Of a stretch of DNA of 64,000 nt, positions 1 through 64,000 are shown in pieces. Positions within the stretch are counted from its first letter, which is position 1. Every line of letters starts with the position of its first letter. The notes below the pieces were generated by a model, which saw nothing but the letters and a program-made list of their open reading frames with translations, was not told where the DNA came from and ran no database searches. The stretch spans positions 124,001 to 188,000 of the forward strand of contig NZ_LQRT01000013.1 in the NCBI RefSeq assembly GCF_001632745.1. The letters run 5' to 3'. The translations under genes were made by a program, and so were the position numbers. This stretch comes from Aquimarina aggregata. Its GTDB lineage: Bacteria > Bacteroidota > Bacteroidia > Flavobacteriales > Flavobacteriaceae.

Positions 1-98
1 TTGTTCTGACTAGAATCCGTACATCATGTTTTAAAAAAATTGAAGATAGAAAAATCGGATTAAAAGAAATATTACAATTGACTTGTAAAAGATCATAG
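1..98 (+). CDS. Possible C-terminal end of an upstream gene (partial)
   Basis: One frame is open from the window edge to a TAG at 96-98, giving about 31 residues rich in Lys, Arg and Ile. It could be the tail of a protein that begins outside the window, perhaps a regulator of the quinone reductase that follows. There are no recognisable motifs, and a stop-free stretch this short can occur by chance in AT-rich DNA, so the call is weak. Confidence 0.25.
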   Translation, partial: VLTRIRTSCFKKIEDRKIGLKEILQLTCKRS

Positions 99-130
99 TT
101 CTTATAACCCCCCATTAATTATGCTTTAAG

Positions 131-736
131 ATGAATGTTTTAATTATATATTGTCACCCAAGTAAAAAATCTTACACGCATCAAATTCTACAACAATTAA
201 AAAAGGTTTTGAAAAACGAAAGTATAAAATTCGAAATTTCGGATTTGTATGAAATGAACTTTCAAACAGAAATGACAGAACAGGAGTATATGCGAGAAGG
301 ACTTCTTAATTTGGATTTACCCATCCCTGAAGATGTACAAAAAGAACAAGAAAAAATTGAAAATGCTGATTGTATAATTTTCTTATATCCCGTGTGGTGG
401 AGTGATTGCCCGGCCAAATTAAAAGGTTGGTTTGATAGAGTTTATACAGTTGGATATGCTTACGGGTATGACAAAGCCGAAAAAGAAAATAAAAAAATGA
501 AAACTGTTAAATATGGTATTTCTTTATGTACTGCGGGGCATCCAAATATGTTTTTAGACGAAATCGGAATCGCTGAAAGCATGAGGAATATTATGATTGA
601 TGACAGATTAGGGCAACGATTCAGTAATAAAGAGCTAATAATTTTAGGTGGAACTTTGGATAGAAAAAAAGTAGAGAAAGACCACTCTAAAATTGTTAAA
701 AGCATTCCTAAACGTATAAAAAAATACTGTGCCTAA
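131..736 (+). CDS. NAD(P)H:quinone oxidoreductase, flavodoxin-2 fold
   Basis: This is a 201-residue cytoplasmic flavoprotein of the NQO1/MdaB/KefF type, expected to reduce quinones by two electrons using NAD(P)H. The N-terminal MNVLIIYCHPSKKSYT is the phosphate-binding beta1-loop of the flavodoxin-like fold. Around residues 88-111, the segment YPVWWSDCPAKLKGWFDRV is the family signature for flavin binding and the dimer interface. An ATG start follows an A/T-rich leader. The gene stands alone, with 515 non-coding bases after it. The family is clear, but the physiological substrate cannot be read from sequence; azo-dye or nitro reduction are alternatives. Confidence 0.87.
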   Translation: MNVLIIYCHPSKKSYTHQILQQLKKVLKNESIKFEISDLYEMNFQTEMTEQEYMREGLLNLDLPIPEDVQKEQEKIENADCIIFLYPVWWSDCPAKLKGWFDRVYTVGYAYGYDKAEKENKKMKTVKYGISLCTAGHPNMFLDEIGIAESMRNIMIDDRLGQRFSNKELIILGGTLDRKKVEKDHSKIVKSIPKRIKKYCA

Positions 737-796
737 AAACATAAATTGATGAATAACAACAAATGATTATTACCTACTGAAATACCATAATTAATT

Positions 797-862
797 TTTA
801 ATATAAAATCACTAGAATAAAGAAAAGGCAATTGTCATTCAATTAACAGGCACATCCGAATA
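797..862 (+). pseudogene. Degenerate relic of a Crp/Fnr regulator gene
   Basis: Bases 811-833 match 3057-3079 of the intact Crp/Fnr gene exactly over 23 nt. Weaker similarity continues on both sides to about 797 and 862, including the downstream ATCCGAATA. Frameshifts and substitutions remove any reading frame. The relic precedes the 1047-1154 repeat in the same order as the intact crp gene precedes the 3652-3759 repeat. It therefore looks like what is left of an older duplicated crp-plus-regulatory block. Confidence 0.7.
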
Positions 863-1050
863 ACTACACTATGGTGTAAAATGTACAATACCTTTTTTTA
901 GATCTATCTCCCCTCTCCTAGTCTATTTTTACCAACAAATCCTTTTGAATATTCATAAACACCCTTAAATACCACAATATGTTCTAAACTTTATGTTTAG
1001 GTATTTCTTCAGGGTCTATAAGCATACTATTTTCACGTTCATATATAAAA

Positions 1051-1064
1051 TTGATATAGATCAA
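1051..1064. promoter_or_regulatory. Perfect Fnr/Crp-type operator
   Basis: TTGATATAGATCAA is an exact TTGAT-N4-ATCAA palindrome, the consensus of the FNR/DNR branch of the Crp superfamily. Two Crp/Fnr proteins are encoded within 8 kb (2964 and 8946) and are the obvious candidates to bind it. The target gene would be the ZIP transporter. Confidence 0.65.
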
Positions 1065-1073
1065 TTTTACTTC

Positions 1074-1087
1074 TTGATAGAAGTCAA
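1074..1087. promoter_or_regulatory. Second Fnr/Crp-like operator
   Basis: TTGATAGAAGTCAA differs from the TTGAT-N4-ATCAA consensus at one position of the right arm. Its centre is 23 bp from the perfect site, about two helical turns, so two dimers could bind one face of the DNA. The equivalent site in the second repeat (3679-3692) is conserved. Confidence 0.45.
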
Positions 1088-1179
1088 GCTTTTTTCTTAG
1101 CACAGGTCATATTAATCTCATCATATATGACGCAACTTTGTAATGTAAATAATTGATAAATCTAGTGTACGGTTTATTT

Positions 1180-1200
1180 GACTATTAGTTATATAAAACT
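1180..1200 (+). repeat. Short upstream repeat, copy 1 (before ZIP gene)
   Basis: This 21-nt element matches 4671-4691 at 19 of 21 positions by hand count. Each copy lies about 50 nt before a start codon (ZIP at 1252, the DUF6503-like gene at 4747) and is followed by an A-rich leader. It may be promoter or 5'-UTR sequence that was duplicated together with the 108-bp repeat. Confidence 0.5.
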
Positions 1201-1251
1201 AAAGCCTAATCTTTAAAAAAATAAAATAAAACCAAAATAAATAATATCCTC

Positions 1252-1926
1252 ATGAATAAGTATTTACTCCCAGTTATAGCCATTGTTGTTGGTGTTATTA
1301 TTGCTTTTATTACCAAAAAGCAAAAATCAATAGGCACTAAACTCTTATTAGCATTTAGTGGTGCATTTCTATTAGCATTAGCACTTTTTGATCTATTGCC
1401 AGAAGTATATCATCATTTAGACGGCAAGCAAACCGGACTTTTTATAATGTGCGGTATCTTATTGCAAATTGTTTTAGAATTTTTCTCTAAGGGTGTCGAG
1501 CATGGTCATGAACATATACAAAAAGAAGGTAAAGAGTTTCCGTGGGTACTATTTATAAGTCTTTGCATTCATAGTTTTTTAGAAGGGTTTCCTATTCATC
1601 AACACAATGATATGGTGTATGGCATACTGATTCATAAAATTCCGATAGCAGCCTTAATAACTACATTTTTACTTCAATCTAGTTATAATAAAACTCAAAT
1701 TATTGGATTCTTGGTAGTATTTGCTGTAATGACACCTCTAGGTACTTACATATCAAATAATACAGTCTTAGCTACCGAACATATTGATATTGTTAATGCG
1801 ATAGTCATCGGTATCTTTTTACATATTGCTACAACTATTCTATTTGAAACTAGTGAAGGCCATAAATTTAATTTATCCAAGCTGGTAGTGGTATGTTTGG
1901 GTATTTCGATTGCTCATTTTATCTAA
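1252..1926 (+). CDS. ZIP-family divalent metal transporter
   Basis: This 224-residue protein consists almost entirely of membrane segments, about seven to eight of them. A histidine-rich cytoplasmic loop (EHGHEHIQKEGK, about residues 83-94) precedes the family signature: HSFLEGF in TM4 and IHKIPIAA in TM5. These supply the metal-binding His and Glu of ZIP transporters, which move Zn2+, Fe2+ or Mn2+ into the cytoplasm. It is a little short for the family but complete. The upstream Fnr-type operators suggest redox or anaerobic control. The metal carried cannot be decided from sequence. Confidence 0.88.
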   Translation: MNKYLLPVIAIVVGVIIAFITKKQKSIGTKLLLAFSGAFLLALALFDLLPEVYHHLDGKQTGLFIMCGILLQIVLEFFSKGVEHGHEHIQKEGKEFPWVLFISLCIHSFLEGFPIHQHNDMVYGILIHKIPIAALITTFLLQSSYNKTQIIGFLVVFAVMTPLGTYISNNTVLATEHIDIVNAIVIGIFLHIATTILFETSEGHKFNLSKLVVVCLGISIAHFI

Positions 1927-2171
1927 ATATTCCAAAAAAAAGAATCAAGACAAATGTAGTAAGAGCTCTGGATTAACTTTAGAAAACCATTTTCCAAGAA
2001 AAATGGCTATTATACGCCACTATACTTAAAGAAGTTCCTTTCAAATTTCGTTTTTATACTAGCTTACAAGTTTTCTATTTGACTTGTATTTCATAAATTT
2101 AGGTGTACAAAAAAACAATTCATCGTACATTAACAAGTTCTAGGGTATTCTCGAAATTTAAAACAAGTAAA

Positions 2172-2705
2172 ATGACAGAAATTGAAATGCTAAGTAAGCA
2201 AACCCATGATACATATCAATGGATATACAACCTTATAGATTCAATACCCGAAGAAAAGTGGAATGAAACTCCTGAAGTATTAGAATCTAATGTCACTTGG
2301 CAAGTAGGGCATTTAATAATTAGTATTTATTATCATTCAATTCTTGTAGTTAAAGGACATCAAAAAGATGTTTTAAAACTAGTTCCTATTAAGAAATACT
2401 CTGATTTGTATACCTTCTATTCTTCGCCTAGAAATTCTACTGGAAAATTTAGTTTAAGAGAATTAAAAAATCATCTTGATATTATTGTTAAGAAGTCAAT
2501 TGAAATAATAAACTCATTAGCTCCTGAAGAACTTAAAAATGAATTGGTACCCGGAAAAGTAGAACATCCTGTTGCCAAAACCAAGTTTGAAGCAATAGAT
2601 TGGAACATTAAACATACAATGTGGCATTGTGGACAGCTTGCTAGTTTAAAAAGAATATTAGGAAATCCCTACCAGTTTGAAATAAAGAAAGTCGAGAAAA
2701 TGTAA
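2172..2705 (+). CDS. DinB-family (four-helix metal-binding) protein
   Basis: This protein belongs to the DinB/YfiT-like four-helix family, whose members use three histidines to hold a metal ion; some are thiol transferases or DNA-damage-induced proteins. The segment TWQVGHLIISIYYHS and the later HTMWHCGQLASLKR provide the expected histidines. I start at ATG 2172 (MTEIEMLSKQ), after an A-rich leader. The frame is open back to a GTG at 2103, but those extra 23 residues are basic and unlike the family. The exact activity is unknown. Confidence 0.8.
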   Translation: MTEIEMLSKQTHDTYQWIYNLIDSIPEEKWNETPEVLESNVTWQVGHLIISIYYHSILVVKGHQKDVLKLVPIKKYSDLYTFYSSPRNSTGKFSLRELKNHLDIIVKKSIEIINSLAPEELKNELVPGKVEHPVAKTKFEAIDWNIKHTMWHCGQLASLKRILGNPYQFEIKKVEKM

Positions 2706-2963
2706 ATTAAAAACTCTTCTAAAAATAATAGAATTTACATAGCTATCCATAGAAAAAAAATGATGTTAGAAAGTGTGCAGCATTTTATGAGTATCCAGAA
2801 AAACTGCACACAACAACATAAAAAACAAATATTAGATTGTAATAATCATATCGGATTTCCCTTGAAATACCTAGAGGTTCTTCTCTTTTTGCTATCTTTA
2901 TTTCTTAAATACTACACATAATAAATAAAGACGTTATTGGCAAGAGTCAAAAAACACGAATCG

Positions 2964-3539
2964 ATGAGTATATACAAAGGAATATTGGATAACATAGCCA
3001 GATATGTGAAACTAACAGATGATGAAATTAATGAGTTTACTTCCATATTAAAAACTACTAGAATAAAGAAAAGGCAATTTGTTATTCAACCTGGGTTTGT
3101 ATCCGAATATCGAAATTATATTGTAGAAGGTGCAGTCCGGGTTTTTTATTTGGATGACCTTGGTAAAGAGCATACCGTAAGTATTGGAATCGAGGATTGG
3201 TTTTTTACAGACTTTCACAGTTATTTAAATAGAACTCCTGCAGAATATTATGCCGAAGCTCTTGAAGATTCTCTGATTTTACAAATGAAATATGAAGATG
3301 TTGAAGAACTTTGTAGTAGAATACACCCTTTATGTCAGTATTTTAGATTGTATATAGAAAGAGCCTTATCTTATTCTAACACGAGAGTTATTTCAAATAT
3401 TAGTAAAACCTCAGAGGAACGATACTGGGAGTACGTTAATAAATATCCTCAAATAGCAAATCGAATACCACAGTATGTCTTAGCATCCTATTTAGGAATT
3501 TCACCAGAATCTATAAGCAGAATACGTTCGCGCTCTTAA
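2964..3539 (+). CDS. Crp/Fnr-family transcriptional regulator (paralogue A)
   Basis: This cytoplasmic regulator has an N-terminal cyclic-nucleotide-binding-like beta-roll (about residues 20-120) and a C-terminal winged helix ending in YLGISPESISRIRSRS, the DNA-recognition region. No Cys cluster typical of an FNR [4Fe-4S] sensor is present. Paralogue B at 8946 is nearly identical over most of its length, and a relic of a third copy lies at 797-862. I use ATG 2964; an in-frame TTG at 2937 is possible and a matching TTG exists in paralogue B. The Fnr-type operators at 1051 and 3656 are plausible targets. Confidence 0.88.
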   Translation: MSIYKGILDNIARYVKLTDDEINEFTSILKTTRIKKRQFVIQPGFVSEYRNYIVEGAVRVFYLDDLGKEHTVSIGIEDWFFTDFHSYLNRTPAEYYAEALEDSLILQMKYEDVEELCSRIHPLCQYFRLYIERALSYSNTRVISNISKTSEERYWEYVNKYPQIANRIPQYVLASYLGISPESISRIRSRS

Positions 3540-3655
3540 GTTAAAAATCTATGTGGTAATCCCACAACACATCAAACAGATTCTTCATTTTTAAACTCTT
3601 CGACTTTTTACTAGAGCCGCAAACTTTAGGGTTTTAAACCTTCTAAGAATAAAAA

Positions 3656-3669
3656 TTGATCTAGATCAA
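3656..3669. promoter_or_regulatory. Perfect Fnr/Crp-type operator
   Basis: TTGATCTAGATCAA is a perfect TTGAT-N4-ATCAA palindrome and is symmetric through the spacer as well. It lies directly downstream of Crp/Fnr paralogue A and upstream of the peroxiredoxin-like gene, so this protein could control the next gene. Confidence 0.65.
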
Positions 3670-3678
3670 TTTTACTCC

Positions 3679-3692
3679 TTGATAGAGGTCAA
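3679..3692. promoter_or_regulatory. Second Fnr/Crp-like operator
   Basis: TTGATAGAGGTCAA has one change from consensus in the right arm. It is centred 23 bp from the perfect site, the same spacing as in the first repeat. Confidence 0.45.
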
Positions 3693-3953
3693 GCTTTTTT
3701 CTTAACACACGTCATATTAATCTCTTCACATATGACGCAACTTTGTAATGTTAATAATTAACAAATAGATCATGAAAAATGGAGGCTTCATAAAAGTAAA
3801 GTTTTGAAGCACCAACTAGGAACAAATTTCTCCTGATAATCGAGTAATCTTTGATCAAATGAAAAATCATTTGGTAAAGTTCCCAAGATCGAAAATGTAA
3901 AAGCATTCCCTTTATAAGGGCTTACTATATTTTTTAATATAAAAGAATTAATA

Positions 3954-4616
3954 ATGAAAACTATGACAATTCCTTCCTATCGAGAAGGTTTAAAGGAATT
4001 AAAAGAAAATACATCACGGATGCTTTCTGCTCATGCAGGTGACGTATTTAATTTAGATGCCGAAGGATTAAGAAAAGAACACACTTCTATTTTAAAACTT
4101 CAGGTTGGAGAAAAAGCCCCAAATTTTACACTATTAAATACATTTAATGAATGCATTAACCTTTATAACGTTTTACAAACCAAAAGAGTTGTTCTTACTT
4201 TTTATAGAGGTACTTGGTGTCCTTATTGTAATTTAATATTGAGCCAGTATCAGACTGTTCTTCCAGAAATAGAGAAAGCAGGAGCTACACTAATCGCTAT
4301 TTCTCCGCAAACACCAGACGAATCTTTGAATATAAAAGAGAAAAATGCATTACAATTTGAAGTCTTAAGTGATAATGGGAATATCGTGTCTAAAGAATTT
4401 ACAACTATCCATAAAAATCCTAAAAAATCATTAGATAAAATGACCGAATTGGGATACAATTACGATAGTTATTATTCTGATGAAGGAAGTGCAATTCCTA
4501 TTCCTGCAACATTTATCATCGAAAAAAATGGAACAGTTTCTTTTACAAAAACTGAAGGTGGTGATTATAGAAATCGTGTTGAATCGTCGGATATCATTGC
4601 TGCTTTAAATAAATAA
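3954..4616 (+). CDS. Peroxiredoxin-like AhpC/TSA-family protein
   Basis: This 220-residue thioredoxin-fold protein is probably a thiol peroxidase. The active-site segment FYRGTWCPYCN places cysteines at residues 89 and 92 in a CxxC arrangement typical of the peroxiredoxin-like 2 group. The region before residue 50 is a helical extension, and IPIPATFIIEKNG near the C-terminus carries the cis-proline. There is no signal peptide, so it should be cytoplasmic. Fnr-like operators and a 195-nt structured leader lie upstream. Its substrate (H2O2, organic peroxide or protein disulfide) is not resolved. Confidence 0.87.
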   Translation: MKTMTIPSYREGLKELKENTSRMLSAHAGDVFNLDAEGLRKEHTSILKLQVGEKAPNFTLLNTFNECINLYNVLQTKRVVLTFYRGTWCPYCNLILSQYQTVLPEIEKAGATLIAISPQTPDESLNIKEKNALQFEVLSDNGNIVSKEFTTIHKNPKKSLDKMTELGYNYDSYYSDEGSAIPIPATFIIEKNGTVSFTKTEGGDYRNRVESSDIIAALNK

Positions 4617-4670
4617 TAAATGTTCTAGTCAACATCCCAGGATAACTAAAATATGGTTTGAAGTTTACCC

Positions 4671-4691
4671 GACCATTAGTTCTATAAAACT
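4671..4691 (+). repeat. Short upstream repeat, copy 2
   Basis: This is the partner of 1180-1200, with 19 of 21 positions identical, located 55 nt before the start of the DUF6503-like gene and followed by an A-rich leader. It may be a promoter or leader element. Confidence 0.5.
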
Positions 4692-4746
4692 TAATAACAA
4701 TCTATTTTAAAAATAAAACAAAGTAAAAACAAGTAAATAATTTATC

Positions 4747-5532
4747 ATGAAAAAAATAATCTTTAAAACCCTCCAATTCGTATTAATTACGTTCATAACT
4801 ACGCTCCAAGCACAAGAAGCTAAACAACTTATTAGTAAAGTAGTAGAAGCTAATGGCGGCAAGAATACTTTACACAAATTAAAAGATGTATCCTTCGATT
4901 ACACCTTCAAGGTTAAAGATAACAATGTAGTAGATGTTTCCAAAGAACGGTACATTTTTGATGGCGAAGTTTCTTATGCAGCATATACAAAAAGACAGGT
5001 TTATGCACTACCTCAAATCCCTGGTAAAACATACACACAGTTCTTTAATGGTAACAATTCTGTTTCTAAAATAAATGGAAAGACTATCACAGAGCAACAA
5101 CCTGCATTTATTGGTCATATCCTTAGAAAAACAAACTATTACTGGTTTACAATGATGTTCAAGTTATTAGATCCAGGTGTAAACCATAAAATTCTGACCC
5201 CTAGAACTGTAGACGGAATAACTTACAAGATCGTTGAGATGACCTTTGGAGATAACGTAGGAGAATCAAGCAAGGATAAATACATTTTATACATCAATCC
5301 AAAAACATATAGGATAGATCAATTTCTATACAACGCTACGGGATTTGGTGTAACTGAACCAAGTATAATGAAAGTGACGTATGAGAAAATAGAAGGTATC
5401 TATTTATCTACCTATCGTAAATATGCACCTGCTGATTGGGATGGCAATAAACTAAAAGGCTCATGGACAGAACAATTCACCAAGAATGTAAAGTTTAACA
5501 ACGGATACAATTTAGAAAACATTCAGAGTTAA
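4747..5532 (+). CDS. Secreted DUF6503-like protein (LolA/LppX-like fold)
   Basis: This is a 261-residue exported protein with a clear Sec signal peptide (MKKIIFKTLQFVLITFITTLQAQ) and cleavage after LQA. The mature part resembles Bacteroidota proteins of the outer-membrane-lipoprotein-sorting type. These have a half-barrel built from repeated beta-strands, with an early ANGGKNTLHKLKD helix and YILYINPKTYRIDQF strands. The family usually holds lipid or acyl groups in the periplasm, but no specific role is known. It sits between redox genes and shares an upstream element with the ZIP gene. Confidence 0.65.
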   Translation: MKKIIFKTLQFVLITFITTLQAQEAKQLISKVVEANGGKNTLHKLKDVSFDYTFKVKDNNVVDVSKERYIFDGEVSYAAYTKRQVYALPQIPGKTYTQFFNGNNSVSKINGKTITEQQPAFIGHILRKTNYYWFTMMFKLLDPGVNHKILTPRTVDGITYKIVEMTFGDNVGESSKDKYILYINPKTYRIDQFLYNATGFGVTEPSIMKVTYEKIEGIYLSTYRKYAPADWDGNKLKGSWTEQFTKNVKFNNGYNLENIQS

Positions 5533-5698
5533 CCCCTTTAATTCTGTTATATCTCGACACTATACTAAAAGATGAGTACTGCGTAAACATAGTTTGCGGC
5601 AAAGTCGATTTATAACTTTTAACAATAGAAAATTCTATAAAAAGAAAAAAAATAAAAACAGAGTAAAAACAAATTAAAAACAAATTAAAAAATTTATT

Positions 5699-6778
5699 AT
5701 GAAAGCAGTTGTATATAAAGAAAGAGCACAAATTGAGGTCGTTGATATACCAAAACCTCAATTATTAAAAGACGATGATGTTATCGTACGTATTACACTA
5801 GCAGGTGTATGCGGAGCAGATTTAGAATTTACGCAAAACGGACCTGAAATGGGTTTATACAAAGGAATGCGAATAGGTCATGAATTTGTAGGTGTAGTAG
5901 ACCAAGTTGGTAAAGATATTCATTCCTTAAAAGTTGGAGACCGGGTCATAGCTTCTGCTATGTTTATCGACGGAGATTGTTACTATTGTAAACGTGATTT
6001 ACCTTCTGCATGTGATCATGGAGGTTTATTTGGGACACCTCTTTTTGCCGAGCATGGAGGGGATGATATCCAAGGAGGCCAAGCTGAATTTATACGTGTC
6101 CCTTATGGTAACTCAACACTATTTAAACTTCCAGAAGGTCTAACTGGAGATGAGTATGACACTAAGGTTCTTCCACTTGGAGATAATTTTGCCACAGGTT
6201 ATCATGGTGCATTAAATGCTAATATTAAAACAGGAGAAACTGTCGTAGTTATAGGTGATGGTGCGGTAGGACTAAGCGCAGTAATGGCAGCTACGTTATT
6301 TGGACCTTCTACTATTATTCTTGTAGGCCGTCATGATAGTCGATTAGAATTAGCTAAAACTATTGGAGCAACCCACGTAGTGAACTCAAAAAATGAAGAT
6401 CCTGTAGCATTTGTGAAATCACTTACAGAAGGAAGAGGAGCAAATTCTGTTATTGATTCTGTTGGTAATAAAACAGCAATTGCACAAGGTATGGAAATGA
6501 CTCAGGCCGGAGCATCGATTAGTGTTCTAGGATTTGGTCATCTTTATGAACCAGTTGAGCAGCCTTATTCTTCAGCCCTATTTAGAAATATAACGATTCA
6601 TACTGGTGTTGTAAATGTAGCAGCTTATATGAAAAAGTTACTTCCTATTGTAGAAAGAGGTGTGATTGATCCTAGTAAGATTTTTACTGATATTTTACCC
6701 CTTTCTGAGGCAGAAAAAGGATATGATTTAATGCGTGATCGTTCATCAGGAACACTTAAAGTAGCATTACGTCCATAA
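5699..6778 (+). CDS. Zinc-dependent alcohol dehydrogenase, MDR family
   Basis: This 359-residue cytoplasmic NAD(P)-dependent dehydrogenase belongs to the medium-chain superfamily. Cys38 and His61-Glu62 (GHEFVG) are the catalytic zinc ligands. Cys94, Cys97 and Cys105 form the structural-zinc lobe, with an Asp at the remaining cysteine position. The Rossmann motif VIGDGAVGLSA binds the dinucleotide. It is full length. A strong terminator follows at 6818-6861. The alcohol or aldehyde used cannot be predicted, but its place next to a peroxiredoxin and a quinone reductase suggests aldehyde or redox detoxification. Confidence 0.9.
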   Translation: MKAVVYKERAQIEVVDIPKPQLLKDDDVIVRITLAGVCGADLEFTQNGPEMGLYKGMRIGHEFVGVVDQVGKDIHSLKVGDRVIASAMFIDGDCYYCKRDLPSACDHGGLFGTPLFAEHGGDDIQGGQAEFIRVPYGNSTLFKLPEGLTGDEYDTKVLPLGDNFATGYHGALNANIKTGETVVVIGDGAVGLSAVMAATLFGPSTIILVGRHDSRLELAKTIGATHVVNSKNEDPVAFVKSLTEGRGANSVIDSVGNKTAIAQGMEMTQAGASISVLGFGHLYEPVEQPYSSALFRNITIHTGVVNVAAYMKKLLPIVERGVIDPSKIFTDILPLSEAEKGYDLMRDRSSGTLKVALRP

Positions 6779-6817
6779 CATTCTTTGTAATAGAAAGTAA
6801 AGTTGTACCAAAATTTA

Positions 6818-6861
6818 TGTGTCGAAAAAGGTTTAAAAAAATCTTTTTTGACACATTTTTT
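6818..6861 (+). terminator. Intrinsic terminator after alcohol dehydrogenase
   Basis: A 13-bp stem pairs TGTGTCGAAAAAG (6818-6830) with CTTTTTTGACACA (6843-6855), including one G-T pair and a 12-nt loop, and is followed by six T residues. It ends transcription 40 bases after the dehydrogenase stop. Confidence 0.8.
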
Positions 6862-6957
6862 ATCAAAAAAATTATCTGGTATAAACGGTACTAATTCTTC
6901 TTTTTATTACTCGATCAAAGAACAATTTTAAAAATTACAAACTAAGAATATAAAAAC

Positions 6958-7434
6958 ATGAAAACATTATTTTTAAGTGTATTAGCAGGGCTTTTATTAG
7001 TCTCTTGTACAAATAAGCAAACAACAGAACAAAGAAAACAGGAAGAAACCAATTTAATGGAAACCAGCCGCAAATGGTCTAAAGCATTTTCTACTGAAAA
7101 GTATTTTAGTTTTATCGGCGAAGATGGTATTATGATGGCTCCGGATCAACCTCTTTTACAAGGTCATGAAAAAATTAGAAACGTATTAGAACAATTTCAA
7201 TCACTACCTGGTTTTAACGTTACTTGGGAACCACAAGAAGTATTTGTATCTAATAGCGGAGATTTAGGGTATACTATAGATAAAATGTTGGTGAATTTTG
7301 ATGATACAGATGGCAATACAGTAAATCAATTTGAAAAAGTTGTTTCTATTTGGAAAAAAGACAAAAATGGTGAGTGGAAAATGGCTGTAGACATTTGGAA
7401 TGCAGATCCTACTCTAACATCTATCAATAAATAG
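6958..7434 (+). CDS. DUF4440/SnoaL-like lipoprotein
   Basis: This 158-residue lipoprotein has signal and lipobox LLLVSC with lipidated Cys17. The mature part is a small alpha+beta cone of the NTF2/SnoaL type: an N-terminal helix with ETSRKWSKAFSTE, then a YTIDKMLVNF strand and an EKVVSIWKKDKNGEWKMAVDIWN hairpin. Such domains often bind small hydrophobic ligands or act as isomerase-like enzymes. The following DUF2911 gene is on the same strand 150 bases away. Its function is unknown. Confidence 0.75.
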   Translation: MKTLFLSVLAGLLLVSCTNKQTTEQRKQEETNLMETSRKWSKAFSTEKYFSFIGEDGIMMAPDQPLLQGHEKIRNVLEQFQSLPGFNVTWEPQEVFVSNSGDLGYTIDKMLVNFDDTDGNTVNQFEKVVSIWKKDKNGEWKMAVDIWNADPTLTSINK

Positions 7435-7532
7435 GTATCATAAGAATATCTAATTACAGTGTCTTATACACCAAAATTTAATGAATTTACTTTAATAAGG
7501 GTCACAAAACCCGTAAAAGCAGCTCATTAATC

Positions 7533-7598
7533 ATAAAAAAACATGTTACTTCTCTTTTAATAATAACCATTCTTATTTTTTTAGTATGTCAAACTTAA
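7533..7598 (+). other. Out-of-frame signal peptide joined by a TTTTTTA heptamer
   Basis: The frame starting at 7533 (ATA, not ATG) reads KKHVTSLLIITILIF and stops at 7596-7598, just after the start of the DUF2911 frame. A -1 shift at TTTTTTA (7577-7583) would fuse it to SMSNLRAQITLP and give a normal Sec signal peptide with an RA/Q cleavage site. One lost T in the T7 run explains this equally well. Both the missing ATG and the missing base suggest decay, but programmed slippage cannot be excluded. Confidence 0.55.
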
Positions 7599-8641
7599 GA
7601 GCCCAAATCACCCTACCTACCTCAAGTCCAGAAGCAGAGGTCAGCCAACGTATAGGGATTACCGATATTACAATTCATTACAACAGGCCATACGTTAAAG
7701 GCAGAAAAATCTGGGGTAATTTGGTACCATATGGATTTAATTATTTAGGTTTTGGAACTGCCAAAGCCGCACCTTGGAGGGCTGGGTCAGACTATAACAC
7801 AACGATCGATTTCTCACACGAGGTAAGTATACAGGGTCATAAAGTTCCTGCAGGAAAATATGCTTTATTTATAGCACCTGAAGAAAATGGAGAAGTGATT
7901 ATTATCTTATCATCCAATACTTCTTCATGGGGTTCTTATTATTACGATGAAAAAGAAGATATCCTTCGCTTTAAAGTTACTTCTATAGATAAAACTACAT
8001 CTACTGAAATGTTGACTTATAGTTTTGATTTTGTAGAACCTACTAGTGCTACAGTTTCTTTACATTGGAGTACCAAAGAGATACCCTTTAAAATAGATGT
8101 AGCAGTTGATAAAATTGTAATAGCAGGAATTAGTAACGATTTAAGGAATCCAAAAGGATTTCAACAATCTACTTGGGATAGTGCCGCAAATTATGCTTTT
8201 AGTATTGGTGAATTAGATCAAGCGCTGCAATGGATTAATGCATCTATTGAAGGTAACTTTTTCAGTAAAGAAACATTTATAAATCTTTCTTTAAAATCTA
8301 AGATTTTAGAAAAACAAGGAAAAACTACTGAAGCAAAGCATATACTACAAAGAGCCATCCCATTAGGAAACCCAGATGAACTTTATAGATTAGGCTTAGG
8401 TCTCATCGCAGATGGCCAATTAGACAAAGCACTCGAAATCATGCAAGCAAATGTCAAAAATAATGATGGAGCTTTTCCAAGTCATTATGGATTGGCTAGG
8501 GCTTTTTCAGCGAAAAACGATTTCAAAAATGCATTGATAGCGTTGGAAAAAACAGGAGCCGATACTCCTGCTCATTTCAAGCCTAGATTTGCAAAATACA
8601 AAGCGCAACTCAAAAAAGAAGAGGATATTAATCCTGCATAA
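7586..8641 (+). CDS. DUF2911-domain protein with TPR-like C-terminus
   Basis: This 351-residue protein begins its DUF2911 domain almost at once (PSSPEAEVSQRIG-like start, then HYNRPYVKGRKIWG and PWRAGSDYNTTIDFSHEV, to about residue 150). The second half contains helical repeat segments (DQALQWINASIEG, DKALEIMQANVKN) resembling tetratricopeptide repeats. The family is normally exported, yet this ATG omits the signal peptide, which lies upstream in another frame. As drawn, the product would be cytoplasmic unless a frameshift restores export. The domain's role is not known. Confidence 0.75.
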   Translation: MSNLRAQITLPTSSPEAEVSQRIGITDITIHYNRPYVKGRKIWGNLVPYGFNYLGFGTAKAAPWRAGSDYNTTIDFSHEVSIQGHKVPAGKYALFIAPEENGEVIIILSSNTSSWGSYYYDEKEDILRFKVTSIDKTTSTEMLTYSFDFVEPTSATVSLHWSTKEIPFKIDVAVDKIVIAGISNDLRNPKGFQQSTWDSAANYAFSIGELDQALQWINASIEGNFFSKETFINLSLKSKILEKQGKTTEAKHILQRAIPLGNPDELYRLGLGLIADGQLDKALEIMQANVKNNDGAFPSHYGLARAFSAKNDFKNALIALEKTGADTPAHFKPRFAKYKAQLKKEEDINPA

Positions 8642-8945
8642 CTCCTATTCAATATCATGAAAATGAACAATTTTGCCCAAACTAATGGTTTTTAGATATG
8701 AAAAAAAAAATCAATGTATAGACTTACTAGCAAACAGAGTTACGGTAATGTGATACTGTAAGAGTATGAATTAAAACAATCATATAACCTATACTATTAA
8801 TCCCATTTGTTATAATCGTGTAATGAAATAAGAATAAAATTAAGTTTGTTACTCTTCAAGAAGTATTTGCTAAATTAGTTCATGAAATGTAAGATAAAAT
8901 CACGTCTTAACACATTATTGACGATTGGCAAAAAAACACACACCA

Positions 8946-9521
8946 ATGAGTAAATACAAAGGAATATTGGATAACATCGCCCGATATGTTACACTATCAG
9001 ATGATGAAATAAAAGAGTTTACCTCTATATTAAAAACGACCAGAATAAAGAAAAGGCAATTTGTTGTTCAACCAGGCTTTATATCTGAATATCAGAACTA
9101 TATAGTAGAAGGTGCAGTCAGAGTTTTTTATTTAGATGACCTTGGAAAAGAGCATACTATAATTATTGGAATCGAAGATTGGTTTTTTTCAGATTTTTAT
9201 AGTTATGTACATAGAACTCCTGCAGAATATTACGCTGAAGCACTTGAGGACTCTTTAATTCTACAAATGAAATACGAAGATGTTGAAGAGCTTTGCAACA
9301 GAATACATCCTATATGCCAATATTTTAGATTGTTAATACAAAAAGGGTTTGCCTATTCTCATAAAAGAACCATTTCCAATATCAGTAAAACTTCAGAAGA
9401 GCGATATTGGGAGTACGTTGATAAATATCCACAAATTGCAAATAGAGTACCGCAGTATGTATTAGCCTCATATTTAGGGATTTCTCCAGAATCAATCAGC
9501 AGAATCCGTTCGCGCTCATAA
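8946..9521 (+). CDS. Crp/Fnr-family transcriptional regulator (paralogue B)
   Basis: This is a close paralogue of the gene at 2964, with the same length and nearly the same sequence throughout the beta-roll and winged helix (YVLASYLGISPESISRIRSRS-type end). Most of the changes fall around residues 75-115 and 115-130, the effector-binding and dimer region, so ligand response may differ while DNA binding is shared. I use ATG 8946; an in-frame TTG at 8925 aligns with the TTG before paralogue A. No Fnr-type palindrome follows this copy. Confidence 0.88.
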   Translation: MSKYKGILDNIARYVTLSDDEIKEFTSILKTTRIKKRQFVVQPGFISEYQNYIVEGAVRVFYLDDLGKEHTIIIGIEDWFFSDFYSYVHRTPAEYYAEALEDSLILQMKYEDVEELCNRIHPICQYFRLLIQKGFAYSHKRTISNISKTSEERYWEYVDKYPQIANRVPQYVLASYLGISPESISRIRSRS

Positions 9522-9757
9522 ATAATATGATAATGAATACATAACTACTTTCTGTTATTGTCATTATCGCAGCTCAGTGATGAATTGAATGATTGTTGTA
9601 TTTTTGGTAAGATGTGACATTCGAATTGGTACAGCAAACAATGAATGTTCAAGAAAAATTAAAAAATAAAGTATTATTTTGCCTTAATACGCATCTATGT
9701 TAAACGATGTATATCATAACAGAAAAAGACTAACCAAATCATAACTTTAAACAATAA

Positions 9758-10294
9758 ATGCCTGAACTTATAAAATATCGTGAGAAACTAAATATTACCC
9801 AAGAAGAACTTGCTGAAAAATCGGGAATATCTGTGAGAACGATACAGAGAATTGAGGCTGGAGCTAAACTAAAAGGACATACTTTAAATGCTATTGCTAA
9901 AGCATTACAAATTAGTAAAGAAGAGTTAATTAAAGAAAAGAGTGAAGAGACCTCTAATTATAAGCTTATGAAATTGATTAACATTTCCTCTTTACCTTTC
10001 GTTGTGGTTCCCTTTCTAAACATATTTGTTCCAGTTGCTATTATTTATGCAAAAAAGGAGTATAATTCATTAACAAAACAAATTGTTTCGATTCAAATAA
10101 TGTGGACTATTATTTCGGGTTTTCTTTTTTTATTGAGCCCTTTTTTCAATAGAATATTCACATCAGAAATTAGACTTGTTTTACCAGTTTTGATAGTTTC
10201 TGTCTTGGTAAATATTATAATCATCTTAGTAAATACTATAGCATTAGACAAAAACAAAAAACTTCGTATCAAATTGAAATTCAGCTTGATATAA
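9758..10294 (+). CDS. XRE-family HTH protein with C-terminal membrane segments
   Basis: This 178-residue protein has an N-terminal Cro/C1 helix-turn-helix (YREKLNITQEELAEKSGISV to about residue 60), followed by a linker and three hydrophobic segments (about 73-95, 108-128, 138-160). The layout is that of membrane-anchored XRE regulators common in Bacteroidota, related in form to DUF4870 fusions. No partner toxin or adjacent operon is seen. The DNA target and stimulus are unknown. Confidence 0.8.
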   Translation: MPELIKYREKLNITQEELAEKSGISVRTIQRIEAGAKLKGHTLNAIAKALQISKEELIKEKSEETSNYKLMKLINISSLPFVVVPFLNIFVPVAIIYAKKEYNSLTKQIVSIQIMWTIISGFLFLLSPFFNRIFTSEIRLVLPVLIVSVLVNIIIILVNTIALDKNKKLRIKLKFSLI

Positions 10295-10401
10295 AAAATG
10301 TCGGGAATTTGGCGGGATTTTATCGGGGTGTTTTCGTGTTGATTCGTTTTTAAATTATAGAGTATTGCATCATTGTTAAACTAAAAATAAAATCAATAAC
10401 A

Positions 10402-11913
10402 ATGAAGCAATTCAATCTACTTATTTTCACAATTTTAATTCTTTTTTCGAAAAACATTCAATCACAGATTTCTAAAAGCTCAACACTTTTTAAGGACTTA
10501 AAAAGTGTTGATAGTTTATTCTTTAATGAAGGCTTTAACAAATGTAATTTTCAAATACTCGAAAAATATATTCCATCAGATTTTGAGTTTTATCATGATG
10601 AAAATGGTGTGCAAAACAGGGAACAGTTTCTAAAAGGGTTTAAAGAAAGTATTTGTTCAAATACTGAAAAGAAGCCAATCAGAAAAGTGGTTAACGAGAG
10701 TCTCCAAGTTTTTAGGTTAAAAAATAATGGAGAGACATATGGAGCCATTCAAAAAGGTGTTCATCTATTTTACATCAAAGAACCCAATAAACAGCTCTAT
10801 CTTACCAATATAGCAAAATTCACATCTGTCTGGAATATCCAAAATGGGCAATGGAAACTATCTAGAGTTTTAAGTTATGATCACAAAGAACCAAAAACAG
10901 ATTATGGATCAGGTTTTAATGCTAATTACCCAATGCCGTTATTTGAGAATGATAAAGAAATAGGTACACTATTAAAAAAACATAAAATACCATCTATATC
11001 TGTTGGCTTAATCGAACAGGGTAAAGTGAGTCAAATAAGAACCTTTGGTTTTCAAAAAGATACCATAAAAGCTGGAATCAATAGTATCTATAAAGTTGCT
11101 TCATTGACTAAACCTGTTTTTGCTAATGTGGTATTAAAACTCGTAGATATGAATAAACTAAAACTTGACGAACCCTTATCTAAATACTATGTGGATAACG
11201 ACTTAAAAGGACATCGGTTTTTGAATAAACTAACCGCACGCAACATACTAACTCATCAATCAGGTTTACCTAACTGGAGGTATTTAACCAAAACTAAAAA
11301 ATTAAGCTTTTTAAGAGAGCCAGGTATCAAATGGGAGTATTCCGGAGAAGGGTTTGAATATTTGCGAAAAGCCATTGAAAGTAAATTACAAAAACCTCTA
11401 GAAGTAATAGCACAAGAATTACTGTTCATACCTTTAGAAATGAGCAATACTTCATTTTATTGGACATCTGATATTAAAGAAGACCAATACGCCGTAGAAC
11501 ACAATGAAAATGGTAAAAAGATCAACTTTGAAAAACATACTAAAACCAATGCTGCAGCAAACTTATTAACAACTACAGAAGATTATTCTAAATTTTTAGT
11601 TCATCTTTTAAACGGTGCAGGTATTTCTAGAGAATTATATCAAGAATTTATCAAGCCACATTCTAAAGAAAAAGAGGGTATTTTTTGGGGCCTAGGAATA
11701 CAAATATTACCTAACTTAAACAAAAACGAAACTGTATTAATGCATACCGGAGGAGATTACGGAACCAAAACACTTGCCATTGCTTCACTAAAATCGAAAA
11801 AAGGTTTAGTTGTATTTGCAAATTCTGAAAACGGAATGGTTTTATGGAATAAATTGTTAAATGAATATTTACCAAGTTTTGGAGCCGAAATTATGAGTAG
11901 AAATATGAAATAA
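10402..11913 (+). CDS. Class-C beta-lactamase-like serine hydrolase with SnoaL-type N-domain
   Basis: This 503-residue exported protein has a signal peptide ending near IQSQ. Residues 30-160 form a DUF4440/NTF2-like domain. The rest is a penicillin-binding-protein-like hydrolase with SxxK at 234-237 (SLTK), Tyr313 in EYSGEGF and HTGG at 448-451. These make the acyl-serine catalytic centre, probably facing the periplasm. Family members act as esterases, D-amino peptidases or lactamases, and this sequence does not show which. The N-terminal fusion is common in Flavobacteria. Confidence 0.85.
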   Translation: MKQFNLLIFTILILFSKNIQSQISKSSTLFKDLKSVDSLFFNEGFNKCNFQILEKYIPSDFEFYHDENGVQNREQFLKGFKESICSNTEKKPIRKVVNESLQVFRLKNNGETYGAIQKGVHLFYIKEPNKQLYLTNIAKFTSVWNIQNGQWKLSRVLSYDHKEPKTDYGSGFNANYPMPLFENDKEIGTLLKKHKIPSISVGLIEQGKVSQIRTFGFQKDTIKAGINSIYKVASLTKPVFANVVLKLVDMNKLKLDEPLSKYYVDNDLKGHRFLNKLTARNILTHQSGLPNWRYLTKTKKLSFLREPGIKWEYSGEGFEYLRKAIESKLQKPLEVIAQELLFIPLEMSNTSFYWTSDIKEDQYAVEHNENGKKINFEKHTKTNAAANLLTTTEDYSKFLVHLLNGAGISRELYQEFIKPHSKEKEGIFWGLGIQILPNLNKNETVLMHTGGDYGTKTLAIASLKSKKGLVVFANSENGMVLWNKLLNEYLPSFGAEIMSRNMK

Positions 11914-12220
11914 AAACATCATACGGTATACAACAATTTATTTATCCACCCTTCAGGAAGTAAAAGCAATACACAAGAAATGTTGTGTATTACATCTGAA
12001 CTTAAAAAACGAAACTGTATGAAAACTACAAGGCAGATATTTCTTTGGGGGATATACTGATTACGGAAACATTTATGCCTGAAAAAGTATCTATAAAACA
12101 AATTAATCCATATTAATAAACAAGATAAAAAGACTTAGGAAAATTATTTTACCTTGTATTCAAAATTACTTGAGACAGTATATAGCCAATAAACTATGAT
12201 TCGTAATATGTGTTATTATT
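11914..12220 (+). other. Intergenic stretch without a supported gene
   Basis: There are no convincing codons here. A short open tail ends at 12112-12114 (LITETFMPEKVSIKQINPY). Together with a short match to the hydrolase upstream (ACGAAACTGTAT at about 12009-12020), it hints at a decayed duplicate of the hydrolase 3' end, but the similarity is too weak to call. Confidence 0.3.
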
Positions 12221-12355
12221 ATGAATTATCGGTTTAACAAAAAATTTAAAGTATATAGACCAAATCAAAAAGATATAACTAAGGGTTTAATTATAAGTTC
12301 ACTACTTTTAATTTTCTTAACAGTTGTTGTCTATGGTAATATTCAAATTCAATAA
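12221..12355 (+). CDS. Small single-pass membrane protein (44 aa)
   Basis: The ATG at 12221 opens a 44-codon frame that ends 3 bases before the AraC gene. The product has a basic N-terminus (MNYRFNKKFKVYRPNQK), one hydrophobic segment (GLIISSLLLIFLTVVVYG, about residues 22-39) and a short polar tail. Tight coupling to the regulator suggests co-transcription. No family was recognised, and a chance ORF is possible. Confidence 0.4.
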   Translation: MNYRFNKKFKVYRPNQKDITKGLIISSLLLIFLTVVVYGNIQIQ

Positions 12356-12358
12356 AAA

Positions 12359-13162
12359 ATGAAAATATTAACTAAAGGCACCTATTATGGAGCGATGCAT
12401 GCCGAGCAGCAGATGAATGGCGTCTTATTTTCAGAATACGATTACCTGACAGATAAAACTGATTGGCACTTTCATGAGAACCCTTATTTCATGTATCTTC
12501 TTCAAGGTAATTTATATGATGTAAATAAGAGATGTAAAACCACATGTCCTTCAGGGAGTTTTTTACTTCATAATTGGCAAGAACCTCATTTTAACTCAAA
12601 AGCGTCAACTCAAGCTAGAGGGTTTCATATTGAATTTGAAAAGAGCTGGTTTGAAAAGAATAATATAGATATTGATCTTTGGGAAGGTAGTAAACTTATA
12701 AAAAACCCTAAATCACATCATATATTGGCGAAGATTTATGCTGAATTTAAATATGCCGATGTTTATTCTGAAATCTCCTGTGAACTCTTAGTATCAGAGT
12801 TATGTGAAAACATAGAAAAAGAACAGATTTATTTGTTTGAAGAAAACCCGTCTTGGCTTACAGCTCTTATTGAAATTATTCATCTACACAATGAACCGTT
12901 CGATTTAAAATCTCTTTCTCAACAGTTAGGAATACATCCCGGACATTTATCAAGAGCTATCCCAAAATATTTCTCAACAACTTTAGGTGATTATATCCGA
13001 CAAGTTAAGGTAAAAAGGGCAATCGATCTTATGCTCTATTCTACTACTTCGCTTTCTGCTATTTCCTATGAATGTGGATTTTCAGACCAAAGTCACTTTT
13101 CAAGAACTTTCAAAAGATATATGGCAATGACGCCAAGAGAATTTTATAAAAAATGTCGTTGA
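12359..13162 (+). CDS. AraC-family transcriptional regulator
   Basis: This 267-residue regulator has an N-terminal cupin-like sensor (about residues 20-115; WHFHENPYFMYLLQG, SFLLHNWQEPHFN) and a C-terminal pair of helix-turn-helix motifs. The second ends with the signature ISYECGFSDQSHFSRTFKRYMAMTPREFYK. It would bind a small ligand and DNA. It lies directly before a serine hydrolase gene on the same strand (72-base gap), which may be its target, though autoregulation is equally likely. Confidence 0.88.
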   Translation: MKILTKGTYYGAMHAEQQMNGVLFSEYDYLTDKTDWHFHENPYFMYLLQGNLYDVNKRCKTTCPSGSFLLHNWQEPHFNSKASTQARGFHIEFEKSWFEKNNIDIDLWEGSKLIKNPKSHHILAKIYAEFKYADVYSEISCELLVSELCENIEKEQIYLFEENPSWLTALIEIIHLHNEPFDLKSLSQQLGIHPGHLSRAIPKYFSTTLGDYIRQVKVKRAIDLMLYSTTSLSAISYECGFSDQSHFSRTFKRYMAMTPREFYKKCR

Positions 13163-13233
13163 TGTTAATTTCGTTCTATTTTGGTAATCATTTCCATAAT
13201 AGTTTTACACTTTAATCATTAATCAAATCTTTC

Positions 13234-14952
13234 ATGAGAAATCTCAGTATTATTCTTCTACTAAGTATAACTTTTATACTAACATCATGCGCACAAAATA
13301 GTAAACAAAATTATCAAGGAGAATGGGTAGGTTTTCTACCAAATAAAGGTAGTTTCAATTTTCAAGTATCATTAAAACAGTTAGCATCTAATCGTTATCA
13401 TCTTACTCTAATTAATGATAAAACTGTTATTGATAAAAATTTAGAGTCATCTAATAAGAAACGTGTACAATTAAATGTAGACCAGCAATTATTTCTAGAT
13501 TTAGAATATAGCCAGGATAAACAACAACTAACAGGATTTATTAAATCCGGAAAGCTATTGTATCATATTGACTTAAAACATATTGGTGATCAAAAGTTTA
13601 CCGGTGTCTGGAATGCCTTTATGGTAGACAATGGTTTACAGTCTAATGATATTCTTTTATACATAGAAAATATGGACGATGGTAGTCTAGCTGCTTACCC
13701 TTTTTTGGGAGATCAAAGGTTTAGAGGAACCTGGACCAGAGATTTTAAAATGAAAGGAAATACACTGCTATTTACAGATGGTAATACCGGATTTAATTTT
13801 CGTGCCAAGTTATTAGAAAGCACTATTGATCTTGAAATCCTTTTAAGCAACGTGGTCATTACCAAGACTAGCTTAACCCATACTAATGATGGTTGGGAAT
13901 ATAAAACAGATGCTATTGATCAATCACAAAACACAAATACACCTCAACAATTAAATGATGGTTGGTCTACTGCAAACATTAATAGTTTTGGAATTAAGAA
14001 AAACGAGTTAAACCGACTCATAGATAGTATTAATGCTAATAAGCTAGTAAATACACATAGTGTTCTTATTACTAAGAAAAACAAACTTGTATTTGAAAAC
14101 TATTTTGGTGGATTTAACCGAAATATTCCTCACGACCTACGATCTGCTTCAAAGAGTATTTCTTCTGCTATCATTGGGATAGCCATTGATGATAAAATAA
14201 TAAAAAATGTTGACGAACCTCTTTATGATTTTGTTCCTAAAGATTATCAATACACCAAAGATGAATTAAAGGCTACTATTAAAATCAAAGACCTATTAAC
14301 CATGAGTTCGGGGTTAGATGTCAACAATCTAGCTTCAGAAGATTATTACCAAGATCCTAGTCGCACGAAAAATTGGCTGCAAACTGTTTTAGAAGCTCCT
14401 ATGGTAAAAAAACCAGGAACTTATGCTGATTATGGATCTGCAAATCCTTTTTTACTTGGTATATGTTTAAACGAACGACTAGAAAAGCCTCTTGAGTTTT
14501 ACATGCAAGAAAAGCTTTTTGGTCCTTTAGGTATCATAAACTACATCAATCAAACAGATGACACACAAATTACACCATACTTTGGGGGAGGCATGCTTTT
14601 GACGTCAAGAGATCTTCTCAAATTTGGTCAACTTTACCTCAATGGAGGTCAATGGAATGGAAAACAAATTATTTCAGAACATTGGGTTGCAGAATCATTT
14701 AAGAAACGTATGCGTTTACAAGATTCTAGAGATAAAAATGAGTATGGTTATCTATGGTGGCATGATACGTATATAGTAAACGAAAAAGCAATTAAATCTA
14801 TTGAAGCCAGAGGTGCTGGAGGTCAGTTTATTTTTATAATTCCAGAATTAGAAGCAGTAGTAGTGATCACATCAGGAAATTTTAGAAATCGCAAAGGTAA
14901 TCAACCAAGAAAAATTTTAAAAGAATACATACTTCCAGCGATGATCAATTAA
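13234..14952 (+). CDS. Beta-lactamase-like serine hydrolase lipoprotein
   Basis: This 572-residue lipoprotein has lipobox LTSC (Cys19). An N-terminal beta-rich domain spans about residues 25-225, and a class-C-like hydrolase follows with the catalytic SxxK as SASK at 304-307. ADYGSAN holds the Tyr motif. The usual HxGG/KTG loop is replaced by RGAGGQF, as in esterase/6-aminohexanoate-dimer hydrolase relatives, so lactam hydrolysis is unlikely. It is expected at the cell envelope. It follows an AraC regulator that may control it. Confidence 0.83.
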   Translation: MRNLSIILLLSITFILTSCAQNSKQNYQGEWVGFLPNKGSFNFQVSLKQLASNRYHLTLINDKTVIDKNLESSNKKRVQLNVDQQLFLDLEYSQDKQQLTGFIKSGKLLYHIDLKHIGDQKFTGVWNAFMVDNGLQSNDILLYIENMDDGSLAAYPFLGDQRFRGTWTRDFKMKGNTLLFTDGNTGFNFRAKLLESTIDLEILLSNVVITKTSLTHTNDGWEYKTDAIDQSQNTNTPQQLNDGWSTANINSFGIKKNELNRLIDSINANKLVNTHSVLITKKNKLVFENYFGGFNRNIPHDLRSASKSISSAIIGIAIDDKIIKNVDEPLYDFVPKDYQYTKDELKATIKIKDLLTMSSGLDVNNLASEDYYQDPSRTKNWLQTVLEAPMVKKPGTYADYGSANPFLLGICLNERLEKPLEFYMQEKLFGPLGIINYINQTDDTQITPYFGGGMLLTSRDLLKFGQLYLNGGQWNGKQIISEHWVAESFKKRMRLQDSRDKNEYGYLWWHDTYIVNEKAIKSIEARGAGGQFIFIIPELEAVVVITSGNFRNRKGNQPRKILKEYILPAMIN

Positions 14953-15111
14953 AAAGTATTTCGATTTTTTAGATTAAAGAAGTTTTCAAAAAATATTGAT
15001 CATCATATAAAAAAACATGTAACGAACTTGAAAAACAGACTACTAATTAAAAAATAGTCGAAAATTACTTTCTTACTTATCTAAAAGATCGTCGCGAGCA
15101 AAAACAAGATC

Positions 15112-15630
15112 ATGAAATTTAAAAAACCTATTAAAATTCTATTCTCTTTAATTATTATACTTAGTAATATAAGCTGTGATCAAATTACTAAAGAAAAAGT
15201 TAGACAAGAAATATCAAAAAATGAAACCATTAAAATTATAGGTGATAATTTCATTCTTACAAAAGTAGAAAATACAGGTGCTGCATTAAGTTTAGGAGAA
15301 AATTTAACTCCTAATGCTAAGATTATTCTTTTGCAAGTATTACCACTATTAGTACTTATTTTTATGTTTATCTATATTATTAAAGAAAAGAAGATTTCGA
15401 AATTTAATCTAATTGGATTCTCTTTCATAATTGGGGGCGGAATTGGAAATATATACGATAGAATTCTATTTAATTCTGTAACAGATTTTATGTATGTAGA
15501 GTATGGTTCTCTACATACTGGAATTTTTAATATGGCAGATGTATCTGTTGTAATTGGAACTCTTTTTATTCTATTAAATTCAATACTATCAGAAATAAAT
15601 AAAAAACGATATAACCTAACAAGATTTTAA
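15112..15630 (+). CDS. lspA: Signal peptidase II (lipoprotein signal peptidase)
   Basis: This 172-residue inner-membrane aspartic protease removes signal peptides from diacylglyceryl-modified prolipoproteins. Four membrane segments are visible. CDQITK closes TM1, VENTGAALSLG is the conserved N-x-G-A loop, and the catalytic aspartates are Asp125 (VTDF) and Asp143 (FNMADV), 18 residues apart as in known enzymes. The neighbours are lipoprotein genes. Because it is not in an ileS-linked context, it may be a second, accessory LspA; this cannot be judged from one window. Confidence 0.87.
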   Translation: MKFKKPIKILFSLIIILSNISCDQITKEKVRQEISKNETIKIIGDNFILTKVENTGAALSLGENLTPNAKIILLQVLPLLVLIFMFIYIIKEKKISKFNLIGFSFIIGGGIGNIYDRILFNSVTDFMYVEYGSLHTGIFNMADVSVVIGTLFILLNSILSEINKKRYNLTRF

Positions 15631-15689
15631 TTTTGTGTCTGAAATTGTAAATGATTATTTTACATAGCGGAGTATTAAAAATAAGGGAG

Positions 15690-16637
15690 ATGTCAAATGT
15701 CAAATTATTTTTTGTTTGTTTAGTTTTACTTGGAATTGTCTCTTGTATGAGTGAAAAACCAGAGTTGATTCAGTTGAATTTCGAAAAAGATTTAATGCCT
15801 GAAGGTATTGCGATCAATAGTAGTACAAAAAAGTTATATTTAAACAGTTTAAAAAATAATAAAATAGTAAGTAGCTCACTCGATGGTAGTTCCCCTACAA
15901 CCTTTCTCGAATCTAACGAACATAATTATTTAGCTGGTTTTGGAATGACAATTAAAGGAGATACTTTATATGCTCTTGGTAACAGTCTTACACAAAATAA
16001 AAACAAATCAATTCTTTTACTTTTACAACTTTCTTCTGGTGACCTAATTGATTCCTACTCAATTAATGATTCAACTTTTCACTACTTAAATGACTTAGCT
16101 GTTAGTTCAACCAATAAGATTTTTATAACAGACTCAGAAAATAATAAAATCTATACCGTACAAAGACCCAGCAAGAACATTGAGGTTTATTTGGATGCTG
16201 AAGAAGTTTCTAACTCTAATGGAATTACTATATCTAATGATGATGAATTGTTATACTTAGCATCAAGTAAAGGAATTCGAATTATTGAAACAGTATCAAA
16301 AAAAATAATAAACAAACCCAGAAAAGATTATTCGGGCATAGACGGTTTAAAATATTATAATAATAATTTATACGGCATAGTAAATGCTAAGCGTGACAGA
16401 ACGCAAAATGGATTATTCAAATTTAAACTCAACAAAGCTCGAACCGAAATTCTGGAAAATGAAAAAATAGTCGAATTTACAGAGAGTTTTAAAATCCCAA
16501 CTACTTTCGACATTTTTGATAAAAACATTTATTTTGTGACCAATACGCAAATAGATAATTTTGATGAGGATACGAATATGATTTTGGATTTAAAAAAGTT
16601 AGAACCTTATAAAATCATGAAAGTCAAAGTAGAATAA
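15690..16637 (+). CDS. SMP-30/NHL-type beta-propeller lipoprotein
   Basis: The product is about 315 residues, starting at ATG 15690 so that it opens with a clean lipoprotein signal (VCLVLLGIVSC). The upstream ATG at 15651 would add a 13-residue polar extension and is less likely. The mature part is made of repeated four-stranded blades such as MPEGIAINSSTKKLYLNSLKNN, LNDLAVSSTNKIFITDSENN and SNGITISNDDELLYLASS, typical of SMP-30/gluconolactonase and NHL propellers. The enzyme activity, if any, is unknown. Confidence 0.75.
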   Translation: MSNVKLFFVCLVLLGIVSCMSEKPELIQLNFEKDLMPEGIAINSSTKKLYLNSLKNNKIVSSSLDGSSPTTFLESNEHNYLAGFGMTIKGDTLYALGNSLTQNKNKSILLLLQLSSGDLIDSYSINDSTFHYLNDLAVSSTNKIFITDSENNKIYTVQRPSKNIEVYLDAEEVSNSNGITISNDDELLYLASSKGIRIIETVSKKIINKPRKDYSGIDGLKYYNNNLYGIVNAKRDRTQNGLFKFKLNKARTEILENEKIVEFTESFKIPTTFDIFDKNIYFVTNTQIDNFDEDTNMILDLKKLEPYKIMKVKVE

Positions 16638-16967
16638 TATAATAGAGCCCAATCCATAAACAAAAAAAGGTTTAATCAAAAGTCTTATTAATTTCAATTC
16701 TCATATTTATCATAAAACAAAGTATCCATCTTGTATAATGTAACTGGCTATAACTTTTAATTAAATGAAACATCGAACCCTCATATTCAAATGCAGCTAG
16801 ATCCTATGCAATATAGTATTATAGTAATCAGGTTATTGTATTTTTACTGAAGTTCGGTGCTTTTAGAAGAAGATTTTCAATTCATATCAGAAAAATCAAA
16901 AAATAAAGTAACATATTCTGGTATTGTGACATGTATGTATAACATGAATAATACTTAAACTTAAAAA
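16638..16967. other. Intergenic stretch, nothing recognised
   Basis: 330 AT-rich bases with no gene, repeat or clear terminator that I can support. A TGTGACATG near 16926 and nearby CATG repeats give a weak dyad only. Confidence 0.4.
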
Positions 16968-17396
16968 ATGAAAATTAAATTTATTTTAATAATTGTAGTA
17001 TTTCCATATCTTTTTTCTTCCTGTAATTTAAAAGAAGGAGGGGTAAGAACAAGAAACAACATGGAAAAATATGCTTTGGAGTACATTAACAAGAACCAAT
17101 TATTAGAAGAAGGTGAAAAAATATCAGCTTATTACGATTATACTATTTCCCTTGTAGGTACAGAATCTGTTTTATTAACCAATTCTAGATTAATTTATCA
17201 CAACAAGAACACACAAACAACATCTATTGATATTAATGATATTATTGACATACAAAACAGAACCGAGCCCTTTATCGGAGATATTATCGAAGTAACTAGC
17301 AAAAACGGAGATATTATGATGATCGAAATTGCTCCTTTAAATCAAGGAAAGACTTTTTTAAAGGTTTTAAAATCAAAAGTGAACAAAAAAATATAG
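16968..17396 (+). CDS. Small lipoprotein with PH-like domain
   Basis: This 142-residue lipoprotein has lipobox FSSC (Cys19). After a helical linker, the C-terminal 85 residues alternate short strands (KISAYYDYTISLVGTES, VLLTNSRLIYHNKNTQTTSID, IIEVTSKNGDIMMIEI) and end in a helix. This resembles bacterial PH-like (bPH/YokE) domains. An RDD membrane protein follows 34 bases later on the same strand, and the two may be an envelope pair. The function is unknown. Confidence 0.6.
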   Translation: MKIKFILIIVVFPYLFSSCNLKEGGVRTRNNMEKYALEYINKNQLLEEGEKISAYYDYTISLVGTESVLLTNSRLIYHNKNTQTTSIDINDIIDIQNRTEPFIGDIIEVTSKNGDIMMIEIAPLNQGKTFLKVLKSKVNKKI

Positions 17397-17430
17397 TCAA
17401 TATTATATAAACTATGTTTATTCGAACTTA

Positions 17431-18000
17431 ATGAAAATTACAAACGAAAAATATAAAAACCTAAAATTAGCTATTGAAGAAGAACGTGCCGAAAACTTTA
17501 TTATTGATTTTATTTTATCTAGTGTATTGGGATTAATAGTTTCCTTTCTAACCTTTCAAAATTTAGTTTTTGCTTTTTTCGTATACACAATTCTTAGGTT
17601 TCTCTATTATTTCTGTTTTGAGCTTTTATTAGGCAGAACACCGGGAAAATATCAAACACAAACCAAAGTTGTACGTATGAACAACAAAAAACCAACCATT
17701 ACTCAACTAATAATAAGAAACTCAAGTCGATTTGTAAGCATTTTTTCTGGTGTTAGCGATCATGAAAGAGCTATTCATGATAACTTATCTGGCACTTTTG
17801 TTATAAAGGATAAAACATTAAAAAAAATTGACTTCAAAAGACCTATTACAATTTTATTTAATTTTTCTTTAGTTGGGTTTTCAATTTACATAATAGGAAC
17901 ACAACCTGAGTTAAATACTTTTGACATTATTTTAGTAATCACTTTAAGTCTCATATTTATTTCTAGTTTATATTTACTATTCAAAAATGGCAAATTGTAA
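17431..18000 (+). CDS. RDD-family membrane protein
   Basis: This 189-residue integral membrane protein has hydrophobic segments near residues 24-45, 46-66, 130-150 and 160-182. FELLLGRTPGKYQTQTKVV in the middle is the conserved RDD-family loop (G-x-T-x-G-K), and RNSSRFVSIF follows. Some RDD proteins take part in Na+(Li+)/H+ antiport, but most are uncharacterised. It is likely co-transcribed with the lipoprotein 34 bases upstream. Confidence 0.75.
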   Translation: MKITNEKYKNLKLAIEEERAENFIIDFILSSVLGLIVSFLTFQNLVFAFFVYTILRFLYYFCFELLLGRTPGKYQTQTKVVRMNNKKPTITQLIIRNSSRFVSIFSGVSDHERAIHDNLSGTFVIKDKTLKKIDFKRPITILFNFSLVGFSIYIIGTQPELNTFDIILVITLSLIFISSLYLLFKNGKL

Positions 18001-18170
18001 ATATACTATGACAGTTTAATGACTCCATAAATACGTATTCTTAATTGTTACAGAAGTTTCTCGTAAGAAATTAACCTGCATTAATTATCTTTAACTCTGA
18101 GTCATAACCAGCGTATATCTCTTCTAAAAAATAATAACACACAAAACACTAATTTTTAGGTAAGCATAAA

Positions 18171-19778
18171 ATGATATTTATAATAAATAAGTTAAAGTTA
18201 GCTTCTAAAATTGCTTCAATGATTATAGGAACCTTCGTTCTTATTACTTGTAACTCTAAGAATGTTAATAGCAAAAAAACAATCTTTGAACCTACTTGGG
18301 AATCTTTAGCTAAACATGATACAGAACCTGAGTGGTTCAAAGATTCAAAGTTTGGAATCTACTTTCACTGGGGTCTTTTTACGGTACCCGAGTACTATGA
18401 TGAAAAGTATCCCCGATGGATGTATTTTGAAAAACTACCTGAAAAAGGATGGGGAGGTCCAGTTCGTAAACATCATAATGAAACTTATGGTGGTGTAGAG
18501 AAATTCAATTATCATGATTTTATTCCTATGTTTAAAGCAGAGAAATTCAATGCAGCGGTATGGGCAGAATTGTTTGAGTTATCCGGAGCTAAGTTTGCGG
18601 GACCAGTAGCCCAACATCATGATGGTTTTGCTATGTGGGATAGTGATGTAAATCCATTTAATGTTATGGATAAAGGACCTAAAAAAGACATCACTGGTGA
18701 GCTATTTCAAGAGCTTAAAAAACGTAAAATCAAAACTATTGCTACATTTCATCATGCTAGAAATTTAGCACGTCATGCAAATGACACCAGTCAATGGGCA
18801 GATAAATGCGATAAGCCAATGATGTCAAATGATAGCTATTATCCTTATCACCCTAATTTAATTACTTCTACCAAAGATGCCGAATTAAAATACTTGTATG
18901 GTAATATTTCAGAACAAGAATTTAATGATTATTGGCTCAATCAGGTAAACGAAGTAGTCGAAAATTATGCACCAGATATGATCTGGTTTGATTCTTGGTT
19001 GCATTTAATTCCTGAAAATTATCGCAAAAAAATGGTAGCTCATCATTTTAATACTGGTGTAAACCGAGGACAAAAACCTATCGTATTTTACAAGCAACAA
19101 GATTTACCAGATAACGTTGGCCTATTAGACATTGAGCAAGGAGGTAAAAAAGGTATGTCAAAACAATATTGGTTAACAGATATTACTATTACTAAATGGG
19201 GTTGGAGTTATACCAATAAGTTAAAGTGTAAAAAACCAGATATACTTATCCGCAACATGATAGATGTATGGAGTAAAAAAGGAGTAGTATTATTAAACCT
19301 ATCTCCACGTGCAAACGGAACCATCCCTAATGAACAACAAGAAGTTTTAAAGTCTATTGGCAAATGGATGAACAAACATAAAGAAGCGGTATACGAAACA
19401 AGAACACATACTACATATGGTTATGGTGTTGTTGCTGTCAAAGATAACGTGCATGGTGGACAATCCGCTACTATTAAATATACTAAAGATGATGTTCGAT
19501 TTACAACCTCAAAAGATAAAAAAACTATATACATTTTTACATTAGGAATGCCCGAAGCGAAGACAAATTTAGAAATTAACCATGTGATAGATATTTCAAA
19601 AAATCAACCTATTAAACGTGTTTCTATAATTGGTAGTAAAAGCACACTAGATTGGTCTGTTAATGATGATAAACTTATCGTAAAAACTCCTGAAACAACA
19701 GAAATGGATGAAATTGCAACAGTCTTTAAATTAGAATTCCTTCAACCGATACAAGCTAAGCCATTGATTAACAAATAA
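18171..19778 (+). CDS. Alpha-L-fucosidase, GH29
   Basis: This 535-residue lipoprotein-type exo-glycosidase removes terminal alpha-L-fucose. The signal and lipobox VLITC place it on the cell surface or in the periplasm. The catalytic (beta/alpha)8 barrel opens with WFKDSKFGIYFHWG. FAGPVAQHHDGFAMWDS contains the conserved substrate His pair. MIWFDSW carries the nucleophile Asp274. A C-terminal beta-sandwich follows. It begins a plus-strand cluster with a PLP enzyme, a FAD oxidoreductase and a second glycosidase. Fucosylated algal glycans are the likely substrate. Confidence 0.92.
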   Translation: MIFIINKLKLASKIASMIIGTFVLITCNSKNVNSKKTIFEPTWESLAKHDTEPEWFKDSKFGIYFHWGLFTVPEYYDEKYPRWMYFEKLPEKGWGGPVRKHHNETYGGVEKFNYHDFIPMFKAEKFNAAVWAELFELSGAKFAGPVAQHHDGFAMWDSDVNPFNVMDKGPKKDITGELFQELKKRKIKTIATFHHARNLARHANDTSQWADKCDKPMMSNDSYYPYHPNLITSTKDAELKYLYGNISEQEFNDYWLNQVNEVVENYAPDMIWFDSWLHLIPENYRKKMVAHHFNTGVNRGQKPIVFYKQQDLPDNVGLLDIEQGGKKGMSKQYWLTDITITKWGWSYTNKLKCKKPDILIRNMIDVWSKKGVVLLNLSPRANGTIPNEQQEVLKSIGKWMNKHKEAVYETRTHTTYGYGVVAVKDNVHGGQSATIKYTKDDVRFTTSKDKKTIYIFTLGMPEAKTNLEINHVIDISKNQPIKRVSIIGSKSTLDWSVNDDKLIVKTPETTEMDEIATVFKLEFLQPIQAKPLINK

Positions 19779-19934
19779 TACGTTACACAAATTAGCAGGA
19801 GACGATATTTGCTATATTTAGGAAGACAGAAGTAGTATACAATAAGCCTTACTATGACCAAATAAAAACTTCTGAAACACTTTAAACAAAAATCTAATTA
19901 ATGTATATTACCGCCCTATTTAAAGGTAAAAAAT

Positions 19935-21779
19935 ATGCAAAGTAATACCGTGCTGACTTACATTAAAGATGTAATAGAAAATATGCCTAAGGATTGGTTA
20001 AATCTAACAACACATCGATTAGATATTTATGATGAGGAATTGGCCAAAAGTCAGTTTTTAGAACAGTTTGAAATTTTATTTGACACAAATAATTCTCAAT
20101 CTTCAGCATTAAATGAACTACCTACTGCATACGATTACATTCGATTAGGTCACCCATTATCTTGCGTTCTGGAATGGGTTGTTGCAAAATTAAACAATTC
20201 AAAAGCAGAAAATATAATCAGTTTTTCTTCAAAAACAATTCCTGTTTTAGCTGTTCTTAGAAAGAACTTATTAATCAATAAAAACACTCAGATCTTTTAT
20301 ATCGATGAATTACCTGATTTTTTTGATCCAGATGTAATACAGCACATATACGGTTATAAATTTGATGTAAAGAAAATAAATAGTATTCAAGAGATTCCTG
20401 AACTCGATGACAGTACAATTTTTATTTCACAAAGAGATGATATTTGCAATTTTGATCTCATTTCAAATGTTGACTTTTTTATAAACATTCATCCTGACCT
20501 AGGTAGTCTAATATTAGTAAATGGTGAGCAAAACAAAAGTTATATCTCAGAAATTCAACATGTAAGAAGAAGAGAAACTATTGCAATGACACCGGCTAAT
20601 ACTTTGGTTGCACTAAATTACCTTTTAGAAAAAACTACTATCGATAGTCCAAATAATGCTATTGAAACTAATAAAACACTTGTCTTAAATTCAATAAAAC
20701 ACATTACTGATACCACTGTAGAACCATTAGTTGGATCTAGTGGACTCTCTATGCAGTATGCTATTGTAATGGGGCTGGTTCATCATGCACTCGAAAATCA
20801 TAAAGGAAAAGCCATAAAAATTATCGTTCCCCCAAATTGTTATGGAGGAACAAACGACCAAGCAAGACGTGTAGCAGCTTGCAGTGATACTATTGAAGTA
20901 ATGGATTTACCCGTTGACGGCGGTAAAGATATGGTACAAAGCATTGATCTAGTTTTAAATAAAATTGCCGATGAAGATGCAATTCCCTATATCATTGCTG
21001 AAATTCCAACAAACCCAAGAGTTGAAGTCCCAGATCTTATAAAGTTAAAAGACGTTTTAAGTAAAGAACGTAAGACTAAGAATAATGAAACCGCAATTGA
21101 TCCAGTTTTTATATTGGATCAAACATTTTGCCCTAATGTTCATTTTCTTGGCAAAGATGAAATACTCTCTTCTGTTAGAACCATTGCATATGTAAGTGGA
21201 TCTAAATTTCCAAGTGGCGGTAAATGTACCGCTGGTTACTGTGTCGCGAATAATAAATCTGAGGCTTTGATGAAAAAAATAGAGCTACATTTAAGACTTT
21301 GTGACAATGAGGCTACAAATCTTCAAATGGAAATACTCACCAAACAGTTACCTTCAATGAATCAAAGAATACATGATGCTTATAAGAATACACGTGAATT
21401 TGTAAACTATATCAACGATATATTACCAGAAGCAAAAATCAATTTTGTTTCAGAAGAGTTGGCTAATAAAGGATTCACCCCATCAGTATTTTCATTAGAC
21501 CTTCCAACAAAAGGTAATACTGACGAAGAAAAAGAAACATACAAACGAGCACTTAATCTCAAATTAATCAACTTAATGATTAGTGAAATTCCAAATGAAA
21601 GTAAATTTTGTGTAAGCTACGGGCAGTTAAAAGGGTGTTATTGGACAATACCTGCAACCTCAACTCAAGGTACAACTAAAGAGGATGACAAAGATTATAT
21701 TGTACGCGTAGCACTTTCGGCTAATTTGGATTTTGAACTTCACAAAAAGGTGTTTTCGAGTTTTGTTAAAAGTATATAA
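19935..21779 (+). CDS. PLP-dependent fold-type I enzyme (Cys/Met metabolism-like)
   Basis: This 614-residue protein is much longer than typical cystathionine lyases because of an N-terminal extension of about 250 residues. The C-terminal half has the PLP fold: PPNCYGGTNDQ, then FILDQTF with the pyridine-nitrogen Asp, and SGSKFPSGGKC with the Schiff-base Lys424. No signal peptide is seen. Similar long proteins occur across Bacteroidota. A role in sulfur amino acid cleavage or transfer is inferred only from the fold. It sits between the fucosidase and a small secreted protein with no clear metabolic link. Confidence 0.78.
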   Translation: MQSNTVLTYIKDVIENMPKDWLNLTTHRLDIYDEELAKSQFLEQFEILFDTNNSQSSALNELPTAYDYIRLGHPLSCVLEWVVAKLNNSKAENIISFSSKTIPVLAVLRKNLLINKNTQIFYIDELPDFFDPDVIQHIYGYKFDVKKINSIQEIPELDDSTIFISQRDDICNFDLISNVDFFINIHPDLGSLILVNGEQNKSYISEIQHVRRRETIAMTPANTLVALNYLLEKTTIDSPNNAIETNKTLVLNSIKHITDTTVEPLVGSSGLSMQYAIVMGLVHHALENHKGKAIKIIVPPNCYGGTNDQARRVAACSDTIEVMDLPVDGGKDMVQSIDLVLNKIADEDAIPYIIAEIPTNPRVEVPDLIKLKDVLSKERKTKNNETAIDPVFILDQTFCPNVHFLGKDEILSSVRTIAYVSGSKFPSGGKCTAGYCVANNKSEALMKKIELHLRLCDNEATNLQMEILTKQLPSMNQRIHDAYKNTREFVNYINDILPEAKINFVSEELANKGFTPSVFSLDLPTKGNTDEEKETYKRALNLKLINLMISEIPNESKFCVSYGQLKGCYWTIPATSTQGTTKEDDKDYIVRVALSANLDFELHKKVFSSFVKSI

Positions 21780-21974
21780 TCTCAAAAGTATAAACGATAG
21801 TCTTTTAAAAGGTAAGTCCGGATCAAATTAAAAAAAGCAAATCTTTTAGTGCTCTACAATACATATATAGGATTTTGCATATCATTATGTTAACAAAAAA
21901 TTAGACCCTACTAGTACTAAAATGTCAGAAAAAATTCGTAAATTGTTGTATAACCTTATACAAACCAACAACTT

Positions 21975-22538
21975 ATGGAAAAATTTCTACTATTTTTACT
22001 TTTACTTCCTCTTACTATTTTTGCACAGACGAATTACTCGCAAGAGGATATTACAGCTGCTGCTTCGCACGAGAAACAATGGCTACTTACTAATACAACA
22101 GGAGACAAGACAGATTACGCCTATGGCATAACAAAGATGGTCCAACCTTTTATTCAAGCTAAAACGAATTGGGAAGCGCAATATTCATCATGCGGAACAA
22201 ATTGCCAGCAATGGGTTCACCAAACCAATGCTCCCAGTACTCTAAAAAAGAGAAAAATATCTTATAAAGTATACTTTGAAAAATTACCAACTGGTAAACT
22301 AATAAGTACCAAAGTCGTTTTTGAAGGTAATAAAGATCTAATCATTGACTTTTTTATGACGTACTGGACAGATGACCTTGAATTTAATCCAGGAACTAAA
22401 GACAAACATGATCTTGCAACGGTCCGATTTTTAACCGATATAGCAACACTAAAAACTAATACTGATGGTGACGCTTCAATTATAGTTACAACAGGTACTG
22501 CAAAAGATTCTTATGCCAATATGCTATCTCATAATTAA
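21975..22538 (+). CDS. Secreted protein of unknown function
   Basis: This 187-residue protein has a signal peptide (MEKFLLFLLLLPLTIFAQ, cut after FAQ). The mature part is a mix of helix and strand, with two cysteines close together (SSCGTNCQQW) that could form a disulfide or bind metal, and a repeat of Thr/Asp-rich loops toward the end. It is full length, with a strong terminator 35 bases after its stop. I do not recognise the family. Confidence 0.6.
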   Translation: MEKFLLFLLLLPLTIFAQTNYSQEDITAAASHEKQWLLTNTTGDKTDYAYGITKMVQPFIQAKTNWEAQYSSCGTNCQQWVHQTNAPSTLKKRKISYKVYFEKLPTGKLISTKVVFEGNKDLIIDFFMTYWTDDLEFNPGTKDKHDLATVRFLTDIATLKTNTDGDASIIVTTGTAKDSYANMLSHN

Positions 22539-22573
22539 TATATAAGAATTCTTTTCAACATAATCATACATAG

Positions 22574-22613
22574 TATCCTCTTTACTCCTATTGGAATAAA
22601 GGGGATATTTTTT
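22574..22613 (+). terminator. Intrinsic terminator
   Basis: A 15-position stem (22574-22588 with 22593-22607) has a single C/A mismatch and a TATT loop, and is followed by six T residues. It ends the unknown secreted-protein gene and separates it from the FAD oxidoreductase operon. Confidence 0.8.
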
Positions 22614-22728
22614 ATCATCATATTTTACTTTGTAATTTATTTTTCTGTTATAGGTTTTTAATCTTTTGTTATAGTGAATTATCTCCTGCGCTTTAAAGAA
22701 TTATTTATTTTTAGGTAACTAATTTATT

Positions 22729-24666
22729 ATGAAAAGGAGACAGTTTATTAATACCGTTGGAAAGGCTACATTATTACTATTGGCACCAATAGAACTATTA
22801 GCTAAGAGTAAAATTCTTGATGACATGTCGGGCGATTTCGTCTTTGCCGAAGCAGAACAATTTGCCAATCACGGGGGATGGGAATTAGATCAGCAATCGA
22901 TGGATCAAATGGGTTCTCCTTATTTATTAGCTCATGGATTAGGCATTCCTGTCGAGGATGCTTCTACAATGCTAACATTTCCTAAAAAAGGAAAATATCG
23001 AGTATGGGTACGTACTAGAGATTGGGTAGCTCCATGGAAAGTACCAGGTACTCCAGGAAAGTTTCAATTACTTATTAATGACAAACCATTAGAAGAAACT
23101 TTTGGAACCAAAGGAGCCGATTGGCATTGGCACGATGGTGGGCTTGTAGAAGTATCCCAAAAAACAAAAGTAGCACTACATGATCTAACAGGTTTTGAAG
23201 GAAGATGTGAAGCCATCTTATTTTGTAAAGATTTAGATTTTGAACCGGTAAATGATATTGCAGCTCTTACCAAATTTAGGAGAGAGTTATTAGGATTACC
23301 AGAAAAACCTTTAGATGGTGGAAATTTTGATCTAGTGGTTACAGGTGGTGGATTTGCTGGAACTTGTGCCGCAATTTCTGCAGCAAGAAATGGGTTATCT
23401 GTGGCACTTATTCAGGATCGTCCCGTATTAGGTGGGAACGGAAGTTCGGAGGTAAGAGTTTGGCCAGAAGGCCATACTCGACAGAAACCCTACGTGCATA
23501 TAGGAGAAATTGTTGACGAAATTGCACCCGACTTTGTAGATCATGGAAAATATGGAACACGTAATGCCAGATTAGGCAATGTGTATGATGATGAGCGCAA
23601 AATAAAAGTTATCAAACAGGAACCTCGTATTACATTATTCCTAGAAGAAAGAGTAATTCAAGTTACACAAGAGAACAGCAAAATTAATGCTGTAGTTTCT
23701 CAAAATACCAGAACTGCGGTGCAAACTGAAATTAAAGGTAAATTCTTTGCGGACTGCACAGGTGATGCAACTGTTGGTTTTCTGGGGGGAGCAAAATATG
23801 AAATATCCAGTTCGGGATTCATGGGGTTTTCTAATATGTGGAATGTAATGGATGCGGCAAATGAGGAAGATGTTTTAAAATGTGAATGTAAAGATAAAGC
23901 AGCACTCACGCTATCATGTGAGATTGGAGATACAGCACAACCATTTCCGAGATGTCCTTGGGCCATAGATTTAAGTGATAAACCATTTCCAGGAAGGGCC
24001 AATTACAAAGGGCAATGGGGATCAGAAGATCCGTTAGGTAATCTTGGAGGATGGTTCTGGGAAAGTGGTTTTGATAAAGACCCTATAACTGACGTAGAAA
24101 AAATTCGAGATCTAAACTTTCGAGCCATGTATGGTGCATGGGATGCTTTAAAAAATATAGATAAATTATACCCTAATCATCGATTAGGATGGTCAGCCTT
24201 TATTTCAGGAAAAAGAGAATCCAGAAGACTTATGGGAGACATAAAATTAACCGCTAATCATTTTAGAGATAAGGTTAAGTTTCCCGATGGTGCCTTTCCT
24301 TGCTCTTGGGGTATAGATGTTCATAGCCCCCATGAATCTTTTGATAAAGATTTAAAAGGCGAAGAATTTATTTCTTTTGCTACCACAGGAAAAGGATATG
24401 ATTATGAAGGCCCATATTGGGCCCCTTATCGCGCACTTTATAGTCAGAACATTACAAATTTGTTTATGGCTGGTCGAAATATTAGTGTTAGTAGAGAAGG
24501 ATTAGGTCCTGTAAGAGTAATGAAAACCTGTGGAATGATGGGTGAAATAGTAGGTAAAGCCGCAGCTATTTGTTCGAAATATAATACTACTCCTAAAGGT
24601 GTGTATAAAGACCATTTGGATAAATTAAAAGAAATGATGAAACAACCAGGGTCCAAGCGCATTTAA
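22729..24666 (+). CDS. Exported FAD-dependent oxidoreductase with N-terminal glycan-binding-like domain
   Basis: This 645-residue protein starts with a Tat-like signal (MKRRQFINTVGKATLLLLAP, with RRQF). Residues 35-170 form a beta-rich domain (KKGKYRVWVRTRDW, KFQLLINDKPL), as in carbohydrate-binding xylan-type modules. The FAD fold follows, with GGGFAG at 206-211 and RPVLGGNGSSEVRV. A late GRNISVS and GPVRVMKTCGMMG close the flavin site. Such enzymes occur in Bacteroidota polysaccharide loci, but their substrates are not established. The glycosidase gene begins 25 bases after its stop. Confidence 0.82.
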   Translation: MKRRQFINTVGKATLLLLAPIELLAKSKILDDMSGDFVFAEAEQFANHGGWELDQQSMDQMGSPYLLAHGLGIPVEDASTMLTFPKKGKYRVWVRTRDWVAPWKVPGTPGKFQLLINDKPLEETFGTKGADWHWHDGGLVEVSQKTKVALHDLTGFEGRCEAILFCKDLDFEPVNDIAALTKFRRELLGLPEKPLDGGNFDLVVTGGGFAGTCAAISAARNGLSVALIQDRPVLGGNGSSEVRVWPEGHTRQKPYVHIGEIVDEIAPDFVDHGKYGTRNARLGNVYDDERKIKVIKQEPRITLFLEERVIQVTQENSKINAVVSQNTRTAVQTEIKGKFFADCTGDATVGFLGGAKYEISSSGFMGFSNMWNVMDAANEEDVLKCECKDKAALTLSCEIGDTAQPFPRCPWAIDLSDKPFPGRANYKGQWGSEDPLGNLGGWFWESGFDKDPITDVEKIRDLNFRAMYGAWDALKNIDKLYPNHRLGWSAFISGKRESRRLMGDIKLTANHFRDKVKFPDGAFPCSWGIDVHSPHESFDKDLKGEEFISFATTGKGYDYEGPYWAPYRALYSQNITNLFMAGRNISVSREGLGPVRVMKTCGMMGEIVGKAAAICSKYNTTPKGVYKDHLDKLKEMMKQPGSKRI

Positions 24667-24690
24667 ATTTCAAATAATTCGTAATATATA

Positions 24691-25809
24691 ATGAAATATT
24701 ATCCTCTATTTGTTTTGATTCTTTTCCTATCAAACTCTTGCAAAAATAACAGTTCGGTTTCAGAAGAAAGCAATGTTAAGAAAAGTGATGCATCCGTTAA
24801 TTATTTTAAATTAGATTTAGGAAAACCAACTCTTAAATCAAAATTTGAAAATGATACTTGGAGTATCTGGGGTGGTTCTATGGTAAAAGGAAATGACGGA
24901 TTGTACCACATGTTTTATTCACGTTGGAAAAAAGAATTAGGATGGGCCTGGGTAACTGATTCTGAAATCGCTCATGCAGTTTCTAATACTCCATTTGGTC
25001 CCTTTACGTTCAGGGATGTAGCACTTTCAAGTAGAGGTAGTAATTATTGGGATGGATTGTGTACGCATAACCCTAATATACACAAGTTTGATGGAAAATA
25101 TTATCTCTACTATATGGGAAATACTGGAGATGGCAAAACGACCACTTTTCCGGGTAAATTAGTATTAAATCCAAGCCATCGCAATAATCAACGAATTGGT
25201 GTTGCTGTTTCTGATAGTCCTAATGGTCCTTGGAAAAGGTTTGATACTCCTCTTATTAATACTGGTACGCATGAAAACGCCTTAGACGCATTAATGGTTA
25301 GCAATCCATCCGTTACTAAGCGTCCAGAAGGTGGTTATCTTATGGTGTACAAAGCTGTTGGAAAACAAAAACCTGGAATTTGGGGTGGACCTGTAGTACA
25401 TTGTATAGCTACTTCAGAAAATCCTACCGGCCCATTTAAAAAATATGATCAACCTGTATTTCAAACAAAAGATTATGATTTTCCGGCTGAAGATCCTTTT
25501 ATTTGGTATCAAAAAGGTAAATACCGAGCCATTGTTAAAGACATGCATGGGGCTTTTACCAATGTTGGCCGTTCATTAGTATTATTTGAATCCGAAGATG
25601 GATTTGATTGGAAACTATCAGATACTCCATTGGTTTCCGAATTAAAAATTGATTGGGCCAATGGATATACACAAACTGTAGATCATTTAGAACGACCCCA
25701 GCTTTATATAGAAAATGGAAAACCAATTGCTCTACTTTGTGCAGCTGATATAAAAGATTCTCAAAATGTTATACACTCGTTTAATGTACAAATCCCCATT
25801 TTAGAATAG
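24691..25809 (+). CDS. Five-bladed beta-propeller glycoside hydrolase lipoprotein (GH43/GH117-like)
   Basis: This 372-residue lipoprotein has lipobox LSNSC (Cys17). Repeated blade motifs such as GSMVKGNDGLYHMFYSRW, HNPNIHKFDGKYYLYYMGN and AEDPFIWYQKGKYRAIVKD are those of the GH43, GH117 and GH130 propeller group. The acidic residues of the active site probably lie in these strands, but they cannot be assigned by eye. It is tightly coupled to the FAD oxidoreductase, so the two likely work on the same glycan. The exact GH family needs a profile search. Confidence 0.75.
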   Translation: MKYYPLFVLILFLSNSCKNNSSVSEESNVKKSDASVNYFKLDLGKPTLKSKFENDTWSIWGGSMVKGNDGLYHMFYSRWKKELGWAWVTDSEIAHAVSNTPFGPFTFRDVALSSRGSNYWDGLCTHNPNIHKFDGKYYLYYMGNTGDGKTTTFPGKLVLNPSHRNNQRIGVAVSDSPNGPWKRFDTPLINTGTHENALDALMVSNPSVTKRPEGGYLMVYKAVGKQKPGIWGGPVVHCIATSENPTGPFKKYDQPVFQTKDYDFPAEDPFIWYQKGKYRAIVKDMHGAFTNVGRSLVLFESEDGFDWKLSDTPLVSELKIDWANGYTQTVDHLERPQLYIENGKPIALLCAADIKDSQNVIHSFNVQIPILE

Positions 25810-25964
25810 TATGAGTTCTTTTTGATTGGTGAAAAATATCCAAAAGCAAAAGGTTTAGATTTTATTCAACACCTATATTACAAACATTTCTAAATCAGAA
25901 ATAAAAAATGTAACACTCTAAAATTATACCTTTACGATAATTCAAAAATGCAAATTAAGGTTTA

Positions 25965-26693
25965 ATGAAAATAGCAACGGTACAGACAAAATCTATTAAA
26001 GGCGATATCGCTGCCAATATTACTAATCATAAAAAGTTAATCAATTCATGTATTTCGTTACAGGCAGATGCTATTTTTTTTCCAGAGTTATCATTAACAG
26101 GATATGAGCCCAAACTTGCTAAAGAATTAGCTATCGCAAAAGAAGACATTAGACTTGAGCCTTTTCAAGAACTTAGTAACCGCAATACAATTACTGTCGG
26201 TGTAGGTTTACCTACAAAATCAGAATATGGTATTCATATCAGTATGATTATATTTCGGCCTAATCTACCAAAACAAATCTATCACAAGCAATATTTGCAT
26301 GATGATGAACTCCCCTATTTTGTTACAGGTCAAGATTGTAATATTATTACTATAAATGACATAAAGGTAGCCTTGGCTATCTGTTATGAAAGTTTACAAC
26401 TAGTTCATTTTAAAAAATCTATTAAACTAGGAGCCAAATACTATTTAACATCTGTTGCAAAATCAAAAAAAGGGGTTGATCATGCATTAAAACATTATGC
26501 TAAACTAGCTCAACAACATTCGACACCTATTTTAATGTGTAATGGCATTGGACTTTGTGATACTTTTGAGAGCACAGGAACTTCTTCTATTTGGAATTCT
26601 AAAGGAAAACTTATAGCACAATTAGATAACATAAATCAAGGAATTCTTATTTTTGACACACAAACAGAAGAAGTAATTCGTACCCAAATTTAA
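25965..26693 (+). CDS. Carbon-nitrogen hydrolase (nitrilase superfamily)
   Basis: This 242-residue cytoplasmic amidohydrolase has the Glu-Lys-Cys triad in place: Glu41 in FFPELSLTG, Lys108 in YHKQYLHDDE and Cys140 in LAICYESLQ. Proteins of this size act on omega-amides, N-carbamoyl compounds or nitriles. The sequence does not say which. It is 22 bases from trmL on the same strand, and the two are probably co-transcribed. Confidence 0.88.
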   Translation: MKIATVQTKSIKGDIAANITNHKKLINSCISLQADAIFFPELSLTGYEPKLAKELAIAKEDIRLEPFQELSNRNTITVGVGLPTKSEYGIHISMIIFRPNLPKQIYHKQYLHDDELPYFVTGQDCNIITINDIKVALAICYESLQLVHFKKSIKLGAKYYLTSVAKSKKGVDHALKHYAKLAQQHSTPILMCNGIGLCDTFESTGTSSIWNSKGKLIAQLDNINQGILIFDTQTEEVIRTQI

Positions 26694-26715
26694 GTATACA
26701 AAGACAATAAAATTC

Positions 26716-27171
26716 ATGGCATATAACATAGTTCTTATCGAACCTGAAATCCCTAACAATACGGGAAATATAGGTCGGTTAAGTTTAGCTTCAGGATCCA
26801 ATTTGCATTTAGTAAAACCATTTGGATTTGAACTCAGTGACAAAAGGGTCAAAAGAGCCGGGCTAGATTATTGGAAACATCTTTCTATAACCATATACGA
26901 GAGTAAAGAAGAATTCTTTGAAATACATAAGGACAAAAAAATAGCTTTTTTCTCTAGTCATAGTGAAAAATCATATTGGTCTATAGATTATGAAGATGAT
27001 ATGTTTTTCGTATTTGGGAAAGAATCAAAAGGGCTTTCTGAAAATATTATTGCGAATAATTTACATAGAACTTATAAAATTCCAATTTACAATGAGCATA
27101 TTCGAAGTTTAAACCTAGCAAATGCTGTTAGTATTATAGTGTATGATGGATTAAAAGCTTTACGTAAGTAA
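26716..27171 (+). CDS. trmL: tRNA (cytidine(34)-2'-O)-methyltransferase
   Basis: This 151-residue SpoU/TrmD-type (knotted SPOUT) enzyme methylates the wobble ribose of certain leucyl tRNAs. Its minimal single-domain length matches TrmL rather than the larger SpoU members. Conserved motifs are IEPEIPNNTGNIGRL at the N-terminus, VFGKESKGLSE in the middle and IPIYNEHIRSLNLANA near the C-terminus, where the knot and AdoMet site lie. It follows a nitrilase-family gene by 22 bases. Confidence 0.9.
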   Translation: MAYNIVLIEPEIPNNTGNIGRLSLASGSNLHLVKPFGFELSDKRVKRAGLDYWKHLSITIYESKEEFFEIHKDKKIAFFSSHSEKSYWSIDYEDDMFFVFGKESKGLSENIIANNLHRTYKIPIYNEHIRSLNLANAVSIIVYDGLKALRK

Positions 27172-27668
27172 CCTACAAGAATAATTATAGAGTCAACATT
27201 CGTAACATTTGACTTTTTTTGCATTTTTCGTCCTTAAATAGCCCCTGTATGTTTTTAAAATTAGAGTAAAAAACTACCAATTATCTCTATAATTTGTCAA
27301 TAAAATTATCAGATTACTCTTGTATCACTTTAATTCTTAGCAAGACACGAAATCTCTTTATTAAAAAATACACTATTCTTAATAAAATAATGTTTTACAT
27401 AAGAAAACAATAAAAATACCAGATATAAACGTTTTTATATTACCAAATTGTTAATAATTAACAGTTTTACAACAAAATTAAGTTTACCAATTTCTTAATA
27501 AAACAGCTTAAAAATTACATAAAAGCCATCTCTGATCTTCGGTTTATTACATAATTAAGAACACCTCTCTTGTTTCTATTGCAAACCCAATAATCTTATT
27601 TTTTTCTTGAACCAGTTCATCATCAATTTTGTTAGAAAAACTTTATGATTTTGGATTGATTTTTTGAA
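27172..27668. other. Intergenic stretch, no gene seen
   Basis: About 500 very AT-rich bases lie between trmL and the duplicated lipoproteins. There are many short A and T runs, but no hairpin or frame I can support. Confidence 0.4.
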
Positions 27669-27676
27669 TACATTTG
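27669..27676 (+). promoter_or_regulatory. Candidate Bacteroidota -7 element
   Basis: TACATTTG fits the TAnnTTTG consensus of the Bacteroidota housekeeping sigma factor and lies 40 bases before the first small lipoprotein. TACATTTA at 27966-27973 has the same place before the second copy. No clear -33 element at the ideal spacing is seen. Confidence 0.4.
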
Positions 27677-27715
27677 CCACCGATTTAAAAAACAAAAACG
27701 CAAAACTTTACTATT

Positions 27716-27880
27716 ATGAAAAACTTTTTAATCTTACTTGTTATCGCTGTTAGTCTTTTTTCTTGTGAAACAGAATCATTAAATGATGCTGCTCCTTTTC
27801 CTCAAGAAAACAACCCTGTTGATACAGAACCAAATGATACTGTTGATGAATTAGATGAAGTTGACGAAATAAAAGGTTAG
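27716..27880 (+). CDS. Small acidic lipoprotein, tandem copy 1 (54 aa)
   Basis: The product is 54 residues: a lipoprotein signal (KNFLILLVIAVSLFSC, lipidated Cys17), then ETESLNDAAPFPQENN and an acidic tail rich in Asp and Glu. The signal and the first 16 mature residues are identical to copy 2 at 28002, while the tails differ. A near-consensus promoter lies 40 bases upstream. It is a surface or periplasmic peptide of unknown role. Confidence 0.75.
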   Translation: MKNFLILLVIAVSLFSCETESLNDAAPFPQENNPVDTEPNDTVDELDEVDEIKG

Positions 27881-28001
27881 TCACTAAGACATAAAAAAAA
27901 CATTTTAGTTATCCCCCCAAATCTAATAGTTTTTTGATTTTAATTCGCCTCAGAACAATAAAAGATACATTTAAATAAACAAAACACAAAACTTTATTAT
28001 T

Positions 28002-28157
28002 ATGAAAAATTTTTTAATCCTACTCGTTATCGCCGTTAGTCTTTTTTCTTGTGAAACAGAATCATTAAATGATGCTGCTCCTTTTCCTCAAGAAAACAAT
28101 CCTGATGTAGATCCTGATGTTACAATAGATGAACTAGACGAAGTTGACGGTCAATAA
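28002..28157 (+). CDS. Small acidic lipoprotein, tandem copy 2 (51 aa)
   Basis: This 51-residue paralogue of the gene at 27716 has the same lipoprotein signal and the same 16 residues after Cys17, then an Asp/Val/Pro-rich tail (PDVDPDVTIDELDEVDGQ). Many differences between the two copies in the shared part are at third codon positions (for example CTT/CTC, GCT/GCC), which suggests that both are under protein-level selection. A terminator follows at 28257. Confidence 0.75.
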   Translation: MKNFLILLVIAVSLFSCETESLNDAAPFPQENNPDVDPDVTIDELDEVDGQ

Positions 28158-28256
28158 ATAAGACATAGAAAATATTTAAGTTATAATACCCCAAACCTAA
28201 TAGTTTTTTTCATTTGAATTAGCCTCAAAATAATAAAAGACCTATTGAAATAAATT

Positions 28257-28286
28257 AAAGAAGCCTTATAAAGGCTTCTTTTTTTT
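28257..28286 (+). terminator. Intrinsic terminator after small lipoproteins
   Basis: The 11-bp arm AAAGAAGCCTT (28257-28267) pairs with AAGGCTTCTTT (28271-28281) around an ATA loop and is followed by five further T residues. It closes the duplicated lipoprotein unit. Confidence 0.85.
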
Positions 28287-28698
28287 GTAGTACTTATTGA
28301 TACTGCGAAAAATACCAAAATGAAGTATCTTTATGTTACAAGCATTTTTTACGACTTCAAGTAAAACATTGTTATTATTGTCACCCTTTAGCATATCGCT
28401 TATACAAATTTCCCAACGGCACAATTAGACCTCTAAAGGGTTCCTTTATTTTTCACAGATAAGATAAACTTAGTTCCTAAATCTTAATAATGTTAGTTAG
28501 TTTTTTGCAAAAAGAACTAGTTAAAAATTCGGGGAATTTTCCGTTTTTATTACAATTGTAATTTTTCTTAAAAAAGGTTATGGAATCCCGTATAAAAGTG
28601 AATTAAATTTTTATTATCTTCGATAAACACCCGCTTATATTTTCATTGTCAAAATAGTTTTTAGTCAGTCTCTAATTTAAACTTAAAACTAACTTTTC
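28287..28698. other. Intergenic stretch before the histidine kinase
   Basis: 412 bases with no gene. A weak TATCTTCG (28616-28623) near the TAnnTTTG pattern lies about 75 bases before the kinase start and could be its promoter. No other structure was found. Confidence 0.35.
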
Positions 28699-29808
28699 AT
28701 GAATGTTATTGACCCCCTACATAAACACGAAGGATTCACATTTCGAACAATGATTGATAGTATTCCTAATCCATTGATTTTAATTAATCAAGAAGGAAAA
28801 ATTGTATATATAAATACTTATACAGAACACTTATTACAATATCAAAAGGATGAAATTATTGGGCGAAATATTGAAACCGTTATCCCAAAATGGTTTAATT
28901 GGCAGCATTATCAGTACTTAGATTTTATATTTAAAGACCCTGAAGTTAAAATTACTGATAGAAACGTCGAAATTTTTGGGATACGAAAAAATAAAAATAA
29001 GATTCCTTTAGAAATAAAATCAAATACTATCGATACTTCTGATGGAAAAATGATTCTTATCTCTTTAATAGATATTAGTGAAAGAAAAAAAACGGAAAAT
29101 ACTTTAGAAAAACATATTAAAAAACTAAAAAACAAAAATAAGGAACTTGAACAATTTAATTATATTGCTTCTCACGATCTACAAGAACCATTAAAATCTA
29201 TTTCTAGTTTGACAACGATGATAACCGATGAGTATCGAGATCATCTAAATGAAGAAATTAAAAATTCTTTTACTTTTCTACATGAATCTACTAGTCGCAT
29301 GAAAAATCTTATTTCTGCTCTTTTAGATTATGGACGTTTAGGACGACATCTTGAATTAAAACAAATAAACTGTAATACCTTAATTCGAGAAGTTATAGAT
29401 GATTTTTCTACTATTATCAAAGATTTTCAAATCGAATTTAAAATTGGGGATTTACCGATCATCTATGGTTATAGAACTGAATTAAAAGTATTGTTTGAAA
29501 ACCTTATTAGCAATGCTATTAAATTTAGAAAAAAACATGTGCCAACCATTATCGAAATTTCAGCGCAAAAACAATTAGATACTTGGTTCTTTAGTATAAA
29601 AGATAATGGCATTGGGATGAACATGAAATTCATAAATAAGATCTTTACTATCTTTCAACAATTAAACTCTAAAGAAGAATATTCTGGAACAGGAATAGGC
29701 TTATCACATTGTAAAAAAATTGTTGAAATCCATGATGGAGATATCTGGGTAGAATCGGTACCTGGACGAGGTAGCTCTTTTTATTTTACCATTAACATCA
29801 AAATATGA
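28699..29808 (+). CDS. PAS-domain sensor histidine kinase
   Basis: This 369-residue cytoplasmic kinase has a PAS domain at about residues 14-130 (SIPNPLILINQEGKIVYINT, then ISLIDISERK), a coiled coil (about 130-155) and a HisKA box with phospho-acceptor His159 in ASHDLQEPLKS. The ATPase domain has an N-box (NLISNAIKF), a G1 box (DNGIGM) and a G2 box (GTGIGLS). No membrane segment is present, so a cytoplasmic signal (redox, ligand or light) is likely. Its stop overlaps the start of the receiver gene. Confidence 0.9.
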   Translation: MNVIDPLHKHEGFTFRTMIDSIPNPLILINQEGKIVYINTYTEHLLQYQKDEIIGRNIETVIPKWFNWQHYQYLDFIFKDPEVKITDRNVEIFGIRKNKNKIPLEIKSNTIDTSDGKMILISLIDISERKKTENTLEKHIKKLKNKNKELEQFNYIASHDLQEPLKSISSLTTMITDEYRDHLNEEIKNSFTFLHESTSRMKNLISALLDYGRLGRHLELKQINCNTLIREVIDDFSTIIKDFQIEFKIGDLPIIYGYRTELKVLFENLISNAIKFRKKHVPTIIEISAQKQLDTWFFSIKDNGIGMNMKFINKIFTIFQQLNSKEEYSGTGIGLSHCKKIVEIHDGDIWVESVPGRGSSFYFTINIKI

Positions 29809-30239
29809 CTATCATGAAAAAGATAACAGGTTTAGATTGCATCATATTGGTCGATGATGATAAGATTACAAACTTTATTAATAAGAAAGTTATTAAGCGT
29901 GCTGATATAGATGTTACGATTAAAGTTAATTATAATGGCACCGAAGCTTTAAACTATTTAAAGGAAATGGATCAAGGCTCTAGTAGTGAGTTTCCCAGGC
30001 CAGGGATTATTTTTTTGGATATCAACATGCCCGGTATGAGTGGGTGGGATTTTATTGACGAATACAAAAAACTGCCCTGTATGCAAAAGGAAAAAATTAT
30101 AATTGCTATGTTAACTACCAGTGTAAACCCTGATGATGAACACATTGCCAATACAACACCTGAAATTAATATCTACCTAAAAAAACCCTTAACCGTAAAA
30201 AAATTAGAAGATACTATTGATACTTATTTTCCGGTTTAA
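29805..30239 (+). CDS. Single-domain response regulator
   Basis: This 144-residue stand-alone receiver domain has an acidic pocket (LVDDD), phospho-acceptor Asp72 in IIFLDINMPG, the switch residues MLTTSVN and the conserved Lys in YLKKPLT. It has no output domain, so it works through partner proteins or a phosphorelay. The ATG overlaps the kinase stop by 4 bases (ATGA), implying coupled translation; ATG 29814 is an alternative start. Confidence 0.9.
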   Translation: MTIMKKITGLDCIILVDDDKITNFINKKVIKRADIDVTIKVNYNGTEALNYLKEMDQGSSSEFPRPGIIFLDINMPGMSGWDFIDEYKKLPCMQKEKIIIAMLTTSVNPDDEHIANTTPEINIYLKKPLTVKKLEDTIDTYFPV

Positions 30240-30266
30240 TTATCAAAAAGCAAAATAAACCTTAAC

Positions 30267-31568
30267 CTATATAGGTTCTCCATATAGATCAAAATCTTCT
30301 GCCTCATAAATTTTTACTGTGGTATAATCCCCTGTCTTGAGGTAATGTTTAGTAGCATCTATTAATACTTCATTATCTACATCGGGTGAATCAAACTCGG
30401 TACGACCTATAAAATAATTACCTTCTTTACGATCTATAATTATCTTAAATTCCTTACCTATTTTTTGTTGGTTTAATTCCCAAGAAATCTGAGATTGAAT
30501 TTCCATGATCTCATTTGCTCGTTCCATTTTCACATCTTCAGGAACATTATCTTCAAGATTAAAAGCATGGGTATTCTCCTCATGAGAATATGTAAAACAC
30601 CCTAGACGCTCAAAACGCATTTCTGTAACCCAAGACCTTAAGGTTTCAAAATCTTCTTGCGTTTCTCCTGGGTATCCTACAATTAGGGTAGTACGAATTG
30701 CCATTTCTGGTACAGCCTCTCTAAATTCTTTTAATAATTTAGTGGTTTTGGCTTTTGTGGTTCCACGACGCATTGATTTTAATATAGGATCTGATATATG
30801 CTGAAGTGGGATATCAATATAGTTACATATTTTTGGTTCTTGTTTCATAACTGCTAATACATCCATAGGAAACCCTGTTGGAAATGCATAATGAAGTCTT
30901 ATCCATTCTATACCCTCTACTTTTACAAGAGATCTTAATAAATCTGCTAATTTTCGCTCTTTATACAAGTCTAAACCATAATATGTAAGATCTTGAGCTA
31001 TTAACACTAATTCTTTTACTCCATCTGCAGCTAATTTTTCTGCTTCAATAACGAGCTCTTCTATTGGCGTGGATTTATGCTTTCCTCTCATTAAAGGTAT
31101 CGCGCAAAATGAACAAGGACGATCACAACCTTCTGCAATTTTAAGATAAGCATAATTTTTTGGAGTAGTAGTAAGACGCTCTCCTATCAATTCATGTTTA
31201 TAATCTGCTCCTAAAGCCTTTAATAACCCGGGAAGTTCTGTTGTACCAAAATATTGATCTACATCAGGGATTTCTTCTTGTAAATCCGGCTTGTAGCGTT
31301 CTGATAAACAACCGGTAACAAATACTTTATCAACAGTACCTTCATCTTTTTTTTGCACATACTCAAGAATAGTATTTACAGACTCCTCCTTAGCATTAGC
31401 AATAAAACCACAAGTATTAATAACCACAATGTTTCCTTCTTCCTCATGAACAACTTCTTTGTTGTTCGCCTTCAATTGCCCCATTAACACTTCGCTATCG
31501 TAGACATTCTTACTACAGCCTAATGTAACAACGTTGATTTTATTTTTCTTTAAAGTCTTTGTTCTCAT
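30267..31568 (-). CDS. rimO: Ribosomal protein S12 methylthiotransferase
   Basis: RimO is a radical-SAM enzyme that adds a methylthio group to a conserved Asp of ribosomal protein S12. The N-terminal domain has VTLGCSKNVYDSE, with cysteines for the second cluster. The radical-SAM motif is CDRPCSFCAIP. The C-terminal TRAM domain includes KIIIDRKEGNYFIGRTEFDSPDVD. I use the ATG at 31568 (MRTKTLKKNKI), the usual family start, instead of one eight codons further upstream. It is usually adjacent to ftsY, but here about 10.7 kb separates them. Confidence 0.93.
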   Translation of the reverse strand: MRTKTLKKNKINVVTLGCSKNVYDSEVLMGQLKANNKEVVHEEEGNIVVINTCGFIANAKEESVNTILEYVQKKDEGTVDKVFVTGCLSERYKPDLQEEIPDVDQYFGTTELPGLLKALGADYKHELIGERLTTTPKNYAYLKIAEGCDRPCSFCAIPLMRGKHKSTPIEELVIEAEKLAADGVKELVLIAQDLTYYGLDLYKERKLADLLRSLVKVEGIEWIRLHYAFPTGFPMDVLAVMKQEPKICNYIDIPLQHISDPILKSMRRGTTKAKTTKLLKEFREAVPEMAIRTTLIVGYPGETQEDFETLRSWVTEMRFERLGCFTYSHEENTHAFNLEDNVPEDVKMERANEIMEIQSQISWELNQQKIGKEFKIIIDRKEGNYFIGRTEFDSPDVDNEVLIDATKHYLKTGDYTTVKIYEAEDFDLYGEPI

Positions 31569-31695
31569 ATCTTTTGAATAAAAGGTGTGCAAAGATACAA
31601 TGAATAAGTATAGTTTAGCCTATAAATTTAATTACTATAAGCATTAAAAAAAGAACTCTCTCTAAACTCAAGCTATATTTATAGGAAATACTTTT

Positions 31696-34242
31696 TTAAA
31701 AAGAAACTCTAAAAGTAGCATTTGGTGTTAACCCTAATGACTCTTCTTGAATTTCTTCCAGAGAATTTTCTGAAATTCTGTAGTAATTATTGATTACATT
31801 TTGGTTATTGGTAATATTCCAGACAGATACTCCTGCATGAGCAAAAACCTTTTTACCAAATCTAAAATCATATGTTGCAGAGATATCTAATCTAAAATAG
31901 TCATCTAATCTACTACTATTAACATCTTCAAAATTAATTCGGTTCCCAAATCTCTCATTTCCTTGTACAGGTCTAGTTGTAGGCAACCCAGAACTCCAAT
32001 TTAATCCAGAAGATAATTTTAAATCTTTTAAAATATAAGATGTCCCAAATGATAGAGAATGTCTAGCATCTAAATTATTAGGAAAAGCATCCTCTTGAAA
32101 GTCTTTAAAAACATAATCATTCTTTGCGTACGAATAACTCGCCCATGTATTAATTTTTCTAAATCTTTTATTTACTAAAACATCAACGCCATTTACCGTA
32201 TACTCACCAACTGCATCTTCAAATTCAAAATCGTTTCTAAACCGCTGTCCTTTTGCTGTTATTCCGTCTACTGTTTTATAATACCCTTCAATACTAATTA
32301 AAAAACCTTTTCTGTTATAGTGCAATCCTAACGATGCTTGTTTACTTTTAATAATTGGTATTTCTTTATTTTCTTCAGATAGTATCCATCTTCTTTTTTC
32401 AATGCCTAAAAAATCGTTTTGTTCATCGATTAACTGAGAAATATTCTGGTGTTTGAACTCTCCCAATATCTCAAGATTAAAATATTTTAAAAATTGTTGA
32501 TTAAAATTTAATCTAGGCTCTATGATGTGTGAGTTAAACTTTTCATTAAAACTATATCGTATTCCCAAATTAATCTTAGTGGTCTTCGCAATCGTTTGAG
32601 GTCTGTAGTATAATTGAGAAAAAAGTCCATGAGTTCTAATTACTCTGTTTTCTTTTCTATTAAAAGTCGGATCTCCAATATCATTTGAAGTAGCTACCCC
32701 GGTTTCAATAAATTGATATCCATTAAGCCATTTCATTCCTTTATTAATGTCATAAAACGTGCTTAGCTTTGCTCCTGTTTCTGAAACTTTATTTTCTTGG
32801 ACAAAACGTTGACCATCTCCAAAGTTTGCATTAATAGCTTTAAGCTCATAATCGGTCTCATAAATCTGAAGTACAGATTCAAAAACATCATTCCATTGTC
32901 TTTTATACCAAATCCCACCCGCATAACTATTCTGCATCAAACTACTCTGTCTTGACTCTTGAGTAGTAGTAGCATCAATGTTTTCTGTAAAAACCAATTC
33001 GTTATTAATCACTAAGAAGTTGACTCTTAAATCATCTTTATCCGAGATATTATAGTTCCAGCGCATACCAATATCATAAAAATCAAAAACAATATCTTCT
33101 TGTGCACTAAGCTCATTGTCCTGAGAAATTCTTTTAAAATATTCTCTATATGTTGGTGTTTCTGCAACATCGCTTATAGATTTCCTACCTGCCAGCTGCA
33201 TTGATGATTTTTTTCCTAACGGAATATCTGTAAATGCATCTGCATTAATCATATTGATACCCGCGCTTACTTCAAATTTATCATTGATTTCCTTATCGGT
33301 ATTCATTATAATAGTTCCAGACACTCCATCTGTATACTCGGCACTGGTACCGTTTTTATATAAAGTAGCTTTTCTAGTTAATGTAGGGTTAAAGGCTGAT
33401 ATAAGTCCAAAAAAATGACCAGACTGATACATTTTTATACCATCCCAAAGAATTAAATTTTGATCATGAGTACCGCCTCTAATATTAATATTAGAAACTG
33501 TTTCATCTGTGCTTTGAATACCTGGTAGTGCCTGAACGGTTTGTAACACATCACTTTCAATAAGTCCCGGTAAGGTTCCAAAATCATTAAAATCTATTTG
33601 AAAACTTCCGTCAGTGGTCTTTTTTATTCCTTTAGTGATATAATTACTTAGTACAACCTCGGTGAGTTCTTCTGTTTTAGGTTCTAGAAGAATTTCTGCA
33701 CATTTATCACTTTTAAACGAGCTAGATAGTCTGTAAACGGTTTTGTAACCCAGATGACCTATAATAATTGTTTCTCCTTTAGAATATGCAGTTATTTCAA
33801 AATCTCCATTTCTTTTACTTATGCCCGAAGATTTTTTTCCTTGTATTGTAGCATCTGCTAAAGCTAAACCTGTTTCTTTATCTTTTAGCTTTCCACAAAT
33901 GATATAGGAAATGTCTTTTTTATTTATTGAAATAAAATTATTAGCAAGTTTTGTATAGGTAAGTTCTGTTTCTTGCTTTAGAAATTCTAATGTTTTATCA
34001 AAAGAGCTCTTTTTCTTAAATGATGGTACAAAAATGTCTTTTACTGTATCATCTGCAAAAGTAAATGTGTACTGAAATCGATTTTCTAAATCAGCAATTA
34101 CATCAGTTAATAAGATTTTATTTTTTTTTGAAGTCTGACCATTTGACAACAATACAAAAAACACAAAAAATAACCCTAAGATATTCTTTTTAGGGCTATT
34201 ATTGTTACTTCTTATATAGTCTAATATGGTTATCTGAATCAA
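31696..34242 (-). CDS. TonB-dependent outer-membrane receptor (FecA-like, with STN domain)
   Basis: This 848-residue receptor has a signal (FFVFFVLLSNGQ), an STN/secretin-like signalling domain (about residues 40-110), a carboxypeptidase-regulatory-like domain (about 115-190), a plug (LPGLIESDVLQTVQALPG, INIRGGTHDQNLILWDG) and a 22-strand barrel. The STN domain relays ligand binding to the FecR anti-sigma factor encoded upstream. Its start overlaps fecR by 38 bases, and no internal ATG gives a signal peptide, so the overlap is probably real. The ligand may be an iron complex or an oligosaccharide. Confidence 0.9.
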   Translation of the reverse strand: MIQITILDYIRSNNNSPKKNILGLFFVFFVLLSNGQTSKKNKILLTDVIADLENRFQYTFTFADDTVKDIFVPSFKKKSSFDKTLEFLKQETELTYTKLANNFISINKKDISYIICGKLKDKETGLALADATIQGKKSSGISKRNGDFEITAYSKGETIIIGHLGYKTVYRLSSSFKSDKCAEILLEPKTEELTEVVLSNYITKGIKKTTDGSFQIDFNDFGTLPGLIESDVLQTVQALPGIQSTDETVSNINIRGGTHDQNLILWDGIKMYQSGHFFGLISAFNPTLTRKATLYKNGTSAEYTDGVSGTIIMNTDKEINDKFEVSAGINMINADAFTDIPLGKKSSMQLAGRKSISDVAETPTYREYFKRISQDNELSAQEDIVFDFYDIGMRWNYNISDKDDLRVNFLVINNELVFTENIDATTTQESRQSSLMQNSYAGGIWYKRQWNDVFESVLQIYETDYELKAINANFGDGQRFVQENKVSETGAKLSTFYDINKGMKWLNGYQFIETGVATSNDIGDPTFNRKENRVIRTHGLFSQLYYRPQTIAKTTKINLGIRYSFNEKFNSHIIEPRLNFNQQFLKYFNLEILGEFKHQNISQLIDEQNDFLGIEKRRWILSEENKEIPIIKSKQASLGLHYNRKGFLISIEGYYKTVDGITAKGQRFRNDFEFEDAVGEYTVNGVDVLVNKRFRKINTWASYSYAKNDYVFKDFQEDAFPNNLDARHSLSFGTSYILKDLKLSSGLNWSSGLPTTRPVQGNERFGNRINFEDVNSSRLDDYFRLDISATYDFRFGKKVFAHAGVSVWNITNNQNVINNYYRISENSLEEIQEESLGLTPNATFRVSF

Positions 34243-35125
34243 TGTTGTAAGTAAAATCTAAAGGTAACGTTATGGATTTTAAGGCATCTTCTAAATTTGT
34301 ATGCACAAATCCTCCAGTAAATATACGTGAAGTATCTATATTTTCTAATGAAAAAACAACATCATATTGTCTTTCAAATTCATTTATTACTTCATAAAGC
34401 GGAACGCTCTTAAAACTACTTATATTGTTCAACCAATTAGGAAATATATCTGAAGTCATATCAGAAGTCATAGTTCCGTTTACAATTTTTAAGGTGCTAC
34501 CTGCGGGCAAATCCTTATTCTGCCCATTGTATTGAACATTTACAAGTCCTTCAAAACACTTAACTTCAAAATATCCTTTACGATTTTTAACATTAAATTG
34601 TGTTCCTTTGACACTTACGATTCCCGTACCTGCAACAACATCAAATTTTGATCCTTTTGCCACCTTAAAAAAAGCTTCACCATCTAGTACAACCTCTCTT
34701 TTATCACCCCACTTGTCTTCGTTAAATGCTATTTTTGATTTTGAATTTAACATTACTGTAGACGCATCTGGTAATGCAACAGAAGTTTTTTCACTGATCA
34801 AAGTTTCAAAATTTCTTGTGCCGTTATCCATAAAGAAAAAGGATCCAATACCCAACAATAACACAAGTATTGCGGCAATTCTCAACAATGGTTTGTACCA
34901 TGTATTAGAGTCTTTCTCTTTGAACGAAGAGATTTGTTGCTTATCTAACTTTGCATACAAATCATCTAAACTAGCCACTTCAGACACTTCTGAAGCTTTA
35001 AAATTTTGAGCTCCTTCAAGAATTTTAACATGACTCTTATAATCATCTAATCTTCTAAAGGCTTCCCACTCTTCTGTGGTTAGTTCATCGCTCAACCATT
35101 TTTTTATAAGATTTTCTTTATCCAT
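34205..35125 (-). CDS. FecR-family anti-sigma factor
   Basis: This 306-residue inner-membrane anti-sigma factor has a cytoplasmic N-terminus (residues 1-85) that would hold the ECF sigma factor, one membrane segment (about 86-105) and a periplasmic FecR domain (TSVALPDASTVMLNSKSKIAF, GEAFFKVAKGSKFDVVAGTG). A C-terminal STN-binding part (VPLYEVINEFERQYDVVF) contacts the TonB receptor. It is the middle gene of a sigma/FecR/receptor set that overlaps the receptor gene and lies 53 bases from the sigma gene. Confidence 0.9.
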   Translation of the reverse strand: MDKENLIKKWLSDELTTEEWEAFRRLDDYKSHVKILEGAQNFKASEVSEVASLDDLYAKLDKQQISSFKEKDSNTWYKPLLRIAAILVLLLGIGSFFFMDNGTRNFETLISEKTSVALPDASTVMLNSKSKIAFNEDKWGDKREVVLDGEAFFKVAKGSKFDVVAGTGIVSVKGTQFNVKNRKGYFEVKCFEGLVNVQYNGQNKDLPAGSTLKIVNGTMTSDMTSDIFPNWLNNISSFKSVPLYEVINEFERQYDVVFSLENIDTSRIFTGGFVHTNLEDALKSITLPLDFTYNIDSDNHIRLYKK

Positions 35126-35178
35126 CTTTTATTCCTTACTATTTATAAAACAACTAAGTTTTAGTTTTTCCCCTAAAA

Positions 35179-35697
35179 TTATTTAAAACCTTCTAATTCG
35201 CTTTTCAATTTTTTATATGCAGCATAAATTCTATTTTCAACAGCTTTTTTTGTAACTCCCAACATTTCAGCTATTTCTGCATGTTTTTTCCCCTCAACTT
35301 TATTCAATAAAAAGGCGACTCTTTGGTCTTCGGTTAATCTACTCAAAGCGACCTGATAATTTTTTAAAAACTCTTTTTCCTCTATTACGAACTCAGGAGA
35401 CTCATTTGTATACTCTTTAGGTTTATTTTCTCTATGGCGCAGCACAACCTTCTGATGTTTTATCTCATTAAGCATCATATTTTTTGCAACACTAAAAAGA
35501 AAACCTTTTGCTTTAGAAGGTGTTACTTTTTTACAATTATCTAATAATTTAATAAAAGCATCTTGCATTTTATCATTAGGGCCTAATGACTCTCCGTATT
35601 TATAATATAGATAGTTATACAAATCTTTTGCGTATTTTGTGTAAATTTTAGAGAATACCTCCTCTTTACAAACATTATCGTGTAGGTCTTTTGGCAT
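35179..35697 (-). CDS. ECF RNA polymerase sigma factor (FecI-like)
   Basis: This 172-residue extracytoplasmic-function sigma factor has region 2 (YAKDLYNYLYYKYG, DAFIKLL and NMMLNEIKHQ) and region 4 (LTEDQRVAFLLNKVEGKKHAEIAEMLGVTKKAVENRIYAAYKKL). It should be held by the FecR protein downstream and released when the TonB receptor binds ligand. Autoregulation of the set, and activation of the divergent lipoprotein 111 bases away, are plausible. Confidence 0.9.
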   Translation of the reverse strand: MPKDLHDNVCKEEVFSKIYTKYAKDLYNYLYYKYGESLGPNDKMQDAFIKLLDNCKKVTPSKAKGFLFSVAKNMMLNEIKHQKVVLRHRENKPKEYTNESPEFVIEEKEFLKNYQVALSRLTEDQRVAFLLNKVEGKKHAEIAEMLGVTKKAVENRIYAAYKKLKSELEGFK

Positions 35698-35808
35698 TGG
35701 TATGGAGTTTCTTGGGTCTAAATTTAGAAAAAAACAAAAATAAAAAAGGAGTTTTTAAAAGTTAGTTGTTTTATTAGTATAATCTGAGTACAAAAAGATT
35801 ACATTTTT

Positions 35809-36498
35809 ATGAATACGAAAATCAGTATAATTCTATTTTTATTTATCACAATTACATTAGGGCTTTTCTCTTCTTGTAGGAGTGAATCTGATGAATTACC
35901 TCAGATAGTAGATAATGGGTTTCTTCAACCTGATTCTAGAATTACTAATTTTATATTGCGAGCAGCTACTAATGATGGTGCATTAGATGACAGTCTTGAC
36001 AAATCCAGTTGTTTTACAGTAAAATTCCCATACACCATAACTGTTACAGGGGTACAAACAACACTAGCTTCTATAGTAGAACTAAGAACTTTTGAAGCCT
36101 CTTACAACCCTTCTAACCCAGTTACTTATAGTTTTCCTATAACTCTTGTCTATGGTGATTTTTCTGAGGTATTAGTTAATGATAATACGCAATTTGTACA
36201 ATTGGTAAATACTTGTAATGACACTGATGAAAATATAGCATGTATAGACTTTGAATATCCTTTTTCTGCCTCAGGTTTTGATTCACAAGTAGAATTAATA
36301 CGAACTATAAATTTCGAAAAAGACCTTGACCTTTACCAATTCATTGATGATCTAAAAAGAGATGATCTGATTACTATAGATTTTCCTATTACAGTTAATA
36401 TTTCTGATGGTGCTGTTTTAAGAGTTAGTAGTATCGGAGAGTTAGAAAATACTTTTGATGATGTGTTAAGAAATAGATGTGATAATGTTTCTAACTAG
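35809..36498 (+). CDS. Secreted lipoprotein with two tandem similar domains, divergent from the sigma gene
   Basis: This 229-residue lipoprotein has lipobox FSSC (Cys22). The mature region holds two similar halves. SSCFTVKFPYTITV with SFPITLVYGDFSEVL is followed by ACIDFEYPFSAS with TIDFPITVNISDGAVL, and each half ends with a Cys (VNTC, NRC). This suggests a duplicated beta-rich module with disulfides. It lies head-to-head with the sigma/FecR/TonB set and may be its target, perhaps a surface ligand-binding partner of the receptor. No family was recognised. Confidence 0.65.
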   Translation: MNTKISIILFLFITITLGLFSSCRSESDELPQIVDNGFLQPDSRITNFILRAATNDGALDDSLDKSSCFTVKFPYTITVTGVQTTLASIVELRTFEASYNPSNPVTYSFPITLVYGDFSEVLVNDNTQFVQLVNTCNDTDENIACIDFEYPFSASGFDSQVELIRTINFEKDLDLYQFIDDLKRDDLITIDFPITVNISDGAVLRVSSIGELENTFDDVLRNRCDNVSN

Positions 36499-36869
36499 TA
36501 AAAACAGAGAATACCAAATCTTTTAACCTAAATAATTGTCATATTATGCTAATTTATCTTAAAATTATAGGGATTTTATCAATTAATACTATAATTTTGT
36601 TTCAATGCTTTAAAAAAACAAAAGACCTTTCAAACAAATTCTAATAAGCAGTATCAAAAAATACTCTGCAGACCTAGAAACGTATTTATTTTTTTTAAAT
36701 AGCGTTATAACCATTGCTCTTTTGCTGTTATTTTGATCGCTCAAAAACACCACTACTTGAGTCTGATTATAATTTCAGAAAAAGATTTCACTTAATGTAT
36801 AACACACAAAACTTAAACACAAATACATTAAGGCTTAACAATACTAAACTCAACAAACACCGAAATCCC

Positions 36870-36980
36870 ATGTCAAAATTATTAAAACGAATGTCCAAGT
36901 ACAAGCTACTAATAAGTGGAACTTTTCTAGTAGTTTATTGCATTTTTATGGCGTATTTGATTGTAAATCTGAATTTTTGA
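36870..36980 (+). CDS. Small basic single-pass membrane protein (36 aa)
   Basis: The frame opens at ATG 36870 with MSKLLKRMSKYKLL, then one hydrophobic helix (ISGTFLVVYCIFMAYLIVNL). Earlier ATGs at 36795 and 36714 add Asn-rich sequence that looks like translated non-coding DNA, so I use the short form. A perfect terminator lies 63 bases later. No family was recognised, and it may be a chance frame. Confidence 0.4.
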   Translation: MSKLLKRMSKYKLLISGTFLVVYCIFMAYLIVNLNF

Positions 36981-37042
36981 CCTACAGCATCTTCTTGTTT
37001 CAAAACAAGACTAACTATTTAACCAAATAACTAAATAGCAAA

Positions 37043-37070
37043 AAAACCTCCAATATATATTGGAGGTTTT
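37043..37070. terminator. Bidirectional terminator (perfect 28-nt palindrome)
   Basis: AAAACCTCCAATAT pairs with its exact complement with no loop base left over, and A/T runs flank both sides. It separates the plus-strand small ORF from the minus-strand amidase, serving both directions. Confidence 0.8.
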
Positions 37071-37091
37071 CTTATTTAAAATAGTTTTTTA

Positions 37092-38762
37092 TTATCTGTA
37101 ATTAACTGGAGTCTTTCGTTCTTTCGATACTTGTTCATAAGCATACCCTAACTGTAATAGTTTTGTTTCTGAAAAAGGTTTTGCAATTAACGTTAACCCT
37201 TTGGGCTGTCCTTTTAACGTATATCCCATTGGAACGGTAAGCGCCGGGTATTTTGCCACAGCTGCATATCCAGCATGATAGTTATTAATCGATAGAATAG
37301 CATCTAACTTATGTGCATCAATATGTATATCAAAATAATTACGAGCCACTTTTTTCAAGTTTTCTTTAATCACTTTTAATTCATCACTTGTTGTACTATC
37401 AACAAGAATACCCTCAAACAACTGTTGACCATAAGGAATTCTTCTAACTGTATCTTGATTATTAAAAGCTACAGCATCTTCAATATTTTTGATGTTTACA
37501 TTATTTCCTCCTTGAGTACTGATATAATCAGGTAGGTCATTTTTCATGTCAATATTAAGAATACTTAAAAAGCCAGGCAAAGGGGTTTGTTTTGGTTCTA
37601 TTTCATAAACACTGGCACCGGCATCTTTAATTTTGTTGACAGCAATTTGATAAAGTGAATCCTCTAAGAGTTCTTTTATGACACCAAATCTTCTGTTTTT
37701 TAAAGATACCCCCTTTATTGAATCTACAAAATTATCTTTGAGTTCAATCGAGGCTGCATCATCATTATCTTTTCCTACGACGGCTTTAAGAAGAATAGCA
37801 TTATCAATAACATTTTTTGTCATTGGACCTGGAGTATCTAGAGTACTAGAAATAGGCACAATTCCTGTTCTGCTTAAAACTCCTATTGTTGGCTTAAGTC
37901 CTACCACAGAATTTTGACTTGCTGGAGATAAAATAGAACCACTTGTTTCTGTTCCTATGGCAGCTACACAAAAGTTAGCTGCTACAGTAACACCACTTCC
38001 TGAACTTGACCCTCCAGATTCAAAAATCATTCTTCCATAAGGGTTCATAGTCTGACCTCCAATAGCACTATACCCCACTGGGCAACCTGAACATAAAAAA
38101 TAAGCCCACTCACTTAAATTAGCTTTACCTAAAATCAATGCATTTTTTTCGACTAATTTTTTTGTAATAAAGGCGTTATTAGTATGATTATTTTGAAAAG
38201 CAATTGCGCCAGCAGTTGTTGGCATACCTTTAGTATTAATGTTATCTTTAAGTAATATCGGCATTCCAAAAACAGAATTTACATCGATTGTAGATTTGTC
38301 TGTTTTATCCAAAATCCTTGCTTCATTAAAGACTTCAGGGTTTAATGATATTACAGAATTTAACGATAACTTATTATCACTTTCATACTTTCTAATACGA
38401 TAGACATAGAACTTTGTAAGCTCTTCATAGGTAATCTTACCTTCTTTTATAGTCTTTTGAAGGGTAGGAATATCTTTTTCAAGAACAACCTCTTTCAATT
38501 CATTATACTTTTCCTCAGAAAAGTTTTCTAATTCTGATGCCAATGTACTCCAAATATCATTTTTATCTACAACTTTTGAATTCACAAGTTTTAAATGCAT
38601 TCGTGTTTGCTTTAACTCTTGTGTAGCTGCTAGATCAGCTGTTTCGTCATAAGGTTGCCAAACCACCTTAGGTTCTAACTTGTCTTTTACGACTTCTTTT
38701 TGTTGTTGTTTACAGGAAATTAAAACAAAAATTGTAAGAAGAAAAAGGCTTATATTTTTCAT
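37092..38762 (-). CDS. Amidase-signature family lipoprotein
   Basis: This 556-residue envelope amidase has lipobox LISC (Cys17). The Ser-cis-Ser-Lys triad is formed by Lys172 (LLKDNIN), a serine in GGSSSGSG (about 253) and the nucleophile Ser276 in TETSGSI. It has the full amidase domain plus a helical N-terminal extension of about 60 residues. Substrates of this group include peptide or aryl amides, and none is indicated here. It is followed by a bidirectional terminator and preceded, 47 bases away, by a minus-strand surface-protein gene. Confidence 0.88.
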   Translation of the reverse strand: MKNISLFLLTIFVLISCKQQQKEVVKDKLEPKVVWQPYDETADLAATQELKQTRMHLKLVNSKVVDKNDIWSTLASELENFSEEKYNELKEVVLEKDIPTLQKTIKEGKITYEELTKFYVYRIRKYESDNKLSLNSVISLNPEVFNEARILDKTDKSTIDVNSVFGMPILLKDNINTKGMPTTAGAIAFQNNHTNNAFITKKLVEKNALILGKANLSEWAYFLCSGCPVGYSAIGGQTMNPYGRMIFESGGSSSGSGVTVAANFCVAAIGTETSGSILSPASQNSVVGLKPTIGVLSRTGIVPISSTLDTPGPMTKNVIDNAILLKAVVGKDNDDAASIELKDNFVDSIKGVSLKNRRFGVIKELLEDSLYQIAVNKIKDAGASVYEIEPKQTPLPGFLSILNIDMKNDLPDYISTQGGNNVNIKNIEDAVAFNNQDTVRRIPYGQQLFEGILVDSTTSDELKVIKENLKKVARNYFDIHIDAHKLDAILSINNYHAGYAAVAKYPALTVPMGYTLKGQPKGLTLIAKPFSETKLLQLGYAYEQVSKERKTPVNYR

Positions 38763-38809
38763 GAGGTGTTCTGATTTATTATTTATAAATTATATGCTTA
38801 CTTTTTTAC

Positions 38810-40408
38810 TTAATTTTTTTTACTCTTTTTTAGTGGCGTATTCTCCCAATATACATTTTCTCCTTCAAAAGTATTTATTCTTGACGTTGATAAGGGCTTA
38901 AATTTATTCATTGAAGCTGTATTGTCATTTTTCTTTTTTTCGGGAAAAACCTCTTGCACAAACAACTCCCTATATTGATTAACGGAAACTTTAGGTACCT
39001 TATGCAATGTATTTCCCTTTAGATCCTTTATCGTTTTAACCTTTATAGTAATATATTGGGGTAATTTTTCCAGACTAAAATCTGGTAAGGAAAATAACTT
39101 CTTTTTATCGACTATAACCCTTAAGTGGTCTTCTAAAATTAAAATGTTCTTAATTGCTAGTTTTTCTTCTTTATAGGTAATTTTTAAATTGTTGTTTCTA
39201 GATGTAATTGAATTTTGATCTAGTTCTCTATTAAAAAAAATATCAAAAGAGGTATTCTCTATATTGAATACAACATCTGTAACTTTAAAATAGTGATCAC
39301 TATTTGCCTCAAACTTATTATTGAAAGTGATATAGTTTAGATACATTTTTTCACCTATAGGGATATATTCTACGGTAACAGCGTATAAAGGTTCTTTAAC
39401 TTCTTTCTCATACGACTGATAGCTCATCTTAAAAATTGCGAAATTCTCTTTAGAAATATAAATTTTACCCTTTGCATAGTGTTTTCCTCCTGTGGCTCCA
39501 ACCTTAGTTGATATCTCTATTTCATAAATTGGTACATTGTTTAAATTGCGAACTCCGACTAATTTAAAAAGATGATTTTTTACAAAATCACTATCAAATT
39601 TATCCACATAAGAAAAAGCAAGTTGATCATGATTTCGTATTGCATTCGTAATATTTAAAAGATTAAGTTCGTTTCCCCCAAAAGGAGTAATTATAACATT
39701 TTTTAAATATTTTTTTGTTTTATTGTCATAAGGTATTGCTAATGTACTATCCCTTAAAAAACTTGTGTTTTGTTTATATTTATAAAGAAGTGTTTGATTT
39801 TCTTCATTTGTTAAATAATTTGTTCCAAATCCAGCATCAAAAACTTCGACAATAGCCTCATTTAAATTAATATATTCTATATCTGCATCTTCATTAAATA
39901 TTAATTTATATGAATTATCTCTGGGCTGTTGATAATCTCTATAATACGCTATATAAGAAAAGTGGTTTTGGGGATAGTTATTTGAGATATTATCTATTGC
40001 GTTATTTACAATTTCTCTTGCAGTGAACTTTTTAACAGACTTATTTTTGTTAGAAACTAAAGTAACAGTCTCTAATTTTTCAATACCAGGCTCGATATAG
40101 ATCGTATTAATTTGCCCTTTTTTGAGTTGATTAATAAAAACCTCTTTAGTTTTATAACCAATAGAAGACAAACTAATTTTCTCAGAAACCTCCAGATCAA
40201 AAGGTAACTTAAACTGTCCTTTGTCATCAGCAATTACTCCTAGGTTTGTTCCTACAAGTTTAACTGTTGCATAAACTACAGGCATATCAGAACCTTGATC
40301 CACAACTCGACAAAAATAAAAATCAGTATTAAGCTGACTTTGCATATTATAGCAAGTCATCGTGATAAACAAAATTGTTATTTTGATTATATCAATTTTA
40401 TACCACAT
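38810..40408 (-). CDS. Carboxypeptidase-regulatory-like domain protein, tandem copy 1
   Basis: This 532-residue exported protein has an N-terminal hydrophobic signal of about 25 residues, a carboxypeptidase-regulatory-like beta-sandwich (about 30-110; VYATVKLVGTNLGVIADDKGQFKLP) and a long C-terminal region of beta-strands of the kind seen in DUF5686-like or plug-free outer-surface proteins. It shares about half its residues with the gene at 40579, in the same order and spacing, including FSYI(A/G)YYRDYQQP. It may be a periplasmic or surface scaffold. The function is unknown. Confidence 0.7.
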   Translation of the reverse strand: MWYKIDIIKITILFITMTCYNMQSQLNTDFYFCRVVDQGSDMPVVYATVKLVGTNLGVIADDKGQFKLPFDLEVSEKISLSSIGYKTKEVFINQLKKGQINTIYIEPGIEKLETVTLVSNKNKSVKKFTAREIVNNAIDNISNNYPQNHFSYIAYYRDYQQPRDNSYKLIFNEDADIEYINLNEAIVEVFDAGFGTNYLTNEENQTLLYKYKQNTSFLRDSTLAIPYDNKTKKYLKNVIITPFGGNELNLLNITNAIRNHDQLAFSYVDKFDSDFVKNHLFKLVGVRNLNNVPIYEIEISTKVGATGGKHYAKGKIYISKENFAIFKMSYQSYEKEVKEPLYAVTVEYIPIGEKMYLNYITFNNKFEANSDHYFKVTDVVFNIENTSFDIFFNRELDQNSITSRNNNLKITYKEEKLAIKNILILEDHLRVIVDKKKLFSLPDFSLEKLPQYITIKVKTIKDLKGNTLHKVPKVSVNQYRELFVQEVFPEKKKNDNTASMNKFKPLSTSRINTFEGENVYWENTPLKKSKKN

Positions 40409-40489
40409 ACCTACTTTTGCCTTTATTAATTCTGTTCAATACTTAACCCCTAATTAAAGGTATTTTTCTAGTTTTATAAAAATCTATAA

Positions 40490-40524
40490 AAAAAGACGTT
40501 TCGATTATATCAAAACGTCTTTTT
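40490..40524 (-). terminator. Terminator for carboxypeptidase-like copy 2
   Basis: AAAAAGACGTTT (40490-40501) pairs with AAACGTCTTTTT (40513-40524) in a 12-bp stem with an inner GAT/ATC helix. It lies 55 bases after the stop of the minus-strand gene ending at 40579 and works in either direction. Confidence 0.75.
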
Positions 40525-40542
40525 AACTATTTTATAACGATT
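40519..40542. repeat. 24-nt repeat next to terminator, copy 1
   Basis: This 24-base block is identical to 42298-42321. Each overlaps the arm of a terminator and lies just downstream of a minus-strand stop codon. It marks a duplicated gene-end segment. Confidence 0.7.
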
Positions 40543-40578
40543 GTACACCTATCAATGCTATCTTTATACTCTTTTTTC

Positions 40579-42189
40579 TTAGTTGTTTCGATTCCTTTTT
40601 AATGGGGTATTTACCCAATATTTTTCTTTTTCTTCTAATGGATTGATCTCAGACTCTAATAAAGGAGCATATTTATTCATTACTTTCAATCTTTTGTCCA
40701 CTTTTTTTCCCGGAAAAACTTCTTGAACAAATATCTCTCTATATTGATTTACTTTTACAGAAGGAATCTTATCTAAAAGATTTCCATCTATATCTTTTAT
40801 ATTTTTAATCGTTAACCTAAGATCTCTCTTAAGGGTACTTTTATTAAAATCAGGAGAGGATAGTAATTGATTTTTATCAATTAAAACCCTAACATAATCA
40901 TCAAAAATCAAAACTTCCTTTACATTTATTTTTTCTTGTTTGTAAGTATATTCGATTTTAAATCTATTCTTTTTAGAACTTATTGTTTTTTTATCAAATT
41001 TTCTATTAAAATAAACATCAAAGAAAAGATCTTCTTCATCAAAAACAGTTTTCTTTACTTTAAAATAATGATCACTATTTGCTTGAAATTTGTTATTAAA
41101 TGTTAGGTAATTTAAATACATCTTTCCATTAATATCCTTGTATTCTAATGTCGCTGCGTATAATGGACTTTTTTTAATCTCTTTGTCTTTTTCGTACATT
41201 TCATAATTAAATTTATGAATTGCATAATTCTCCTTAGATATATATATTTTCCCTTTTCCATAATGAAGAGTTCCTGCAATCTTTGCTTCCGTTAGAAAAC
41301 CAATTTTATAAATTGGAATATCCCCCAGATAACTAAGACCTTCTAATGTGAAAAAATGATTTTTCATGAAATCTTTATCAAACATATCGACAAAAGAAAA
41401 CGTTACCTTATCATGATTTCTTAATATATCTGTAATATTAAGTACACTTAGTTCATTACCCCCCAATGGTGATATAGTAACATCTTTTAAGTATTTCTTT
41501 TTATCATTATCATAAGGGACTGAAAGGGTACTGTCTTGAATAAAAGTAGCATTTCTACCATAACTATAAAGCAATGTTTGGTTTTTGTTATCTCCAAAAT
41601 AGTCTGTTCCAAAACCAGCATCAAAAACTTCAATTATACCTTCATTTAGATTAACATACTGAACACTTCCTTTACCCTTATACAGTTTTGAATAAGAGTC
41701 ATCAGCAGGTTGCTGATAATCTCTATAATACCCTATATAAGAAAAAGGTGTTTTAGGATAGTTCATAGGGATTCTTCTAAGGGCCTTGGCTACAATTTCT
41801 TCTGCTGAAGGCTGCGGTAGTTTTTTCTTTTTCAATACTAAAGCTACAGCATCTAGCTCTTCAACTTTTGATTTTAAGTAAATGATATTAATTTGATCCT
41901 TTCGAAGTTCTTTTACCGATATTTCTTTGGTTCCAAAACCTATAGAAGATATTTCGATTTTTTCTATTGTATTTAGATCAAGAGGAAGTCTAAACTCTCC
42001 TCTATCATCAGATATGAGTCCTCTATTAGTTCCTATAAACTTTACAGTTGCATAAAGAATTGGTTGTTTCGAACCTTCTTCTAAGACTCTACAAAATAAT
42101 TGATTTGCATCGACATGATCCTGAGCCTGAATTACATTTAGACAAGTACAGTAATATAATAATGTTATAAAAAATAACTTTTTAACCAT
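40579..42189 (-). CDS. Carboxypeptidase-regulatory-like domain protein, tandem copy 2
   Basis: This 536-residue protein has a signal peptide (FFITLLYYCTCLNVIQAQ), a carboxypeptidase-regulatory-like domain (about residues 30-110; ATVKFIGTNRGLISDDRGEFRLP) and a long strand-rich C-terminal part. It closely matches the neighbour at 38810 throughout, so the pair arose by tandem duplication. Neither has a peptidase active site. The location suggests an accessory envelope role within the inserted block between rimO and ftsY. Confidence 0.7.
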   Translation of the reverse strand: MVKKLFFITLLYYCTCLNVIQAQDHVDANQLFCRVLEEGSKQPILYATVKFIGTNRGLISDDRGEFRLPLDLNTIEKIEISSIGFGTKEISVKELRKDQINIIYLKSKVEELDAVALVLKKKKLPQPSAEEIVAKALRRIPMNYPKTPFSYIGYYRDYQQPADDSYSKLYKGKGSVQYVNLNEGIIEVFDAGFGTDYFGDNKNQTLLYSYGRNATFIQDSTLSVPYDNDKKKYLKDVTISPLGGNELSVLNITDILRNHDKVTFSFVDMFDKDFMKNHFFTLEGLSYLGDIPIYKIGFLTEAKIAGTLHYGKGKIYISKENYAIHKFNYEMYEKDKEIKKSPLYAATLEYKDINGKMYLNYLTFNNKFQANSDHYFKVKKTVFDEEDLFFDVYFNRKFDKKTISSKKNRFKIEYTYKQEKINVKEVLIFDDYVRVLIDKNQLLSSPDFNKSTLKRDLRLTIKNIKDIDGNLLDKIPSVKVNQYREIFVQEVFPGKKVDKRLKVMNKYAPLLESEINPLEEKEKYWVNTPLKRNRNN

Positions 42190-42268
42190 ATTTGCCCATT
42201 TTAAATTAAACGTTTTTATAAATAATCCTTAAAAACACAATTCACTATTCAACTTTTAATAGTAACAA

Positions 42269-42303
42269 AAAAAGGTATTTTGAAGAGATCAAAATACCTT
42301 TTT
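42269..42303 (-). terminator. Terminator for ftsY
   Basis: A 15-bp stem pairs AAAAAGGTATTTTGA with TCAAAATACCTTTTT around an AGAGA loop, 24 bases beyond the ftsY stop on the minus strand. The flanking A run supplies the U tract. Confidence 0.8.
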
Positions 42304-42321
42304 AACTATTTTATAACGATT
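42298..42321. repeat. 24-nt repeat next to terminator, copy 2
   Basis: Identical to 40519-40542. The copy here follows ftsY rather than the duplicated surface gene, so the inserted block may have copied, or recombined at, the ftsY 3' end. Confidence 0.7.
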
Positions 42322-42326
42322 ACTTT

Positions 42327-43280
42327 TTATTTGAAAAAAGAATCTACAAATTCATATTTATTAAATACCTGAAGGTCTTCTATCCCTTCTCCTACTCCTA
42401 TGTACTTTACAGGGATTTGAAATTGATCACTAATTCCAATTACCACACCACCTTTTGCCGTACCGTCTAATTTAGTTACTGCTAATGATGTAACTTCGGT
42501 AGCTGCAGTAAATTGCTTTGCCTGTTCAAAAGCATTTTGCCCGGTAGAACCGTCTAAAACCAACAACACATCATGAGGTGCATCCCCTATAACTTTTTGC
42601 ATAACACGCTTAACTTTAGTAAGCTCATTCATTAAGTTAATCTTATTATGCAATCTACCAGCAGTATCAATAATAATAACATCGGCGTCTTGATTTACGC
42701 CAGATTCTAATGTATCAAATGCCACAGAAGCTGGATCACTTCCCATTGCTTGCTTAATTATAGGAACATCTACTCTATCTGCCCAAACTTGAAGCTGATC
42801 TATCGCAGCTGCTCTAAATGTATCTGCTGCACCTAGAACAACTTTTAATCCTCTATTTTTAAATTGATGAGCTAACTTACCTATAGTTGTAGTTTTTCCA
42901 ACGCCATTAACACCTACAACCATAAGTACATATGGTTTTTTGTCCTTTGGAATTTCAAAGTCGGTAGCTTCTCCTACATTAGTTTCTGAAAGTAAACCTG
43001 CTATTTCTTCTCTTAAAATAGTATTTAACTCATCAGTTCCCAGGTATTTATCCTTTGAAACTCTGTTTTCGATTCTCTCTATTATTTTTATAGTAGTCTT
43101 TACACCTACATCACTGGTAACTAAAACTTCTTCTAGATTATCTAAAACGTCATCATCAACCTTTGATTTTCCGGCTACAGCCTTTCCTAATTTAGAAAAA
43201 AAACTTGTTTTAGATTTCTCTAACCCCTTATCCAGTGTTTCTTTTTTCTCTGAAGAAAATATTTTCTTAAATAGCCCCAT
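42327..43280 (-). CDS. ftsY: Signal recognition particle receptor FtsY
   Basis: FtsY is the 317-residue SRP receptor GTPase that docks ribosome-nascent-chain complexes at the membrane. The short acidic/basic A region (residues 1-30) is typical of Bacteroidota. The NG domain has the P-loop GVNGVGKTT, DTFRAAAIDQL, DTAGRLHNK and TKLDGTAKGG. It is preceded by a terminator at 43335, so it may have its own promoter apart from the ribosomal genes. Confidence 0.95.
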   Translation of the reverse strand: MGLFKKIFSSEKKETLDKGLEKSKTSFFSKLGKAVAGKSKVDDDVLDNLEEVLVTSDVGVKTTIKIIERIENRVSKDKYLGTDELNTILREEIAGLLSETNVGEATDFEIPKDKKPYVLMVVGVNGVGKTTTIGKLAHQFKNRGLKVVLGAADTFRAAAIDQLQVWADRVDVPIIKQAMGSDPASVAFDTLESGVNQDADVIIIDTAGRLHNKINLMNELTKVKRVMQKVIGDAPHDVLLVLDGSTGQNAFEQAKQFTAATEVTSLAVTKLDGTAKGGVVIGISDQFQIPVKYIGVGEGIEDLQVFNKYEFVDSFFK

Positions 43281-43334
43281 TTGTATTATTCAATATGCTA
43301 AAATTCAACAATAATAGTATTAATTACTAAATAT

Positions 43335-43378
43335 AAAAAGAAAGAGCCATTTCAATACAATTGAAACGGCTTCTTTTT
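43335..43378 (-). terminator. Terminator between DUF4295 gene and ftsY
   Basis: The stem joins GCCATTTCAA with TTGAAACGGC (one mismatch) around TACAA, extended by AAGA/TTCTT arms. Read on the minus strand, it ends the rpmB-rpmG-DUF4295 transcript or attenuates entry to ftsY. Confidence 0.7.
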
Positions 43379-43398
43379 AAAATATCTTGTTTGGGAAA

Positions 43399-43551
43399 TT
43401 ACTTTTTCTTGAAAAAATCGTTTACAGCCTCTGGTGCCATGATTGATTCAACAAAAGTATATGCTCCGCTTTTTGGAGATTTTACCATTTTAATGGCTTT
43501 AGTCAATCTCTTTGATCCTGTCTGTAACGTTGCTACTGATTTCTTTGCCAT
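43399..43551 (-). CDS. DUF4295-family small protein (50 aa)
   Basis: This 50-residue cytoplasmic protein starts MAKKSVATLQTGSKRLTK and ends EAVNDFFKKK. It is highly basic and falls in the DUF4295 family, which is found almost only in Bacteroidota and always next to rpmG. It may be a ribosome-associated protein; the role is inferred from this neighbourhood. The start is 6 bases beyond the rpmG stop. Confidence 0.85.
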   Translation of the reverse strand: MAKKSVATLQTGSKRLTKAIKMVKSPKSGAYTFVESIMAPEAVNDFFKKK

Positions 43552-43557
43552 GTCTAA

Positions 43558-43740
43558 TTATTTTATCTCTTTATGAACAGTCATTTTCTTTAAAACAGGG
43601 TTAAATTTCTTTAACTCGATTCTATCTGGAGTGTTCTTTTTGTTTTTTGTAGTAATGTATCTTGATGTACCTGGTTTTCCAGAGGCCTTATGCTCTGTAC
43701 ATTCTAATATTACTTGGACTCTATTACCTTTCTTTGCCAT
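43558..43740 (-). CDS. rpmG: Ribosomal protein L33
   Basis: This is the 60-residue 50S ribosomal protein L33. The sequence [14 protein letters not shown], then [20 protein letters not shown], is diagnostic. Only one Cys is present, so this is the zinc-free (C-) form. It is 26 bases after rpmB on the minus strand, in the conserved block. Confidence 0.95.
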
Positions 43741-43766
43741 TTTTTAGTATCTTTTAAAAAAGGAGA

Positions 43767-44006
43767 TTATTTAGTTAAGAAACCTTTTGCTCTTGCTTCT
43801 TTTAAAACAGCAGAGATTCCGTTCTTATTTATATTTTTTAACGCAGAAGTAGACACTTTTAGTGTTACCCAACGATCTTCTTCTGGGATATAAAAACGCT
43901 TTTTAATTAAATTCGCATTGAATTTACGTTTTGTTTTATTCATCGCATGAGAAACATTATTCCCAACCATTGCTTTTTTACCTGTAAGCTCGCAAACTCT
44001 TGACAT
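43767..44006 (-). CDS. rpmB: Ribosomal protein L28
   Basis: This is the 79-residue 50S ribosomal protein L28, starting MSRVCELTGKKAMVGNNVSHAMNKTKRKF, with WVTLKVSTSALKNINKNG in the second half. Lone Cys5 shows the C- type. It is the first gene of the minus-strand ribosomal unit. Confidence 0.96.
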   Translation of the reverse strand: MSRVCELTGKKAMVGNNVSHAMNKTKRKFNANLIKKRFYIPEEDRWVTLKVSTSALKNINKNGISAVLKEARAKGFLTK

Positions 44007-44332
44007 CTCTTCTTAATTTTGGTATTATTTCAAAACAGGGTGCAAATTAACGAATTAATTACCGAACAACCAATAATACTTTAGTCTTTTTTTTTGTTTA
44101 AGTGTAACTTTTTTTCAGAATTACAAAAAACAAGGATTTGCAACTATTTTAAAGAACATTTTGGTGCTGTAAAGTAAATAAATTAGGCTTTGCAACACAG
44201 TGACTTTGGAAGTTTTTACCTTATTTAAAAACGATTATACCATAAATTAACCACTATGACTACAAAAAACAATTAGAAATATTGAATTTTTAAAGGCATT
44301 GTTTTATCTTAGATAGACCAACTTTATTATAA
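44007..44332. other. Intergenic region between rpmB and the STAS-like paralogues
   Basis: 326 bases with no gene. On the minus strand, a TTAATTTG (about 44043-44050) with a TTG about 20 bases upstream resembles a Bacteroidota promoter for rpmB and would lie about 40 bases before its start. The rest is AT-rich, with no clear signals for the plus-strand paralogues. Confidence 0.35.
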
Positions 44333-44734
44333 ATGCGCAGAAAAACAAACAAGTCATTAATTAATGAACACACTTTGGATATTGGAAAATTTTATTTCTA
44401 TGAAAACTTTATTATTGCAGAGATAAAAGAAAACATCAATCTTAATTTTGAAAGTGGAAAACAACTTTTTCAGCTTGCACAAGACTATTACAAAAGTACT
44501 ATTCCATATGTTTATATTTCTAATCGAATTAATTCATATTCTGTAAAACCAACAGAACATTATAAGTTAGAAAATATTTTTCCGAATTTCAAAGGTTATG
44601 CTATTGTTACTTATGATGATATCAGTTTTGAAGTTGCCAACTTAGAAAAATTATTCACCAATAGGCCTACATGTATTTTCAAAAATCTTGATAGCGCCAT
44701 AGAATGGGTAGATCAAATTGTATTACCTGATTAA
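44333..44734 (+). CDS. STAS-like (SpoIIAA-type) protein, paralogue 1
   Basis: This 133-residue cytoplasmic protein alternates strands and helices: KFYFYENFIIAEIKE, GKQLFQLAQDYYKS, YVYISNRINSYS, FKGYAIVTYDDIS and a C-terminal AIEWVDQIV. This pattern fits the SpoIIAA/STAS fold common in Bacteroidota. It is the first of three tandem copies. The conserved SNR-NSYS segment may hold a functional site. No phospho-acceptor Ser typical of SpoIIAA is certain. The role is unknown. Confidence 0.65.
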   Translation: MRRKTNKSLINEHTLDIGKFYFYENFIIAEIKENINLNFESGKQLFQLAQDYYKSTIPYVYISNRINSYSVKPTEHYKLENIFPNFKGYAIVTYDDISFEVANLEKLFTNRPTCIFKNLDSAIEWVDQIVLPD

Positions 44735-44812
44735 TTTTTATTCCCGATTAAAAAATCATTATAAACATTACATTTTAAAAATCATTCTCTTATTTTCGGC
44801 CTTTTATATGTT

Positions 44813-45217
44813 ATGATAGACAAAATTGACAAAAAACTTATCAAAAAATACACCCTCAAAATCGGTCAAGTTTATTTTTACGAAAACTTCTTTGTTGCCG
44901 AAATAAATGAAGGAATAACATTAAATTTTGAAAAATCAGCCATTTTATTTGAACTGGCTCAAATGCACTATACTGACAAAACCCCTTTTGTTTGTATTTC
45001 AAATAGAAAAAACTCCTATTCATTCGAACCAACTTCTCATTTTAAATCTGAGAAATTATTTCCTAATCTCAAGGGTTTTGCAGCCGTTATATACGATGAT
45101 ATAAGTAAGGAGGTTGCATCATTAGAGCAAGCATTTATCAATAAAATACCTTCTCGTATTTTTTATAGTCTAAAAGATGCAATAGACTGGGTCGATGAAC
45201 TAATTGTTTCGCATTAA
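44813..45217 (+). CDS. STAS-like (SpoIIAA-type) protein, paralogue 2
   Basis: This 134-residue paralogue shares about half its residues with paralogue 1, including YFYENFFVAEI, SNRKNSYSFEPTSHFKSEKLFPNLKGF and AIDWVDELI, with no gaps of note. It is 78 bases after paralogue 1. No extra domain is seen. Tandem amplification and divergence suggest specialised partners or ligands. Confidence 0.65.
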   Translation: MIDKIDKKLIKKYTLKIGQVYFYENFFVAEINEGITLNFEKSAILFELAQMHYTDKTPFVCISNRKNSYSFEPTSHFKSEKLFPNLKGFAAVIYDDISKEVASLEQAFINKIPSRIFYSLKDAIDWVDELIVSH

Positions 45218-45384
45218 TTTGTTATATGATATTCTTACAAAATTTATCAAATATCATCTATAATCCTTCTAAAAGAAATCAACACTAAATATTATTTAAA
45301 TTTGTAACACACTAAATATCAAGTATAAAATGAAATAATATTTATCTTTTAACGACTCATTTAAAAATAAAAAAAAGATAAGTC

Positions 45385-45777
45385 ATGAAACTCGAAAATG
45401 ACAAACTTATAGAAAAACACGATCTTAATTTGGGGGTCTATTATTTTTTTGAAAATTATTTTATTGCTGAAATAAAAGAAGGAGAGATTATTACTCTTAA
45501 AAAACTTGATGATCTTATTCCTTTAATACTTAAACATTATGGAAATGGGAAACCATTCTCTTATATTTCAAATAGAGTCAATTCTCATTCGATTTCTCCT
45601 GTAGATTATTTAGATTGCCCTCTAAATTCTATGAAGAATTTTTCGGGCTATGGAGTAGTTACGTATAATAAGATTTCTGAAAAATCGGTACATGTAGAAA
45701 AACACTTTGCCAGAAAACCCTTCTATCAGTTCAACACTCTAGAAGATGCAATTAACTGGTCTAAAAATATTTTATAA
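45385..45777 (+). CDS. STAS-like (SpoIIAA-type) protein, paralogue 3
   Basis: This 130-residue copy is the most divergent of the three but keeps [28 protein letters not shown] and the [10 protein letters not shown]-terminus. The insert [15 protein letters not shown] replaces the helical part of the others. Its stop overlaps the end of the convergent cinA gene by 6 bases, so the transcripts meet here with no terminator between them. Confidence 0.65.
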
Positions 45778-47022
45778 GTTTTTTGTTAGCACCCCCAGTA
45801 TCAATTCAAACGCTTTATTAACCGCTTTACCAATAGTTCTTTCTCTTAGATTACTAAATACATATTTTTTAGAGAAAACACTATCAGGTGTAGCTATAGC
45901 TACAAAAACTGTCCCCACCTCTACATCACCATCACCTTTAGTAGGACCTGCATTTCCGGTTGTTGCAATTGCATAATCGGATTTAAATTTGTCTTTTGCA
46001 GCTAAAGCCATAGCTTCTGCTACCTCTGCACTTGTAACAGTATATTCTTTGATTACGGCGGGATCTATTCCTAAAACATCTATTTTTGATGCTGTAGCAT
46101 AGGTTACAACTGCGCCTTTAAAATAAGCCGAAGCACCGGCATTAATAGTAAAAGATTGTGCTATCTTTCCTCCTGTACAACTTTCGGCAATAGCTAAAGT
46201 TTTACCTTGATCAACTAATAGACTACCTATTTTTTTCTCTATAGTTTCATTTTCTTCAAAACCAACTATAATATCCCCGATTAGAGTCTCTAACTGGTCT
46301 ACATTAATCTTAATTGCCTCTTCTAATACTGCCTTATTTTTACCTCTTGCCGAAAGCCGTAATCTGACCCTACCAAGATTTGGCAGATAGGCCAACTTTA
46401 TAAATGAAGGTAAATTATCTTCCCAAGACTCAATTTTCTCGGCAATTGCACTTTCTCCCATACCATAGGTAAGTACAGTTTTATGCAAAATATAAGGTCT
46501 ATCGAATCTTTTTTGTAATCCCGGAAGAACTTGACTTTTCATCAGTCCTTTCATTTCATAAGGCACACCAGGCATGGATATAAATACAGTATTATCCTTT
46601 TCTAACCACATCCCTGGAGCAGTACCGTATTGATTCATTAACACTCGTGAGGTACTAGGGACCATTGCTTGCTGCTTATTCACATCCGAAATAGGCGTAG
46701 AGATGTATTTTGCAAATAACTTTTCTACATGCACTAAAACTTCATCATTTTGAATTAGCTTATCATCAAAGTACTCACATATAGTATGCTTAGTTATATC
46801 GTCTTTTGTTGGACCTAAACCACCAGTTATGATGACAATATCAACTCGCTGTTTTGCCTCATCCAAAGCATTTAAAATATGTTTTTTATCATCACTTATT
46901 GATGTGATCTGATAAACATCGACGCCGATATCATTAAGTTCTTTTCCTATAAACGCAGAATTAGAATCTACGATTTGCCCGATGAGAATTTCATCACCTA
47001 TAGTAATAATTTCTGCAAGCAT
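45772..47022 (-). CDS. cinA: CinA-family nicotinamide-nucleotide amidohydrolase
   Basis: This 416-residue two-domain protein has a MoCF-like N-terminal domain ([14 protein letters not shown], residues about 65-80) and a C-terminal CinA domain ([35 protein letters not shown]), which deamidates NMN in pyridine-nucleotide recycling. The N-terminal part may have ADP-ribose pyrophosphatase activity. It begins a minus-strand run with an Hpt gene and an FAH-family gene; the spacing to Hpt is 2 bases. It is full length. Confidence 0.93.
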
Positions 47023-47024
47023 AT

Positions 47025-47363
47025 TTAGGCAAAATCTTCCTTAAGATGCTCTATAGCGTTATTAACTGCGGCAACAATATCATTTAAAACAGGTTTTATC
47101 TGTTCTTTTGCTTTATTATTTTTAGACCAGGCTTCTACTTGTTTAATCTGAGTCAAAAGATCTATATCAAATAGCTGAAGATTAGGTTTCATTTTATGAG
47201 CATATTGATATGCCATTTGTGGATTATCCGAATCAACAGCCTGAACCATACTATCAAGATCAGGTGGTATTTCTTCTAAAAACGTCTGTACCAAAACAGC
47301 TACAAATTCATCATCTCCTCCAGATAATTCATTCACATTTTTTAAACTATATCCTTTGCTCAT
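47025..47363 (-). CDS. Hpt-domain phosphotransfer protein
   Basis: This 112-residue four-helix histidine phosphotransfer protein has His56 in [14 protein letters not shown]. It should shuttle phosphate between a hybrid kinase and a receiver, but no such kinase is linked here. The nearest receiver protein is about 17 kb away, at 29805. It lies between cinA and an FAH-family gene with tight spacing (2 bases and 0 bases), suggesting co-transcription rather than a functional link. Confidence 0.85.
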
Positions 47364-47975
47364 TTACTTAATTTTTATTGAAAAAAATTGTTTATCGCTT
47401 ATATATCCTGTCAGAATATCTTCTGCCTTTACGGATCCTACACCTGCTGGTGTACCTGTAAATATAACATCTCCTATCTTTAAAGTAAAATATTTTGATA
47501 TATATTCTATTAATTCATCAATCTTCCATAACATAAGTTTGGTATTACCTCGCTGAACAGTTTTACCATTTTTCTCTAAATGAAAATCAATATCATCCAC
47601 ATCTACGAATTCTTTTTTAGACACCCAATGTCCTATAACTGCAGCTCCATCAAAGGATTTAGCTTTTTCCCAAGGCAATCCTTTTTCTTTGAGTTTACTT
47701 TGTAAATCTCTAGCTGTAAAATCTATTCCTAAACTTATCTCATCATAATACTTATGAGCAAATTTCTTATCAATATGTTTACCCACCTTGTTTATTTTTA
47801 TCAGTACTTCTACTTCATGATGAATATCATTAGAAAAATCAGGAATAAAAAAAGGTTGTTTTTTAAGCAAGATAGAGGTATCAGGTTTCATAAAAACCAC
47901 AGGATCTGTTGGTCTTTCATTCTCTAATTCCTCAATATGATCCGTATAATTGCGACCGATGCAAATGAGTTTCAT
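47364..47975 (-). CDS. Fumarylacetoacetate hydrolase-family protein
   Basis: This 203-residue FAH-fold hydrolase has the metal site formed by Glu residues in HHEVEVLIKI and Asp in DFTARDLQSKLKEKGLPWEKAKSFDG. The C-terminal LKIGDVIFTGTPAGVG closes the site. Members cleave acylpyruvates or decarboxylate oxaloacetate. At this size it may be an acylpyruvase or 2-hydroxyhepta-2,4-diene-1,7-dioate isomerase-like enzyme. The substrate is not clear. The Hpt gene starts one base after its stop. Confidence 0.9.
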   Translation of the reverse strand: MKLICIGRNYTDHIEELENERPTDPVVFMKPDTSILLKKQPFFIPDFSNDIHHEVEVLIKINKVGKHIDKKFAHKYYDEISLGIDFTARDLQSKLKEKGLPWEKAKSFDGAAVIGHWVSKKEFVDVDDIDFHLEKNGKTVQRGNTKLMLWKIDELIEYISKYFTLKIGDVIFTGTPAGVGSVKAEDILTGYISDKQFFSIKIK

Positions 47976-48005
47976 AATCCTAAAGTGATTTTAAAAGTAA
48001 AAAAA

Positions 48006-48785
48006 TTATAGCTTTAAACTATTATTTAACTTACGAAGTCTAACTGCTGTAAGCACTTTTTTAGTATATAATGGAAAATCTGCATTTTGAATCCATCCAA
48101 AATAACCTGGTTCTTCTTCCATAACTTGTTCTACAGACTTCCCTTTATGCTTACCAAAAGAAAAAGTTTCTTTACCATTTTCATCGTATACAATAAAACC
48201 TGCGAAATCTGCAAACTGCTTTCTTGAACTAAATTCTGCCAAAAATTTGGTATCATTTTCTAACTCTGGATATTTATCTAATTGAGCTTTCAATACCTCA
48301 TAAGTGGCATTAGTATCAGCTTCTGCAGAATGTGCATCGGTTAAATCTTTATCGCAATAGAATTTGTAAGCAGCCGACAATGTTCTTTTCTCCATTTTAT
48401 GATAAATGGTTTGTACATCTACCGCTACGGTACTTTTCATATCAAAATCGACATCCGCTCTCAATAATTCCTCTGCTAATAAAGGGATATCAAACCTATT
48501 AGAATTAAAACCTCCTAAATCACAACCCTTAATCATCTCGCTTATTTTACCTGCAAGTTTTTTAAAAGTCGGCTCATTGGCCACTTTCGCATCATCAATA
48601 CCATGTATAGCTGTAGTTTCTGCAGGAATTGGCATTTCAGGATTTACCAACCATGTCTTACTCTCCTGAGTTCCATTTGGAAATACTTTTAGAATAGCTA
48701 TTTCTACAATTCGATCTTTAGATATGTTTACACCAGTAGTTTCCAGATCAAAAAAACATATTGGTTTTTTTAAATTAAGCTCCAT
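48006..48785 (-). CDS. DEDD-family 3'-5' exonuclease
   Basis: This 259-residue exonuclease has the DnaQ/epsilon-like core: FFDLETTG (Asp13, Glu15), a middle FNSNRFDIPLLAEELLR and the C-terminal HSAEADTNATYEVL. After the core, a 60-residue C-terminal part includes FSFGKHKGKSVEQVMEEEPGYFGWI, resembling the exodeoxyribonuclease X C-terminal domain. It is expected to trim DNA or RNA in the cytoplasm in repair. No operon partner is evident. Confidence 0.88.
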   Translation of the reverse strand: MELNLKKPICFFDLETTGVNISKDRIVEIAILKVFPNGTQESKTWLVNPEMPIPAETTAIHGIDDAKVANEPTFKKLAGKISEMIKGCDLGGFNSNRFDIPLLAEELLRADVDFDMKSTVAVDVQTIYHKMEKRTLSAAYKFYCDKDLTDAHSAEADTNATYEVLKAQLDKYPELENDTKFLAEFSSRKQFADFAGFIVYDENGKETFSFGKHKGKSVEQVMEEEPGYFGWIQNADFPLYTKKVLTAVRLRKLNNSLKL

Positions 48786-48866
48786 AAATTATTTGTGTGA
48801 TACTCAAAGATAACAGCTATTATTTAACATTCTTATAATGAATCCCTATTTTAACATTTGTTAAAT

Positions 48867-49553
48867 TTATACAAGCTTCTTAACGAATACATTATCAGCA
48901 AACTTTCTAGTTACCGTCTCTATTGTATCATTAAATTGAATCCGAATTGAATTATCAAATTCTCTAACTTCAATTACTTTGATTTCACTACTTAAGGCTA
49001 ATCCTATTTCTGATACATATTTCAAAAAATTCACCGACCCATCATCTACAGCGATTAACTTACATACTTCACCTTCGGCAAGAGAAGATAACATTATTTT
49101 AGGTAGAACAGCGTACTCCCCATCGGCATTAGGTATTATTTCTCCGTGAGGGTCTTTTTCAGGAAAATCCATAAAACGATCCAATTCATCTATTAATTTA
49201 CTCGATTTTATGTGCTCTAGTTGTTCTGCTACTTCATGTACCTCATCCCAACTAAAGTTTAAGTATTTACATAAAAAAGTTTCCCACAACCTATGTTTTC
49301 TAATTAAGCGTACCGCAATTGATTTACCTTGCTCAGTTAAGTCCAATTTTCCGTACTTCTCACTTACCACATAATTCTTGGTTTTTAACTTTTTAACCAT
49401 GTTATTAGTAGAGGCCGGAGATACGTTAAGATAGTCTGCTAATAAATTGTTCCCTACTTTCTCAGAATCATCTTCTACAAGCAACTGAAAAAGAGCTTTT
49501 AAATAATCTTCTTCACTTTTTGTTAAATTATTCAAATTTGATTTGTTAGTCAT
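48867..49553 (-). CDS. DtxR/MntR-family metal-dependent repressor
   Basis: This 228-residue regulator has an N-terminal winged helix (TKSEEDYLKALFQL, VSPASTNNMVKKLKTKNYV), a metal and dimer domain (RKHRLWETFL, EVHEVAEQLEHIKS, DPHGEIIP) and a C-terminal FeoA-like SH3 domain. It probably binds Mn2+ or Fe2+ and represses the divergent receptor/ABC operon 51 bases away. A palindrome over its own start codon could be the operator. Confidence 0.92.
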   Translation of the reverse strand: MTNKSNLNNLTKSEEDYLKALFQLLVEDDSEKVGNNLLADYLNVSPASTNNMVKKLKTKNYVVSEKYGKLDLTEQGKSIAVRLIRKHRLWETFLCKYLNFSWDEVHEVAEQLEHIKSSKLIDELDRFMDFPEKDPHGEIIPNADGEYAVLPKIMLSSLAEGEVCKLIAVDDGSVNFLKYVSEIGLALSSEIKVIEVREFDNSIRIQFNDTIETVTRKFADNVFVKKLV

Positions 49554-49560
49554 GGCTAAC
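49545..49560. promoter_or_regulatory. Candidate DtxR/MntR operator
   Basis: GTTAGTCATGGCTAAC is a 5+5 inverted repeat with a 6-base spacer and lies over the repressor's own start codon (CAT at 49551-49553). The arms resemble the TTAG/CTAA arms of DtxR-type boxes. It lies in the divergent promoter region before the receptor gene at 49605. Confidence 0.4.
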
Positions 49561-49604
49561 TTTTTTAGTTTTGCGTCATTAATAAAACAAATTTAACAAA
49601 CCTA

Positions 49605-51899
49605 ATGCGATTAGTTACCATATTATTATTTACTTTTTTTCTTATTAGCATACCAAAGCATAGTTTATTGAATGCTCAAGAAACTGAAACTACCGGATCA
49701 CTCGAGGGTGTAGTTTATGATGAAAATGGAGTACTTCCTTTTGCTAATATATTTATTGAAGGAACTTCTATAGGAAGTTCTAGTGATGACAATGGTACAT
49801 TCTCAATACATAAAATCCCTATCGGAACATATAAAATTATAGCTTCTTTTACGGGATATAATACAATTAAGAAAAAACTCTCTATTAAAGAAGGAGAAAA
49901 TAAAATAAGTCTTACACTATCACAAGGATCCACCTTAGATGAAGTAGTTGTTTCTGGAACCCTTAAACCTGTTATCAGATCTGAAAGTCCTGTTCCTGTA
50001 GAGATTTATTCTCCTACATTTTTCAAAAAAAACCCAACCCCCAATTTATTTGAAGCTTTGCAAAATGTTAACGGTGTACGTCCTCAACTTAATTGTAGCA
50101 TCTGTAATACAGGAGATATACACGTCAATGGTTTAGAAGGTCCCTACACGCTAGTTATGATTGATGGTATGCCAATTGTTAGTGGTTTATCAACTGTATA
50201 TGGACTTTCTGGAATACCTAATTCTTTAATTGAAAGAATTGAGGTTGTAAAAGGGCCTGCCTCTTCTCTTTACGGAAGTGAAGCCGTAGGTGGATTGATA
50301 AACATTATTACCAAAAACCCAGATGCTGCGCCCGAAATAAGTACCGATGTATTTGCATCTGGTTGGGGAGAAACAAATATTGATTTCGGTTTTAAGGCCA
50401 GAGTAGGAAAAGCTACTGCATTAGTTGGAGCTAACTACTTTTTTTATGATCAAGTCATTGATAAAAATGAAGATGGTTTTACCGATTTAACACTTCAAGA
50501 CCGTATATCTATTTTTAATAAATGGAATTTTAAAAGAAGTAGTGGAAAGAACTTTACGCTTGCAGGTCGTTTTTATTATGAAGATAGATGGGGAGGAGAA
50601 AATGAATGGGATAGATCATTTAGAGGTAGTGATGAAATCTATGGAGAAAGTATCTACACTACCCGTTATGAGGTTTTAGGAAGTTATGAACTCCCAACCA
50701 AAGAACCTATATCTTTATCTTTCTCGTATACAAACCATGATCAAAATTCTTTTTATGGCGATGTTTCTTATCAAGCAAAACAAAGAATAGGTTTTACACA
50801 ATTAGCTTGGGATAAAAAACTAAAGTCTCATGATTTGTTGTTTGGTGCTGCGTATCGATATCAATATTATGACGACAATACAACGGCAACAGGATCTGAT
50901 AATACAAACGACCCAGAAGAAACCAAAATACCAGGCGTTTTTGTTCAAGATGAAATTACGTTAGCCTCAAATCATAAATTATTGCTAGGGTCAAGACTAG
51001 ATTATGACGATCGTCATGGTTCTATATTCACTCCTAGAATAGCATACAAATGGAGTATTAATGATAAAAACATTTTTAGATTAAATGCAGGAACAGGATT
51101 TAGAGTAGTGAATTTGTTTACAGAAGAACATGCAGCACTTACTGGATCTAGAGAAGTCATAGTTGAAGAAAATCTTGCCCCCGAAGAATCATATAATGTC
51201 AATCTAAATTATATCAAAAAAATATTTTTCGATAACGGAACGTTTATTGGTTTAGATGCCTCTGCTTGGTATACCCACTTTACCAATGCGATTATTCCTG
51301 ATTATGATACAAACCCACAACAAATACGTTATGGTAACTTAGATGGATATGCCGTGTCGACAGGTGTGAGTCTTAATTCTGACATCAATTTTTCTAATGG
51401 TCTAAAGGTAATGGCTGGTTTTAGTGCTTTAAATGTATCTAATACTGATGATGGCATAAGGTCTCGTCAGGTTTTAACAGAAAGCTTTACAGGAACTTGG
51501 GGAGTTACCTATAAAGTCCATGCTCTAAATCTCACATTAGATTATACAGGAAATGCTTACGGCCCAATGCGACTGCCTACTCTAGGCCCAAATGACCCTA
51601 GAAGAGATAATTCTCCGTGGTATAGTATTCAAAATATTCAATTTACTTACAAATCTAGCACCAATCTTGAAATATACGGAGGTGTCAAAAACCTATTAGA
51701 CTGGACACCTAATCGAGGTAATCCTTTTTTAATATCTAGAGCTGAAGATCCTTTTGATAACAATGTGCAATTTAATCAAAACGGAGATGTTTTGGTTACT
51801 GCAGATAATCCATATGGCCTTACTTTTGATTCTACCTATATTTACGGCCCTAATCAAGGAGCTCGTGGATTCTTAGGGGTACGTTATACTCTACTATAA
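49605..51899 (+). CDS. TonB-dependent outer-membrane receptor of a metal-uptake operon
   Basis: This 764-residue receptor has a signal peptide (cut after LNAQ), a carboxypeptidase-regulatory-like domain (about 30-110), a plug (SGIPNSLIERIEVVKGPASSLYGSEAVGGLINI) and a 22-strand barrel. A paired-cysteine segment, LNCSICNTGDIHVNG, lies in the plug near residues 163-166 and could bind metal or form a redox disulfide. It heads an operon with a periplasmic thioredoxin and a metal ABC transporter, and is opposite a DtxR repressor, so a metal or metal complex is the probable cargo. Confidence 0.88.
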   Translation: MRLVTILLFTFFLISIPKHSLLNAQETETTGSLEGVVYDENGVLPFANIFIEGTSIGSSSDDNGTFSIHKIPIGTYKIIASFTGYNTIKKKLSIKEGENKISLTLSQGSTLDEVVVSGTLKPVIRSESPVPVEIYSPTFFKKNPTPNLFEALQNVNGVRPQLNCSICNTGDIHVNGLEGPYTLVMIDGMPIVSGLSTVYGLSGIPNSLIERIEVVKGPASSLYGSEAVGGLINIITKNPDAAPEISTDVFASGWGETNIDFGFKARVGKATALVGANYFFYDQVIDKNEDGFTDLTLQDRISIFNKWNFKRSSGKNFTLAGRFYYEDRWGGENEWDRSFRGSDEIYGESIYTTRYEVLGSYELPTKEPISLSFSYTNHDQNSFYGDVSYQAKQRIGFTQLAWDKKLKSHDLLFGAAYRYQYYDDNTTATGSDNTNDPEETKIPGVFVQDEITLASNHKLLLGSRLDYDDRHGSIFTPRIAYKWSINDKNIFRLNAGTGFRVVNLFTEEHAALTGSREVIVEENLAPEESYNVNLNYIKKIFFDNGTFIGLDASAWYTHFTNAIIPDYDTNPQQIRYGNLDGYAVSTGVSLNSDINFSNGLKVMAGFSALNVSNTDDGIRSRQVLTESFTGTWGVTYKVHALNLTLDYTGNAYGPMRLPTLGPNDPRRDNSPWYSIQNIQFTYKSSTNLEIYGGVKNLLDWTPNRGNPFLISRAEDPFDNNVQFNQNGDVLVTADNPYGLTFDSTYIYGPNQGARGFLGVRYTLL

Positions 51900-51901
51900 T
51901 T

Positions 51902-52372
51902 ATGAAAACAATACTACTATATAGCGTCGCAATTTTTACTTTTTTAATAAGTCAAAATATAAATGCGCAAATACAAGTGAATTCATTCGAGTCTCTAAAG
52001 GACAAAATGAGTACTGCTCCAAAACCTATAGTCATTTTTGTGCACACGGATTGGTGTATGTACTGTAAAAATATGGAGAACACTACTTTTAAAAATTCTG
52101 AAATCGTTCAAAATTTAAACAACAATTTTTATTTCGTATCTCTAAATGCTGAAAGTCGTAAAAGAATTACATTTTTAAATAACGATTTTAATTTTCAGCC
52201 AAATGGCCATAAAACAGGAGTACATCAATTGGCAAAAGAGTTAGCTACAGTAAACAATAAAATTGGCTACCCTACATTAACCATTTTAAATGCTAAATAT
52301 GAAATCATATTTCAGCAACAATCATTTTTAAGTGCTAAACAGCTTAGTAAAATATTAAAAAAACTATCCTAA
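51902..52372 (+). CDS. Periplasmic thioredoxin-family protein
   Basis: This 156-residue exported thioredoxin has a signal peptide (SQNINAQ). The active site is HTDWCMYCKNMEN (CxxC at residues 57 and 60), and the cis-Pro is in IGYPTLTIL. It starts 2 bases after the receptor stop and 1 base before the binding-protein gene, so it is translated with the transport genes. It may keep the receptor plug cysteines or metal-site cysteines reduced. This is inferred from context. Confidence 0.85.
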   Translation: MKTILLYSVAIFTFLISQNINAQIQVNSFESLKDKMSTAPKPIVIFVHTDWCMYCKNMENTTFKNSEIVQNLNNNFYFVSLNAESRKRITFLNNDFNFQPNGHKTGVHQLAKELATVNNKIGYPTLTILNAKYEIIFQQQSFLSAKQLSKILKKLS

Positions 52373-52373
52373 C

Positions 52374-53291
52374 ATGATCAATCGAATTATAAGTCTTTGT
52401 TTTCTTTTTATTACTCTATTTTCTTGTAAACAAGAAACGAAAGACAAAAACGAAAAACTCTATGTAGTTACAACTACATCTATGATCACAGATCTTGTTA
52501 AAAATATAGGTAAAGATTTAATCAAGGTTGATGGATTAATGGGGAGTGGTGTGGATCCTCATTTATATAAAGCCAGTGAAGGTGATGTATCTAAACTAGT
52601 TAATGCCGATGTTATTATTTATAACGGTTTACATCTAGAAGGTAAACTGGTCGAAGTTTTTGAGAAAATGAAACTTCAAAATAGAAAAGCGATTGCCGTA
52701 GGAGAAAGCTTAGATAAAAATACATTAATTGGGTCCGACTATTTTGCTTCAAATTATGACCCTCATATTTGGTTTAGTGTCACGAATTGGAAAATAGTTA
52801 CTCAATTTGTAATAGACAAACTAGTAGAAATAGATGCTAAAAATGCTAGTAGCTATAAAAATAACGGTAAGATATATCTTGATAAATTAAGTCAACTTGA
52901 AAAAGAATTACAAAATACCATCACAACCTTACCAAAAGAAAAACGTATTTTAGTTACCGCTCATGACGCATTTAGTTATTTTGGAAAAGCATTTGACTTT
53001 AATGTTGTTGGATTACAAGGGCTTTCAACAGCAACAGAAGCTGGGGTTCAAGATGTTCAGAAATTAGCTAATTTTATTATTAAAAATGAAGTAAAAGCTA
53101 TTTTTGTTGAGACTTCTGTACCAAAACGAACAATTAAAGCATTACAGGCAGCTGTAAAATCAAAAAACCATGAAGTCGTTATAGGAGGCACATTATTTTC
53201 TGATGCCTTAGGAAACCCTGATACTAACGAAGGAAATTATATCGGCATGTTCGAATATAATGTCAATACGATTGTAAATGCCTTAAAATAA
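52374..53291 (+). CDS. Metal ABC transporter substrate-binding lipoprotein
   Basis: This 305-residue lipoprotein is of the cluster A-I (TroA/MntA/ZnuA) type, with lipobox LFSC (Cys17). Metal ligands are visible as His in GVDPHLY and PHIWFS, Glu in FVETSVPK and Asp in TLFSDALG, giving a His/His/Glu/Asp site as in Mn and Zn binders. No His-rich loop is present, which argues against a ZnuA-type zinc protein. Its stop shares a base with the ATPase start. Confidence 0.9.
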
Positions 53292-54028
53292 TGAATAAAA
53301 AAATAGCCGTTCAAATAGATGATCTTACTGTGGCCTATAATTACAAACCTGTTTTATGGGATATTGACCTTGCTATTCCTGAAGGTGTTCTAATGGCTAT
53401 TGTTGGACCAAATGGCGCAGGAAAATCTACATTGATTAAATCTATTTTAGATATCATTACTCCTATTGCCGGAAGTGTTCAGATATACGGAAAGCCATAC
53501 AAAAAACAACGCTCGTTAGTTGCATATGTCCCACAAAAAGGAAGTGTAGACTGGGACTTCCCTACAACAGCCCTAGATGTAGTTATGATGGGAACGTACG
53601 GAAGTTTAGGTTGGATCAAAAGACCTGGTCAAAAAGAAAAAAAAGCTTCATTAGAAGCTTTAGAAAAAGTAGGAATGCTTTCTTTTAAAAACAGGCAAAT
53701 AAGCCAACTTTCTGGCGGACAACAACAACGTATCTTTCTAGCCAGAGCTTTAGTACAAAATGCTGCTATTTATTTTATGGATGAGCCTTTTCAAGGTGTA
53801 GATGCCACTACCGAAAAAGCCATAATTAATATTCTCAAAGAGCTAAGAAAACAAGGAAAAACAGTTATTGTTGTACATCATGATTTACAAACTGTCCCTG
53901 AATACTTTGATTGGGTTACTTTTCTAAATGTAAAAAAGATCGCAACGGGCCCTGTGAAAGATATTTTTAACGATGATAACTTAACTAAAACATACGGAAT
54001 CAATTACAAAGTGAGTATTCAGCAATAG
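53291..54028 (+). CDS. Metal ABC transporter ATP-binding protein
   Basis: This 245-residue ATPase has Walker [11 protein letters not shown]-loop [13 protein letters not shown], signature LSGGQQQR and Walker B IYFMDEP, followed by the switch His in VVHHDL. It is encoded with two permeases and a binding protein of the manganese/zinc/iron chelate family. The DWDFP box after the Q-loop is typical of MntB/TroB-like proteins. Confidence 0.92.
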
Positions 54029-54050
54029 ATAATACTCATAACATAAAAAT

Positions 54051-55181
54051 ATGGATTTAATTCAATACATAGATCTCGTTTTTACAGATTACACCTTGCG
54101 CACTATTACTTTAGGCACAGCTGTTCTTGGTGCTATTTGTGGTATGTTGGGTAGTTTTGCCGTACTTCGAAAACAAAGTCTGCTAGGTGATGCCATTTCG
54201 CATGCTGCTTTGCCGGGTATTGCTATTGCATTTTTAATTATTGAAACAAAAAATAGTTCTGTTTTTTTACTCGGCGCCTTAATCAGCGGGTTAATTGGTA
54301 CATTTTGGATTAGAGGGATAACTCGTAAAACACATCTTAAATCAGATACCGCATTAGGCCTTATATTGTCATTATTTTTTGGGTTTGGTATGTTATTGCT
54401 TACCTATATTCAAAAAATGCCAAATGCCAATCAAGCTGGCCTAGAAAGTTATCTCTTTGGACAGGCTGCCACCCTTTTAGAAAGTGATGTTTGGTTAATG
54501 GCTATTGTTACAGGGATTAGTCTAATTATTTTATTACTATTCTGGAAAGAGCTTAAGATTTTACTTTTTGATGCCGACTACACCAAAACCCTTGGTTTTA
54601 ATACTAAATTTTTAGACATACTGATCACAACATTTATTGTTATTGCAATTGTTTTAGGACTACAAACTGTTGGAGTAGTTTTAATGAGCGCTATGTTACT
54701 TGCTCCTGCTGCTGCAGCAAGACAATGGACAAATAACCTCGCCGTTATGGTAATTTTAGCTGCAATATTTGGGGCCTTTTCGGGTGTGTTAGGCACTGCA
54801 ATTAGTGCTAGTAACAATAATTTATCAACAGGACCTGTAATTGTACTAGTTGCAGGAGTCTTTGTTTTATTTTCTTTTATATTTTCTCCTGGTCGTGGTT
54901 TATTATTTAGAGAAATTAGATTTAGAAAAAACAGAAGTGATCTTGAACTACATAAGACACTTTCTTTTATGTACAATATTGCCAAAACTCATGAAGATAC
55001 TACTCACCCTCATGCTATAAAAATTTTGAACAATTTTCAAGGATTTACTAGAAAATCATTGCAAAAATTAGAAGACAAGGATTATGTAAAAATTAATGGA
55101 AATATGTGGTCAATGACTGCATCTGGATATCATACAGCTGCTAATTTATATGATCAATTAATCAAAGAAGAAAATGAGTAA
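54051..55181 (+). CDS. Metal ABC transporter permease with C-terminal winged-helix tail (TroC-like)
   Basis: This 376-residue inner-membrane permease has about eight membrane segments (residues 15-285) and the permease motif GDAISHAALPGIAIA. The last 90 residues form a soluble region (KILNNFQGFTRKSLQKLEDKDYV, MTASGYHTAANLYDQL) that resembles a winged helix of the DtxR/MarR type. It overlaps the second permease by 8 bases. The tail may sense or bind metal, but this is a hypothesis. Confidence 0.88.
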   Translation: MDLIQYIDLVFTDYTLRTITLGTAVLGAICGMLGSFAVLRKQSLLGDAISHAALPGIAIAFLIIETKNSSVFLLGALISGLIGTFWIRGITRKTHLKSDTALGLILSLFFGFGMLLLTYIQKMPNANQAGLESYLFGQAATLLESDVWLMAIVTGISLIILLLFWKELKILLFDADYTKTLGFNTKFLDILITTFIVIAIVLGLQTVGVVLMSAMLLAPAAAARQWTNNLAVMVILAAIFGAFSGVLGTAISASNNNLSTGPVIVLVAGVFVLFSFIFSPGRGLLFREIRFRKNRSDLELHKTLSFMYNIAKTHEDTTHPHAIKILNNFQGFTRKSLQKLEDKDYVKINGNMWSMTASGYHTAANLYDQLIKEENE

Positions 55182-56337
55182 TGCCCAAATTGAAATACAA
55201 TTAATTGCCAGTATGGTTGCCATAGCATGTGCTATACCTGGTACATTTCTAGTATTAAGAAAAATGGCTTTGATTACTGATGCTATTAGTCATTCGATTT
55301 TACCAGGTATCGTAATTGGCTTTTTTATTACCCATGATTTATCGTCCCCTTTACTCATTATTCTTGCTGCTGCTAGCGGAGTGTTGACTGTTGTTTTAGT
55401 AGAGTTTATTCAAAAAACAGGATTAGTTAAAGAAGATACAGCCATAGGACTTGTTTTTCCTGCACTCTTTAGTATCGGTATCATTTTAATCTCCAAAAAT
55501 GCAAATGACGTTCATCTTGATGTAGATGCTGTACTGTTAGGCGAACTTGCTTTTGCTCCTTTTGATAGACTAACTATCGGTGGAGTAGATATTGGACCAA
55601 AATCTTTATGGATTATTGGTACGATACTACTTATTACTATCACATTACTTTTTGCCTTTTTTAAAGAATTAAAAGTAAGCACATTTGATGCTGGGCTTGC
55701 TTCTGCATTAGGTCTTTCTCCTGTAGTTATGCATTATGGTTTAATGACTATTTCTTCAATCACTACCGTTGGAGCGTTTGACGCTGTAGGAGCTATCCTT
55801 GTTATTGCTTTAATGATTGCGCCCGCTGCAACAGCGTATTTATTAACCAATGATCTCAAAAAAATGCTTTTGCTGTCTGTTATATTTGGTGTAAGCAGTG
55901 CTATTATAGGATACTGGAGTGCTCATGCTCTTGACACCTCTATCTCAGGATCTATGACCACTATTTTAGGACTTATATTTCTTTTTGTTTATTTATTTGC
56001 TCCTAACAAAGGTTTATTCTCTGTTCTATATCGTCAAAAACAACAACGTATTGAAGTTTCATTACTTACATTTTTATTACATCTAGGTAATCACAATGAT
56101 GATGAGTCTGAAAGACACGTAAAACATCTTAATGAACATATTAATTGGCAAAAGGTGAAAGCTAAATCTGTTTTGGATCTTGCTCTTAAAAACAACATGA
56201 TTACTATCGAAAAAGATATCATTTTTTTAACCGAAAAAGGAAAGAACTTTACCAAAGAAGCGATCGATTACATCTTAACCAATAAAAACTCTGAAATTGA
56301 ACATATGAAAGATCGGTTTTTCTTATTCAGAGGTTAA
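55174..56337 (+). CDS. Metal ABC transporter permease with C-terminal winged-helix tail (TroD-like)
   Basis: This 387-residue permease has about eight membrane segments and the motif DAISHSILPGIVIG. It is followed by a cytoplasmic tail of about 100 residues (VKAKSVLDLALKNNMITIEKDIIFLTEKGKNFTKEAI) resembling a winged helix with its LTEKG wing. Having such a tail on both permeases is unusual and hints at cross-talk with metal-dependent regulation. It is the last gene of the operon. Confidence 0.88.
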   Translation: MSNAQIEIQLIASMVAIACAIPGTFLVLRKMALITDAISHSILPGIVIGFFITHDLSSPLLIILAAASGVLTVVLVEFIQKTGLVKEDTAIGLVFPALFSIGIILISKNANDVHLDVDAVLLGELAFAPFDRLTIGGVDIGPKSLWIIGTILLITITLLFAFFKELKVSTFDAGLASALGLSPVVMHYGLMTISSITTVGAFDAVGAILVIALMIAPAATAYLLTNDLKKMLLLSVIFGVSSAIIGYWSAHALDTSISGSMTTILGLIFLFVYLFAPNKGLFSVLYRQKQQRIEVSLLTFLLHLGNHNDDESERHVKHLNEHINWQKVKAKSVLDLALKNNMITIEKDIIFLTEKGKNFTKEAIDYILTNKNSEIEHMKDRFFLFRG

Positions 56338-56532
56338 TTTAGGTTTTACATTTTCCCATTCGATACCACATATCATAACCCTATGATATTATTTAGTATT
56401 ATTTAAATAATCAAACATTTGGTAATACAAAAGCACCTCTTGTCCTATAAAAAAGTTAAAATCCTACTTACACTTCAAAACAATTAACTCAAAACATTTA
56501 CTTTCGAACATTCACAATCAATCAACAAATCA

Positions 56533-57792
56533 ATGATTAAACATAAAATAGTATTTAGGTTTGTAGTTTTATTCTTCATATTATTAATCATTCCGTTTCC
56601 CCTTAATATTATCCCAGGTTTTGATTTTATAGACATTTTTTTTAATGACATTTATCACTTTATTATCCCTTGGATAGGAAAAAACATTCTTCAATTAAAA
56701 GAAGATATCACAGTTTTTACTAATGGTAGCGGAGATACTACATATGACTATGTACTGGTTCTATTTTTTATTTTAGTTGCTATTATAGGAGCTGTTTTTT
56801 GGACTTTCTTTTTCAGAAGCAAAGAAGACTTAATCAAAATTAATTATTGGTTTAGAGTAGGATTACGTTATTACCTTGGATATAATATGATGTCCTATGG
56901 TTGGGCAAAAGCAATTCCTTTACAGTTTTCAGAGCCTTCATTTTATAGATTATTAGAGCCGATTGGAGATATGTCACCAATGGGACTTGCATGGACTTTT
57001 ATGGGGTTTTCTGCTGGATACACCATATTTTCTGGAATAGCAGAACTCATAGGAGGCATACTCTTATTATATAAACGCACACAATATCTTGGAGGTTTGA
57101 TTTTAATGATAGTAATGGGCAACGTTATGGCCTTAAACTATTTTTATGATATTCCTATAAAACTATTTTCTACCGAACTATGGTTAATGGCATTAATCAT
57201 TTCAACTCCAAAAATAAAGCAATTGTACAGATTATTAATCCTTAATGTACCTACACATGCTACTACATCTTATCGACCGCCTTTTCATAAATCAATCCAC
57301 AAAAAGATATTATTAATTTCTAAAGGTATGATTGTGCTATTTATATTTTTTTATCCTCTAAAGGAAAACATGGATTATTTAAAAGAATATGGACGCTATT
57401 CTTATAAAAAAACGCCTTTGTACGGTTTATATGAAATCACCAATTTTAAAGTAAATCAAAAAGAAATCCCTCCACTTACAACAGATACTATTCGTTGGAA
57501 ATATATTGCAATAGAGTATAAAAAGTCTATGCAATTCTATAACATGGATATGAAAAGATTTCGTTATAAATCTGAAGTAGACACGATTAATCAAAAAATA
57601 ATTTGGACTGACACTAAAGACTCTACTAAAGTATACAACTTCATATACACCCGGACAGATTCTACTATGCGCTTTCAAGGAATACATAAAAATGATACTA
57701 TTGATTGTCAAACAAAGCGTCTTGACAAGAAAGATTTCAGACTCATGAACAGAGGTTTTAACTGGATTCAGGAATATCCTTTTAATAGGTAG
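56533..57792 (+). CDS. DoxX-like multi-pass membrane protein
   Basis: This 419-residue protein has hydrophobic segments near residues 8-30, 75-92, 150-180 and 185-215, and a C-terminal soluble domain of about 120 residues. The central region (GYNMMSYGWAKAIPLQF, FSGIAELIGGILLLYKRTQYLGGLILM) matches the DoxX/DoxD superfamily. The C-terminal part (RWKYIAIEYKKSMQFYNMDMKRFRYKSEVD) is unrecognised. Its role is unknown, perhaps in respiratory or redox membrane processes. Confidence 0.7.
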   Translation: MIKHKIVFRFVVLFFILLIIPFPLNIIPGFDFIDIFFNDIYHFIIPWIGKNILQLKEDITVFTNGSGDTTYDYVLVLFFILVAIIGAVFWTFFFRSKEDLIKINYWFRVGLRYYLGYNMMSYGWAKAIPLQFSEPSFYRLLEPIGDMSPMGLAWTFMGFSAGYTIFSGIAELIGGILLLYKRTQYLGGLILMIVMGNVMALNYFYDIPIKLFSTELWLMALIISTPKIKQLYRLLILNVPTHATTSYRPPFHKSIHKKILLISKGMIVLFIFFYPLKENMDYLKEYGRYSYKKTPLYGLYEITNFKVNQKEIPPLTTDTIRWKYIAIEYKKSMQFYNMDMKRFRYKSEVDTINQKIIWTDTKDSTKVYNFIYTRTDSTMRFQGIHKNDTIDCQTKRLDKKDFRLMNRGFNWIQEYPFNR

Positions 57793-57940
57793 ACAAAATT
57801 TTAATCATTCAAAAACTTAATATTAGTATTACTTTTTTTAATCTTTTCTAAAATTTAAAGAGAAGATGAGTTATAATTGATTTAATTATCTATGTTTTAG
57901 TATTTTTAGACAATCACACACATCTCAAAACTTATTTTTA

Positions 57941-60118
57941 ATGAAAAAAATACTTCTTACTCTATTTGTAGCCATAATTGCATGTAAAAAACAAGACACA
58001 AATACAGAAGTGACCCGCTGGGAGAAACATGCTTCTAATATAGAAATCATTAGGGATGATTTTGGAGTTCCTCATATTTATGGAAAGACAGATGCAGATG
58101 CCGTTTTTGGTTTATTATATGCGCAATGTGAAGATGATTTTAACAGGGTAGAACAAAACTATATTTGGGCTATAGGAAGACTAGCAGAAGTAGAGGGAGA
58201 AGAAGCTATATATAGTGATTTACGTGCTCGTTTATTTATGACTAAAGAAGAAGCTATTGCCAATTATGAAAAGGCTCCTGTTTGGTTAAAAAAACTATGT
58301 GATGCCTTTGCCGATGGTATTAATTATTATCTCTATACACACCCTGAAGTTACGCCTAAATTAATCACTCATTTTGAGCCATGGATGCCTATGTATTTTA
58401 GTGAAGGGTCTATAGGTGGTGATATAGAAAGGGTGTCTACTAAAAGAATTAAAGCTTTTTACGAAAATAAAGAAGCCCTAAAACTCACAGCTTATGGCGA
58501 TGCCTTAACACACAAAGATCCTCATTCAGAACCCAGTGGTTCCAATGGTTTTGCTATTTCGGGAAAACGTACTCAATCAGGTAATGCCATGCTTTTAATC
58601 AATCCACATACTTCCTTTTTCTTTAGAGGTGAAGTTCATGTTGTTAGTGAAGAAGGGTTAAATGCTTACGGTGCTATTACTTGGGGACAGTTTTTTGTTT
58701 ACCAAGGGTTTAATGAAAAAACAGGTTGGATGCATACTTCGACCTATACTGATGTGATCGATGAGTATATAGAGACTATATCCAGCCAAGATGGACAATT
58801 AAAATACGCTTATGGCGATGAATCTAGGGATGTAGCCACCTCAGAAGTGACTTTGAAATATAAAGATCGTGATCAAATTAGAGAAAGAGAATTTCCTATA
58901 TACAAAACACATCATGGTCCTATCACCCATATGATAGATGATAAATGGGTTTCGACCGCACTAATGTGGAGCCCAGTTAAAGCTCTGGAACAATCATACA
59001 CTCGCACAAAATTAAACGGTCATAAAGCGTTTAAGCAAATGATGAATATTAGAACTAATTCTTCTAATAACACAGTATATGCTGATGCGGATGGAAATAT
59101 TGCTTATTATCATGGTAATTTTATACCTAAAAGAGATACCCTATTTAATTTTAGAAAACCTGTTGATGGAAGTAATCCTGCAACCGATTGGAAAGGATTA
59201 CATACCGTTGATGAAAGTATTGTGGTCGTAAATCCTGAAAGTGGTTGGATACAAAATTGTAATTCGACTCCTTTCACTTCTGCAGCCGAGTATAGCCCTA
59301 AAAAAGAGGATTATCCTAAATACATGTCAATCGACAGAGAAAATTTTAGAGGTATACATGCGATTCGTCTCTTAAAAAAAGTAGATAGCCTAACGCTAGA
59401 CAAGCTGATTGAGATTGGTTATGACCCATACTTACCTGCTTTTGAAACTTTGATCCCAGGATTAATAGAAGCTTATGACCAATCTCCTGTTAAAAATACA
59501 GACCTAAAAGAACCTATAGATATTTTAAGAAAATGGGATTTTGCAGTGTCTTCAGAATCCGTGGCAATGTCATTGGCGCATTTTTATGGATTAACTTATC
59601 GAAAACTAGGGAAAAAACCAGAGAATTTGAGTGCAATGGAAACTTTCACTTACTTTGGTACCTCTTCACCTGCTCAAGAGCGACTTTCTATTTTTTCTAA
59701 AACTATTTCACAACTTAATACGGATTTTGGTTCATGGAATACTCCTTGGGGAGAAATCAATAGATATCAACGTATTAATGGCGATATACAACAACCTTTT
59801 GATGATTCAAAACCGAGTCTGCCAGTTGGATTAGCTTCTGGTAGATGGGGAGCTTTAGCCTCATATGGTGCCAAATCATACGATGGTACAAAGCGCATTT
59901 ATGGGACTTCGGGCAATAGTTTTGTCGCAGTTGTTGAATTTGGAGACAAAGTGAAAGCCAAAACTATGCTAGCTGGTGGACAAAGTGGTGATCCTGATTC
60001 TCCACATTTTGATGACCAAGCGCAACGTTACATTGATGTCAAATTTAAGGATGTAGCCTATTACAAAGAAGATGTAGTAAAAAGAGCAAAAAAAACATAT
60101 CATCCCGGAGAGAAATAA
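57941..60118 (+). CDS. Penicillin acylase / acyl-homoserine-lactone acylase
   Basis: This 725-residue Ntn-hydrolase precursor has a lipoprotein-like signal (LFVAIIAC). It is cut into alpha and beta chains before the nucleophile, probably Ser201 in SGSNGFAISG, with the chain beginning SNGFAI. Typical later motifs are GWMHTSTYTD and AGGQSGDPDSPHF. The substrate might be N-acyl-homoserine lactones (quorum quenching) or other acyl-amides; this cannot be decided by sequence. It is followed by a long hairpin terminator. Confidence 0.88.
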   Translation: MKKILLTLFVAIIACKKQDTNTEVTRWEKHASNIEIIRDDFGVPHIYGKTDADAVFGLLYAQCEDDFNRVEQNYIWAIGRLAEVEGEEAIYSDLRARLFMTKEEAIANYEKAPVWLKKLCDAFADGINYYLYTHPEVTPKLITHFEPWMPMYFSEGSIGGDIERVSTKRIKAFYENKEALKLTAYGDALTHKDPHSEPSGSNGFAISGKRTQSGNAMLLINPHTSFFFRGEVHVVSEEGLNAYGAITWGQFFVYQGFNEKTGWMHTSTYTDVIDEYIETISSQDGQLKYAYGDESRDVATSEVTLKYKDRDQIREREFPIYKTHHGPITHMIDDKWVSTALMWSPVKALEQSYTRTKLNGHKAFKQMMNIRTNSSNNTVYADADGNIAYYHGNFIPKRDTLFNFRKPVDGSNPATDWKGLHTVDESIVVVNPESGWIQNCNSTPFTSAAEYSPKKEDYPKYMSIDRENFRGIHAIRLLKKVDSLTLDKLIEIGYDPYLPAFETLIPGLIEAYDQSPVKNTDLKEPIDILRKWDFAVSSESVAMSLAHFYGLTYRKLGKKPENLSAMETFTYFGTSSPAQERLSIFSKTISQLNTDFGSWNTPWGEINRYQRINGDIQQPFDDSKPSLPVGLASGRWGALASYGAKSYDGTKRIYGTSGNSFVAVVEFGDKVKAKTMLAGGQSGDPDSPHFDDQAQRYIDVKFKDVAYYKEDVVKRAKKTYHPGEK

Positions 60119-60134
60119 AATTAACTAAAAAAAG

Positions 60135-60206
60135 AGAAGATATTTACAGGAACCACTTAGTAAACACATTAAAACAGTTTCTTAAAGTCTTTTGTAAATA
60201 TCTTCT
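60135..60206. terminator. Long-loop convergent terminator
   Basis: A perfect 14-bp inverted repeat (AGAAGATATTTACA with TGTAAATATCTTCT) has a 44-base loop. Flanking A and T runs suit both the acylase (plus strand) and the AraC gene (minus strand), whose stop codons are on either side. Confidence 0.6.
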
Positions 60207-60229
60207 TTTACTTTATAGCCATTAGACTT

Positions 60230-61135
60230 TTATTTAATCGGAATACAAAAATCAACTATACATTTTTTTTCAGGATGATCATTAAAGTTATTGTGATATA
60301 TCTCAAAAGGATCATGTGCTGATTTTTGATATCCGTTTTCATTCATCCAAATAAAAAGACCACTCCAGGACTTTTCAAACTCTTCTACCGTAATTTCAAA
60401 CCTACTTACTATATGTTTTCCACCAGCTATACTATCCATTCCTATTTCTCCTTCGGCTTTCATTTCTTTATCTAGAAACATACAGATACTCATACGCACT
60501 TTATCAGGATCTGTAATCTTAAAACTATCATGAAATATTCTGGCTATTTTAGTATTCGAATTTTCTAGCATTCCCTTTGATCTGCCCCACCTCAGTACTT
60601 TATCAAATGCTTGTTCTATACCTTCAACACCTATTTGGGTTACATATGCTATATCCGTTTCTAAAAATTCTTTAATTTCAATTTTTGCATTCATTTTAAT
60701 CCAAGTTATTTGATTATTAATGTTGCAAATATATTTTTCAAAGATTTGATTTTCTTGTCCATTCTTGCTTTCAACTTTACATATCTTGCTATATTTTCCT
60801 GGACTCAATTTCCTAAATTCTGAAGGACTTATCCCGTAAACCTTTTTAAATGCTCGTGTAAAAGAAGAGTTACTACTAAAGCCATATTGTAAAGAAAGTT
60901 CTGAGACACGAGCCCCTTTTTGCCTTATTAAAATGCCTGCAGTTTTTTCAATTCGTTTACGAATAATGTATGCATTTAATGGCTCGCCCGTGATTGCTTT
61001 AAAAATTCTATGAAAATGAAATGGCGAATAGCTTGCTTTTTCAGCAATCTTTTCTAAAGACAGTTGATTATCAAGGTTATTATCAATAAACCTTAGAATA
61101 ATATTTATTCTGCCTATATATTCTTCTGAAACCAT
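60230..61135 (-). CDS. AraC-family regulator with GyrI-like effector domain
   Basis: This 301-residue regulator has an N-terminal AraC HTH pair (SLEKIAEKASYSPFHFHRIFKAITG, LSLQYGFSSNSSFTRAFKKVYGISPSEFR; residues 1-110) followed by a GyrI/SOUL-like small-molecule-binding domain (IKEFLETDIAYVTQIG, HDPFEIYHNNFNDHPEKKCIVDFCIPIK). This is the Rob/SoxS-like architecture linked to multidrug or stress response. No adjacent target gene is obvious; the glycosidase gene is on the same strand 78 bases upstream. Confidence 0.9.
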   Translation of the reverse strand: MVSEEYIGRINIILRFIDNNLDNQLSLEKIAEKASYSPFHFHRIFKAITGEPLNAYIIRKRIEKTAGILIRQKGARVSELSLQYGFSSNSSFTRAFKKVYGISPSEFRKLSPGKYSKICKVESKNGQENQIFEKYICNINNQITWIKMNAKIEIKEFLETDIAYVTQIGVEGIEQAFDKVLRWGRSKGMLENSNTKIARIFHDSFKITDPDKVRMSICMFLDKEMKAEGEIGMDSIAGGKHIVSRFEITVEEFEKSWSGLFIWMNENGYQKSAHDPFEIYHNNFNDHPEKKCIVDFCIPIK

Positions 61136-61213
61136 TTAACCCTATTACTTATAATTCAATTTTTAAGGAAAATACTAAAAATTATAATGATGATATAGGT
61201 TTTCTGACATCCT

Positions 61214-62848
61214 TTACTTTTTATCTATTACTTTTGACACTAAAATAGCATCTGCTTCGTATCGCCAAGGGTTTACATAACCTGACCCTTTGGTTGGTAT
61301 TGGTTTAGTCATTTCACCTGTAAGTGTATTAAACCAATAATAAGTTTTTACCTTGTCTTTTTCCGGCTTTAAAAGCCAACCTAGTTTTATTTGGAAATTT
61401 TCCTTAGGCACATAATGTAGTTGTAAACCTTTCTTATTTGCTAGTGCATAACCACTACTGTTTACCCATGGTGCTGGTTTTAAATCTTCATTGATAAATT
61501 GTTTCCAAAAAGTACTTAAATGTTTAAAATAAGAGAATTTTGGCTTGTAAGAGTCTTCGGGCTGTTCAAATGGATTATATACTACAACATTCCAAGAACT
61601 TCCTTGCCAATAGTATGTAGTTCCTGCTCCAGCAAATAAACACATATAATTTCTTCTTAAGCATACTTCTGCATTTGTATAATCACCCGTAAAAACTGTA
61701 TAGTCAGAAGTTTCATATCCGCCATGTTCAATATTAAAGATAGGTTTATTCTTAAACGTTTGATAAACTTCTAGTGTACGATTATAAAGATTATGACTCC
61801 AATCTTGAGAAGAAATATAATCGACCTCATCAGCATGTTTTTTACAGAAACCATAATCATGAACCGTGACTAAACGTTGATAACTATCTTGCTTCCTAAT
61901 GCGTTCTATACGTTCGGATATATACGCTTCATCGGCTCGACCGTAATACAAGGCCTCTTTAGAAACATCCCAAAGTACATTTGGAAACGCTTGATAACGT
62001 TTAATAACATAGTCATAATACATATTATCAGCATCGGATCGCATATCTGGCCAAGCAACCAACTTGTTCCACACATAAATCATAATATGAGCAAATAATT
62101 GTCGATCATGCATTGCAAGTATCGTACGATCATATTTTTTAAAAAAATCGATATTCAAACCACTAAAATCCGGAGATTCATTTGTTCCTAAAAAAGGAAA
62201 AATTGCTTCGGGACCTCCAAATTCATGATCTTTGTGCGCCTTTAACTTTTCATCTTTCTTCCAGCTTACATCATAAGAAAACACATTCATCACGATCTGA
62301 TTATATCCATTATCTTTTATCAGATCTAGTAAATGATTTGTTTTAGGTATTTCATTTGGATTAGCATAATCCAGTGCATATAACCAATCACATTCAAATG
62401 CTATTGGTGTATATTTCTCTCCTGATTCATAATAAAAACTGCGAGTATCTTCTTTAGATAATTGTAAACCTCCCTTATGATCTTGATTAGCAGAAACAGT
62501 TATTACTCCTTGTTTTTTGTTTAAAGTAGCGTGATCACTTTTTGTAACGAATTGCCATTCTCCAGATATAGCACTAGAAAACCGAATCAACCACTTGCTT
62601 TTAGATGCATCATCTCCGTTATAAATTAGAGGCAGCGTTAATTCTGTACCGGTACTATGTTTAAATACTACTGTACTAGAATCTTTAAAGGGATTAGTTA
62701 CTTTTTTGGATTCTAATTTGATATCTAAAACCTCCCATTGTTTACTGCTGTATTTTTTATTTGATTTAAAAGATTGCTCTTGATATTGTGCTATTGTATA
62801 CTGCGAAATACATATCAGCAAAAGGACTTGTATGACAAACTGTTTCAT
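61214..62848 (-). CDS. DUF5060/DUF4038 glycoside hydrolase
   Basis: This 544-residue secreted enzyme has a signal peptide (LLLICISQYTIAQ). An N-terminal DUF5060 beta-sandwich (about residues 28-125) precedes a DUF4038 (beta/alpha)8 barrel with IMIYVWNKLVAWPDM, NVLWDVSKEA and KPIFNIEHGGYETSD, the last containing a likely catalytic Glu. A C-terminal beta domain follows. Related enzymes act as apiosidases or rhamnogalacturonan/xylan glycosidases. The exact specificity is not set by sequence. It is transcribed alone. Confidence 0.82.
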   Translation of the reverse strand: MKQFVIQVLLLICISQYTIAQYQEQSFKSNKKYSSKQWEVLDIKLESKKVTNPFKDSSTVVFKHSTGTELTLPLIYNGDDASKSKWLIRFSSAISGEWQFVTKSDHATLNKKQGVITVSANQDHKGGLQLSKEDTRSFYYESGEKYTPIAFECDWLYALDYANPNEIPKTNHLLDLIKDNGYNQIVMNVFSYDVSWKKDEKLKAHKDHEFGGPEAIFPFLGTNESPDFSGLNIDFFKKYDRTILAMHDRQLFAHIMIYVWNKLVAWPDMRSDADNMYYDYVIKRYQAFPNVLWDVSKEALYYGRADEAYISERIERIRKQDSYQRLVTVHDYGFCKKHADEVDYISSQDWSHNLYNRTLEVYQTFKNKPIFNIEHGGYETSDYTVFTGDYTNAEVCLRRNYMCLFAGAGTTYYWQGSSWNVVVYNPFEQPEDSYKPKFSYFKHLSTFWKQFINEDLKPAPWVNSSGYALANKKGLQLHYVPKENFQIKLGWLLKPEKDKVKTYYWFNTLTGEMTKPIPTKGSGYVNPWRYEADAILVSKVIDKK

Positions 62849-63002
62849 TCCTGAGTTTTTTGTTTTTGGTTGTTATATAAAAATAAAAACTTAGGACTAA
62901 AAACTAGAGAACATACCTTTTAAATGATGCAACAAATTGCTCAATTATGACATAACCTGACTAACGTGAATTACAAAAGATCCTAGGACTATCTTGGTTC
63001 TT

Positions 63003-63224
63003 TTACTTTTGCTTTTTTATTTTATGATTTGCCCCTATTATAAAGTATAAAATAGCACCTATTAGGTTGGACAGAAGTACTACCAGTATCCAAATCAGTT
63101 TATTATTTCCTGTAAATTCGTTTCTTAAAATATCAATCAAAGCCATTATTGATATTAAAAGAAGCGAAAGAAATAATAGAATAAGTAAAATTTGCCAAAT
63201 GCCTAACATCCCTAAAATAATCAT
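63003..63224 (-). CDS. PLDc_N-type two-pass membrane protein (73 aa)
   Basis: This 73-residue protein has two hydrophobic segments (about 8-30 and 43-63). NKLIWILVVLLSNLIGAILYFIIG matches the phospholipase D/transphosphatidylase N-terminal (cardiolipin synthase N-terminal) domain. It has no catalytic HKD motif, so it is a stand-alone membrane piece. A basic tail (HKIKKQK) faces the cytoplasm. Confidence 0.75.
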   Translation of the reverse strand: MIILGMLGIWQILLILLFLSLLLISIMALIDILRNEFTGNNKLIWILVVLLSNLIGAILYFIIGANHKIKKQK

Positions 63225-63372
63225 GTCTTCAATTTACTATTTAAAGTTATTAATAATTATGTGTTTGTGTCTTACAAAAACAAAATGTTACCTTAATCTT
63301 TCATTGCTTGTAACGTTTCTATAGACAATATCATTATATAAATTCTTTATTGAGATAAGACATGCTATAAAT

Positions 63373-63406
63373 AAAAAACCATGAATATAGTTTTTCATGG
63401 TTTTTT
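63373..63406. terminator. Bidirectional terminator after the E2 gene
   Basis: AAAAAACCATGA pairs with TCATGGTTTTTT around a 10-base loop, 49 bases beyond the E2 stop on the minus strand. The A and T runs serve both directions. Confidence 0.8.
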
Positions 63407-63454
63407 ATCAATCTGATGTATTGAAGCAGCATTACTACTTACATAATCTATTTT

Positions 63455-64000
63455 CTAAAACTCTCTATTTACATCAAAAGCTTCTAAATAGTCTTTAACT
63501 CGTTGTACAAACTGACCGCCTAATGCTCCATTGACTACTCTATGATCATATGAATGTGATAAGAACATTTTATATCTAATCCCTATAAAATCACCATCAG
63601 GAGTTTCTATGACAGCAGGTACCTTTCTAATAGCTCCAAGTGCTAAAATAGCTACTTGTGGTTGGTTAATAATCGGTGTACCCATAATACTACCAAACGT
63701 TCCAACATTGGTTACGGTATACGTTCCCCCTTGAATATCATCTGGTTTTAACGCATTATTTCTGGCTCTATTTGCAAGATCATTTACTGCCTTGGTCATT
63801 CCTACCAAATTTAATTGATCTGCATTCTTTATAACAGGAACAATCAAATTACCATCGGATAAAGCAGCTGCCATACCAAGATTTATATTTTTCTTTTTAA
63901 TTATTGTGTCTCCAGAAACAGAGATATTAATCATTGGAAAATCTCTAATTGCTTTTGCGACAGCTTCCATAAAAATCGGAGTAAACGTTAAGTTCTCTCC
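63455..64000 (-). CDS. 2-oxoacid dehydrogenase E2 acyltransferase, C-terminal part
   Basis: This is the C-terminal portion of a dihydrolipoamide acyltransferase. The frame stays open to the window edge, so the lipoyl and E3-binding domains lie outside. The catalytic domain ends with the signature SHSYDHRVVNGALGG, whose His is the acyl-transfer base. GGTYTVTNVGTFGS and PQVAILALGAI are also conserved. The enzyme moves the acyl group to CoA in pyruvate, 2-oxoglutarate or branched-chain dehydrogenases; which one cannot be settled from this part. Confidence 0.92.
   Translation of the reverse strand, partial: GENLTFTPIFMEAVAKAIRDFPMINISVSGDTIIKKKNINLGMAAALSDGNLIVPVIKNADQLNLVGMTKAVNDLANRARNNALKPDDIQGGTYTVTNVGTFGSIMGTPIINQPQVAILALGAIRKVPAVIETPDGDFIGIRYKMFLSHSYDHRVVNGALGGQFVQRVKDYLEAFDVNREF

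Follow-up and report, generated by a model that had tools for sequence, protein, structure and literature searches.

Two near-identical 108-bp blocks in the analysed window, a 64,000-nt stretch of an Aquimarina aggregata contig, are likely to be sigma-A-type, class II-like promoters under the control of the adjacent Crp/Fnr-type regulator A. The observations behind this reading are the block itself, its copies, its conservation, the geometry of its elements, its linkage to the regulator gene and the covariation of recognition helix and operator. Coordinates are given in Table 1.

Table 1. Features of the two blocks, the regulators and the neighbouring genes (window positions).
Feature	Position	Strand	Basis
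Block 1, promoter module before ZIP gene	1047..1158	+	27-row alignments; model R1 99.5 bits (row part of model)
Operator 1, block 1	1051..1064	+	predicted centre -87.5; half-sites 97% mean column identity, core 69%
Operator 2, block 1	1074..1087	+	predicted centre -64.5; half-sites 96%, core 66%
Operator 3 (degenerate), block 1	1097..1110	+	predicted centre -41.5; half-sites 89%, core 77%
-7 box CAACTTTG, block 1	1133..1140	+	97% mean column identity; predicted +1 at 1145
Palindrome, possible 5' hairpin	1144..1158	+	in relatives, starts at most 1 base from predicted +1; disrupted in block 1
Block 2, promoter module before peroxiredoxin gene	3652..3763	+	block-block alignment; model R1 105.5 bits (row part of model)
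Operator 1, block 2	3656..3669	+	block alignment, column conservation
Operator 2, block 2	3679..3692	+	block alignment, column conservation
Operator 3, block 2	3702..3715	+	predicted centre -41.5; column conservation
-7 box, block 2	3738..3745	+	column conservation and published TAnnTTTG position; predicted +1 at 3750
Decayed Crp/Fnr gene, 3' end abutting block 1	about 737..1046	+	blastn, gapped alignment, weak tblastn
Crp/Fnr-type regulator A, proposed binder of both blocks	2964..3539	+	PF00027; PDB 3dn7 E 2.4e-43; recognition helix SPESISR
Crp/Fnr-type regulator B	8946..9521	+	86% identical to A, with which it shares the recognition helix; not followed by a block
ZIP metal transporter gene, putative target of block 1	1252..1926	+	PF02535, 65.8 bits
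Peroxiredoxin-like (AhpC/TSA) gene, putative target of block 2	3954..4616	+	PF00578
DUF6503 gene	4747..5532	+	follows the peroxiredoxin gene, as in L044, L055, L068, L070
Zinc-type alcohol dehydrogenase	5699..6778	+	PF08240/PF00107

Realignment of positions 1047-1154 with 3652-3759 gave an ungapped alignment with exactly 8 mismatches, in agreement with the first-pass annotation, and local alignment extended the similarity 7 bp beyond these right ends. Each block contained the perfect TTGAT-N4-ATCAA palindrome described there (TTGATATAGATCAA at 1051, TTGATCTAGATCAA at 3656); the near-site noted at an equal offset, TTGATAGA[A/G]GTCAA, begins exactly 23 bp further on in both copies, and the GTCATAT/ATATGAC pair was likewise found in both. 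The flanks had been called otherwise dissimilar intergenic DNA, which does not fully hold: to the left of block 1 lies a decayed version of the Crp/Fnr gene that precedes block 2. A search of the 6.19-Mb genome returned two copies of the block (E 6.7e-51 and 9.1e-40), and plasmid and phage collections gave no match. The block was therefore neither a widespread repeat unrelated to promoters, as had been considered, nor a mobile or interspersed repeat with many copies outside a promoter context. A third match listed in the genome search was block 2's own reverse-strand palindrome. When the window was searched with model R1 (126 matches), no convincing block was found beyond the two; the next-best matches were reverse-strand palindromes (E 0.0003 and 0.005), and the remainder had E values of at least 0.03. 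The plain TTGATN4ATCAA palindrome occurred 87 times genome-wide versus 27 times for a reversed-pattern control, and by itself it is evidence of little weight.

The intact regulator A gene precedes block 2, and the decayed gene directly precedes block 1. Comparison of the decayed with the intact gene by blastn aligned 805-842 with 3051-3089 (90%) and 968-1043 with 3464-3538 (74%); a gapped alignment kept the two in register all the way from start to stop codon despite large deletions, and tblastn recovered weak fragments (KTTRIKKRQF, IPQYVL, LGIS..SIS) in two frames at E 0.03-0.1. A recent segmental duplication, functionless and kept by recency alone, would fit the position of block 1 behind a duplicated, decayed regulator gene. 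However, about half of the length of the regulator copy is gone, whereas the adjoining block shows no indel and only 8 substitutions (93% conserved); moreover, the block is conserved between genera, with half-sites kept and cores variable. We consider such a duplication extremely improbable.

The block was found right behind the close orthologue of regulator A (80-93% identity) in 21 of 23 loci of the named collections, where it matched 94-108 of the 108 positions. The hosts were Flavobacteriaceae, a Fulvivirga and a Saprospiraceae bin. Among the close orthologues, L045 had no block behind the regulator, and L048 had a degraded one only. Five loci with regulators 60-71% identical carried another helix, EFLSK; TTGAACTAGTTCAA was located behind the regulator in three of these and before a nearby peroxiredoxin gene in a fourth. 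As annotated earlier, the blocks of the window precede a ZIP transporter and a peroxiredoxin-like gene, with matches to PF02535 and PF00578. Either gene follows the block in some relatives; outside the window, the gene most often located behind it was a homologue of the zinc-type alcohol dehydrogenase (19 of 26 distinct blocks).

Conservation over 27 blocks (column identities in Table 1) resolved three operators at 23-bp steps and the -7 box. Operator 3 is far from a full palindrome, with only 1-3 of its 5 pairs intact, and its right half-site is overlapped by the GTCATAT left arm of the GTCATAT/ATATGAC pair. In flavobacterial sigma-A promoters, the -7 box TAnnTTTG is placed at -12 to -5 (PMC9723704). 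Read with this published geometry, the proximal operator would be centred at -41.5, the class II position. This placement holds for the window if the published -7 position applies, the start being transferred from another genus and the operator being degenerate. The first-pass annotation had not described the -7 box or the third operator, the origin of block 1 beside a regulator remnant, the alcohol dehydrogenase as the most frequent partner gene or the general architecture.

Operator 3 has the same offset from TTTG as a general operator found behind Crp/Fnr paralogues. In this general form, a perfect palindrome begins exactly 40 nt upstream of TTTG; it was present behind 29 of 98 non-redundant paralogues of a discovery set (shuffles averaged 0.28) and missing behind the other 69. 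This offset was first found post hoc, among 41 offsets and several thresholds, in 124 loci from 17 genomes that were hand-chosen, mostly from the stronger rows among the matches listed (L035, from the genome studied here, was dropped as too long); 98 were left after removal of loci at least 85% alike over the C-terminal 150 residues. The offset was then fixed and tested on other genomes, of which G192 and G381 had already been in an earlier model census. This replication set comprised 108 loci, excluding G000, G463 and the weakest rows, of which 103 remained once the similarity filter had been applied against both sets; the palindrome was found behind 17 (shuffles averaged 0.22) and was missing behind 86. 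Other offsets gave 0-4 palindromes, compared with 29 and 17 at offset 40. The A of TAnnTTTG, which had not been used in selection, was present in 27/28 and 15/17 cases; the set of 28 (from 29) omits L155, in which the operator lies 171 nt from the stop and helix EYVSE goes with CTTAT. As background, both strands of the 64-kb window contained 4 palindromes at offset 40 among 1097 TTTG, equal to 0.008 per 260-nt strand, a rate at which 98 stretches should hold about 0.8; offsets 38, 39, 41 and 42 gave 1-3. An ORF followed in 41 of 44 cases (an uncontrolled count).

The tandem arrangement was rarer. A half-site scan of the 98 paralogues without the TTTG anchor gave no 23-bp signal, and only 4 of them, the window's own included, had a tandem pair in register, suggesting that tandem sites are confined to a few lineages rather than typical of the whole family. 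A genome scan for TTGATN4ATCAA-N15..37-TTTG gave 30 matches, only one of which, behind its own regulator on contig C7, had the 26-bp gap; therefore, we do not claim a broad TTGAT class II regulon. Offset-40 operators before the regulator genes themselves, as for autoregulation, were found codirectionally in 0/98 and 1/103 cases and divergently in 2/98 and 3/103.

The regulator might instead repress the promoter, with bound sites blocking polymerase or the -33 region and stress lifting this effect. The sign is not fixed by sequence alone, and detoxification-type targets are often derepressed. Nevertheless, an operator at -41.5 whose distance to the -7 box is constant in both sets is the geometry of class II activation; the operator is clear of the -7 box, and at the place expected for a -33 TTTG the spacer is rich in T and shows no G consensus. 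Repression thus appears unlikely, and we keep class II-like activation as the preferred reading.

Recognition-helix residues covaried with the operator (partial Mantel r 0.29, p 0.0002) over 44 pairs, two of the original 46 (L155 and L318) having been omitted because their operators lie far from the stop. Many of these pairs involve related regulators, so neither they nor the offset-40 counts are independent events. Exceptions occurred: PEFLSK goes with TTAAT, yet with TTGAA in L143 and L067. This covariation bears on the possibility that a different Crp/Fnr paralogue, or some unrelated factor, reads the block and that the linkage to A and B is historical. Regulator A found 17 matches in its own genome, itself counted, some with similar helices, and TTGAT-type sites would suit several of these paralogues. 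However, the operator changes along with the helix of the adjacent regulator, and across different orders only a few bases separate the block from the stop of the regulator gene, which makes another reader improbable. Most simply, the Fnr-type operators would be kept by selection and read by the linked Crp/Fnr paralogues.

PF00027 matched regulators A and B at 35.0 and 32.3 bits (cut-off 27.5), indicating an N-terminal cyclic-nucleotide-binding-like domain in both. The C-terminal ExxS(R/K) recognition-helix motif was present in both, and the Pfam helix-turn-helix models gave no match at E 0.001. The E. coli-type Fnr oxygen sensor carries an N-terminal 4Fe-4S cysteine cluster. No such cluster was found in 30 regulator sequences (four near-duplicates), in which C117 recurred in 30/30 and C124 in 20/30; in addition, the NCBIfam FNR model PRK11161 scored 19.2 bits against a cut-off of 228. 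An E. coli-type Fnr oxygen sensor is therefore not supported, nor is a cAMP-dependent CRP, since the NCBIfam CRP model PRK11753 reached 22.1 bits against 266. Redox/metal control by the linked paralogues had been suggested in the first-pass annotation; the selected Fnr-type operators before the ZIP and peroxiredoxin genes agree with it, and the oxygen/NO physiology of Fnr/DNR is not supported.

The conserved stretch might also act mainly as RNA, either a leader or a small RNA. The palindrome begins at the predicted +1 in relatives, and some single leaders folded stably (-18 to -23 kcal/mol for L047, L054 and L064, compared with only -7.1 for the ZIP leader of the window). Over 20 leaders, however, RNAalifold recovered the 5' hairpin alone and weakly (consensus fold -2.4 kcal/mol), with double changes at 1 of 6 pairs, and did not recover the second hairpin of some single folds. 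Rfam gave no match at gathering scores in positions 1-12500, and conservation lies mainly upstream of the predicted start and drops soon after it. An RNA role is thus very improbable.

From the evidence for a promoter we infer binding, activation rather than repression, the start site and the signal. Regulator A, and probably also paralogue B with the same recognition helix, would control each block. Three regulator dimers would occupy the tandem sites at 23-bp intervals, near -41.5 (the weak site), -64.5 and -87.5; the dimer at -41.5 would contact RNA polymerase as in class II CRP/FNR promoters, and the two upstream dimers would strengthen or cooperate with it. Block 1 probably arose by duplication of a regulator-promoter unit, after which the regulator copy decayed and the promoter was retained and served in trans. 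The signal is probably redox or reactive-electrophile stress, because the targets are a ZIP transporter, a peroxiredoxin-like gene and, in relatives, mostly alcohol dehydrogenase.

Because Bacteroidota promoters differ from those of E. coli, little has been charted of how transcription is activated in this phylum. We lean towards the view that a large family of Crp/Fnr paralogues in Bacteroidota forms self-contained cassettes, in which the regulator gene is immediately followed by a class II promoter serving a single stress or detoxification gene, with a private -41.5 operator and a readable helix-to-operator code; the window would be a derived form with three tandem operators, its promoter copied to other genes and outliving its own regulator copy. 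The fixed operator-to-(-7) distance behind Crp/Fnr genes would make operator, start site and target predictable for many paralogues, the natural helix-operator pairs (44 here) provide a testable code, and the pairs are candidate orthogonal regulator-promoter pairs for Bacteroidota. A literature search, covering titles and abstract openings with most subscription papers outside its scope, found no description of this architecture.

The blocks resemble class II CRP/FNR promoters of the E. coli type in the 14-bp dyad of 5-bp half-sites, TTGAT/ATCAA, and in the -41.5 centre predicted from the transferred start. They differ in having a Bacteroidota -7 box of the TAnnTTTG type, a degenerate proximal site with two stronger sites at 23-bp steps, and a regulator gene directly upstream of its own target promoter. 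PDB 3dn7, a cyclic nucleotide binding regulatory protein, aligned with regulator A over nearly its full length (residues 5-190 of 191, through the recognition helix), but its own helix, TPEYLSE, belongs to the type paired with TTAAA operators in the loci analysed. The -7 box and its position are shared with flavobacterial sigma-A promoters (PMC9723704), in whose main text the words crp, fnr and palindrom are absent. The HcpR, HcpR2 and DNR regulons (PMC1274295) involve other regulators and targets (hcp, denitrification), and neither a fixed -41.5 geometry nor a triple Crp/Fnr operator was found in the accessible text; they are nevertheless alike in their FNR-like dyads, in operator bases that correlate with helix residues 180/181 and, for HcpR2 beside hcp, in the placement of the regulator next to its target.

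The first-pass annotation had reported two near-identical 108-bp non-coding blocks, and this was confirmed: an ungapped alignment gave 8 mismatches in 108 positions, and a whole-genome search found no third copy in the 6.19-Mb Bacteroidota genome. An intact Crp/Fnr-type gene (regulator A) precedes block 2, and block 1 lies directly behind a decayed copy of the same gene. Gapped alignment of this decayed copy stayed in register from start to stop and ended at the block 1 boundary. The regulator-promoter unit was duplicated here; the first regulator decayed and its promoter was retained.

Features in the window
Feature	Coordinates	Remark
Fragments of decayed regulator A copy	805-842; 968-1043	90%; 74%
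Block 1	1047-1154	before ZIP gene
Palindrome at putative start site, block 1	1144-1158	lost
ZIP gene leader	1172-1259	73% like DUF6503 gene leader
ZIP gene	1252-1926	
Regulator A	2964-3539	intact, Crp/Fnr type
Block 2	3652-3759	112 bp past regulator A stop
Palindrome at putative start site, block 2	3749-3763	kept (TGTTAATAATTAACA, changes on both sides)
Peroxiredoxin-like gene	3954-4616	
DUF6503 gene leader	4663-4754	
Regulator B	8946-9521	Crp/Fnr-type paralogue
Self-complementary stretch (32 bp, 94%)	10480-10511	near start of ORF at 10402

In the named genome collection, close orthologues of regulator A (80-93% identity) were present in 23 of the 29 loci found. Behind 21 of these 23 stood the block, matching at 94-108 of its 108 positions and beginning between 7 bases upstream and 5 bases downstream of the final base of the regulator reading frame; no block followed the L045 regulator. 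These 21 loci include Allomuricauda, Winogradskyella, Flagellimonas, Dokdonia, Kordia, Psychroserpens, Croceitalea, Aquimarina, a Fulvivirga and a Saprospiraceae bin. Locus L048 had two blocks, one degraded behind its regulator and the other intact in front of its ZIP gene. In genome G024, weak regulator remnants (best E 5e-4) also directly preceded a ZIP-linked block, and a further three-site block-like promoter (L123, G024:C1:4691931-4692034, E 5.8e-15) preceded a different gene of about 304 aa. Another Crp/Fnr paralogue lies roughly 3 kb away from L123. A visual comparison over 115 bases showed the blocks of four same-genus genomes (L037-L040) to be identical to those of the named Aquimarina records L054, L065, L064 and L060, pointing to Aquimarina as the probable genus. 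Outside the window there were 26 distinct blocks (30 rows less 4 duplicates). The closest codirectional gene with similarity to any of 12 window proteins was the alcohol dehydrogenase for 19 of them, ZIP for three and the peroxiredoxin for three (379 nt from the block in L044); one block had no such gene. A sequence-only model of 27 blocks matched 18 of 66 genomes of the same genus and 25 of 397 of the same family at E 0.001 or better. Most of the weaker matches are a related architecture that follows other Crp/Fnr genes, and some resemble chance hits. Phylogenetic analysis grouped regulator A with Allomuricauda and Flagellimonas in an eight-member clade (support 0.92), whereas regulator B fell beside Kordia and a Saprospiraceae bin (support 0.96). 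Both lie apart from named Aquimarina sequences, suggesting horizontal spread.

The 27 aligned blocks shared three conserved dyads (columns 5-18, 28-41 and 51-64) at 23-bp steps, with half-site conservation of 97, 96 and 89% versus 69, 66 and 77% for the cores. The linker GCTTTTTTC (92%) and CAACTTTG at columns 87-94 (97%) were also conserved. The Flavobacterium psychrophilum -7 box TAnnTTTG occupies -12 to -5 (PMC9723704); transferring this position would put +1 at column 99 and the operator centres at -87.5, -64.5 and -41.5. The third operator was the least palindromic, with 1-3 of 5 pairs. In relatives, a TGTCAATAATTGACA-type palindrome starts at most one base from the putative transcription start; it might form a hairpin at the 5' end or serve as a further operator. 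A GTTTTAT...ATAAAAC inverted repeat recurs in the alcohol dehydrogenase leaders of several relatives. A long leader hairpin appeared in some single folds and was not recovered by RNAalifold.

The geometry extended to other Crp/Fnr paralogues. We searched -30 to +230 of the regulator stop for a perfect 5-4-5 palindrome starting exactly 40 nt before TTTG, which is exactly -41.5 under the transferred start. It was found behind 29 of 98 non-redundant paralogues (124 loci, 17 genomes; a hand-chosen sample of the matches listed, mostly stronger ones), compared with a mean of 0.28 in dinucleotide shuffles (maximum 3, 60 runs), 0-4 at other offsets and, upstream of the regulators, 0 codirectional and 2 divergent cases. 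The window's own block is outside the 29 because its operator at the -41.5 place is degenerate. Since offset 40 had been found by scanning, we tested this one offset, set in advance, on another 103 paralogues from different genomes of the phylum, of which 17 carried the palindrome (shuffles 0.22, maximum 1, 60 runs; other offsets 0-3). The background in the window as a whole was 0.008 per 260-nt strand. The -7 box A, unused in selection, was present in 27/28 and 15/17 cases, respectively. Of 44 such operators, 41 were followed within 110 nt by a codirectional ORF of at least 60 aa, a count without a control. Judged by eye from ORF starts rather than by family scan, several of these ORFs may encode AhpD-like proteins with CxxC, short-chain dehydrogenases, or YceI-like or DinB-like proteins.

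The operator also covaried with the adjacent regulator's recognition helix. (P/L/Q)ETLSR went with TTGAT (ten) or TTGAC (two) in 12/12, EYxSE with TTAAA (5/5), PEFxSK with TTAAT (3/3), (H/A)EFxSK with TTGAA (6/6), VHLSR with ATAAC (2/2) and SSLSR with TTGCC (2/2); (P/Q)QSLSR had three different half-sites among three. Outside this list, L143 and L067 were exceptions, with PEFLSK near TTGAACTAGTTCAA. The Mantel correlation was 0.33 (p 0.0002, the lowest value that 5000 permutations allow), and 0.29 (p 0.0002) controlling for the rest of the protein; the first 28 operators alone gave a partial r of 0.285 (p 0.010). Arg at the last helix position accompanied G at base 3 in 16/23 versus 6/21 otherwise (Fisher p 0.015). 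Among regulator pairs with under 45% identity when the last 50 residues are set aside, those sharing a helix differed by 0.54 half-site bases (74 pairs) and the others by 1.88 (851 pairs). The regulator A helix, SPESISR, is close to TPESLSR, which is paired with ATGAT, and to APESLSR, paired with TTAAC/GTCAA in a looser list, in agreement with the block half-sites. At L177, L274, L302, L305 and L316, EYxSE regulators precede both TTAAA-N4-TTTAA operators and genes for small proteins with RASQINGCAxC (AhpD-like by eye). At L024 and L174, RETLSR-helix regulators are followed by CRP-like GTGAT-N4-(A/G)TCAC sites.

Alongside the observed sequence, conservation, geometry, linkage and helix-operator covariation, we infer binding, sign, start site and signal: most likely, the adjacent regulator would bind the three tandem sites and activate from -41.5, with assistance from the two sites upstream. 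The functions of the targets point to redox or electrophile stress and to metal supply. C117, invariant in 30 sequences, may be important. Judged by its sequence, the regulator does not appear to be an Fnr-type iron-sulphur sensor.

A literature search found this architecture in none of the titles or abstract openings listed. Helix-operator correlation has been described for other members of the family (PMC1274295). The blocks look like a known type of switch in a new arrangement.
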